This document shows positions 1 through 34,726 of a stretch of 34,726 bases of DNA, piece by piece. Under the pieces are notes generated by a model. It was not told where the DNA came from and did no database searches. It worked only from the letters and a program-made list of their open reading frames with translations. How positions within the stretch are numbered: position 1 is the stretch's first letter; every line of letters starts with the position of its first letter. A program made the translations under genes and the position numbers. This stretch comes from Alphaproteobacteria bacterium (lineage in GTDB: Bacteria; Pseudomonadota; Alphaproteobacteria; Rs-D84), in contig JAGBSK010000046.1 in assembly GCA_017631895.1 (NCBI GenBank), positions 1-34,726 of the forward strand, read 5' to 3'.

Positions 1-315
1 CATTTGCGCCATGTGCCCACCAAGTGTATGTCCCAATTCGTGTGCAATTACTGCCTGCAATGCGTTTGGTGTTTTTATCTGTTTTAATAAACCGGTATAA
101 ACATAAATATCTTCGCCCCCCATAACGAAGGCATTAAAGTCGTCGTCATTGACGATATGAATTTTCATACGGTTTTCTGGAATGTTGGCGGTGCGTGCAA
201 GTGGCGCAACCAATTCCCCAATCACACGTTCTGTTTCTGTGTCGTTTATCAGCGACGCCCCCATTGACGGCATGGCGATAATCATCGACAATAAAAATAC
301 AAAAACCTTATGCAC
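1..315 (-). CDS. M48 family metalloprotease, N-terminal part (gene runs off the left edge)
   Basis: Reading leftward from a GTG at 315, the first 105 codons are open to the window edge. The protein starts with a signal peptide (MHKVFVFLLSMMIIAMPSMG, then AS) and reaches the zinc-binding HELGH motif at residues 92-96, followed by TLGGHMAQ. This is the M48 layout, in which the two His bind zinc and the Glu is catalytic. With a signal peptide it is probably a periplasmic protease of the BepA/YfgC kind that looks after outer-membrane proteins; the C-terminal TPR part expected for that type lies outside the window, so this is inference. The GTG overlaps the recG stop by 8 nt, so the gene is probably translated from the recG mRNA by coupling. 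ATG codons lie further in, but using them would shorten the signal peptide. Confidence 0.85.
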   Translation of the reverse strand, partial: MHKVFVFLLSMIIAMPSMGASLINDTETERVIGELVAPLARTANIPENRMKIHIVNDDDFNAFVMGGEDIYVYTGLLKQIKTPNALQAVIAHELGHTLGGHMAQM

Positions 316-2362
316 CTAACACCACCCCACGGTCAAAGAAATACATTAAATCATGCACCCATGAATCTATATCATTATCACGTGCGGCACTGGATGCCAA
401 TTTGAATAAATCCCGATGTTCGCGATAATCCACAAAATAATACCGCATCCAACCGCTTTGTCGTGTCCCCAACAATTCGCCAACACCGCGCATCATCAAA
501 TCTTGTTCCGCGATAATAAATCCGTCATCTGTTTCGCACAATACATCCAGCCGCTTTAATCCGTCGTCTGATACGTTGCGCCCAAACACCAATACACAGT
601 ACGATTGTGTGTTGCCGCGCCCAACGCGCCCGCGCAACTGATGCAATGCTGCCAAACCGAACCGTTCTGCGTTTTCAATCACAATAATAGAAGCCTGCGG
701 AACATCAATTCCAACCTCGATAACCGTGGTTGCAACCAATATCGGCATATCAGAATCCGGCGCGGCAAATTCGGCCATAACTGCATCACGGTCTTTCTTG
801 TCCATTTTGCCGTGTACCAGTCCCGCATTTGGAAAATATTCTGCCAACATTTTATGCCGTTCTTCGGCGGCGGTCATGGCATTATCGTTTTCGGATTCTT
901 CGACCAGCGGACAAACCCAGAACACCTTGGCGCCCGCATTAACCTGCATATCAATGCGTTCCAGCAAATCCATAATTCGCCCACATGATAACTTGGTTGT
1001 TTTAATCGGTTTTCGTCCGGCGGGTTTTTCGTTGATGATAGACACGTCCATATCGCCATAAATAGTCATGGACAAAGTGCGTGGAATTGGTGTCGCAGAC
1101 AACGCCAGCAAATCAGGATTGTTACCCTTGTTGCGTAATGCTTCGCGCTGGGCAACGCCAAATCTGTGCTGTTCATCAATTATAACCAGTCCCAAATCTT
1201 TGTATTCAACGTCTGCGGAAAACAGCGCATGAGTCCCCACAACCACGCGCGTGCGCCCCGACCGCATCGATATTAACTTTTCACGACGCGCCACACCCTT
1301 GTCCCGTCCGGTCAGAATATCGCAGACAATTCCGATTTTATCACACAAAGGCTTTAATTTCGCAAAGTGTTGTTGTGCCAAAGTATCTGTTGGGGCTAAT
1401 ATGGCGGTCTGACCGCCCATTTCTGCCATTCGCACGGCGGCGGCCAATGCAACAATGGTTTTTCCGCTGCCTACGTCCCCTTGGACTAATCGCATCATCG
1501 GCACGTCGCGTGTCATATCATAAAAGATTTCATCACATGTGCGCTTTTGCGCGCCTGTCATCTCAAAAGGCAGGGTGTCCCAAAACCGTTCCATTAAATT
1601 GTATTTTTTCGCCCGTACATTTCGCCGATTCCGCACGTCCATACGGTTGCGCCGGCTGATAACAATCGCGGCCTGGTGCGCCAATAATTCACAGTACGCC
1701 AACTTTGCCATATACGTTGCGTTCGGTGCTAAATCTGCATCAGACTTTGGAAAATGCACGTGTTCCAACGCGTCAAAAAATTCCAACACGCGCTCGTCGC
1801 TTTCCCCGCGCAGTTTGTCGGGCAGGGCGGCAAAAATCTGGTCGCGAATATTTGCGAATACTTTTTGTGTCAGTCCTTCACCTGCGGGATAAATTGCCTG
1901 GGCGGATGGAATTTTGGCTGCGTTTTGTAGTTCTTCGATAAAGTCTGGATGGTTAATTGTTGGCTTTGTTGTCTTTTCCAGTTTTCCAGACACCATGCGC
2001 CATGTACCCACCGGCATTTTGTTCAGCCAATAATCCAGATATTTTGCATTAAAGAACTGAATAACAACCGTATTTCCCATTTTATCGTTGCATATAATCT
2101 GGGTTGGACTGCGACGACCGCGAAACACGCGCCCCGCGCGGTGAGATTTTATCATCAACGGAATTGTAATTGTATCACCGGGGTTAGCATCCATCACATT
2201 TTCTGTTATTCCGCGTGCGCGCACATAAGACGGGCGATGACGCAGAAAATCCAGTACACGTCGTCCGCCCAAAACTTCATCCAGTCTTGCGGCCAATGCA
2301 GGGCCCACTCCGCGAATAAATTGCAGGTCAGTATTTAAAAAATCTATTATCTCATGCCTCAT
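308..2362 (-). CDS. recG: ATP-dependent DNA helicase RecG
   Basis: RecG remodels stalled replication forks and branch-migrates Holliday junctions. The protein is about 684 residues, normal for the family. It has an N-terminal wedge/OB-fold region, then the SF2 core with Walker A GDVGSGKT, the DEQHRFG box (DExH motif II), the SATPIPRT motif III, and a C-terminal helicase half with the ATTVIEVGIDVP and HQLRGRVGRG motifs. The start chosen is ATG at 2362. A GTG one codon upstream (2365) is also possible. No Shine-Dalgarno sequence precedes either, and a promoter -10 ends 8 nt upstream of the ATG, so the mRNA is probably leaderless. The gene is divergent from the RNase P RNA gene and overlaps the downstream M48 protease start by 8 nt. 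Confidence 0.97.
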   Translation of the reverse strand: MRHEIIDFLNTDLQFIRGVGPALAARLDEVLGGRRVLDFLRHRPSYVRARGITENVMDANPGDTITIPLMIKSHRAGRVFRGRRSPTQIICNDKMGNTVVIQFFNAKYLDYWLNKMPVGTWRMVSGKLEKTTKPTINHPDFIEELQNAAKIPSAQAIYPAGEGLTQKVFANIRDQIFAALPDKLRGESDERVLEFFDALEHVHFPKSDADLAPNATYMAKLAYCELLAHQAAIVISRRNRMDVRNRRNVRAKKYNLMERFWDTLPFEMTGAQKRTCDEIFYDMTRDVPMMRLVQGDVGSGKTIVALAAAVRMAEMGGQTAILAPTDTLAQQHFAKLKPLCDKIGIVCDILTGRDKGVARREKLISMRSGRTRVVVGTHALFSADVEYKDLGLVIIDEQHRFGVAQREALRNKGNNPDLLALSATPIPRTLSMTIYGDMDVSIINEKPAGRKPIKTTKLSCGRIMDLLERIDMQVNAGAKVFWVCPLVEESENDNAMTAAEERHKMLAEYFPNAGLVHGKMDKKDRDAVMAEFAAPDSDMPILVATTVIEVGIDVPQASIIVIENAERFGLAALHQLRGRVGRGNTQSYCVLVFGRNVSDDGLKRLDVLCETDDGFIIAEQDLMMRGVGELLGTRQSGWMRYYFVDYREHRDLFKLASSAARDNDIDSWVHDLMYFFDRGVVLGA

Positions 2363-2370
2363 CACATATA

Positions 2371-2399
2371 AATTTAGTGAAAAATGCGCAAATATTCAA
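2371..2399 (-). promoter_or_regulatory. recG promoter, leaderless type
   Basis: On the minus strand the -35 TTGAAT (2394-2399) is 17 nt from the -10 TAAATT (2371-2376). The recG ATG begins 8 nt after the -10, which puts the expected transcription start at or next to the start codon. Confidence 0.6.
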
Positions 2400-2414
2400 C
2401 CGTAAAAAGAAAAG

Positions 2415-2442
2415 TTGAATTGTTGTAAAAAACTGCTAAAAT
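2415..2442 (+). promoter_or_regulatory. rnpB promoter
   Basis: The -35 TTGAAT (2415-2420) and -10 TAAAAT (2437-2442) are separated by 16 nt. The predicted start, about 2449, falls 3-4 nt before the first paired base of the RNase P RNA, so position and product agree. It is back to back with the recG promoter. Confidence 0.7.
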
Positions 2443-2449
2443 CACCATC

Positions 2450-2779
2450 CGTCAGATGATCTGGGCATGGCTGGCCAGAAATGGTCAGAGGAAAGTCCGG
2501 ACTGCTTGGGACAGCGTACCGGCTAATATACCGGGCGGGGCGACCCGACGATCAGAGCAACAGTGACGTAAACGATTAAATTCGAGTGAAACGGGCAATC
2601 TCTGCGCGCAGCAACTTCAAATAGGCTCCCTATATGTGTCCCACATTGGGGGCGGGTAGAAGGCTTGACATATCGCAGTAATGCAATATGCAGATTAATC
2701 ATGCCCACTACCGCGGGGTGGTATGCGAAACATACTGGCCCGTCGGCAGGACAGAATCCGGCTTATATGTTCATCTGCA
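2450..2779 (+). ncRNA. rnpB: RNase P RNA, bacterial type A
   Basis: This is the catalytic RNA of RNase P, which trims the 5' leaders of tRNA precursors. It contains the near-universal core GAGGAAAGTCCGGACT at the 5' side and ACAGAATCCGGCTTAT at the 3' side, which together form helix P4. The ends are defined by a closing P1 helix, CAGATGA (2453-2459) with TCATCTG (2771-2777). The length, about 325-330 nt, is slightly short but normal for alphaproteobacteria. A good promoter ends just upstream and a strong hairpin terminator follows directly. Open reading frames across this segment are chance readings of the RNA gene. Confidence 0.97.
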
Positions 2780-2780
2780 C

Positions 2781-2807
2781 CATGCGCCCACGGGCGCATG
2801 TTTTTTT
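2781..2807 (+). terminator. rnpB terminator
   Basis: A perfect 9-bp stem, CATGCGCCC (2781-2789) with GGGCGCATG (2792-2800), is followed by seven T. Confidence 0.93.
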
Positions 2808-2868
2808 ATCGTATATAAATCGATTTTTTTGTGATAAAATAATCTTGATAATAATACGGAGAGAGCAC

Positions 2869-3798
2869 ATGAAAATATCAATCATTGGTATCGGTTCTGT
2901 TGGCGCAGCGGTCGCAACCGCGGTTGCGAATACGGGGCTGGCCCATGAAATAGTCTTATTTGATCGCGACGGCATTCGTGCACGTGCCGCGGCCGAGGAT
3001 TTGGGACACGCCGCCGCTTTTTCGTATGATATCAAAATAACCGCGGCCAATAACTATCGCGCAATTCGTGGTTCTGAAATTGTAATAATTGCCGCGGGTG
3101 CGAATCAAAAACCGGGACAAACGCGGACGGATTTATTGCATGCAAACGCGGCTGTTGTTTCTGATATCGTTCCGCGTGTTATGGCAAACGTAGATGCTAA
3201 AAATGTAAAGTTAATAATCGTCACCAACCCATTGGATGTGATGGTTATGTTGGCGCAGAAAATATCCAAACTGCCCGCGTCGCGTGTGATTGGTACGGGT
3301 ACTATGCTGGATTCGGCACGTCTGCGTACAATACTGTCGCGTCAGTTGTCTGTATCAACCCAGTCTATTAATGCATATGTCCTTGGCGAACATGGCGACA
3401 GCAGTATGATTGTCTGGTCGTCCGCATGTGTTGGTGGAATTGATTTAATTTCATTCTGTCGTCAGACGAAAATCAGTCTGCCCCAGACTACACGCAAAAC
3501 AATTGAACATCGCGTTCATAACGCGGCCTATGAAATAATCCAGGGACGTGGCGCAACATGGGATGGTATTGCGGGTGCGGTGGCGGATTTGGTGCGCTGT
3601 ATTACAAACGATGAACACAGAATTTTGACGGTGTCAACTGTGACCGGCATAGGTGATAAAGCACTGTCTATGTCCATGCCACGCATTGTGGGGCGGGGCG
3701 GTGTTGTCGCAACGCTGTCGCCAAAAATGGATGCGGCTGAATCCTCCGCACTTCGTCGCAGTGCTCGTATCATTCGCAAGAATTTCGATTTGTTGTAA
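2869..3798 (+). CDS. ldh: L-lactate dehydrogenase (LDH/MDH family)
   Basis: This is an NAD-dependent 2-hydroxyacid dehydrogenase of 309 residues. The N-terminal Rossmann motif GIGSVG is at 7-12 and Asp32 follows beta-strand 2, which favours NAD. The substrate-specificity loop reads AGANQKPGQTR: Gln80 sits where LDHs have Gln102 and malate dehydrogenases have Arg, so pyruvate/lactate is the predicted pair. DSARLR (148-153) and GEHGDS (173-178, proton-acceptor His175) complete the active site. ATG 2869 is preceded by GGAGAGAG; the frame is open further upstream, but that part reads through RNase P RNA. An extended -10 (TGATAAAAT, about 2832-2840) lies upstream. The specificity call rests on one residue and needs an enzyme assay. 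Confidence 0.92.
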   Translation: MKISIIGIGSVGAAVATAVANTGLAHEIVLFDRDGIRARAAAEDLGHAAAFSYDIKITAANNYRAIRGSEIVIIAAGANQKPGQTRTDLLHANAAVVSDIVPRVMANVDAKNVKLIIVTNPLDVMVMLAQKISKLPASRVIGTGTMLDSARLRTILSRQLSVSTQSINAYVLGEHGDSSMIVWSSACVGGIDLISFCRQTKISLPQTTRKTIEHRVHNAAYEIIQGRGATWDGIAGAVADLVRCITNDEHRILTVSTVTGIGDKALSMSMPRIVGRGGVVATLSPKMDAAESSALRRSARIIRKNFDLL

Positions 3799-3802
3799 AA
3801 AG

Positions 3803-3829
3803 AAACCGCCGATTGGCGGTTTTCTTGTT
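3803..3829. terminator. Bidirectional terminator between ldh and the ferredoxin gene
   Basis: AAACCGCC (3803-3810) pairs with GGCGGTTT (3815-3822) around a GATT loop. T-rich tracts lie on both sides (TTTCTTGTTT rightward, TTTCTTTTT leftward), so it can serve both converging genes. Confidence 0.85.
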
Positions 3830-4012
3830 TTACTGCATATCTGGTGCGATTGCGCCAACAGGACAAATTGCAGCACACGTCCCGCATGAAATACATTTGC
3901 TTGGGTCGATTACGCACTTGCCGTCTGCGCCTGTTGAAATTGCTGCAACAGGACACACACCCATACATGTATGACAACCGATACATTTGCTTGGATCAAT
4001 TTTATAAGCCAT
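3830..4012 (-). CDS. 2[4Fe-4S] ferredoxin, clostridial type
   Basis: This is a 60-residue electron carrier made almost entirely of two CxxCxxCxxxCP clusters: CIGCHTCMGVCP near residue 10 and CISCGTCAAICP near residue 40. Both are preceded by the same DPSK, the mark of the internal duplication of this family. Each cluster binds one low-potential [4Fe-4S] centre. Such ferredoxins partner with enzymes such as pyruvate:ferredoxin oxidoreductase, but no partner is in the window. The start is well set by AAGGAG 8 nt upstream. It lies 28 nt downstream of the BI-1 gene on the same strand, with no terminator between, so co-transcription is likely. Confidence 0.95.
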   Translation of the reverse strand: MAYKIDPSKCIGCHTCMGVCPVAAISTGADGKCVIDPSKCISCGTCAAICPVGAIAPDMQ

Positions 4013-4040
4013 TTTATTTTCTCCTTACTTTATTTGATGC

Positions 4041-4760
4041 TTATTCACGATTAAACAAACTTAACAAATACTGGAACATTGCAATAAATGAAATGTACAG
4101 ATGCAACGCCCCCAAAACCGCCAATTGATTTTTCTGATGTTCATCTCCGATAACTGCGTACGCGCGTTTCAGATTTTGCATATCATACGCGGTGAACAAT
4201 GCAAATACCAGAACACCGATAAAGCATACGATTGTACCGAATGTTCCACCCATCATCGCTGGCCAGACAAATGACAATACGCCAACCAATATTAATCCAA
4301 TCATACCCATGGTCAGGAAAATGCCCAAAAATGACAAGTCTTTGACGGTTTTGTATCCAAACAACGCCATGCACGCAAACATCAGTGCTGCAACAATAAA
4401 TGCCATCAATATAGATGCCGGGTTAACTGCCAATGCAACCGCAATCAACGGTGTCATTGTTATACCAATCAGCGCCGCATATAACGCCAACATTAATGCT
4501 GCGGTTGTGGGTTTCATGCTAAACACACGTACCTGGGTCCAGATTGACAACGCCAACCCACCAAACAACAATACATAATACAGACCCGACATTCCGCCTG
4601 TTTGGAAATTAAATAAATATTGCAGTCCGCCACCCCAAATTGTCATATACGCGGCGACCGCGGTCAAACCAACCGCGCCAAACATCAACGCAAAAATACG
4701 TTTCAGATACAGGTCAATACCACCGACCCTTTGATTATCCGCTAAATTTTGTTTTGCCAT
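4041..4760 (-). CDS. BI-1/YccA family integral membrane protein
   Basis: This is a 239-residue Bax-inhibitor-1 family protein with about seven hydrophobic helices. The C-terminal family signature FTAYDMQNLKRAY is near residue 195. Bacterial relatives (YccA, YetJ) are inner-membrane proteins linked to FtsH regulation or pH-sensitive calcium leak; the exact role here is unknown. The start is set by AAGGAG 8 nt before ATG 4760. The frame is open 28 codons further upstream, but that stretch lies over the promoter and has no ribosome-binding site. It is probably co-transcribed with the ferredoxin gene, and it is divergent from the 4835 gene. Confidence 0.93.
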   Translation of the reverse strand: MAKQNLADNQRVGGIDLYLKRIFALMFGAVGLTAVAAYMTIWGGGLQYLFNFQTGGMSGLYYVLLFGGLALSIWTQVRVFSMKPTTAALMLALYAALIGITMTPLIAVALAVNPASILMAFIVAALMFACMALFGYKTVKDLSFLGIFLTMGMIGLILVGVLSFVWPAMMGGTFGTIVCFIGVLVFALFTAYDMQNLKRAYAVIGDEHQKNQLAVLGALHLYISFIAMFQYLLSLFNRE

Positions 4761-4788
4761 TTGATAATTCTCCTTGTTATTTATGAAA

Positions 4789-4817
4789 TATATAATACAA
4801 TACCCACACAAATTCAA
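4789..4817 (-). promoter_or_regulatory. Probable promoter of the BI-1/ferredoxin pair
   Basis: On the minus strand, -35 TTGAAT (4812-4817) and -10 TATATA (4789-4794) are separated by 17 nt. This leaves a leader of roughly 20 nt that contains the AAGGAG site. Confidence 0.5.
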
Positions 4818-4834
4818 GACTAAAAGGGTTACTA

Positions 4835-5209
4835 ATGAGCGCATATTATGATATAATATTCATAACGAATAATGAACCGCAATATGTAAGAATACGTAAA
4901 AAGGTATATGCCCACGAAAGGTTTCAAGATCATGAAATATTCAGAGCTCATGTTAACAAGCGCGAAGGACTGTTGCATTTGGTTGCCCGGTATCATGAAA
5001 TTGGGAAACAGGTTGAAAAAGAAATGTCCAGCATATATCCATGCGCAAAAACTATTGCTGCGAAATTTACAAAACGGAACGAGGTTGCAGGAATCTTGGC
5101 TCGTCAGGGAATTGTGGTTCAGGACCAGATGGACAAATTCATCATTGCCCGATATCAGGAAAAAATCGCAATGGCTCAATCCGTATTACAACCTACAAAA
5201 CAGAAATAA
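4835..5209 (+). CDS. Conserved-looking hypothetical protein upstream of lgt
   Basis: This 124-residue protein belongs to no family I recognise. It has no signal peptide or membrane segment and is rich in charged residues, with predicted helices in the middle (about residues 40-110) and a basic, Gln-rich end. It is likely a small cytosolic protein. A weak AGGG lies 6 nt before ATG 4835. The stop is 3 nt before the lgt start, so the two genes are almost certainly translated from one mRNA, which is the best evidence that it is real. A tie to membrane or lipoprotein biogenesis would be guesswork from position alone. Confidence 0.72.
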   Translation: MSAYYDIIFITNNEPQYVRIRKKVYAHERFQDHEIFRAHVNKREGLLHLVARYHEIGKQVEKEMSSIYPCAKTIAAKFTKRNEVAGILARQGIVVQDQMDKFIIARYQEKIAMAQSVLQPTKQK

Positions 5210-5212
5210 TTA

Positions 5213-6010
5213 ATGGCAATTACAATAAATCCAATTTCTCCGATTGCGTTTTCTGTGCTGGGATTGGATATTCGCTGGTATGCGTTGGCATACATAACCG
5301 CGTTTATCGTTGGGTATTGGTTGTTCGTGCGCCTTATGCGTCGCCCCAACAGTGGTCTGACCCTTGATAAAAAACAGATGGATGATTTGCTGACCGCAAT
5401 AATCATTGGTGTGATTGCGGGTGGACGCCTGGGCTATGTTCTGTTTTATGATTTCGGGTATTTTCTGACGCACCCCCTGGAAATTTTTGCGCTTTGGCAT
5501 GGTGGAATGAGTTTTCATGGCGGTTTGATTGGCGTAATTGTCGCAACGTTTTTATTTGCGCACCGCCGTAAAATCAACGCATGGAAGATTCTGGATTTAT
5601 TGGCGGTGGTTGCGCCAATCGGTCTGTTTTTTGGTCGCATTGCAAACTTTATTAATCGCGAGGTTATGGGGCGCCCAGCCGACGTATCGTGGGCGGTTGT
5701 GTTTAATGGTGATACCCCGATACCGCGCCACCCCAGCCCATTATACGAGGCCGCAACCGAGGGCATGCTTTTATTCGTTATAATGTACTGCCTGTATCGA
5801 TACACTAATCTGCGAAACAAGCCAGGTGCGCTGGGTGGTATTATGGGCATGGGTTATGCATTATTCCGCATGTTTTGCGAATTGTTCCGCGCCCCAGATG
5901 CCCAGATTGGATTTTTGACGTCTTGGGGTCTGACCATGGGTCAGTTGTTGTCGTTGTTAATGTTTTTTGCAGGCTTGGCGATTTTTATATTTGCAATACG
6001 CAAAAAATAA
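5213..6010 (+). CDS. lgt: Prolipoprotein diacylglyceryl transferase
   Basis: Lgt moves diacylglycerol from phosphatidylglycerol onto the lipobox cysteine of preprolipoproteins, the first step of lipoprotein maturation in the inner membrane. The 265-residue protein has about seven membrane helices. Family landmarks are Tyr26 and the RWYA motif early on, GGMSFHGG with His102, the Lgt signature GRIANFINREVMGRP at about 141-155, and HPSPLYEA. It sits 3 nt after the 4835 gene. The 8351 gene in this window encodes a likely substrate. There is no strong Shine-Dalgarno of its own, so translation is probably coupled to the upstream gene. Confidence 0.97.
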   Translation: MAITINPISPIAFSVLGLDIRWYALAYITAFIVGYWLFVRLMRRPNSGLTLDKKQMDDLLTAIIIGVIAGGRLGYVLFYDFGYFLTHPLEIFALWHGGMSFHGGLIGVIVATFLFAHRRKINAWKILDLLAVVAPIGLFFGRIANFINREVMGRPADVSWAVVFNGDTPIPRHPSPLYEAATEGMLLFVIMYCLYRYTNLRNKPGALGGIMGMGYALFRMFCELFRAPDAQIGFLTSWGLTMGQLLSLLMFFAGLAIFIFAIRKK

Positions 6011-6069
6011 TGTACAATATGCGCCGTTGGCCAAACCGTAGGTTAAGAGACCGGCGGAAAAACAGTTTA

Positions 6070-6159
6070 GGATGGTTGGCAGAGCGGTCGAATGCGGCGG
6101 TCTTGAAAACCGTTGTGGGGGCAACCCCACCGGGGGTTCGAATCCCTCACCATCCGCCA
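6070..6159 (+). tRNA. tRNA-Ser (anticodon UGA)
   Basis: This is a 90-nt class II tRNA. Acceptor GGATGGT pairs with ACCATCC, discriminator G, and CCA is encoded. The anticodon loop CTTGAAA gives UGA, which reads UCA/UCG/UCU-type serine codons. A long variable arm (GTGGGGGCAACCCCAC) and a T-loop GGTTCGAAT are present. A strong terminator follows at once. Confidence 0.97.
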
Positions 6160-6336
6160 GTAATAAAAATATGCCCCTTGTGGGCATATTTTTATTACCG
6201 TCGTATGGCATCGTGATTGACCCGACAACCTTGGTTGTCGGTTCGACAATGAGTAGATTTTGCAAGCGTCGCGCAGCGAAATCGTCAGGAATGCCCCGCA
6301 GGCATTCTATGCCAAGGGAATACTCACCATCTGCCA
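6140..6336. repeat. Direct repeat of the tRNA-Ser 3' end, att-like
   Basis: The last 20 nt of the tRNA gene (6140-6159, GAAT-CCCTCACCATCCGCCA) recur at 6318-6336 as GAAT-ACTCACCATCTGCCA, with only two or three differences. The 158 nt between hold no gene. Copies of a tRNA 3' end are what site-specific integration leaves behind, though a decayed tRNA duplicate would look similar. Confidence 0.6.
6161..6197 (+). terminator. tRNA-Ser(UGA) terminator
   Basis: A perfect 16-bp stem (6161-6176 with 6182-6197) has a 5-nt loop. The 3' arm itself supplies the run of T. Confidence 0.85.
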
Positions 6337-6440
6337 TTTTTTGTGTGTGGGCAATTCCAGTTCTTCTTCGCTACATAAAAGTTTATCCAAGCGTCATGTA
6401 TTCATTATTTGAACTTTGCACTTTGAACATTGAACACTAA
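6198..6440. other. Gene-less stretch with two small hairpins
   Basis: I see no credible gene here. It contains a 9-bp inverted repeat, CCGACAACC/GGTTGTCGG (6222-6230, 6233-6241), a 7-bp hairpin GAATGCC/GGCATTC (6289-6295, 6301-6307), the tRNA 3'-end copy, and a segment (6399-6448) similar to 24230-24276. The reading frame antisense to the tRNA that runs through it is a chance reading. Confidence 0.6.
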
Positions 6441-6468
6441 AAAAATCCCGCCATCGGCGGGATTTTTT
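6441..6468 (-). terminator. Terminator of the 6473 gene
   Basis: AAAAATCCCGCC (6441-6452) pairs with GGCGGGATTTTT (6456-6467). It lies directly downstream of the minus-strand stop codon, and T tracts are present in both directions. Confidence 0.9.
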
Positions 6469-6472
6469 GTCT

Positions 6473-6964
6473 TTATTCTGCCATTTCTGGGGCTGGCATT
6501 TCTGGACGTGGGCCGTGTTTCATATGTTTGCGCGCCGCACGAAATTCTTCGCGTGAAACACAACCATTTGCATCAGTATCCATCATTGGTACCATTTCCG
6601 CCAATTTTGGACATTTTACAACCAAGCAACCATTTTCAAATTCTGGACGCGGACCCATTTTGCCACGTTTGCCGTTGCAACACATTTTTGCCGATGCAAA
6701 GCCCAACGCGAAAATGATTAAAACCAAGACCAATTTTTTCAGGAAACGACCAAATGTGCATTTCTTTTTTGCGCATGTGCATTCACCGCCACACGCACAG
6801 CCCTTGTCGCAACCGCATGGGAATTTTTCAACGATTGGTGCAGCCACTACTTTTTTTGCAGGGGCTTTTTTTGCGACCGGTTTTTTTGTTGCCGCGGGTT
6901 TAGAAACTGTTTTTTTTGCAACTGTTTTTTTAGTTTTTGCTTTTTTAGTTGTTTTTTCTGCCAT
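6473..6964 (-). CDS. Lysine-tailed membrane protein with Cys cluster and EF-hand
   Basis: This 163-residue protein has an unusual order of parts. Residues 1-46 are Lys/Ala/Thr/Pro-rich with PAKK-like repeats, resembling histone H1 tails. Residues 50-69 hold seven Cys in 20 positions, a possible metal-binding or Fe-S cluster. A membrane segment spans about 78-92. The C-terminal part has five more Cys and one canonical EF-hand loop, DTDANGCVSREE (129-140), with ligands at positions 1, 3, 5, 9 and 12. The positive-inside rule puts the basic tail and Cys cluster in the cytoplasm and the EF-hand in the periplasm. AAGGAAGGAC lies just upstream of the ATG. I know no family with this layout. The function is unknown; Ca sensing is an inference from the loop. 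Confidence 0.85.
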   Translation of the reverse strand: MAEKTTKKAKTKKTVAKKTVSKPAATKKPVAKKAPAKKVVAAPIVEKFPCGCDKGCACGGECTCAKKKCTFGRFLKKLVLVLIIFALGFASAKMCCNGKRGKMGPRPEFENGCLVVKCPKLAEMVPMMDTDANGCVSREEFRAARKHMKHGPRPEMPAPEMAE

Positions 6965-6994
6965 TTGTCCTTCCTTTATTTGTTTGACGATTTG

Positions 6995-7023
6995 ATTGTA
7001 TTCAAATTAAAAAAAGTTGTAAA
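6995..7023 (-). promoter_or_regulatory. Promoter of the 6473 gene
   Basis: On the minus strand, -35 TTTACA (7018-7023) and -10 TACAAT (6995-7000) are separated by 17 nt. The leader is about 25 nt and contains AAGGAAGG. Confidence 0.6.
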
Positions 7024-7043
7024 GAAAAATTTTCCAAATAAAA

Positions 7044-7061
7044 ACCCCGCGATTGCGGGGT
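7044..7061 (-). terminator. Terminator of the 7066 gene
   Basis: ACCCCGC (7044-7050) pairs with GCGGGGT (7055-7061) around GATT. Leftward it is followed by TTTTATTT. Confidence 0.85.
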
Positions 7062-7065
7062 GGAA

Positions 7066-7305
7066 TTATTTTTTCTTGCTTGCGGTTCTTTTTACTGGTC
7101 TTGTGCCAGCTGTCTTTTTTGCGGGCAATGCCTTGTATTCTTTATACAGTGCCACAATGCAAGTATATGCCAATAAGGCAGAAACCGCGGTAATCAATCC
7201 CGCAATCAGCCCATCAGAAAATACAGCGAACAGCAAAATCGCCGCAACCAAAACAACGGTATAACCCAAATTTTTGGACAATACATTTAACAGTTTTTCA
7301 AACAT
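7066..7305 (-). CDS. Small two-helix membrane protein with basic tail
   Basis: This 79-residue protein has two hydrophobic helices (about 14-30 and 32-53), joined by a short turn, then a Lys/Arg/Thr/Pro/Ala-rich tail (about 58-79, ending KRTASKKK). With two helices both ends should face the cytoplasm, so the basic tail is predicted to be cytosolic. AAGGGAG precedes the ATG. It is the middle of three same-strand genes whose products all pair a membrane anchor with a lysine-rich cytosolic segment. No family is recognised and it has no enzymatic motif. Each gene of the trio has its own ribosome-binding site and terminator, so they look like separate units under similar control rather than one operon. 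Confidence 0.8.
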   Translation of the reverse strand: MFEKLLNVLSKNLGYTVVLVAAILLFAVFSDGLIAGLITAVSALLAYTCIVALYKEYKALPAKKTAGTRPVKRTASKKK

Positions 7306-7370
7306 TGATTTCTCCCTTGTAATTTTGTTTGGACAATGACACTATACAAATGTTTAATTTGTTTTTCCAT

Positions 7371-7400
7371 GAAAAAATACCACCCATTTCCGGGTGGTAT
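7371..7400 (-). terminator. Terminator of the 7444 gene
   Basis: ATACCACCC (7377-7385) pairs with GGGTGGTAT (7392-7400). Leftward it is followed by TTTTTTC. Confidence 0.85.
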
Positions 7401-7443
7401 TAAACAAGGGAGATATGAACAAACTAACTTTGTAATTTATGGC

Positions 7444-8217
7444 TTACAAAACCACATGTCCACCCAAACGTGCAGTTTTTGGAATTGGACCAAATGACGA
7501 ACGTGGGCTGACATAAATGTTGCCTGTGATGACAAAGTCGCCACAGAACTGCAACATATTCACATCGCGCAGGAACAGGTTCCCGTTGATACGAATATCG
7601 CATGGCAACGTATATTTGCGCATATTTTGCAAATACAAATTACCGTTAACTTGTGCGCCGTTTTGCAGCATTGTGCCGGCACCACGACTGTCAATAATAA
7701 CATCGCCCATAAATTTATTGTTGCGCTTTGCAGTTTGCTGTTTTGCAATCTGTGCTTCGGCACGCTTTACAGGAACAACATTAACGCTGCGTACTGCGTT
7801 TTTATTTTTCTGCGCATTTGCGGGTGCCTTGATTGGCAATACCGGACGCGGTCTGACATTACGTGGGGCGGCGGATTCGGAAACCACCACTTGTTCCACA
7901 GGCTGTGGTTTTGCAACAATTACCACCTGCTTGCGACAGCCAACAACATCAATAATCAGCATAGAAAACAATACGATAATTGCAACCAGCAACGCCAAAT
8001 TTACCATCGCAACCAAATTAATACCGCACAGCCAGTTCCAAAAACGTCTGCACAGTTTCGCAATCATACGGAATGGCCAGCATACAATATTCCACACACG
8101 TGTCCAGAACCCTTTGCGCTTGGTGTTTTTGCGTGTGGTCTTGGTTTTTGCTTTTGTATTCTTTTTATTTGCCTTAACACGACGTGCGGCGAATTTCATT
8201 TTCAGTTTATCAAACAT
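7444..8217 (-). CDS. Basic-tailed, membrane-anchored protein with beta-helix-like domain
   Basis: This 257-residue protein belongs to no family I recognise. Residues 1-36 are very rich in Lys/Arg/Thr. A Trp/Arg-rich amphipathic stretch (37-64) leads into one membrane helix (about 66-90). A Pro/Val/Lys-rich linker (100-165) follows, then a C-terminal domain with rungs NGNLYL (191), NGNLFL (211) and TGNIYV (231) spaced exactly 20 residues apart. That period suggests a short parallel beta-helix, as in bactofilins, which have rungs of similar size. N-in topology would place the basic tail inside and the beta domain in the periplasm, the opposite side from classic bactofilins. AAGGGAG precedes the ATG. 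It is divergent from the 8351 gene. Confidence 0.85.
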   Translation of the reverse strand: MFDKLKMKFAARRVKANKKNTKAKTKTTRKNTKRKGFWTRVWNIVCWPFRMIAKLCRRFWNWLCGINLVAMVNLALLVAIIVLFSMLIIDVVGCRKQVVIVAKPQPVEQVVVSESAAPRNVRPRPVLPIKAPANAQKNKNAVRSVNVVPVKRAEAQIAKQQTAKRNNKFMGDVIIDSRGAGTMLQNGAQVNGNLYLQNMRKYTLPCDIRINGNLFLRDVNMLQFCGDFVITGNIYVSPRSSFGPIPKTARLGGHVVL

Positions 8218-8265
8218 TTACTGCTCCCTTGGCTGAAATTAATTTTATTTACCCTAAAAATAGTA

Positions 8266-8298
8266 TTTGTCAATATGTTTGTCAAGTCTTTTTGTCAA
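8266..8298. repeat. Three direct repeats of TTTGTCAA in a divergent promoter region
   Basis: TTTGTCAA occurs at 8266-8273, 8278-8285 and 8291-8298, with starts 12 and 13 nt apart. On the minus strand each reads TTGACAAA, so each is also a consensus -35. The middle copy is 17 nt from TATTTT and the left copy 16 nt from TAAATA, giving overlapping promoters for the 7444 gene. The array may also be an operator. Confidence 0.6.
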
Positions 8299-8311
8299 AT
8301 TTTTTTATATT

Positions 8312-8340
8312 TTGACCTTTTTTGCGAAATGGGGTATTAT
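8312..8340 (+). promoter_or_regulatory. Promoter of the 8351 lipoprotein gene, leaderless type
   Basis: -35 TTGACC (8312-8317), a 17-nt spacer and -10 TATTAT (8335-8340). The ATG is 10 nt after the -10 and there is no Shine-Dalgarno, so the leader would be about 3-5 nt. Confidence 0.7.
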
Positions 8341-8350
8341 ATCTATTCGG

Positions 8351-9073
8351 ATGAGAAAGAATATATTATTGTCTTTATTAATGGCGGGGTGCGCGTCCAC
8401 ATGGCATGCGCCGTCTGATTTTATCTATGCACCGGTTGTGGCGGGCAAATACACACTTGCCACGTACCAGCGTTTATCTGACACCACGTCCCCCATCCAT
8501 ATTTATATCGAAGGCGACGGCAATTCATTTGACGCCCGTGGTGTTCCCACGTCTGATCCGACCCCGAACGGCACATTGGTACGCGATATGGCGGCGCGCG
8601 ACACGTCGCCAAATGTTGTGTATTTGGCACGCCCGTGCCAGTATATTATGTCGCCCACATGTACCCGGTCCGATTGGACCGACGGCCGTTTTTCGCCTGA
8701 TGTTATTGATTCTATGACCGTTGCGATTAAAACCCTGGCGCAAAAACGCCCGATTGTTTTGATTGGTTATTCAGGTGGTGCGATGGTATCTGGAATTATC
8801 ATAAATCAAAATCCGGACATGAACATAGAACGTTGGATAACGGTTGCGGGCGTATTGAATCATGCTGACTGGACACGTTTTTTTGGCGATATGCCACTAT
8901 CAAAATCACTTGATATGACCGCTTTGCCCAATGTGCCCCAGGTGCATTATACCGTGGACGGCGACCGCGTTGTTCCAAATCACCTGTCGCGCAGGTGGGT
9001 TGGGGCGGAAAATTTGATAAAAATACCCAACGCCAAACACGATAAAATCCAGGAAATAAATTTAGACTTTTAA
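8351..9073 (+). CDS. Alpha/beta-hydrolase lipoprotein
   Basis: This 240-residue predicted lipoprotein has a short signal with an LLMAGC lipobox, so Cys14 would be lipidated by Lgt. The body is an alpha/beta-hydrolase: strand-turn IEGDGN at about 53, nucleophile elbow GYSGGA (Ser141), acid DGDRVV (Asp205 or Asp203) and the base in NAKHD (His230) fit a Ser-Asp-His triad in the right order and spacing. It is probably an esterase or lipase attached to a membrane; the substrate is unknown. ATG 8351 starts a good signal peptide. The frame is open upstream, but that part lies over the promoter. It is the first gene of a four-gene cluster. Confidence 0.88.
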   Translation: MRKNILLSLLMAGCASTWHAPSDFIYAPVVAGKYTLATYQRLSDTTSPIHIYIEGDGNSFDARGVPTSDPTPNGTLVRDMAARDTSPNVVYLARPCQYIMSPTCTRSDWTDGRFSPDVIDSMTVAIKTLAQKRPIVLIGYSGGAMVSGIIINQNPDMNIERWITVAGVLNHADWTRFFGDMPLSKSLDMTALPNVPQVHYTVDGDRVVPNHLSRRWVGAENLIKIPNAKHDKIQEINLDF

Positions 9074-9078
9074 TCCTA

Positions 9079-9106
9079 TTGACAAATCGTAATTTTTGTA
9101 TTATAT
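9079..9106 (+). promoter_or_regulatory. Promoter of the GNAT gene, leaderless type
   Basis: A perfect -35 TTGACA (9079-9084) lies 16 nt from TTATAT (9101-9106), or 17 nt from TATATG one base on. The GTG start is 8 nt after the -10, and the element begins 5 nt after the preceding stop codon. Confidence 0.65.
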
Positions 9107-9114
9107 GTTATGGT

Positions 9115-9852
9115 GTGAATCAGATAAAGATAGTTCCAATTTTTGATCAAACCGCCCCAGGTGTCTGGGATGATTTTTTGCGTATCCGTGCGACCGCCAT
9201 GGAATGTAATTATAACTATGAATTGTCGTCAGACGAATTGGAACGCGCCTTGTCAGAATACAAAAATGAATATCAGCGTGCGTCGTATAATTTTGCGTTT
9301 GGCGCATATGATAATAAAAAAATGGTTGGTTTTATTCGTGGTAATGGTGTCAGAAGCACAGCTACAATTAAATGTTTATATGTTTTGCCGGATTACCAAA
9401 AACATCGTATTGGACACAATTTGCTATCAACTGCCGAACGCAGCATTGCGCCCGCATATAAAAACATAGAATTAATATCGCTGTGGCACGCTGAAAAATT
9501 TTATCAGCACCACAATTACACCACAAAATACGGCACTAACACATATATCAAGCGTGTTGATAACCCTCATTGTTATGATGTGCCATTGTTTGGATTTCCA
9601 GCGCGCATTAAACGCATGTGCTCGAATATATTCCCGGACTTGGACGTGTCGGTATTTATTGCGCCAAATACACCGCTGTTCGCGCATTTTGATATAAAGG
9701 GCAACATAGACGGCATGTTAATCGGCGCGCCACAATCAAATCGTGCCATAGTATCGCGCGCCAAAGACGATTGGACCAAGAAATATCTGACACGCACATT
9801 TGATAATTATAAACAGTTTGTTTCCGCATTAAACCCAGAACATGTAAAATAG
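9115..9852 (+). CDS. GNAT-family N-acetyltransferase with long C-terminal extension
   Basis: This 245-residue protein starts at GTG 9115. A TTG further upstream is part of the -35 box and is not credible. The N-terminal half is a GNAT domain: the core strand and motif A read IKCLYVLPDYQKHRIGHNLL, followed by a helix (TAERSI), then LWHAEKFYQHHNYT as motif B (the usual FYxxxGF position). In motif A the first Gly of QxxGxG is Arg and the last is His, so acetyl-CoA binding may be altered. The last 100 or so residues match nothing I know. The acceptor cannot be predicted. It lies in the 8351-11347 cluster with its own likely leaderless promoter. Confidence 0.8.
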   Translation: MNQIKIVPIFDQTAPGVWDDFLRIRATAMECNYNYELSSDELERALSEYKNEYQRASYNFAFGAYDNKKMVGFIRGNGVRSTATIKCLYVLPDYQKHRIGHNLLSTAERSIAPAYKNIELISLWHAEKFYQHHNYTTKYGTNTYIKRVDNPHCYDVPLFGFPARIKRMCSNIFPDLDVSVFIAPNTPLFAHFDIKGNIDGMLIGAPQSNRAIVSRAKDDWTKKYLTRTFDNYKQFVSALNPEHVK

Positions 9853-9861
9853 GTGCTAAAA

Positions 9862-10725
9862 ATGGCTGGTAAATCAGAATTTGGTTTAATGGATATTCCA
9901 ATGTCATGCAGTTTATTTATGGAACCTGCATTAAAACGGCACAGACACTATATTGCGCCGATGTCCACATCAACCATGGAATATGTTCACGAATGGAATA
10001 TTGCGTTATTAGAAGTAATGAATATGCCGTCCATGAAACGGCACCTGGGTACCGTTGGGCGTAAAATTATCGGAAGTTCCACGCGCAACTCAACCTATTT
10101 ATCGCGCTGTGTCGAACGTGCAGAAAACGTACCACCCCATTCATTGCATTATGCATTACGATTTTCTGAAAGTGCTAAATACTTGTCGGAAAAAGTAAGT
10201 CTGGGGCAAATCCACAGTTTTGTGGACCTTGGCGCAGGACTGTCGCCATTGGCGGCGGCGATTCAGACCGAATATAATATGACCAGCGCATATATCATTG
10301 ACGAACTTCCTATTATGGAGGCCTATATCCACACCGCAGAATTGGTTGGTGGTCGTGTCCCAATGCCAATCTTGTGGGACGACGCCAAAGAAATGTCGAT
10401 GGAACATACTTTGGACGCCATTGTGGCAATGGGCGTAATGCATTATATGCCATTAGAAGAACAAATTGAACGAATGAAGTTCATCAATTCGCACATTCCC
10501 AACTTTATGCTGGAAATTAAATACAACAACGGGGAAATTGCGCCGAACGAAAACTCGTTTAATTTACAACAGTTGCAAAAATTGCGCCTGTTGGTTAACA
10601 GTACCAAGACCCTGGAAACGGCGGTGATTCAAAATTCATTGCGCTATATATCCAGCTTTATACGCGCAATGCCTAATCGTCGTTATTTTCTGGAAAACTG
10701 TCGTTCTTTGTTTTTATCGCGCTGA
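9862..10725 (+). CDS. Class I SAM-dependent methyltransferase
   Basis: This is a 287-residue Rossmann-fold methyltransferase. Motif I is FVDLGAGLSPLAAA (about 120-133), the SAM-binding glycine loop. An acidic residue after the next strand (AYIIDE) fits motif II, and LDAIVAMGVMHYMP is motif IV/post-IV. The roughly 115 residues before motif I would form a substrate-recognition or cap region. The DLGAGLSPLA loop recalls both the 16S rRNA FmrO-type and the leucine-carboxyl type, but the rest is not close enough to choose, so the substrate is unknown. ATG 9862 is preceded by AGGTG; GTG 9853 is an alternative. It starts 9 nt after the GNAT stop, so translation is probably coupled. Confidence 0.82.
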   Translation: MAGKSEFGLMDIPMSCSLFMEPALKRHRHYIAPMSTSTMEYVHEWNIALLEVMNMPSMKRHLGTVGRKIIGSSTRNSTYLSRCVERAENVPPHSLHYALRFSESAKYLSEKVSLGQIHSFVDLGAGLSPLAAAIQTEYNMTSAYIIDELPIMEAYIHTAELVGGRVPMPILWDDAKEMSMEHTLDAIVAMGVMHYMPLEEQIERMKFINSHIPNFMLEIKYNNGEIAPNENSFNLQQLQKLRLLVNSTKTLETAVIQNSLRYISSFIRAMPNRRYFLENCRSLFLSR

Positions 10726-10738
10726 TATGGAGTGATTT

Positions 10739-11347
10739 ATGTATTCGGAAGAATTAAAAATAGCAATTTTGGAATATGCACGTGATTGCGGTACAATCGC
10801 GGCCGCCAAACATTTTGGTGTTGCATCATCTACGGTTGTGCGCTGGAATCATAAATATAAAATCTATGAAACGCAAACCATGCGTGTGTTTTCTGTTGAC
10901 CAGAAAAAAGAAATACTGCAATACGCGAATGAACATGGGCTGATAAACGCCATGAACCATTATGACATAGACACCGCAACATTGCAGCAATGGAATAAGA
11001 CGTTAAAAGTTTATAAAAACAATAATGGCAGACACAGCAATACAACCAATAAATTGTCTATGCGTGTTTCTGATGATTTCAAGATTTATGTGCTGGAATA
11101 CGCGCGCGACCATGGACCGTCTATGGCGGCGCAAACATTTAATATTGCCCCGTCAACTATTCGTCTGTGGAATAAAGAACTGAAAGTATATTCAACACGC
11201 AAACATCGCAAATTTTCATCCGAACAAAAAGAACAGATAATCGAATACGCAACCAAAAACAGTATCGCCGCTGCGGCGAATCAATTTAACGTCGCGGGCT
11301 GTCAAATCAAAGGCTGGATTGATACGCAAAACAGACGAAAATTATAA
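10739..11347 (+). CDS. Protein of four tandem helix-turn-helix repeats
   Basis: This 202-residue protein is built only of HTH units like those in the N-termini of transposases and Psq-type domains. Each unit reads roughly F-S-x-x-x-K-x-x-I-L-E-Y-A ... AAAxxFxVAxxTVxxWNKxLKVY. The conserved Trp residues are at 36, 85, 144 and 193, so units 1-2 and 3-4 are each 49 apart and the pair repeats at 108. Units 1 and 3 share EYARDxG, units 2 and 4 share an F-S-x-x-Q-K start. There is no catalytic domain, so it is more likely a DNA-binding regulator or architectural protein than a transposase. GGAG lies 7 nt before the ATG. Its 3' end overlaps the convergent comM gene by 6 nt. Confidence 0.82.
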   Translation: MYSEELKIAILEYARDCGTIAAAKHFGVASSTVVRWNHKYKIYETQTMRVFSVDQKKEILQYANEHGLINAMNHYDIDTATLQQWNKTLKVYKNNNGRHSNTTNKLSMRVSDDFKIYVLEYARDHGPSMAAQTFNIAPSTIRLWNKELKVYSTRKHRKFSSEQKEQIIEYATKNSIAAAANQFNVAGCQIKGWIDTQNRRKL

Positions 11348-12862
11348 CTTAACGCCGTATTTTCCGCGGTTTATCGGGCGGTATGATAACGCCTCGGCTA
11401 AATCTGACATTTCTATGTTGTCGCTGCCACGCAAATCGGCAATTGTCCGCGCCAGGCGTTTAATACGATTATACCCACGTGCCGACATTCCCATTTTCTC
11501 TGCCGCCGTATTCAAAAACGCGGTTAATTCTGGCGACAAAGCGGCAAATTGTTCCAGTGCGGGCCCGTCCAAGTGCGCATTGACACAGCCCTGGCGTGCA
11601 ATTTGACGTTCGCGCGCCGCAACAACGCGTGCACGGATTGTCGCGCTGGACTCGCGCGGGGTTGTATCGGTTGTCATTTCCCAGGGCTTTACCGCATCTA
11701 CATCCACATGCAAATCAATACGGTCCAGCAACGGCCCCGAAATCTTGTTCTGATATGCCTCGGCACATCTGGGGGCGCGCGAACAAGACAACGCGGCGTT
11801 TCCCAAATGTCCGCACGGACATGGGTTCATGGCGGCAATTAACTGAAAACGTGCGGGGTATGTCGCATTTCGTTTTGCACGCGATATTAAAATGCGTCCT
11901 GATTCCATTGGCTGACGCAGAATTTCCAACGTTGCGCGGTTAAATTCCGGTAATTCATCCAAAAACAGCACCCCATTATGCGCCAGCGATATTTCACCCG
12001 GTCGTGCGTCTGACCCGCCACCCGCCAATGCAACCGGGCTGGACGTGTGGTGCACACTACGGAAAGGGCGTGTTGACAACAGCCCACGTGTCCCCAATTC
12101 CCCCGCAATTGAATATATCGTGGATGTTTCCAAAATTTCCTGGGCGGTCATTTCGGGCATAATTGTTGGCAATCGCGACGCCAACATAGTTTTTCCCGAC
12201 CCCGGCGGCCCAACCATTAACATTGCATGTCCGCCCGCCGCCGCAATTTCCAATGCGCGTTTTGCAGCCGCCTGCCCATGAACGTCCGCCATATCAAGTG
12301 TGGAATTATTTTCGCCCGACGGTGCGGTTAATTCCGGCACGGGTAAAATCTGGGTGCCCTTAAAGTGGTTTATCAGTTGTACAACATGAAACGGCGCCAA
12401 AATATTTTCGTGTCCCGCCCATCGTGCCTGTGCGCCCTGGTCGCCGGGGCATATAATTCCCAGCCCCCGTGAATTTGCCCACACGGACGCAGGCAGAACC
12501 GCATCGGTCTTAACAATTGCGCCGTTCAGACCCACTTCGCCCAGAATTACATATTTTTCCAATTCGTTTTCCGGCAAAACGCCAATTGCACACAAAATGC
12601 CACACAATATTGGCAAATCAAAGTGTGAACCGCTTTTTTCTACGTCCGCCGGCGATAAATTGACCGTCAATCGCTTTGGTGGCAAAGATAAATTCAGCGA
12701 CGCCAACACATTGCGAATACGTTCGGCAGATTCTTTGACCGCGCGGTCCGCCAACCCGATTATGTTAAACTCGGGCTTAGACAACCCCGACGACAATTGC
12801 ACCTGAACATCAATCGGTGTTGCATCCATTCCATTAAATATGATTGAATTCAAGGATATCAT
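11342..12862 (-). CDS. comM: ComM/YifB family Mg-chelatase-like AAA+ ATPase
   Basis: This is a 506-residue ComM homologue. In naturally transformable bacteria ComM is a hexameric helicase that extends branch migration during integration of taken-up DNA; it is also widespread in species not known to be competent. The N-terminal Lon-like fold has LPPKRLTVNLSPADVEK, the central AAA+ core has Walker A GPPGSGKT and Walker B LFLDELPEF, and a C-terminal Mg-chelatase domain follows with RGYNRIKRLARTIADL. ATG 12862 gives the family-typical start SLNSIIFNGMDATPI. The frame is open 12 codons further, but those codons are the promoter. The mRNA is probably leaderless. Confidence 0.96.
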   Translation of the reverse strand: MISLNSIIFNGMDATPIDVQVQLSSGLSKPEFNIIGLADRAVKESAERIRNVLASLNLSLPPKRLTVNLSPADVEKSGSHFDLPILCGILCAIGVLPENELEKYVILGEVGLNGAIVKTDAVLPASVWANSRGLGIICPGDQGAQARWAGHENILAPFHVVQLINHFKGTQILPVPELTAPSGENNSTLDMADVHGQAAAKRALEIAAAGGHAMLMVGPPGSGKTMLASRLPTIMPEMTAQEILETSTIYSIAGELGTRGLLSTRPFRSVHHTSSPVALAGGGSDARPGEISLAHNGVLFLDELPEFNRATLEILRQPMESGRILISRAKRNATYPARFQLIAAMNPCPCGHLGNAALSCSRAPRCAEAYQNKISGPLLDRIDLHVDVDAVKPWEMTTDTTPRESSATIRARVVAARERQIARQGCVNAHLDGPALEQFAALSPELTAFLNTAAEKMGMSARGYNRIKRLARTIADLRGSDNIEMSDLAEALSYRPINRGKYGVKL

Positions 12863-12871
12863 ACCCCAAAT

Positions 12872-12898
12872 ATTATAACTTGAATTACATTTGCGCAA
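12872..12898 (-). promoter_or_regulatory. comM promoter, leaderless type
   Basis: A perfect minus-strand -10 TATAAT (12872-12877) ends 9 nt before the ATG. The -35 is TTGCGC (12893-12898) at a short 15-nt spacing. No Shine-Dalgarno is present. It overlaps the lepB promoter. Confidence 0.6.
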
Positions 12899-12908
12899 GT
12901 TTTAATAT
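12880..12908 (+). promoter_or_regulatory. lepB-rnc-secG promoter, overlapping the comM promoter
   Basis: -35 TTGAAT (12880-12885), a 17-nt spacer and -10 TAATAT (12903-12908). The comM -35 lies inside this spacer on the other strand. The leader of about 20 nt carries AAGGA. Confidence 0.65.
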
Positions 12909-12934
12909 ACCCAATAACAACAAAAGGATTTTAT

Positions 12935-13813
12935 ATGCCCGCCAAGAATAAAAATGTCGCACGTGAATGGTTTAATACAATATTCTATGGTGCATTAATT
13001 GCGATTGTTTTTCGCAGTTTTCTGCTGGAACCGTTTAATATTCCGTCTGGGTCGATGATTCCAACCCTGCACGTTGGCGACCATATCTTTGTGGAAAAGT
13101 GGGCATACGGTTATTCTCGTTATTCTTTTCCGTTTGGTTCTTGGAAAATGTGGAACGGTCGTTTCTGGGCAACGGAACCAGAAATTGGCGACGTTATCGT
13201 GTTCCGCAATCCTATTAATGAACACCAGGATTATGTTAAACGCCTGATTGGCAAACCGGGCGATAAAATTCAGATGATTGACGGTCGCCTGCATATCAAC
13301 GGTGAAATGGTGCCACGTGAAAATCCGCGCCCTTATATTGTTGCGATGTTGCCCAAATCCATGCGTTCTGTTGGGTACTATCGCGATAATATGTCGATTA
13401 AGGGCAACAAAATCTGGGTTGATAATAAACCAGCAGAATTTAATTACACGATTGAATATAAACCAGACGATTTTTGCCACATGTACAACGGCGCATGCGG
13501 TGTATTTAACGCAACAGAATACACAGAAACATTACCAAACGGCGTATCGCACAGCATAATTGAAATGGCTGACAACGCGCACTTTGATAACACGAAATTA
13601 TTCACGGTGCCTGAAAACCATTATTTCTTTATGGGCGACAACCGCGACAACAGTGGCGACAGCCGTGGCGACGTTGGCTTTGTCCCACGCGATAATGTTT
13701 TGGGGGACGTGTGGTTTATATGGTATTCGCATAATTACTATGCGCCAATGTTGGCGATATGGAATTGGGGCAGCAAGATGCGTTGGGACAGATTTGGTAT
13801 GGGGATAAACTAG
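12935..13813 (+). CDS. lepB: Signal peptidase I
   Basis: LepB cleaves signal peptides from exported proteins on the periplasmic face of the inner membrane. The 292-residue protein has an N-terminal membrane helix (about 15-30), box B PSGSMIPTL with the nucleophile Ser40, box D YVKRLIGKPGD with general base Lys102, and box E GDNRDNSGDSR. An insert of about 60 residues between boxes D and E is common in the Gram-negative family. AAGGA lies 8 nt before the ATG. The stop is 1 nt before the rnc start, and this lepB-rnc order is typical of proteobacteria. Confidence 0.97.
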   Translation: MPAKNKNVAREWFNTIFYGALIAIVFRSFLLEPFNIPSGSMIPTLHVGDHIFVEKWAYGYSRYSFPFGSWKMWNGRFWATEPEIGDVIVFRNPINEHQDYVKRLIGKPGDKIQMIDGRLHINGEMVPRENPRPYIVAMLPKSMRSVGYYRDNMSIKGNKIWVDNKPAEFNYTIEYKPDDFCHMYNGACGVFNATEYTETLPNGVSHSIIEMADNAHFDNTKLFTVPENHYFFMGDNRDNSGDSRGDVGFVPRDNVLGDVWFIWYSHNYYAPMLAIWNWGSKMRWDRFGMGIN

Positions 13814-13814
13814 A

Positions 13815-14462
13815 ATGAACGAATTGGGATACGAATTTAAGAATAAATCGTTGTTGGATTTGGCATTGACGCAAAGTGGCGCAAATTCCATCCATAACAA
13901 TGAACGATTGGAATTTATTGGTGATCGGGTACTGGGGCTGTCTGTGGCAGATTTGTTGATGGACATGTACCCGTGCGAGACCGAAGGCGAACTTGCCCGC
14001 CGTCATGCCCAATTGGTATCAACCGACACATTGGGGCAAATGGCACGGGATTTAGGCCTGCACCAACGCGTTCGTCATGGGCATATGACGGCGGGGCGTA
14101 CCAAGCACATGCTTGCCAACACGATGGAGGCTATATTCGGTGCGATTTACATAGATGGTGGTTTTGACGCGGCACGCACCGTAATTGTAAATTTGTGGCG
14201 CGATTTGGCATCTCGCGATGTTGTCGCGCCCAAGGATCCCAAAACTGCACTCCAAGAATTGGTCCAGCAAACCGCCAAGGGCGCATTACCAGTCTATGAA
14301 TATGGCACGGGGCGTGGTGAATCACACAATCCAATATTCCACGTCCGCGTGACGGCATTGGGGCAATTTGCAATCGCGTCTGGTGATTCTAAAAAGGCGG
14401 CCAGCACCGCCGCCGCGGCAGAATTGCTGAAAATGCTTGCAAATTCGGGGCAGGGGAACTAA
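13815..14462 (+). CDS. rnc: Ribonuclease III
   Basis: RNase III cuts double-stranded RNA in rRNA precursors and structured mRNAs. The 215-residue protein has the catalytic domain signature NERLEFIGD (29-37; Glu33 and Asp37 are metal ligands) and a C-terminal dsRNA-binding domain (DPKTALQEL from about 142, ending SKKAASTAAAAELL). The second catalytic segment reads LANTMEAIFGAIYIDGG. Glu105, the essential ligand equal to E. coli Glu117, is kept, but Asn102 replaces the usual Asp (E. coli Asp114). That substitution is unusual and could lower activity. It is translated 1 nt after lepB, with secG next. No era follows rnc, unlike many relatives. Confidence 0.96.
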   Translation: MNELGYEFKNKSLLDLALTQSGANSIHNNERLEFIGDRVLGLSVADLLMDMYPCETEGELARRHAQLVSTDTLGQMARDLGLHQRVRHGHMTAGRTKHMLANTMEAIFGAIYIDGGFDAARTVIVNLWRDLASRDVVAPKDPKTALQELVQQTAKGALPVYEYGTGRGESHNPIFHVRVTALGQFAIASGDSKKAASTAAAAELLKMLANSGQGN

Positions 14463-14496
14463 AATCAGCACAAACAACACAGCATAAGGGTAAAAA

Positions 14497-14817
14497 ATGT
14501 TTTCAATTTTATTGGTTTTGTTAATTATCGTCGCAGTTATGATGATTGGTTTAATTTTATTACAAAAGTCCGAGGGTTCTGGCATGTCCGGCTCATCTGC
14601 AGCATCTATGTTTGGCGGTGCGTTAACTGGTGCTGCGGCGGGTAATTTTCTGACTCGTGCGACTGCTTGGTTGGCGACAATATTCTTTATTTTATGTGCG
14701 GCATTGGCTCTTGTGGCAGCGAAATCCGATATGGCGACCCCACAAAGTGATTTGCGCAACGAAATCGTGCACCAGGAAAGCGCGCCACAACCTGCGCCCG
14801 CCCCAATCACAGAATAA
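14497..14817 (+). CDS. secG: Preprotein translocase subunit SecG
   Basis: SecG is the small accessory subunit of the SecYEG channel. The 106-residue protein has two membrane helices (about 3-22 and 50-74) and the family loop GLILLQKSEGSGMSG between them, followed by GNFLTRATAWLATIFF. The C-terminal tail is Gln/Pro/Ala-rich and varies within the family. AAGGG precedes the ATG. It follows rnc by 34 nt on the same strand, so lepB-rnc-secG probably form one unit that couples export functions, and the unit ends at the terminator just downstream. Confidence 0.95.
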   Translation: MFSILLVLLIIVAVMMIGLILLQKSEGSGMSGSSAASMFGGALTGAAAGNFLTRATAWLATIFFILCAALALVAAKSDMATPQSDLRNEIVHQESAPQPAPAPITE

Positions 14818-14822
14818 AAATC

Positions 14823-14847
14823 AATCCCGCCAATCGGCGGGATTTTT
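14823..14847. terminator. Bidirectional terminator between secG and ligA
   Basis: AATCCCGCC (14823-14831) pairs with GGCGGGATT (14836-14844), with T runs on both sides of the stem. It separates two converging genes. Confidence 0.88.
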
Positions 14848-14848
14848 A

Positions 14849-16869
<2,021 letters not shown>

Positions 16870-16885
16870 CGGAAAAAGAATCCGC

Positions 16886-17518
16886 CTACATCCCGAATTT
16901 ATAGACCGCCCCGAAATAAAACTCGGTCGCGTCCACATCGGTTGTGGCAAATTCTTCGCCGTGCAATTTGTGTTCAACCTCGCCATAGTATTGATACTTG
17001 ACCCCCAGATTCAAATCCACCCGGTCATTTAACGCAAAATTCACACCAATCATCGCGCTGTACGACAAATCAAACACAGAATCAGACATTTGATTTACTT
17101 CTCCCCAGATACTGGCAAAACCAATCCCCAGTCCCGCGTACGGTGCAATTGCGCCATCAAATTCCTGGAACAGATATACATTAAACATATTTGCCCATAC
17201 ATCAAAGTTAAAATCGGTATTGCGCTTAGTATATTTTGCGCCCGTGTACATTGTTTCAAATTCAACCTTGACATGGTCGCTTAAACGATTGCCAACAACC
17301 GCACCAAACCCCCAGTTGTCTTTACCAAATGTGGTCTGCCCCGCATTATGAATATCATACTTGAACGCGATATTTTCATTTTTATGCAATCTGATTCCAA
17401 CATAGTTGTCGCGACGCACCGACGTCGTTTCAACATATTCATATTCGTCGTCCCAGTAATCATTTGCCATCGCTGGCATAGCGGTCAGAACAGCCAAAAT
17501 AAATACTAATTTTTTCAT
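16886..17518 (-). CDS. Small outer-membrane beta-barrel protein
   Basis: This is a 210-residue predicted outer-membrane protein of the small 8-strand barrel type. The signal peptide is MKKLVFILAVLTAMPAMA, cleaved before ND. The mature part begins with an acidic, Tyr-rich segment (DYWDDEYEYVE). Alternating hydrophobic strands with turns then run to the end, for example APYAGLGIGFASIW and RVDLNLGVKYQYYGEV, and the last strand ends in aromatic residues (FYFGAVYKFGM), as barrel assembly by BAM requires. Rickettsial and other alphaproteobacterial surface antigens share this plan, but no specific family can be named. The ATG is chosen over an upstream TTG because AAGGA is 9 nt away. Confidence 0.85.
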   Translation of the reverse strand: MKKLVFILAVLTAMPAMANDYWDDEYEYVETTSVRRDNYVGIRLHKNENIAFKYDIHNAGQTTFGKDNWGFGAVVGNRLSDHVKVEFETMYTGAKYTKRNTDFNFDVWANMFNVYLFQEFDGAIAPYAGLGIGFASIWGEVNQMSDSVFDLSYSAMIGVNFALNDRVDLNLGVKYQYYGEVEHKLHGEEFATTDVDATEFYFGAVYKFGM

Positions 17519-17547
17519 ATTCCCCAATCCTTTTATTCTGTGCTAAG

Positions 17548-17577
17548 ATTATAAATATAAACTTTTGCAAAACGCAA
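17548..17577 (-). promoter_or_regulatory. Promoter of the 16886 OMP gene
   Basis: Minus strand: -35 TTGCGT (17572-17577), an 18-nt spacer and a perfect -10 TATAAT (17548-17553). The leader is about 23 nt and contains AAGGA. It overlaps the divergent PBP promoter. Confidence 0.62.
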
Positions 17578-17594
17578 GTTGTTTGTGCTAACAT
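17565..17594 (+). promoter_or_regulatory. Promoter of the 17617 PBP gene
   Basis: -35 TTGCAA (17565-17570), an 18-nt spacer and an extended -10 TGTGCTAACAT (core 17589-17594). A similar TGTGCTAAGAT appears upstream of ihfB. Confidence 0.5.
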
Positions 17595-17616
17595 TCCCAT
17601 AAAAGGGGGCGGGGAT

Positions 17617-19389
17617 TTGCCACGACGTACGGAACGCGAACTTGATAAAGACACACCAAAGCCGTCATTAAAACGGCGCCTGTTTGTATGGTGTATTAAT
17701 TTATTTTTATTGACCTGCGTTGCGGTTGCGGGGTATGTTGCGGTAATTTACCTGCGTATGCCATCGTTGGATGCTATTTTGAACGAAACGCGCGATGCCA
17801 CGGTTGTGTTCTTGGACCAAAACGGCAATGAAATACGCAGTGCCAATCGCATAATGGGCACGCCAGTATCGGTTGAAACCTTGCCCCCACATGTATGGCA
17901 GGCAATAGTCGCAATCGAGGACAAGCGTTTCTTTCAACATGGTCCCATTGATATGCGTGGCATAACGCGTGCGGTCTTTGGCAATCTGGCATCGGGTCGC
18001 ATGGCGTCGGGTGGTTCCACCATTACCCAGCAAACGGCAAAAAATATATTTTTATCGCGCGAAAAAAAGATTTCGCGCAAGGTCCAAGAACTGATTTTAT
18101 CATACTGGTTGGAAAACAGATTTAATAAAAACCAGATTTTGGATTTGTACATGAACCGTGTGTCATTGGTTGGGGGCTTGCGCGGGATTGATGCGGCGGC
18201 ACGCGCGATGTTTGGCGTACCCGCGACTAATTTATCAATCGGGCAGGCCACGCAAATTGCCGCCATGTTAAAGGCGCCAACAACATACAGTCCCCTGCGA
18301 AACCCCGAAAAAAATATAACACGCGCCCGGACGGTATTAACGCAAATGGTGCACCAGGGCTATATCACCATAAATCAGGCGCGCGCCGCCGCGCAATCGT
18401 TGCGCCCCGCAACCGGCAAGATAGACACAAACCTGTATCGATATTGGACTGACTTTGTCATGGACGAGTTAAAATCAACAATCGGCACATTTGATTCAGA
18501 TATGTATGTTCACACCACGCTGGATATGGCATTACAGGACCGTGTTGCCGCGATTTTGCCCGCCCGCGCCACCCCGCACCAGGCGGCGGTTGTTGCGATG
18601 AACCCGGACGGTGCCATTCGTGCGATGTCTGGTGGTACGAATTATCAGTCCAGTCAATTCAATCGTGCCACATCCCCGCGCCAACCGGGCAGCGCGTTCA
18701 AGCCTGTTGTTTATCTGGTTGCTCTTGAACACGGGTTGATGCCGGACAGTTATGTTAACGATTCCCCATTTGCAATTGGTGATTACAATCCAAAAAATTA
18801 CAACGAACGATATTATGGCGATATAACATTGGCGACTGCATTCGCTAAAAGTGTAAATTCAGTACCCCTGAAATTGACCGAATTGTATGGCATTGATTCT
18901 GTTCTGTCCATGGCGGGTCGTCTGGGCGTTGGGACCAAGTTGCGTCGTGAATATTCAACGGTCCTTGGCGCATCGGAAATGAGTTTGTTGGATTTAACAA
19001 ACATATACGCAGTCATTTGGAACAACGGGCAATCTGTGCGTCCATATTCGATAACAAAAATTACAGACATGTCGGGCAACGTTATTTACGAACGCAATCC
19101 GTCCGACCCAATCACAATATTGCAACCACATACAGTTGAATCTATGACGGCATTGTTGGCGGACGTTGTCGCGCCTGGTGGCACGGGTGGTCGCGCCCGT
19201 GCGGATGGTGTGTTGGGTGGAAAAACCGGCACCAGTAATGAAAACCGTGATGCGTGGTTTGTGGGTGCCGCGCGCGATTTGATAATTGGTGTCTGGATGG
19301 GTAATGACGATTTTACCCCCATGGATTCCAAGATAACGGGCGGCACAATCCCCGCCGAAATCTTTCGGGAAATTATCGTTGGAAAATAA
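17617..19389 (+). CDS. Bifunctional penicillin-binding protein (GT51 plus transpeptidase)
   Basis: This 590-residue class A PBP polymerises glycan strands and cross-links peptidoglycan. It has a cytoplasmic basic start, one membrane helix (about 27-48), then a GT51 transglycosylase domain with EDKRFF, GGSTITQQTAKN and the YMNRV motif. The transpeptidase domain has SAFK (nucleophile Ser in PGSAFKP), KSVNS and KTGTS. At 590 residues it is shorter than PBP1A or PBP1C and lacks their extra domains, so I give no subtype. The start is a rare TTG at 17617, chosen because AAAAGGGGG is just upstream and no other in-frame start precedes the membrane anchor. Confidence 0.94.
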   Translation: MPRRTERELDKDTPKPSLKRRLFVWCINLFLLTCVAVAGYVAVIYLRMPSLDAILNETRDATVVFLDQNGNEIRSANRIMGTPVSVETLPPHVWQAIVAIEDKRFFQHGPIDMRGITRAVFGNLASGRMASGGSTITQQTAKNIFLSREKKISRKVQELILSYWLENRFNKNQILDLYMNRVSLVGGLRGIDAAARAMFGVPATNLSIGQATQIAAMLKAPTTYSPLRNPEKNITRARTVLTQMVHQGYITINQARAAAQSLRPATGKIDTNLYRYWTDFVMDELKSTIGTFDSDMYVHTTLDMALQDRVAAILPARATPHQAAVVAMNPDGAIRAMSGGTNYQSSQFNRATSPRQPGSAFKPVVYLVALEHGLMPDSYVNDSPFAIGDYNPKNYNERYYGDITLATAFAKSVNSVPLKLTELYGIDSVLSMAGRLGVGTKLRREYSTVLGASEMSLLDLTNIYAVIWNNGQSVRPYSITKITDMSGNVIYERNPSDPITILQPHTVESMTALLADVVAPGGTGGRARADGVLGGKTGTSNENRDAWFVGAARDLIIGVWMGNDDFTPMDSKITGGTIPAEIFREIIVGK

Positions 19390-19439
19390 GTTGAAAAAAA
19401 TATTAAAATAAATAATCATGACATCAGTCAGGGGGGGCT

Positions 19440-21218
19440 ATGCATAAGTTTGTTAACACTAATACGGTTTTACCAAAATCCTTGTGGAAATTTTATTTTA
19501 AATACGCAGTGCCAGGCTCTTGGGGGGCGTTGATTGCATGGGCGATATTCTTTTTCATTGTATCTATGGACGGGGTTTTGTTCCCCAATTTTCAGCGTTG
19601 GTTTATCAGTCTGTTTGAAAATCCTGTGCCTGCTGGGACGACTTTTATGTCGCATGCGATGCTGACAATCGGCTTAATAGTTGTTTTGTTATTGGTAATA
19701 GATATCAGCGCCTTGTTGCGTGGGGTTTATTATGCGCGCTGGCAACCAATTATATCAAACCGTATTTGGACAGACCTCAGTGATTATGTTCATACCCAGT
19801 CCGTATCGTTTTGGGCCGGCAGAATGGCTGGCAAGGTTCATACCCAGATTTTGTATGTTACCAAGGGCTTTGATGCCATCGTTGATTTCTGGCGTATTGT
19901 TTGTCTGTTTGCGGTGATTATTGTTAATATGGGTTTGATATTTTCTATTAACACCTATGTTGCGATAATGTTCGGGATTGTTTTTATTTTTCGTGCCGCA
20001 TACAGTTGGGCGATGGTAAAGCCTATGAATAAATCGGCCAAAGATTACAGCAGCGCAAACAGTGAAGTTTCTGGTAAAAGCGTGGACAGTATTTCCAACT
20101 TTTCCGTTGTTAAGCTGTTTGCAGGCGTTTTGCGCGAACGTGCGTATCTAGAACCCTCGCGCCAAAAGGCAGTTCGTGCGCACAAACATAAATATTATAT
20201 CCAGCGTTGGTTCTGGGGATTCCCTATGGTTGTATGGGATATCTGTTATGGCATAACATTGTTGCTGTGTGTATGGCTGTACATGAACAACAAAATAACG
20301 GTTGCGGAAATTGTGTTTACTAATTCTGTATTCTTTACAGTTATGGGCACAATTGGTCAAATTGTAAATCAGATTCCAAATATTACAGACACTCTGGGGG
20401 CTGCTTCGCGCGCATATGAAGAATTGGCTGTCCCAATTGATGTTATCGATGCGCCAAATGCGCCCGCGCTGAGTGTATCCTGTGGTGAAATAGAATTCCG
20501 CAATGTTTCATTCAAGTATAAACGCAAATGGGTCTTGCGGAATTTTAACTTGAAAATTAAATGTGGCGAACGCGTCGGTTTGGTCGGCCCATCTGGTGCG
20601 GGCAAAACTACATTGGTGAACCTGTTAATGCGCTTCTATGACCCAACGCATGGCGAAATCTTGATTGATGGGCAAAATATTCGCGATGTCACCCAGGATT
20701 CTCTGCGCGAATCAATCGCATTCATCCCCCAGGAACCAACAATGTTCAATCGCACGTTGCGTGAAAATATTGCCTATGGCAAAGAGGGGGCGACGGACGT
20801 CGAAATTCGTCGTGCGTCAAAACGCGCCATGGCACACGACTTTATCATGGGAACGGATAAAAAGTACGATTCCATGGTTGGCGACCGGGGTATTAAATTA
20901 TCGGGCGGTCAGCGTCAGCGCGTTGCAATCGCGCGTGCGTTTTTGAAAGATGCGCCAATCCTTGTTCTGGACGAGGCTACATCCGCCCTTGACAGCGAAA
21001 CCGAGGTTTGTATCCAACAATCATTTGACGAACTGGCGGACGGTCGCACGACATTGGCGATTGCGCACCGCCTGTCCACGTTGCGCAACATGGACCGCAT
21101 AGTTGTTCTAAAAGACGGCCATGTGATAGAGCAGGGTGCACATTCCACCCTGTTGCGCCGTGGTGGCGAATATGCCCGCCTGTGGAAGATGCAGTCTGGT
21201 GGCTTTATCCAGGAATAA
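19440..21218 (+). CDS. MsbA-like ABC exporter (fused permease and ATPase)
   Basis: This is a 592-residue type IV (B-family) ABC half-transporter that works as a dimer. The N-terminal part has about six membrane helices (roughly 20-310). The C-terminal ATPase has Walker A GPSGAGKT, Q-loop FIPQEPTMFN, signature LSGGQRQR, Walker B PILVLDEATSALD and the switch His in AIAHRLS. This layout fits MsbA-type lipid A flippases and multidrug exporters; the substrate cannot be told from sequence alone. AGGGGGG precedes the ATG. It follows the PBP by 50 nt on the same strand with no terminator between, so they may be co-transcribed, which would suit an envelope role. Confidence 0.92.
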   Translation: MHKFVNTNTVLPKSLWKFYFKYAVPGSWGALIAWAIFFFIVSMDGVLFPNFQRWFISLFENPVPAGTTFMSHAMLTIGLIVVLLLVIDISALLRGVYYARWQPIISNRIWTDLSDYVHTQSVSFWAGRMAGKVHTQILYVTKGFDAIVDFWRIVCLFAVIIVNMGLIFSINTYVAIMFGIVFIFRAAYSWAMVKPMNKSAKDYSSANSEVSGKSVDSISNFSVVKLFAGVLRERAYLEPSRQKAVRAHKHKYYIQRWFWGFPMVVWDICYGITLLLCVWLYMNNKITVAEIVFTNSVFFTVMGTIGQIVNQIPNITDTLGAASRAYEELAVPIDVIDAPNAPALSVSCGEIEFRNVSFKYKRKWVLRNFNLKIKCGERVGLVGPSGAGKTTLVNLLMRFYDPTHGEILIDGQNIRDVTQDSLRESIAFIPQEPTMFNRTLRENIAYGKEGATDVEIRRASKRAMAHDFIMGTDKKYDSMVGDRGIKLSGGQRQRVAIARAFLKDAPILVLDEATSALDSETEVCIQQSFDELADGRTTLAIAHRLSTLRNMDRIVVLKDGHVIEQGAHSTLLRRGGEYARLWKMQSGGFIQE

Positions 21219-21221
21219 GAA

Positions 21222-21245
21222 AATCCCGCATTTGCGGGATTTTTA
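21222..21245. terminator. Bidirectional terminator between the ABC exporter and prfB
   Basis: AATCCCGC (21222-21229) pairs with GCGGGATT (21234-21241), with T runs in both directions, between converging genes. Confidence 0.85.
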
Positions 21246-22311
21246 TTGTTGCAAACTTGCCAACATAAAATCGTCCAAATCGCCATCCAACACGGCATCA
21301 GAATCGGTCTTTTCAACGCCTGTGCGAACGTCTTTAACCAATTGATAAGGGTAAAGGACGTAATTACGAATCTGGCTGCCCCATTCGATTTTTTTCTGGG
21401 CGGCTTTGGCGGCGTCTTCGGCCTCGGCCCGTTTTTGCATTTCAAGTTCATATAACTTACTGCGCAGCATTTTCATCGCCATTTCACGGTTTTGAATCTG
21501 GCTGCGTTCGTTTTGGCATGTCACCACTGTGTTGGTTGGAATGTGGGTAATACGAACTGCGCTGTCGGTTTTATTAACGTGTTGACCACCTGCGCCCGAC
21601 GCGCGGTATGTATCAATGCGCAAATCCTTGTCGTTGATTTCGATTTCAATCGTATCATCAATATCGGGCCACACATCCACAGATGCGAAACTTGTCTGGC
21701 GTTTTCCATTGGCGTTAAACGGGGAAATACGTACCAGTCTATGCACACCTATCTCGTTCTTTAACCATCCATAGGCGCGTTCACCAGAAATACGATATGT
21801 AATATTTTTAATTCCGGCGGTATCGCCTTCGTGTTCTTCGATGACTTCTGTTGAAAAACCATGTCGTTCCGCCCATCGTGCATACATGCGCGACATCATC
21901 TGGGCCCAGTCTTGTGCCTCGGTCCCGCCTGCACCAGCCTGAATAAACAAGAACGCCCCATTTCCGTCCGCAGGTTCTCGGAACAATGTAATAAACTTGG
22001 CGCGGTGTGCCACGTCCCCCAGTTTTTCAATTGCACTCAATACATCTGCGTCATCCGGCGCCATTTCATACAGTTCGCGCAACGTCACGTATTCTGATTC
22101 CATGTGAATCAGTTCGCCCAATGTCTTTTCCAGACCCGATTTTTTTTGCAAAATAGCCCGTGCATTTTCCGGATTGTTCCACAGTTCAGGGTCATTTGCC
22201 TGGGTGTTCAGTTCATCAATTTGTTTTTGCAATTTTTCAGGGTCAAAGAAACCCCCTGACGGCGGAAATGTCGTCTGAAATTTGTGATAAAATCTCGTTT
22301 GCCATAATCAT
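21243..22311 (-). CDS. prfB: Peptide chain release factor 2, made by programmed +1 frameshift
   Basis: RF2 ends translation at UGA and UAA. Two frames make one protein: about 22 codons from ATG 22311 (or ATG 22305, two codons later) reach an in-frame TGA at 22245-22243, and a +1 shift continues at GAC into the body ending at 21243. The total is about 355 residues. The body has the codon-reading tripeptide in RISPFNANGKRQTSF and the catalytic GGQ in ASGAGGQHVNKTDSAV. The span of 1069 nt is therefore not a multiple of three. No Shine-Dalgarno precedes either ATG, and a -10 box ends 7 nt before ATG 22311, so the leader is missing or very short. An annotation starting after the shift would lose the N-terminus. 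Confidence 0.96.
22242..22257 (-). promoter_or_regulatory. prfB programmed frameshift site
   Basis: The minus strand reads AGGGGGTTTCTTTGAC: an internal Shine-Dalgarno-like AGGGGG (22257-22252), then CTT and the TGA stop (22245-22243) followed by C. This matches the conserved RF2 autoregulation site, where low RF2 slows termination at UGA and favours the +1 shift. Confidence 0.95.
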
Positions 22312-22318
22312 GACTTTT

Positions 22319-22346
22319 ATCATATCAGTTTATTTTGCTAAATCAA
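22319..22346 (-). promoter_or_regulatory. prfB promoter, leaderless type
   Basis: Minus strand: -35 TTGATT (22341-22346), a 16-nt spacer and -10 TATGAT (22319-22324), then 7 nt to ATG 22311. It is divergent from the 22355 promoter. Confidence 0.6.
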
Positions 22347-22354
22347 ATGAATGT

Positions 22355-22383
22355 TTGCCTTTTGCAAACGGTTGTGATAAAAT
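22355..22383 (+). promoter_or_regulatory. Promoter of the 22407 gene
   Basis: -35 TTGCCT (22355-22360), a 17-nt spacer and -10 TAAAAT (22378-22383). The leader of about 17 nt contains GAGAGGGA. Confidence 0.65.
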
Positions 22384-22406
22384 TATCGCAACGAGAGGGA
22401 TTATCT

Positions 22407-23654
22407 ATGAAGCGTTTTCTTTGTGTCTTTGGTGTAATTGGTGCATGCTTGTTGGCGGATTCTGCGTCTGCGGTGTCTGCGGGTACGGTCGGTGCAACGG
22501 ATAAAAATCGCGGTTCATTGATTCAGACGCCGACGGCAAACGGTGGCGCACGTGGCTATGCGGGAACTGCAAACGCGTATAAAACAAATCAGCGCAACAC
22601 ATATTTTATGATAACCCAACCTGACGTAGATACGGCCTGTCGTGAAAAGATTTACAAGTGTCTGTCCGGCTATTGTGGCGACATGACCGTTGTCCCGGGT
22701 CAGCGCGAATCAAAATGTCAATATGCAACGGAAAGCGAACTGTACAACTATGCATTGTTGTGCCTGCAACGCGATACGGAAATTTTGTTGCCGCAATATG
22801 GCGCAAATACGGCGAATTATACCGGTGGTATGAATACTGCGGCACGCCTGTGTCCATCCTATGTGCAACAGGAATTGATGTCTTACATGTCCATGGCGAA
22901 CATGGCGACCCAGTTGTCCAAGTCTAATTCGAATCTGTGTATCCAGCGTCGCCAGGAATTAGAGGCTGCAATGTCATGTCATTCAGTCGCACTTGCCTAT
23001 GGCAATGAAACATCCAGTATGCTGACCACCCAATTGACTGACTATTGCGGTGCCGGTGTTCCGGGGGGCAGTGCGGAAATGGTAACACGTTTTGCCAATG
23101 CGGGTAATGTTGGCGCAAACATTTGGGGCTGGGCGGAAAAAATCGTCAGCCTGGATTTGAACAAAAAGGGCGAAGACTGGCAGGCTGCAATTGATGCAGT
23201 CCTGGCGGGCTATACCAACCGCATGAATTTGGCGTGTGGCGATAATATGCAGTTGAATACGGTATCTCATGGGTCGAATTCTTCCCAGCCAACGGCGTTG
23301 CAGACGGTGGCTGCATTGGCTGTGAACGCGGCATTCCCAACAACCGAACAAAAAATCGAAAATCCGTACGAAAATCAGTCCATTTGGATGGAGGTTCGTT
23401 CATTAAGTGATGAAATTTATACATACGACCGCGCGTTCCAGATTATCAATGCGGCGATGTCGTTGCCTTCTACAACCCAGAACGCATTTTTGACCAGTGC
23501 ACAAATCGACAATATGCAAAAGGCGTACATCCGCGGAACCAAGGTTTTCATCCTGCGCGACAGTGCGCGTTGCTTTGTTGTTCCGGTTGCCACAATGACC
23601 GACGCGGAACAATCGCTGGTGGCGCAATCCTTTGCGAATTGCCTCAGCAAATAA
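22407..23654 (+). CDS. Cysteine-rich secreted protein of unknown family
   Basis: This 415-residue protein has a clear Sec signal peptide (MKRFLCVFGVIGACLLADSA, cleavage after SASA). The mature part has 12 Cys, an even number, spread over its length, beginning with CREKIYKCLSGYCGDM. Disulfides formed in the periplasm are likely. An Asn/Thr/Gly-rich N-terminal part leads into mainly helical sequence, and a fairly conserved-looking segment follows (SIWMEVRSLSDEIYTYDRAF, then residues to the end). I recognise no domain or enzyme motif. It is a monocistronic gene with its own promoter, GAGAGGGA site and terminator. ATG 22407 is chosen over upstream starts because it begins the signal peptide. Confidence 0.87.
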   Translation: MKRFLCVFGVIGACLLADSASAVSAGTVGATDKNRGSLIQTPTANGGARGYAGTANAYKTNQRNTYFMITQPDVDTACREKIYKCLSGYCGDMTVVPGQRESKCQYATESELYNYALLCLQRDTEILLPQYGANTANYTGGMNTAARLCPSYVQQELMSYMSMANMATQLSKSNSNLCIQRRQELEAAMSCHSVALAYGNETSSMLTTQLTDYCGAGVPGGSAEMVTRFANAGNVGANIWGWAEKIVSLDLNKKGEDWQAAIDAVLAGYTNRMNLACGDNMQLNTVSHGSNSSQPTALQTVAALAVNAAFPTTEQKIENPYENQSIWMEVRSLSDEIYTYDRAFQIINAAMSLPSTTQNAFLTSAQIDNMQKAYIRGTKVFILRDSARCFVVPVATMTDAEQSLVAQSFANCLSK

Positions 23655-23670
23655 TGCCCCAGAATATATT

Positions 23671-23698
23671 AAAATCCCGCCGATTGGTGGGATTTTTT
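23671..23698 (+). terminator. Terminator of the 22407 gene
   Basis: AAAATCCCGCC pairs with GGTGGGATTTT (one G-T pair) around GATT, followed by T. Confidence 0.88.
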
Positions 23699-23750
23699 AA
23701 TGTCTAAATTTGTCAATGTTGCAAAAAACAGGGATTTTTTAATTATTGAC

Positions 23751-23779
23751 TTGACTTAAAGCGCGGAATTCTCTACGAT
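23751..23779 (+). promoter_or_regulatory. HU gene promoter
   Basis: -35 TTGACT (23751-23756), a 17-nt spacer and -10 TACGAT (23774-23779). The predicted leader is about 70 nt, long for this window. Confidence 0.7.
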
Positions 23780-23794
23780 TCGGACAAGCAGTAC

Positions 23795-23826
23795 AAGGAA
23801 TGTCCATTGGAACTGCGGGACACCTT
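23795..23826 (+). promoter_or_regulatory. Hairpin in the HU mRNA leader
   Basis: AAGG-AA-TGTCC (23795-23805) pairs with GGACACCTT (23818-23826) as a 9-bp stem with a 2-nt bulge. It lies between the predicted start site and the AAGGAG site. It could affect message stability or be a protein-binding site; there is no proof. Confidence 0.4.
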
Positions 23827-23856
23827 ATAATAAAATTCTATGAAAGGAGAAACACT

Positions 23857-24129
23857 ATGAACAAACAGCAATTGATTGAAGCGATCGCAAACGAAGTTGA
23901 TGTTACCAAGGCAACAGCTGCTGCATGCTTGGATGCATTCATCAACACAGTTACAAAAGTTTTGAAAAAGAAAGGCGAAGTTCGCTTGGTTGGTTTCGGT
24001 ACATTTGCAACAGCAAAACGCAAAGCAACAACAGGCCGCAACCCTCAGACAGGTGCTGCAATCAAAATCCCAGCTTCTACTCAGCCTAAATTCAAACCAG
24101 GTAAGGCTCTGAAAGAAGCTTTGAACTAA
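23857..24129 (+). CDS. hup: DNA-binding protein HU
   Basis: This 90-residue nucleoid protein bends and packs DNA as a dimer. It starts MNKQQLIEAIANEVDVTKAT and has the central GFGTFATAKRKATTGRNPQTG signature with the arm Pro in IKIPAST, ending FKPGKALKEALN. ATG 23857 has a strong AAGGAG upstream. The frame extends 19 codons further, but that is leader. Codons look more biased (GCT, ACA, AAA) than in neighbours, as expected for an abundant protein. It is monocistronic between its own promoter and terminator, and is distinct from the IHF-beta-like gene at 28077. Confidence 0.97.
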   Translation: MNKQQLIEAIANEVDVTKATAAACLDAFINTVTKVLKKKGEVRLVGFGTFATAKRKATTGRNPQTGAAIKIPASTQPKFKPGKALKEALN

Positions 24130-24146
24130 ATCGTTCAGATTATCTT

Positions 24147-24174
24147 AAAAATCCCGCCCACGGCGGGATTTTTT
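24147..24174 (+). terminator. HU gene terminator
   Basis: AAAAATCCCGCC (24147-24158) pairs with GGCGGGATTTTT (24162-24173) around CAC. Confidence 0.92.
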
Positions 24175-24229
24175 AAAGCACATGGCTTTCTTTTTACTCA
24201 TCTAAACCTTTATTTATCTAAGTATTATT

Positions 24230-24276
24230 TATTCATTAAGTGCACTCTGAACTCTGCACACTAATAAAAATCCCCC
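24230..24276. repeat. Second copy of a short intergenic repeat
   Basis: This segment resembles 6399-6448. Both begin TATTCATTA, then share TGCACT-(C/T)TGAAC, a TG-(A/C)ACACTAA block and AAAAATCCC, in the same order, with a 7-9 nt insertion in the first copy. In both places it lies just beyond the terminator of a minus-strand gene. The rest of 24175-24290 is AT-rich and holds no gene. Confidence 0.5.
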
Positions 24277-24289
24277 AAAAAAAGGGGGG
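24265..24289 (-). terminator. GT6 gene terminator
   Basis: CCCCC (24272-24276) pairs with GGGGG (24284-24288) around an A7 loop. Leftward it is followed by ATTTTTATT. It directly abuts the GT6 stop codon. Confidence 0.75.
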
Positions 24290-25171
24290 CTAAATCGAAC
24301 CAAAATATTTTTTTACTTTCTGTTTGTTTTTATTGCCAGGAACAAAAATCGAAACAAATTTACACGCGGGAATCATCACATTTCGTACAGCCCAATTGTT
24401 TGGTATTTTACGTTCACTTTGACCGCGCAGCCAACGCAATCCACCGTATTTTGGATGTCCTTTGTGCCTAGAAATAACCTTAATCATTGGCATTTCAACT
24501 TTGTTCACGTATTTTATTTTTCTTTCTGGGAATCCGTATGCGCGTCCACACAACAGATAGTTTTTATCGATTAAATACGCATTCAAATGTGATTCATCGT
24601 CAACGCGTGCAACAATGTTGTTGTCTAAATCGATTTGAACGTTCTTTTTCAATTTATGACACATTTTCAAAAATGCTTCACTTGTTCCGCCGTTAAATGC
24701 GCCACATACATAGTGTTTCCCTTTGCCGTATGGAACAAATGCGGTCGATTCAGGTCGGCGTTCATATCCAAATAAATCAGGGTTTCCAGCCAAAACGTCG
24801 CCACGTCGTCCTGGGTGGCTGCCTGCAACCAATCCATCGTGCCATTCACACGGTGTAATTTCTGCCAAGTCAACGGGATTTACAAACTCCATATTTGCAT
24901 TAAAGAAATAAATATAATCAAATTCTTTTAATTCTTTTTCGCGCTGCAAGAACATCTCAAATCGCAACAGGGTGTCAAACGGCCATCCCTTTTTTTGTGC
25001 GGGTGTAATATGCACATTTTTTGCATCGCAATAGTCAAAAGATTCATTATCGGTCCAAATAAAGTATTCCTTTTCGCATGGTCCTAAATATTTTTCACAG
25101 GATTCATAGAATCCCTTCCAGAAAGACACATACCGTCCCAACGCAATATATAAAATGGCAACTTTTTTCAT
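24290..25171 (-). CDS. GT6-family glycosyltransferase (ABO/alpha-1,3-Gal(NAc) type)
   Basis: This 293-residue protein closely follows the mammalian ABO transferases and their bacterial relatives. It has EYFIWTD (35-41), WPFDTLLRFEMF (63-74), FGYERRPESTAFVP (134-147), YVCGAFNGGTSEAFL (154-168) and the acceptor/donor motif DDESHLNAYL (191-200). Family members move Gal or GalNAc from UDP-sugar to a beta-galactoside. The mammalian DXD metal-binding motif is here NAN (91-93), as known for metal-independent bacterial GT6 enzymes. It has no signal peptide, so it is cytosolic, and probably acts on a lipid-linked surface glycan. It stands alone, without other glycan genes nearby, which suggests horizontal gain. 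AGGAG lies 7 nt before the ATG but inside a hairpin. Confidence 0.93.
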   Translation of the reverse strand: MKKVAILYIALGRYVSFWKGFYESCEKYLGPCEKEYFIWTDNESFDYCDAKNVHITPAQKKGWPFDTLLRFEMFLQREKELKEFDYIYFFNANMEFVNPVDLAEITPCEWHDGLVAGSHPGRRGDVLAGNPDLFGYERRPESTAFVPYGKGKHYVCGAFNGGTSEAFLKMCHKLKKNVQIDLDNNIVARVDDESHLNAYLIDKNYLLCGRAYGFPERKIKYVNKVEMPMIKVISRHKGHPKYGGLRWLRGQSERKIPNNWAVRNVMIPACKFVSIFVPGNKNKQKVKKYFGSI

Positions 25172-25369
25172 AAAAGAACTCCTATCTGTTTATCAGTAAT
25201 AGGAGTCGGGAAGTTCGATAAGTCAGATAACTTTGACCTTGTGGTTTTTAGATGCGGACACCGCAACCTGTTGTATAGCCACAACTTCCCGACCTTTTAT
25301 GTCGGGACGGTTAGTCAAAACAAATGCTTGTTAGTTATCTGGGTTATCGACGCCCAACTGCTAACTGAC
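25172..25369 (-). promoter_or_regulatory. Structured GT6 mRNA leader, candidate riboswitch-like element
   Basis: There is no gene in this 290-nt divergent gap. All stems are exact complements. Arms 25178-25185 and 25199-25206 (8 bp) enclose the GT6 AGGAG. Arms 25205-25215 and 25283-25293 (11 bp) compete with 25287-25293 and 25301-25307 (7 bp). Arms 25215-25232 and 25333-25350 (7 + 9 bp) compete with a local 25330-25334/25361-25365 hairpin. Smaller stems are 25232-25237/25314-25319, 25239-25244/25279-25284 and 25253-25257/25261-25265. A minus-strand promoter would start the RNA at about 25369, right at the first stem. The helices themselves do not fix the strand. It matches no riboswitch, 6S, tmRNA or SRP signature I know. 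Confidence 0.6.
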
Positions 25370-25375
25370 ATAGGT

Positions 25376-25404
25376 ATGATAAAGGAATATTTACCCAAAC
25401 GCAA
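25376..25404 (-). promoter_or_regulatory. Promoter of the GT6 leader
   Basis: Minus strand: -35 TTGCGT (25399-25404), a 17-nt spacer and -10 TATCAT (25376-25381). The start would be near 25369, leaving a leader of about 198 nt. Confidence 0.6.
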
Positions 25405-25425
25405 TCATATATTCCTGGAAATGGC

Positions 25426-25454
25426 TTGAACGATGGTGTGGTTTTTGATATAAT
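25426..25454 (+). promoter_or_regulatory. Amidase promoter, leaderless type
   Basis: -35 TTGAAC (25426-25431), a 17-nt spacer and a perfect -10 TATAAT (25449-25454), then 7 nt (AAAAGCC) to the ATG. There is no Shine-Dalgarno. Confidence 0.75.
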
Positions 25455-25461
25455 AAAAGCC

Positions 25462-26631
25462 ATGAAAATTACCCGTCGAAATCTTTTAAAAATCACCGGT
25501 TTTTCTGTTCTGGCGGCATCTGTTTTGCCACGTGTTGCGTTTGCGGCGCGCAATTCCCTGCGGTCTTTGCGCACGGGGGTGCAACCCGGCAATAAAACGC
25601 GTTTGGTGATTGAAACGTCAATGCGTCCATCGTATTCCCTGTCATACCCTGCGGGCCAGTTGGTGGTTAATATCGCAAATACTGCGGCGAATACATCTGT
25701 TGTGGCAAAATTGGCGTCCGACGGTCTGGTAAAATCAATATCCCAGACACAAAACGGCGACGGTTTGCAAATTATCGCGAATCTGAAAAAATCAATTGCC
25801 CAGATTCCAAAATCTGGTGTGATGATATTGGAACCCAATGGCGACAATGATTATCGTCTTGTACTGGATTTTATCGCGGGCACAACGGGGACGACCGCAA
25901 ATGATACTTACACAACAACGTCTGCCACGGCGACAACTGCAATTACGGCCGCTCGCAAATACGTTATTGTTGTTGATGCCGGCCATGGGGGCAAGGATCC
26001 GGGCTGTATCGGCAAGGGCGGCACCCGCGAAAAAGACATTGTGTTATCAGTTGCGAAAAAGTTGAAAAACAAATTGGATGCAAACGGTTTCAAAACATAC
26101 CTGACGCGTGACGGCGATAAATACTTAAAGTTGGCGGACCGTGCCGCCATTGCCGAAAAACGCAAGGCAGACCTGTTTATATCGCTGCACGCCAACGCGA
26201 ACCCAAGTCGCCAAATGAAGGGTTTTTCAATCTATACCCTGTCTGAAAAGGCGTCGGACGAAGAGGCTAAAAAACTGGCCGAGGCTGAAAACGCCGCCGA
26301 CAAAATCGGGGTCGAGGGCTTTACCGAATTCGAAGAAAACATCCGTATCGCATTGTCATCTTTGCAACAACATGCCGTCGCGGAAATGAGCGAAGAATAC
26401 GCCACCGGCTGTGCAAAATCGTTCAAGCGTGCATCTATTGAACAGCAACCCGGGCCCGACGTACGCCATGCACCGTTTGCGGTTTTACGTTCGACCGTTC
26501 CGGGCGCGTTGTTGGAATTGGGGCACCTGTCCAACGTCGCCGAAGAAAAGTTATTAAAGACATCGTCGCACCAGGACAAATTGGTCGCCGCAATCGTCAA
26601 ATCGGTCAAGAACTATAACTTCGAAGTATAA
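25462..26631 (+). CDS. amiC: N-acetylmuramoyl-L-alanine amidase, AmiC type, Tat-exported
   Basis: This amidase splits daughter-cell peptidoglycan by cutting the bond between muramic acid and L-Ala. The 389-residue protein starts with a twin-arginine signal (TRRNLLK, then a hydrophobic stretch, cleavage after AFA). An AMIN domain (about 35-140), which targets the division septum, is joined by a Thr/Ala-rich linker (about 140-165) to an Amidase_3 domain. Zinc and catalytic residues are in VDAGHGGKD, the Glu of TREKDI, SLHANAN and the C-terminal LLELGHLSN. An insertion (about 250-310) matches the regulatory helix released by EnvC-type activators, by family analogy. The ATG is chosen because the signal begins there; the upstream TTG is the -35 box. 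Confidence 0.95.
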   Translation: MKITRRNLLKITGFSVLAASVLPRVAFAARNSLRSLRTGVQPGNKTRLVIETSMRPSYSLSYPAGQLVVNIANTAANTSVVAKLASDGLVKSISQTQNGDGLQIIANLKKSIAQIPKSGVMILEPNGDNDYRLVLDFIAGTTGTTANDTYTTTSATATTAITAARKYVIVVDAGHGGKDPGCIGKGGTREKDIVLSVAKKLKNKLDANGFKTYLTRDGDKYLKLADRAAIAEKRKADLFISLHANANPSRQMKGFSIYTLSEKASDEEAKKLAEAENAADKIGVEGFTEFEENIRIALSSLQQHAVAEMSEEYATGCAKSFKRASIEQQPGPDVRHAPFAVLRSTVPGALLELGHLSNVAEEKLLKTSSHQDKLVAAIVKSVKNYNFEV

Positions 26632-26654
26632 AAACACCCCGCGATATGCGGGGT
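26630..26654 (-). terminator. tRNA-Ser(CGA) terminator, possibly also serving the amidase gene
   Basis: ACCCCGC (26636-26642) pairs with GCGGGGT (26648-26654). Leftward it is followed by GTTTTTAT, so it suits the tRNA best. Rightward there is little T tail. Confidence 0.75.
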
Positions 26655-26660
26655 AAATAG

Positions 26661-26751
26661 TGGCGGAGACGAAGGGATTTGAACCCTTGATACGGGGTTG
26701 CCGTATACACGATTTCGAGTCGCGCGCATTCAACCGCTCTGCCACGTCTCC
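26661..26751 (-). tRNA. tRNA-Ser (anticodon CGA)
   Basis: This is a 91-nt class II tRNA. Acceptor GGAGACG pairs with CGTCTCC, discriminator G, and CCA is encoded. The anticodon loop CTCGAAA gives CGA, for UCG codons. A long variable arm and the GGTTCAAAT T-loop are present. It is the second serine tRNA of the window. Confidence 0.97.
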
Positions 26752-26799
26752 GTGCCCGCCATTATAACCACCATGGGATTATTTTGCAAGGGGTTTTAT

Positions 26800-26827
26800 T
26801 TGACTTTTTTATGCGCAATGGTACCAT
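26800..26827 (+). promoter_or_regulatory. Possible ATL promoter, leaderless type
   Basis: -35 TTGACT (26800-26805), a 16-nt spacer and a weak -10 TACCAT (26822-26827), 7 nt before the ATG. It is the weakest of the leaderless set. Confidence 0.4.
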
Positions 26828-26834
26828 CCACAAT

Positions 26835-27179
26835 ATGGAAAAAACATTTAATGAAAAGGTTTATGATACCGTCGCGCGAATCCCTTATGGGCGGGTGGCA
26901 ACATTCGGTCAAATCGCACAAATGATTGGTCGCCCGCGCTGTGCACGCTTTGTTGGCTATGCGTCTAATAATCGTGATTACTGGCACCTGCCGTGGCATC
27001 GCGTCGTGTTCAAAGACGGCGTTCTGAACCCGGGCATGCCCGATGCGCAATATCGCGCCCTGCGTGCCGAAGGCGTCAAATTTGACCGTGAAAAACGCGT
27101 TATTATGACGGATTATCAGTGGGACCCCGAACGCGACGGCGCGCCCATGGATATACGCGATTTTCCGCTGGTATTTTGA
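26835..27179 (+). CDS. Alkyltransferase-like protein (ATL, MGMT fold)
   Basis: This 114-residue protein is the DNA-binding half of an O6-alkylguanine transferase. It has the helix-turn-helix (GRVATFGQIAQMIGRPRCARFVGYA) and the active-site loop, but the loop reads PWHRV (53-57) where the repair enzymes have PCHRV. The Trp-for-Cys change defines ATL proteins, which cannot take up the alkyl group. They bind O6-alkylguanine, flip it out and hand the lesion to nucleotide excision repair. The Arg finger is present in PRCARFV. The short C-terminal tail after MTDYQW is extra. ATG 26835 begins the family-typical KTFNEKVYDTVARIPYG; an in-frame ATG at 26811 is possible. Confidence 0.93.
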   Translation: MEKTFNEKVYDTVARIPYGRVATFGQIAQMIGRPRCARFVGYASNNRDYWHLPWHRVVFKDGVLNPGMPDAQYRALRAEGVKFDREKRVIMTDYQWDPERDGAPMDIRDFPLVF

Positions 27180-27191
27180 ACCAGAACCAAA

Positions 27192-27220
27192 CCGGGCGGT
27201 CTGCGCCCGGATTATTTTTT
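27192..27220 (+). terminator. ATL gene terminator
   Basis: CCGGGCG (27192-27198) pairs with CGCCCGG (27204-27210), followed by ATTATTTTTT. The T tract overlaps the end of the converging peroxiredoxin gene. Confidence 0.85.
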
Positions 27221-27931
27221 ACCAGATTCTTGTTTCCCGATTTTCCTAAAAACAGCATCTTTGTCCAACTTTTTATATTTCATAAACCATGGGTGATTAC
27301 CCGTTTCTTGACGCACGGCATTTACGGTTGTCGGCGCCGGCTGTAATACGTCGTCGCCCGGCATCCAATTTGCGGGTATGGCAACCCCAAACGCATCGCC
27401 CGTCTGCAAACCGACAATCATTCGTTTGATTTCGGCAATATTGCGCCCCAGTACCGCCGGGTAATATAAAATCGCGCGTACGGTGCCCATTGGGTCAATA
27501 ATAAACACAGCGCGCACCGCATGAGTGTCCGACGTTTTTGTATGAATCATTCCGTACATTTTTGCAATTTTTCCCGTCATATCATCGATTAATGGAAATG
27601 TTATTTTTTCGCCACCGGGCATTTTTTCAATCGCATCAAACCACGCCAGATGTGATGACAATGCGCCCACAGACAGCCCGACCAACTGAACATTTAATTT
27701 TTCAAATGCGTCCATTTCGCGTTGAAAAGCAATAAATTCAGATGTACAAACCGGTGTAAAGTCCGACGGGTGCGAAAAGAACACAATCCATTTGCCCGCA
27801 AAATCCGCCGGAAATTTAATTGGTCCGTTTGTTGTGCTGGCGCTAAATTCTGGGGCTTTTGTTCCAATTAACGGTATTGTTGGTGGCGCAGGTTGTTCGG
27901 CATATTCGCATAAATCGAATAAATCATCCAT
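27212..27931 (-). CDS. Peroxiredoxin, Prx6-like
   Basis: This is a 239-residue thiol peroxidase that reduces H2O2 and organic peroxides. The peroxidatic site is HPSDFTPVCTSEF, with Cys62; the catalytic Thr and Arg are in DFTPVCT and the later VRAVF segment. The long C-terminal part (NWMPGDDVLQPAPTT, then to residue 239) is that of the Prx6/AhpC-like 1-Cys group. No resolving Cys exists near the C-terminus; the only other Cys is Cys8, in a short N-terminal extension, which might take that role. AAGGAG lies 8 nt before the ATG. It probably complements the superoxide dismutase encoded 2.2 kb away. Confidence 0.94.
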   Translation of the reverse strand: MDDLFDLCEYAEQPAPPTIPLIGTKAPEFSASTTNGPIKFPADFAGKWIVFFSHPSDFTPVCTSEFIAFQREMDAFEKLNVQLVGLSVGALSSHLAWFDAIEKMPGGEKITFPLIDDMTGKIAKMYGMIHTKTSDTHAVRAVFIIDPMGTVRAILYYPAVLGRNIAEIKRMIVGLQTGDAFGVAIPANWMPGDDVLQPAPTTVNAVRQETGNHPWFMKYKKLDKDAVFRKIGKQESGKK

Positions 27932-28014
27932 ATTTTTTTCTCCTTTGACATGTTTGAATGTATCATTTTTGGCGGATTTTTGGCACAGGAACGTATTCCG
28001 AACAAATAAAAAAC

Positions 28015-28041
28015 TTTACTCTTGATAAAATGTGCTAAGAT
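28015..28041 (+). promoter_or_regulatory. ihfB-accDA promoter
   Basis: TTTACT (28015-28020), a 15-nt spacer and an extended -10 TGTGCTAAGAT (core 28036-28041). The -35 is weak and the extended -10 is the stronger part. Confidence 0.5.
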
Positions 28042-28076
28042 ATAAATAATAAAGGGCAAGAATAAAGGATATAAAT

Positions 28077-28358
28077 ATGAAAAGGTCAGACATTGTACGT
28101 TCTATTCAGGTTCGATTCAAACACATGCGCGCGAATGACGCAGCGGCAATTTTAGATACTGTATCGGACCATATGATTGAATCTGTTGCCAACGGCGATC
28201 GTATTGAAATTCGTGGCTTTGGCACGTTCCAGCCACGCGCCCGCGCAACCAAGATTGGATATAATCCCTGTACGGGTCAGCCTATGCCATTACCGGCCAG
28301 CACGACTATCCTGTTCAAGCCAAGTCGTGAATTAACCAAAAAGATGAATGGACAGTAA
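28077..28358 (+). CDS. ihfB: Integration host factor beta-like HU/IHF protein
   Basis: This 93-residue nucleoid protein of the HU/IHF family starts MKRSDIVRSIQVRF, with central RIEIRGFGTFQPRARATKIGYNPCTG and a C-terminal FKPSRELTKKM. The R-I-E-I-R-G-F-G-T-F core and SDIVRSI start are closer to IHF-beta than to HU, while the 23857 protein is clearly HU. IHF works as an alpha/beta heterodimer, and no alpha subunit is in the window. AAAGGAT precedes the ATG. The stop is only 2 nt from the accDA start, so nucleoid protein and fatty-acid enzyme are translationally linked, an unusual pairing. Confidence 0.88.
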   Translation: MKRSDIVRSIQVRFKHMRANDAAAILDTVSDHMIESVANGDRIEIRGFGTFQPRARATKIGYNPCTGQPMPLPASTTILFKPSRELTKKMNGQ

Positions 28359-28360
28359 TT

Positions 28361-30106
28361 ATGTTATTTGGAAAAAAGTCAGGCATAAAAAATCGTAATC
28401 GTGAACGATATGAGCGCGTTCGTCGCCTGATGTGGATTAAGTGCGAGGCTTGTGGAAAACTGGTCTATTACAAAGATTACAAAGACAACAAATACATTTG
28501 CCCCAGTTGTGGTCGTGCCTTTATTATGACCCCAAAGCAACGTTTTGATTTGCTGTTTGACGATAATACCTGGGAAAAATTAACGCCGCCAAGTGTGTCG
28601 GACGATCCGTTAAAATTTGTTGATCGTGTGGCTTATACCGACCGTTTGGATGATGCGCGTTCTGAAACGGGTTGTTATGACGCGGTGTCAACGGCGGACG
28701 GCACAATCGGTGGTATTCCGTCAACGGTATGCGTATTAAATGGACTGTTTATGATGGGGTCCATGGGACGTGCGGCTGGTGATGCAATTGTTGCTGCAAT
28801 GGAACATGCGGTCGCGGAACGCCGTCCTTTTATTATGGTTACATCAAGTGGTGGCGCGCGCATGCAGGAAAACATCCTGTCGTTAATGCAGATGGCACGC
28901 ACAACCGTTGCTGTGAATAAATTGCACGCAAATGGAATCCCTTATATTGTTTTATTGACGGACCCAACGTTCGGTGGGGTCACCGCATCGTTTGCGATGC
29001 TGGGCGATATTCATATTGCAGAAAAGGGCGCACGTATTGGTTTTGCGGGTCGTCGCGTAATTGAACAGAATATTCGTGAAAAATTACCATCTAATTTCCA
29101 GACCGCGGAATATTTGTATGAACATGGCATGGTTGACATGGTCGTCGCGCGTGGTGATTTACACGATGCGATTGCAAAAATTTTGGCTGTGTTGACTAAA
29201 CAGGAACGTACCCAAAAACAAATTGTTGCAACCACACCATCACATGATGCGTCTAAAAAAATCCGTGGCATGGGCGAAAACGAAGCGTATGACAAAGTAC
29301 TGCTTGCGCGTCATGAAAACCGCCCGCACTTCTTGGATTATATCAATGGCATTGTTGATGATTGGACATACCTTGCCGGCGACAGATTGTATTCAGAAGA
29401 CGCGGCAATGGGTTCTGGTATTGGCTTTTGGCGTGGGATTCCTGCGGTAATTATCGGCCAGGAACAGGGACGCACCATTGAAACACGTCAAAAACATCGT
29501 TTTGGTATGGCGAACCCAGACGGCTATCGCAAGGCTATTCGTATGATGAAGTTGGCGGAAAAATTCAACCTGCCATTGATTTCATTGTTTGATACCGCTG
29601 GTGCATTTGCGGGCCGCGAAGGCGAAGAACGCGGCCAATCCCAGGCGGTTGCATCATCGATTGCGGCTGGTCTGTCCATGCGTGCGCCTTATGTCGCCGT
29701 TAATACGGGCCAGGGTGGCTCCGGCGGTGCGATTGCGATTGGTACGGGCGACCGTGTTCTGATGATGGAAAACGCGATATATTCGGTTATCGCGCCTGAA
29801 TCATGTGCAAGTATTTTGTGGCGCGACAACAAATTCCGTGCGACTGCTTCGGCAGCTATGAAATTGACCGCGCGTGATATGGCTGATATGAACGTTATTG
29901 ATGAAATAATTCATGAACCGGCAGGTGGCGCACACACAGACTGGCAAACTACAATGGAATTGTTGGCAAATTCTGTCGCAGAACAGATTAAGGAACTGCA
30001 ACAAATTCCTGTTAACGAATTGCCGGCGCGTCGCGCGGATAAATTCTTGGCGATGACACGGGATGTTGAAATATATCAGCCCGAACACATCGGCGAAGAA
30101 CACTAA
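28361..30106 (+). CDS. accDA: Fused acetyl-CoA carboxylase carboxyltransferase (beta-alpha)
   Basis: This single 581-residue protein carries both halves of the carboxyltransferase, which moves CO2 from biotin to acetyl-CoA to give malonyl-CoA, the first step of fatty-acid synthesis. Residues 1-290 are AccD: a zinc finger with Cys28, 31, 47 and 50, MGSMGRAAGD, and TSSGGARMQE. Residues of about 305-560 are AccA: ARHENRPHFLDYI, FDTAGAFAGREGEERGQ, GQGGSGGAIAIG, IYSVIAPESCASILW and EPAGGAH. The short linker has no stop or frame change. The N-terminal helical region of normal AccA (about 50 residues) is missing. It is translated 2 nt after ihfB. accB and accC must lie elsewhere. Confidence 0.95.
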   Translation: MLFGKKSGIKNRNRERYERVRRLMWIKCEACGKLVYYKDYKDNKYICPSCGRAFIMTPKQRFDLLFDDNTWEKLTPPSVSDDPLKFVDRVAYTDRLDDARSETGCYDAVSTADGTIGGIPSTVCVLNGLFMMGSMGRAAGDAIVAAMEHAVAERRPFIMVTSSGGARMQENILSLMQMARTTVAVNKLHANGIPYIVLLTDPTFGGVTASFAMLGDIHIAEKGARIGFAGRRVIEQNIREKLPSNFQTAEYLYEHGMVDMVVARGDLHDAIAKILAVLTKQERTQKQIVATTPSHDASKKIRGMGENEAYDKVLLARHENRPHFLDYINGIVDDWTYLAGDRLYSEDAAMGSGIGFWRGIPAVIIGQEQGRTIETRQKHRFGMANPDGYRKAIRMMKLAEKFNLPLISLFDTAGAFAGREGEERGQSQAVASSIAAGLSMRAPYVAVNTGQGGSGGAIAIGTGDRVLMMENAIYSVIAPESCASILWRDNKFRATASAAMKLTARDMADMNVIDEIIHEPAGGAHTDWQTTMELLANSVAEQIKELQQIPVNELPARRADKFLAMTRDVEIYQPEHIGEEH

Positions 30107-30133
30107 AAAATCCCGCATGTGCGGGATTTTTAT
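30105..30133. terminator. Bidirectional terminator between accDA and sodB
   Basis: AAAAATCCCGC pairs with GCGGGATTTTT around ATGT, between converging genes. Confidence 0.9.
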
Positions 30134-30717
30134 TGTTTCAAATTTTCTGCCACGAAATTCCAATTTACAAGGTTGTCCAAGAACGCATCAATAAAATTCG
30201 CCCGTTTATTTTTATAGTCCAGATAGTACGCATGTTCCCATACGTCTAAATTTAATATGGGTTTCATATTATGTACAATTGGTGTATCTGCGTTCATAGT
30301 GTTTATAATGCGCAACACATCCCCGTCTCGTACCAGCCACGTATATCCGCTGCCGAAAACGCTTGTGGCGGCATCTTTGAATTGCTTCTTAAAGTTTTCA
30401 GCGCTGCCGAATTGTTCGATAATTTCATCTGGAATTTCTGCTGTGCATTTTGGACACATACCATGAAAAAAGAAATCGTGATTATAAACTTGCGCGGCGT
30501 TATTAAATATTTTTTGTTCATCTGATTTTCCCGCAGATTCTTGGATGATATCCATCAGGGACACTGATTCATACGGCGTATTTGCAATTAATTTATTCAG
30601 GTTGTCAATATATCCCGCCACGTGTTTGCCATGGTGAGTTTCGATTGTTTCGGCTGAAATATATGGTGCCAATGCATCGGTTGCGTACGGTAATGGAAAC
30701 TGTGCAAGTGTGAACAT
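30130..30717 (-). CDS. sodB: Superoxide dismutase, Fe type
   Basis: This 195-residue enzyme turns superoxide into O2 and H2O2. Metal ligands are His28 (ETIETHHGKH), the His of AAQVYNHDFFFH, and the Asp and His in LDVWEHAYYLDY. The Gln of AAQVYNH occupies the position that marks Fe enzymes (Mn enzymes have Gly there and a Gln elsewhere), so Fe is the predicted metal. Residues HDFFFHGM are a little unlike the usual HTFYW. There is no signal peptide, so it is cytosolic. A strong AAAGGAGGA site precedes the ATG. Confidence 0.95.
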   Translation of the reverse strand: MFTLAQFPLPYATDALAPYISAETIETHHGKHVAGYIDNLNKLIANTPYESVSLMDIIQESAGKSDEQKIFNNAAQVYNHDFFFHGMCPKCTAEIPDEIIEQFGSAENFKKQFKDAATSVFGSGYTWLVRDGDVLRIINTMNADTPIVHNMKPILNLDVWEHAYYLDYKNKRANFIDAFLDNLVNWNFVAENLKQ

Positions 30718-30792
30718 AATAGATTCCTCCTTTGGTGGGATGGTGCAAACTTTTTATATTGTCTGCAACAGGAAAGATTTATTAAAAACTGC

Positions 30793-30822
30793 TTGCGCGT
30801 GCATAAAAATATTTTCTATAAT
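30793..30822 (+). promoter_or_regulatory. Promoter of the CPHC thiol protein and cvpA
   Basis: -35 TTGCGC (30793-30798), an 18-nt spacer and a perfect -10 TATAAT (30817-30822). The leader is about 18 nt and contains AAAGGAG. Confidence 0.65.
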
Positions 30823-30846
30823 CGAACCATTGAAAGGAGTCTTAAT

Positions 30847-31434
30847 ATGAAAAAATTATCATTTTTATCTGCGGTCTTGGGTTTAACATTTGCTGGCGCG
30901 GCATCTGCGGCTGATATTACAATTTATTATTCGCCATCTTGCCCACATTGTCATCATGCACGCGAATTCATTTCCAACACATTGGTTTATGAATACCCAG
31001 AATTAAAGGTGACTGCGGTCAACGTTATGGACCAGGCAAACCTGCCGATGTTCCAGGAAGCATTGAAAAAATGTGAATTTGATAATGGCGGTGTGCCAGT
31101 TATGGTAATTGGCGACAAGTGCGAACAGGGTTATGCCGATTTCATGCAGGACACAATGCGCGAATATGTCGAAGTTGACATGTCCGACGAACAAAAGGCT
31201 GTTGCGGCAGAAAATAAAAAAGCCATGTCCGAAGATGCGGAAAAATTCAAATCTGAACATGCAGACCGCGCAAATGCCGTTGTTGAATACAATGCATCGG
31301 CGGTTGTCGAAGAACCGGTGGCAGAGGTCGCAAAAAAAAATGAAGGTGGCAGCACAATTTGGTTCTGGGGTCTGTTGATTGTTTTGGTTGCGGGTCTGGG
31401 CTATGTCTTGGTACGCAAAGACAACAAAAAATAA
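30847..31434 (+). CDS. Membrane-anchored thioredoxin-fold protein with CPHC site
   Basis: This 195-residue exported protein starts with a signal peptide (MKKLSFLSAVLGLTFAGAAS, cleavage after ASA). A compact thioredoxin/glutaredoxin fold follows, with the active site SCPHCHHA (Cys32, Cys35) and the cis-Pro in GGVPVMV. CPHC is the DsbA-type active site, strongly oxidising in known enzymes, but the domain here is small (about 85 residues) and lacks DsbA's helical insertion. An acidic, Ala/Glu-rich helical stalk (about 110-165) leads to a C-terminal membrane helix (WFWGLLIVLVAGLGYVLV) and a basic end. So the thiol domain should face the periplasm. It is co-transcribed with cvpA, 20 nt on. Confidence 0.85.
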   Translation: MKKLSFLSAVLGLTFAGAASAADITIYYSPSCPHCHHAREFISNTLVYEYPELKVTAVNVMDQANLPMFQEALKKCEFDNGGVPVMVIGDKCEQGYADFMQDTMREYVEVDMSDEQKAVAAENKKAMSEDAEKFKSEHADRANAVVEYNASAVVEEPVAEVAKKNEGGSTIWFWGLLIVLVAGLGYVLVRKDNKK

Positions 31435-31454
31435 TCACATAAATCGGAACGAAT

Positions 31455-32213
31455 ATGTTTGATTTAACAGCACTTGATTATGTATATGTGGGCGTCGTAT
31501 TGGCGTCCACAATCTGGGCGACAATTCGTGGTGGCGTTTATGAAACAATCGCAACGATGTCATGGGTTATTGCGGCGGTTTCTGCGCGTTTCGCATCCCC
31601 TTGGTTGGATAAATTATTACAGTCTTGGTTTGATTTGTCTGAATCAACGGTCGGCACATTGGTTGCGTCCTATTTTATCGTATTTTTTGCGATATTAATG
31701 CTGGTTGGTTTTTTGAATCAAAAACTGCGCGATAAAATCCAGGACAGCATTATGAACGTCACCGACAAGACGCTGGGGGTAATTTTTGGTATTATCCGCG
31801 GTATTGTTGTTATGGGGATATTCTATTGGGGTGCATTGTGGTATTATTCAGATACGCCATTTTTGCCAAAATGGTTGGCCCAGTCGCGTACGCGTCCGAT
31901 TATGCAAATTACTGCGGTTAAATTGGATGATTGGTTCTTTCCGGGACCTGAAAACAAGTTGTTGGCACGTGATATGGCGGGTACTCACCAGGCAATTGAA
32001 ATTTATAAAAATCTGATAAACCCTGCGGTCTCTGCCAATAAACAGTCAACAAAATCTGTCTCTGCGGGTACGGTTGAACCAGACACAGAAACTGGTTATA
32101 AATCATCTGAACGTGCCGCGTTGGAAAACCAGTTGTTGCAAAGTGAAACCGTTGCGCGCGCGGTCGAAGAACATGCCGATACGGAATCTGCCACGGAATC
32201 AATTGCAGAATAA
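31455..32213 (+). CDS. cvpA: CvpA family membrane protein
   Basis: This 252-residue protein of the CvpA family is named for its role in colicin V production and linked to envelope stress tolerance. Its biochemical job is not settled. It has four membrane helices within about the first 145 residues, including the conserved start LDYVYVGVVLASTIWATIRGG, and GVIFGIIRGIVVMG near 107-121. The rest is a hydrophilic C-terminal tail ending in Glu-rich sequence, probably cytosolic. In many alphaproteobacteria cvpA sits near radA or purF; neither is here. There is only a weak GGAACG ahead of the ATG, so it probably depends on the upstream gene for expression. Confidence 0.88.
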   Translation: MFDLTALDYVYVGVVLASTIWATIRGGVYETIATMSWVIAAVSARFASPWLDKLLQSWFDLSESTVGTLVASYFIVFFAILMLVGFLNQKLRDKIQDSIMNVTDKTLGVIFGIIRGIVVMGIFYWGALWYYSDTPFLPKWLAQSRTRPIMQITAVKLDDWFFPGPENKLLARDMAGTHQAIEIYKNLINPAVSANKQSTKSVSAGTVEPDTETGYKSSERAALENQLLQSETVARAVEEHADTESATESIAE

Positions 32214-32215
32214 AG

Positions 32216-32240
32216 AATCCCCCATGTGGGGATTTTTTAT
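32216..32240 (+). terminator. cvpA terminator
   Basis: AATCCCC (32216-32222) pairs with GGGGATT (32228-32234), followed by TTTTATTATT. Confidence 0.85.
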
Positions 32241-32247
32241 TATTGTC

Positions 32248-32275
32248 TTGATTTTGCATACAAAAGCACTATTAT
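32248..32275 (+). promoter_or_regulatory. rnj promoter
   Basis: -35 TTGATT (32248-32253), a 16-nt spacer and -10 TATTAT (32270-32275). The leader would be about 168 nt, the longest plus-strand one in the window. Confidence 0.55.
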
Positions 32276-32281
32276 ACGTCG

Positions 32282-32449
32282 GGTACAAGAGAGAATTTGA
32301 TTTTATCCCTGTGTCTTTATTAAGCATAATAAAATACCATAGGGGAACCCAAGCCGTGCGACCACAGATTCACTGCAAATAAAGATTTTTCTTTATTAGT
32401 AATGAATTTGGTGGTTGCACAAATGTGAAACTAAACAAAAGGATTATAA
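32282..32449 (+). promoter_or_regulatory. Structured rnj mRNA leader with long hairpin
   Basis: Two hairpins. The first is TTTATTA (32316-32322) with TAATAAA (32327-32333). The second is long: GTGCGACCAC (32356-32365) with GTGGTTGCAC (32411-32420), then AGATTCA (32366-32372) with TGAATTT (32403-32409), then AATAAAGA (32378-32385) with TCTTTATT (32390-32397). It totals about 25 bp with small internal loops. AAGGA and the ATG follow about 20 nt later. A leader this structured before a ribonuclease gene suggests autoregulation, as known for rne and rnc of E. coli; this is inference. Confidence 0.6.
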
Positions 32450-34246
32450 ATGGTAAAAGTACGTGAAAAGAAAGAAACGCCAAAAAAGGGCGATAAACCA
32501 AAAACACCAAAATCTATTCGTGGCATGAACAAACACGAAACGGATGCAAACGACGATAAGATTTATTTTATGGCACTAGGCGGTCTGGAACACATCGGCC
32601 AGAATATGTACGTGTATAAATATCGTGGCAAATACTTGGTCGTTGATTGCGGTATGGGATTCTTGGACGAAGAAATTGGGGCCGGCGACGTTCAATACTG
32701 CGACACAACATGGTTGGAAAAACGCAAGAAAGACGTTGTGGGATTCATTATCACACACGGACACGAAGATCATATCGGTGCATTAAAATATGTATGGCCA
32801 AAATTCAGAAAGCCTATTTATTGCACACGTTTTCCTGCGGAAATTTTGCGTCGCACATTTGCGGGCATTGAAATGGATTTTGACCCGGTCAAAGACATTG
32901 TCGAATTTGACCACAATGGCGCAACACTGGATTTGAATCCATTCACGGTTGAAACGTTCCACGTCACCCATTCCGTGCCCGAGGCTCAAATGTTAATCAT
33001 CCAGACCGACGCGGGTAAAATCTTGCATACGGGCGACTGGACATTTAACGATGACATTCCAATCGAAGCACCAACTGATTTTGCACGCCTGGCGGCAATT
33101 GGTTCGGACCCAAAATTATTGGCATGTATGTGTGATTCAACCAATTCTTCGCGCCAGACAAAACAGACCACTGAAACCCAGGTTCGTGAAACATTGACTG
33201 AAATCATGAAGAATGCACCGGGTCGTGTTTTGGTGACGGGTTATTCGCGCAGTTTGGCGCGTATGAAAATGTTTGCCGAAGCGGCCCGTGCCGCCGGCCG
33301 TATCGCGTGCATCAAGGAACGCAGTAATCCAAATCCTGTGCCGTATGTTGGTCTGCCGGAATTCCGTGAAATGGGGATTAAGTTTGGCTATATCAACAAA
33401 GACGATGTATATCTGCACAGCGAAATCAAAGATTTGCCGGCGGAAAAACAGGCAATATTCCTGACCGGTTCCCAGGGGGAAAAGTTCGCAATGTTGACAC
33501 GTCTGTGCCATGGCCAGGTAAAAGAATTAAAACTGCAACCAACTGACACGGTTGTGTTCAGCGCAATTATTATTCCAGGTCGTGAACAGGATGTTTCGTA
33601 TTTGTACAACAAACTGGCGCGTATGGGTGTAAAAACACACACAATCTTTGATACAGATAACTTGCACGCCAGTGGACACGCCGGTCGTCCAGAATTGGAA
33701 CGTTTCTATGACATGGTTCATCCTCAGGTGTCTGTTCCAATGCATGGTGATTACATCAACGAAATGTTGAACGGCAAAATGGCGATGGAACGCGGTGGCG
33801 CAAAACACATGATGGTTGTTCATAATGGTGAAATGATTGCCTTGGCGGATGGTGCGGAACCATACGTTGCCGAAACAATCGAAACCAGTTATGTCGTTAT
33901 GGAAGGCGAAACCGAACGCAGCACCAACGACCAGGTTTATAAAAACCGTAAAAAGATTGCATCCAACGGCGCGGTGTTCGTCACCTTGCCTGTGGACAAG
34001 CGCGGTTTTCTGAAAGGCACGCCCGAGGTTTCAAGTGCTGGAATCTTTGAAACGGACGAAACAGGATTTATGAAACGTTCGATTCAAATTGAAATCACGC
34101 GTGCGATTGATGGTCTGACGAAAACCGAACGCAAGGATAAAAACAATCTGATACGCGCGGTGCAAATCGCATCAAACAAGGTGGTTCGTGCCGCCTTGGG
34201 TGCAGACAAAAAACCGCAGTACAGCGTTCACTTTGTCCAGAAATAA
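32450..34246 (+). CDS. rnj: Ribonuclease J
   Basis: RNase J is a metallo-beta-lactamase/beta-CASP ribonuclease with 5'-3' exo- and endonuclease activity, used for rRNA maturation and mRNA decay. The 598-residue protein has a Lys-rich N-terminal extension of about 36 residues, then the core FMALGGLEHIGQNM, the dizinc motif HGHEDHIGA (His103, His105, Asp107, His108), HVTHSVPE, GDWTFND, a beta-CASP part (TGSQGEKFAMLTRL) and SGHAGRPELERF, VPMHGDY as the last His motif. The C-terminal domain from about 450 is normal. AAGGA precedes the ATG. RNase J occurs in many alphaproteobacteria alongside or instead of RNase E. Confidence 0.96.
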   Translation: MVKVREKKETPKKGDKPKTPKSIRGMNKHETDANDDKIYFMALGGLEHIGQNMYVYKYRGKYLVVDCGMGFLDEEIGAGDVQYCDTTWLEKRKKDVVGFIITHGHEDHIGALKYVWPKFRKPIYCTRFPAEILRRTFAGIEMDFDPVKDIVEFDHNGATLDLNPFTVETFHVTHSVPEAQMLIIQTDAGKILHTGDWTFNDDIPIEAPTDFARLAAIGSDPKLLACMCDSTNSSRQTKQTTETQVRETLTEIMKNAPGRVLVTGYSRSLARMKMFAEAARAAGRIACIKERSNPNPVPYVGLPEFREMGIKFGYINKDDVYLHSEIKDLPAEKQAIFLTGSQGEKFAMLTRLCHGQVKELKLQPTDTVVFSAIIIPGREQDVSYLYNKLARMGVKTHTIFDTDNLHASGHAGRPELERFYDMVHPQVSVPMHGDYINEMLNGKMAMERGGAKHMMVVHNGEMIALADGAEPYVAETIETSYVVMEGETERSTNDQVYKNRKKIASNGAVFVTLPVDKRGFLKGTPEVSSAGIFETDETGFMKRSIQIEITRAIDGLTKTERKDKNNLIRAVQIASNKVVRAALGADKKPQYSVHFVQK

Positions 34247-34251
34247 TAAAC

Positions 34252-34276
34252 CCCGCCGTCTGGCGGGATTTTTTTG
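34252..34276 (+). terminator. rnj terminator
   Basis: CCCGCC (34252-34257) pairs with GGCGGG (34262-34267), followed by ATTTTTTTG. Confidence 0.88.
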
Positions 34277-34317
34277 TTGGTATGTCGTGCGGTATAATAA
34301 TACCGTATGATTTTTTC

Positions 34318-34346
34318 TTGACTTTTCTGCGGGGGTGGGGCATAAT
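34318..34346 (+). promoter_or_regulatory. rplM promoter
   Basis: -35 TTGACT (34318-34323), a 17-nt GC-rich spacer and -10 CATAAT (34341-34346). A 6-bp inverted repeat CGGTAT/ATACCG (34290-34295, 34300-34305) lies just upstream and could be an operator or a chance pairing. Confidence 0.65.
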
Positions 34347-34385
34347 AGCCGCGCTTTAATTTATAAAACCAAGGGTAAAATAAAA

Positions 34386-34726
34386 ATGGCAGCGACAAAA
34401 TCGTTAAAAAAGTGCGAATTGGATGCTAAATGGTATCTGATTGACGCAACTGATTGCACGCTGGGTCGTTTGGCGGCATATACTGCAAACATCCTGCGTG
34501 GCAAGCACAAGCCAACATGGACACCAAACATGGATTGTGGTGATCATGTTATCATTATCAATGCTGACAAGGTTGCATTGTCTGGCCACAAGGCTGACAA
34601 AGACCGTTTCTTCTGGCATTCTTTGTGGACAGGTTCATTGAAATCACGCACACTGGGTCAGATGCGTGACGAAAAACCAGAAAAATTTGTATTTAATGCT
34701 GTTAAACGTATGATGGGTCGTTGCAC
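34386..34726 (+). CDS. rplM: Ribosomal protein L13, N-terminal part (runs off the right edge)
   Basis: The first 113 codons of L13 are present, of about 150. L13 is an early-assembling 50S protein. Family motifs read WYLIDATDCTLGRLAAYTANIL (split here by family convention into the WYLIDA start and LGRLA), RGKHKPTWTPNMDCGD, VIINADKVALSG and the later NAVKRMMGR. AAGGG lies upstream of ATG 34386 in a leader of about 33 nt. Codons are more biased than in the neighbouring genes, as expected for a ribosomal protein. rpsI normally follows directly in the same operon and should lie just beyond the window. Confidence 0.96.
   Translation, partial: MAATKSLKKCELDAKWYLIDATDCTLGRLAAYTANILRGKHKPTWTPNMDCGDHVIIINADKVALSGHKADKDRFFWHSLWTGSLKSRTLGQMRDEKPEKFVFNAVKRMMGRC

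Follow-up and report, generated by a model that had tools for sequence, protein, structure and literature searches.

A divergent sRNA-Xcc1 element before a GT6 glycosyltransferase gene as a probable antisense leader in gut Alphaproteobacteria

What does a long, structured leader do in front of a bacterial glycosyltransferase gene? The leader that raises this question covers positions 25172-25404, minus strand, of a 34,726-nucleotide stretch of DNA, hereafter the window (positions 1-34,726 of contig JAGBSK010000046.1, GCA_017631895.1, from an Alphaproteobacteria bacterium of the order Rs-D84 whose genome is 66% complete). It lies upstream of a GT6 glycosyltransferase gene (24290-25171, minus strand, ATG at 25171-25169; PF03414, E 1.6e-21), which is the gene it putatively controls. 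An initial annotation of this DNA described a minus-strand leader of many helices with competing arms, part of the GT6 message, and that description is supported by our analyses.

All of the inverted repeats named in that annotation are found in the sequence. The arms 25178-25185 and 25199-25206 form 8 base pairs (100% paired), 25205-25215 and 25283-25293 form 11 (100% paired), 16 of 18 positions are paired between 25215-25232 and 25333-25350, and 25301-25307 is confirmed as an alternative partner of the 25283-25293 arm. The minus-strand leader RNA folds at -80.2 kcal/mol, compared with -58.2 +/- 4.4 for shuffled sequences (z -4.96, 0/200 shuffles as good). The plus strand gives a similar value (z -4.71), so the strand was assigned from other evidence, namely an excess of G-U pairs and copies that point to a downstream gene. 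The helices had been thought to be mutually exclusive. This holds for P0 (25301-25307 with 25287-25293) and P1, which exclude each other, but the long-range helix and the 11-bp helix are compatible, since they share one nucleotide and are ordered as a pseudoknot.

Read 5′ to 3′ on the minus strand, the leader opens with a hairpin that we call A (25330-25365), which has an outer helix GTTAG/CTAAC (25361-25365 with 25330-25334) and an inner helix TGGG/CCCA (25353-25356 with 25340-25343); by inspection, relatives have it at the same place, as do canonical sRNA-Xcc1 and C4 loci. It overlaps a1b1, the 5′ copy of a two-part target (25333-25350; a1 TCGATAA at 25350-25344, b1 AGATAACT at 25340-25333) that is the complement of 25215-25232. 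The 5′ arm of P0 follows (25301-25307), competing with P1 for 25287-25293. The core itself is closed by P1, whose 5′ strand GTCGGGAAGTT (25283-25293) begins the match to the Rfam model discussed below (RF02221, 25197-25293) and whose 3′ strand is AACTTCCCGAC (25205-25215). P2 pairs TTGTGG (25279-25284) with CCACAA (25239-25244) and encloses the conserved motif UAUACAACAGG (25267-25277), with an AUACAA that is near-invariant in the lineage and canonical sets alike, and a small hairpin TGCGG-TGT-CCGCA (25253-25265). Beyond P2 lies the P3 hairpin GTCA-AAGTTATC-TGAC (25222-25237), whose loop (b′, 25226-25233) complements b1, and then a′ (TTATCGA, 25215-25221), the complement of a1. The last 3 nt of the P1 3′ strand are common to the base of a terminator-like hairpin, ACTCCTAT/ATAGGAGT (25178-25206), which includes the Shine–Dalgarno sequence AGGAG (25183-25179) and is followed by a U-rich stretch, U25177-C-UUUU25172, directly before the ATG. 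A partial and weak complement of a′b′, CTGATAAACAGATAGGAG (25179-25196), is a possible remnant of a second target copy, a2b2.

In the window, the state with P1, P2 and P3 is predicted at -44.5 kcal/mol and the state with P0 and the terminator at -41.7 kcal/mol; with a gap of only 2.8 kcal/mol the two are nearly equal. A strict exclusion of P1 by the terminator is unsupported by these energies, as the two share about 3 nt and could nearly coexist. As separate duplexes, a1b1:a′b′ is worth about -18.0 kcal/mol and the a2b2 remnant -10.4 kcal/mol.

Compensatory changes, which had been proposed as a check of these helices, are abundant. Across 86 distinct relatives, copies drawn from the window's genome and related ones, which are mostly metagenome-assembled genomes (MAGs) and dominated by the copies of three of them (G014, G032 and G010), the helices contain 222 double-changed cells against 60 when shuffled, in an alignment (A2) that was fitted to the model structure and so leans toward the model in its pair counts. 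An alignment made with MAFFT (A1) points in the same direction, with 70 double-changed cells against 21. Both strands of P1 and of P2 are covered by this signal: all 7 P2 pairs have changed on both sides, while the counts for P1 are lowered by a register that varies among copies. The small hairpin within P2 (helix 3 of the model) is paired in 97.7% of cells with all 3 pairs covarying, and P3 (helix 4) in 92.1%. When P2, the inner hairpin and P3 are read on the minus strand there are 150 G-U cells against 24 A-C cells, an excess which identifies the minus strand as the RNA.

The element was first thought to belong to no known class, and this is not borne out by a search of Rfam. At curated thresholds nothing is found at the element. 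With a relaxed threshold, sRNA-Xcc1 (RF02221) is the sole family matched up to E 10, with 37.6 bits at 25197-25293 on the minus strand, below the gathering cut-off of 53 bits. The same model scores 35.1, 31.6 and 30.8 bits at the homologous site of independent relatives (L019, L016 and L021, respectively), and it has matches in 53 of 99 relatives, with up to 12 per genome, compared with 1 of 14 control genomes. Two copies in same-genus relatives exceed the cut-off (57.8 and 55.5 bits), and across the phylum RF02221 is found in 57 of 398 genomes. For the reciprocal search we built a covariance model, R1, from 26 alphaproteobacterial copies only. Among 30 canonical sRNA-Xcc1 loci, R1 scores a hit exactly on the element in 27; among 15 C4 loci it has no hit. 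Its score of 59.5 bits in the window is not independent, as the window is in the training set; independent evidence for membership comes from the score against Rfam and from the reciprocal search. These reciprocal matches at exact sites place the window element in the sRNA-Xcc1 family as a divergent member. The conserved core of that family is present in the window (P1, P2, AUACAA, the inner hairpin and P3), with TAAA at the GAAA position. Searches with the C4 model (RF01695) found nothing at the element up to E 10 and, with E 1 as the limit, nothing at canonical sRNA-Xcc1 loci.

The window and its relatives share with canonical sRNA-Xcc1 the P1-closed core, AUACAA, the inner hairpin, and P3 with b′ in its loop and a′ behind, as well as a1b1 upstream and a gene downstream. 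They differ in that the lineage element adds P0 and an intrinsic terminator at P1 and has mostly lost a2b2, and in that the window scores below the cut-off. A hairpin and T-run that abut or overlap the P1 3′ strand are found in 81 of 86 lineage copies and 4 of 35 canonical ones (shuffled mean 1.35). P0, a predicted local hairpin that would sequester the P1 5′ strand, falls within the best 5% of shuffles in 72 of 86 lineage copies against 5 of 35 canonical copies. The 8-bp hairpin described as hiding the ribosome-binding site (RBS) does hold AGGAG in the window, but the equivalent site is an intrinsic terminator in 81 of the 86 copies. The window hairpin with its UCUUUU was found by a relaxed terminator search, and missed by a stricter scan that admits only loops of 3-8.

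A same-strand open reading frame lies downstream of 83 of the 86 copies, at a median of 50 nt to the start codon, with start codons picked by simple scoring. A crude hydropathy criterion classes 67 of 82 downstream proteins as signal-peptide-like. The secreted ones include outer-membrane barrels and autotransporters, and the others GT2, GT6, GT-D and RgpF; there is no common pathway. With R1 the window genome has 5 strong hits, and copy numbers reach 49 in G014, 27 in G032, 24 in G072 and 20 in G010. Four further families in the order (f2, f3, f5 and f6) and five class-level genomes, which double as a negative control, gave no hits in this search, and a genome of yet another family (G078) gave 5 weak ones.

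What distinguishes one copy from the next is its private complementarity. In the window, a′b′ pairs with the 5′ region better than expected (z -5.2, 0/60 shuffles as good). Among lineage copies the duplex energies give z below -2 in 78 of 86 cases against the 5′ region and in 7 of 83 against the RBS. A test of two-part exact matches was added because duplex energies alone missed part of the canonical RBS match. It supports 5′ pairing in the canonical and the lineage copies (Fisher p 3e-28 and 2e-51, respectively), and RBS pairing in the canonical ones (p 8e-16); for RBS pairing the lineage gives p 0.07 (9/86) and the window alone p 0.04 (an 11-nt match). Control segments give p at or near 1, and permutations of own against swapped partners support both the 5′ and the RBS pairings. 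Within a genome the a′b′ sequences are all different (5, 29, 16 and 11 distinct sequences in four genomes), and the own 5′ copy is the best partner in 53 of 61 cases: 5/5 in the window genome, and 23/29, 14/16 and 11/11 in the others. The layout can be followed in locus L075, with GCAAAccccaaACACAAGCGG at the 5′ end, CTTGTGTCGGTTTGCAA in the core and GCAAAGGAGACACAAGCCATG at the RBS. In canonical loci the second target copy, a2b2, is often found around the Shine–Dalgarno sequence and start codon of the next gene. It is mostly gone in the lineage of the window, and masking of the RBS by a′b′ is unsupported there as a general mode, though it holds in canonical loci. In paralogue pairs (L143/L154, L147/L165 and similar) the gene starts are about 94% identical, the b′ loops 59% and the rest of the 5′ leader 57%, which suggests that genes have been homogenised or leaders exchanged. 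With the rest of the 5′ leader equally divergent, these pairs hold no evidence of diversifying selection on the b′ loop.

This arrangement is familiar from phage immunity. The C4 RNAs of phages P1 and P7 (RF01695; c4-2, RF02944) have the same order of parts: a1b1, a core with b′ in a loop and a′ at its flank, a2b2 at the RBS, and the gene. C4 is cut by RNase P where P1 begins; its b′ blocks the RBS, and its specificity comes from a′ (PMC5320573). Antirepressor-type genes, the class under C4 control, lie behind canonical sRNA-Xcc1 relatives as well: the 29 downstream proteins of canonical-type loci include 10 antirepressors (Bro-N 5, Rha 3, P22_AR 1 and KilA-N 1), besides SymE in 2. There are differences too, as the models match in neither direction, AUACAA was not seen in C4 loci, and the lineage uses a terminator; hairpin A, P3 and a1b1/a2b2 were matched up between C4 and sRNA-Xcc1 loci by eye, which does not test homology. 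The CI RNA of satellite phage P4 is a second, functional parallel. It is a processed RNA that pairs with upstream and downstream complements (seqA and seqC), causing transcription termination (PMC4825925). P4 CI targets replication genes, whereas the lineage leaders precede surface and glycan genes. In Acinetobacter baumannii a phage-type antisense fold with variable specificity loops has likewise multiplied in one genome (PMC5320573); that family matches C4, whereas the lineage copies match sRNA-Xcc1 and lie directly before genes with a terminator.

We consider it probable, with some reserve, that the leader, as a member of the sRNA-Xcc1 family, is a chromosomal antisense module of the C4/CI type and governs the gene that follows. 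An RNA started near 25370 would carry first hairpin A with a1b1, next the P1-closed core with b′ in the P3 loop and a′, and last the terminator-like hairpin with the Shine–Dalgarno sequence in its 3′ arm and the GT6 start. Once made, a′b′ could form a pseudoknot with a1b1 of its own RNA; alternatively, a core released from another transcript could supply a′b′ in trans. By analogy with C4, RNase P would probably release this core by cutting where P1 starts, and the processed RNA would begin at the 25283-25293 strand. An NCC follows P1 in 15 of 30 canonical loci, which is only suggestive of such processing. The window encodes a class A RNase P RNA (2452-2782), which could, on the same analogy, be the candidate processing enzyme. 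Pairing of a1b1 with a′b′ would then bias the choice between P0 and P1, and with it the stop of the polymerase at the terminator and the exposure of the Shine–Dalgarno sequence. In its terminator-like hairpin, which holds this sequence, and in its weak a2b2 remnant, the window element appears to have the parts for both the C4 and the P4 CI modes.

Much of the same anatomy would serve a purely cis-acting attenuator, in which the pseudoknot times co-transcriptional folding or responds to a protein and no antisense RNA acts in trans. This is the strongest of the competing readings, and we regard it as a possibility of about one chance in a few. Cis pairing needs an own 5′ copy that is the best partner, as is found for nearly every copy, and the RBS copies are mostly lost in the lineage. 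Against it, C4 and CI, which are similarly built, work as antisense RNAs in their own right (PMC5320573, PMC4825925), and sRNA-Xcc1 is a discrete 88-nt RNA in Xanthomonas (PMC2996969). A riboswitch of the termination type seems less likely still, one in which a metabolite stabilises the pseudoknot and the P1 core around AUACAA and so sets P0 with termination against P1 with read-through. Terminator-type riboswitches are also pseudoknotted leaders with a terminator just before a gene, and a complex conserved core, a near-invariant AUACAA and two states close in energy would suit one. Yet specificity in the lineage lies in a′ and b′, private complementary arms that are gene-specific and all different between the copies of one genome, unlike a conserved ligand pocket; the downstream genes have no common pathway, and in canonical relatives a second copy of the target lies at the RBS.

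That the element is an independent gene for a trans-acting sRNA, placed before GT6 by chance, is improbable: sRNA-Xcc1 has been described as trans-acting and the copies end in a terminator, but a same-strand reading frame so close behind nearly all copies is too regular. We give very little weight to a mobile DNA hairpin of the MITE or attC kind that is not an RNA at all. The copies are dispersed and numerous, and integron cassettes carry sRNA-Xcc1 (PMC12444791), but the excess of G-U over A-C and the fixed position and orientation before genes led us to set this aside. A thermosensor that melts to free the Shine–Dalgarno sequence is just as improbable. It would account for that sequence lying within an 8-bp hairpin; in most relatives, however, the hairpin is a terminator with the Shine–Dalgarno sequence downstream of it, and a plain thermosensor was rejected on this ground. 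We found no evidence that a ligand or temperature drives the leader, as had been supposed, and the best-supported signals are the private complementarities of the C4/CI type.

If the antisense reading is correct, sRNA-Xcc1, which appears in the part of the literature we could consult as an orphan, virulence-linked sRNA, gains a testable job from the common layout, that of a self-targeting antisense leader for the gene that follows. Up to 49 copies whose addresses are all different and match their own targets would supply a natural collection of orthogonal RNA regulators, and the expansion of the leader points to possible gene-by-gene control of surface proteins in tiny gut-bacterial genomes. 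We speculate, with rather less confidence, that gut Alphaproteobacteria took over a phage-type antisense immunity leader in dozens of copies per genome of about 1 Mb, with orthogonal private addresses, so that each surface-protein or glycan gene is separately self-repressed (perhaps bistably), and that sRNA-Xcc1, C4 and P4 CI form one functional superfamily of self-targeting antisense leaders. In a same-genus genome, an sRNA-Xcc1 that scores above the cut-off precedes a phage Rha-type gene (L028, 1501-1586), so the chromosomal copies may have come from a phage. Phage and plasmid collections gave no DNA match to the element. Many leader copies in G014 lie no more than a few hundred bases from the ends of contigs (C3, C4, C6, C13, C22 and C32), often before near-identical signal-peptide genes (MRKLLTAGIFGTILG.../MKKTLILTSAITILT...), which suggests that a large repeated surface-protein family breaks the assembly.

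The GT6 gene itself is incidental to the leader, which is a module that comes and goes, and the idea of a GT6-specific element did not survive comparison with relatives. Four orthologues of this GT6 in public gut MAGs (63-77% identical) lack the element within 2 kb, as does a more distant Paenibacillus GT6 (39%), and other copies precede unrelated genes. At the syntenic place beside the amidase in L008, a leader that is 82% identical (R1, 61.8 bits) precedes a GT2 gene; in L010 the amidase and GT2 are present and the leader is absent.

As for the start of the transcript, the proposed promoter (25376-25404, minus strand) has its hexamers in the sequence, TTGCGT at 25404-25399 and TATCAT at 25381-25376 with 17 nt between them, but they are weak and fall below the cut-off of a consensus scan. 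L008 has -35- and -10-like hexamers at the equivalent place. Across the 86 copies TATAAT-like hexamers cluster about 135-180 nt upstream of the core; in the window the -10 is only about 85 nt away from it, and the cluster therefore gives no more than general support for a promoter near the 5′ end of the leader. The divergent amidase (25426-25465 in the window) has an extended -10 promoter of its own, TTGAAC-17-TATAAT at 25426-25454, with an ATG at 25463; its mRNA is probably leaderless, and the mechanically called start, TTG at 25426, is not the real one.

Elsewhere in the window, a 439-aa reading frame ahead of the HU gene (22335-23654) has no Pfam match. GT6 orthologues of other gut MAGs (L201 and L198) have a different leader that also bears repeats, within the 200-250 bases that precede the GT6 start at 2001. 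In L201, a hairpin made by TGCCTAATCTAAACC and TTTGGATTAGGCA runs into eight T, with another copy of TGCCTAATCCAAAGGG beyond them, and this leader looks like another attenuator design.
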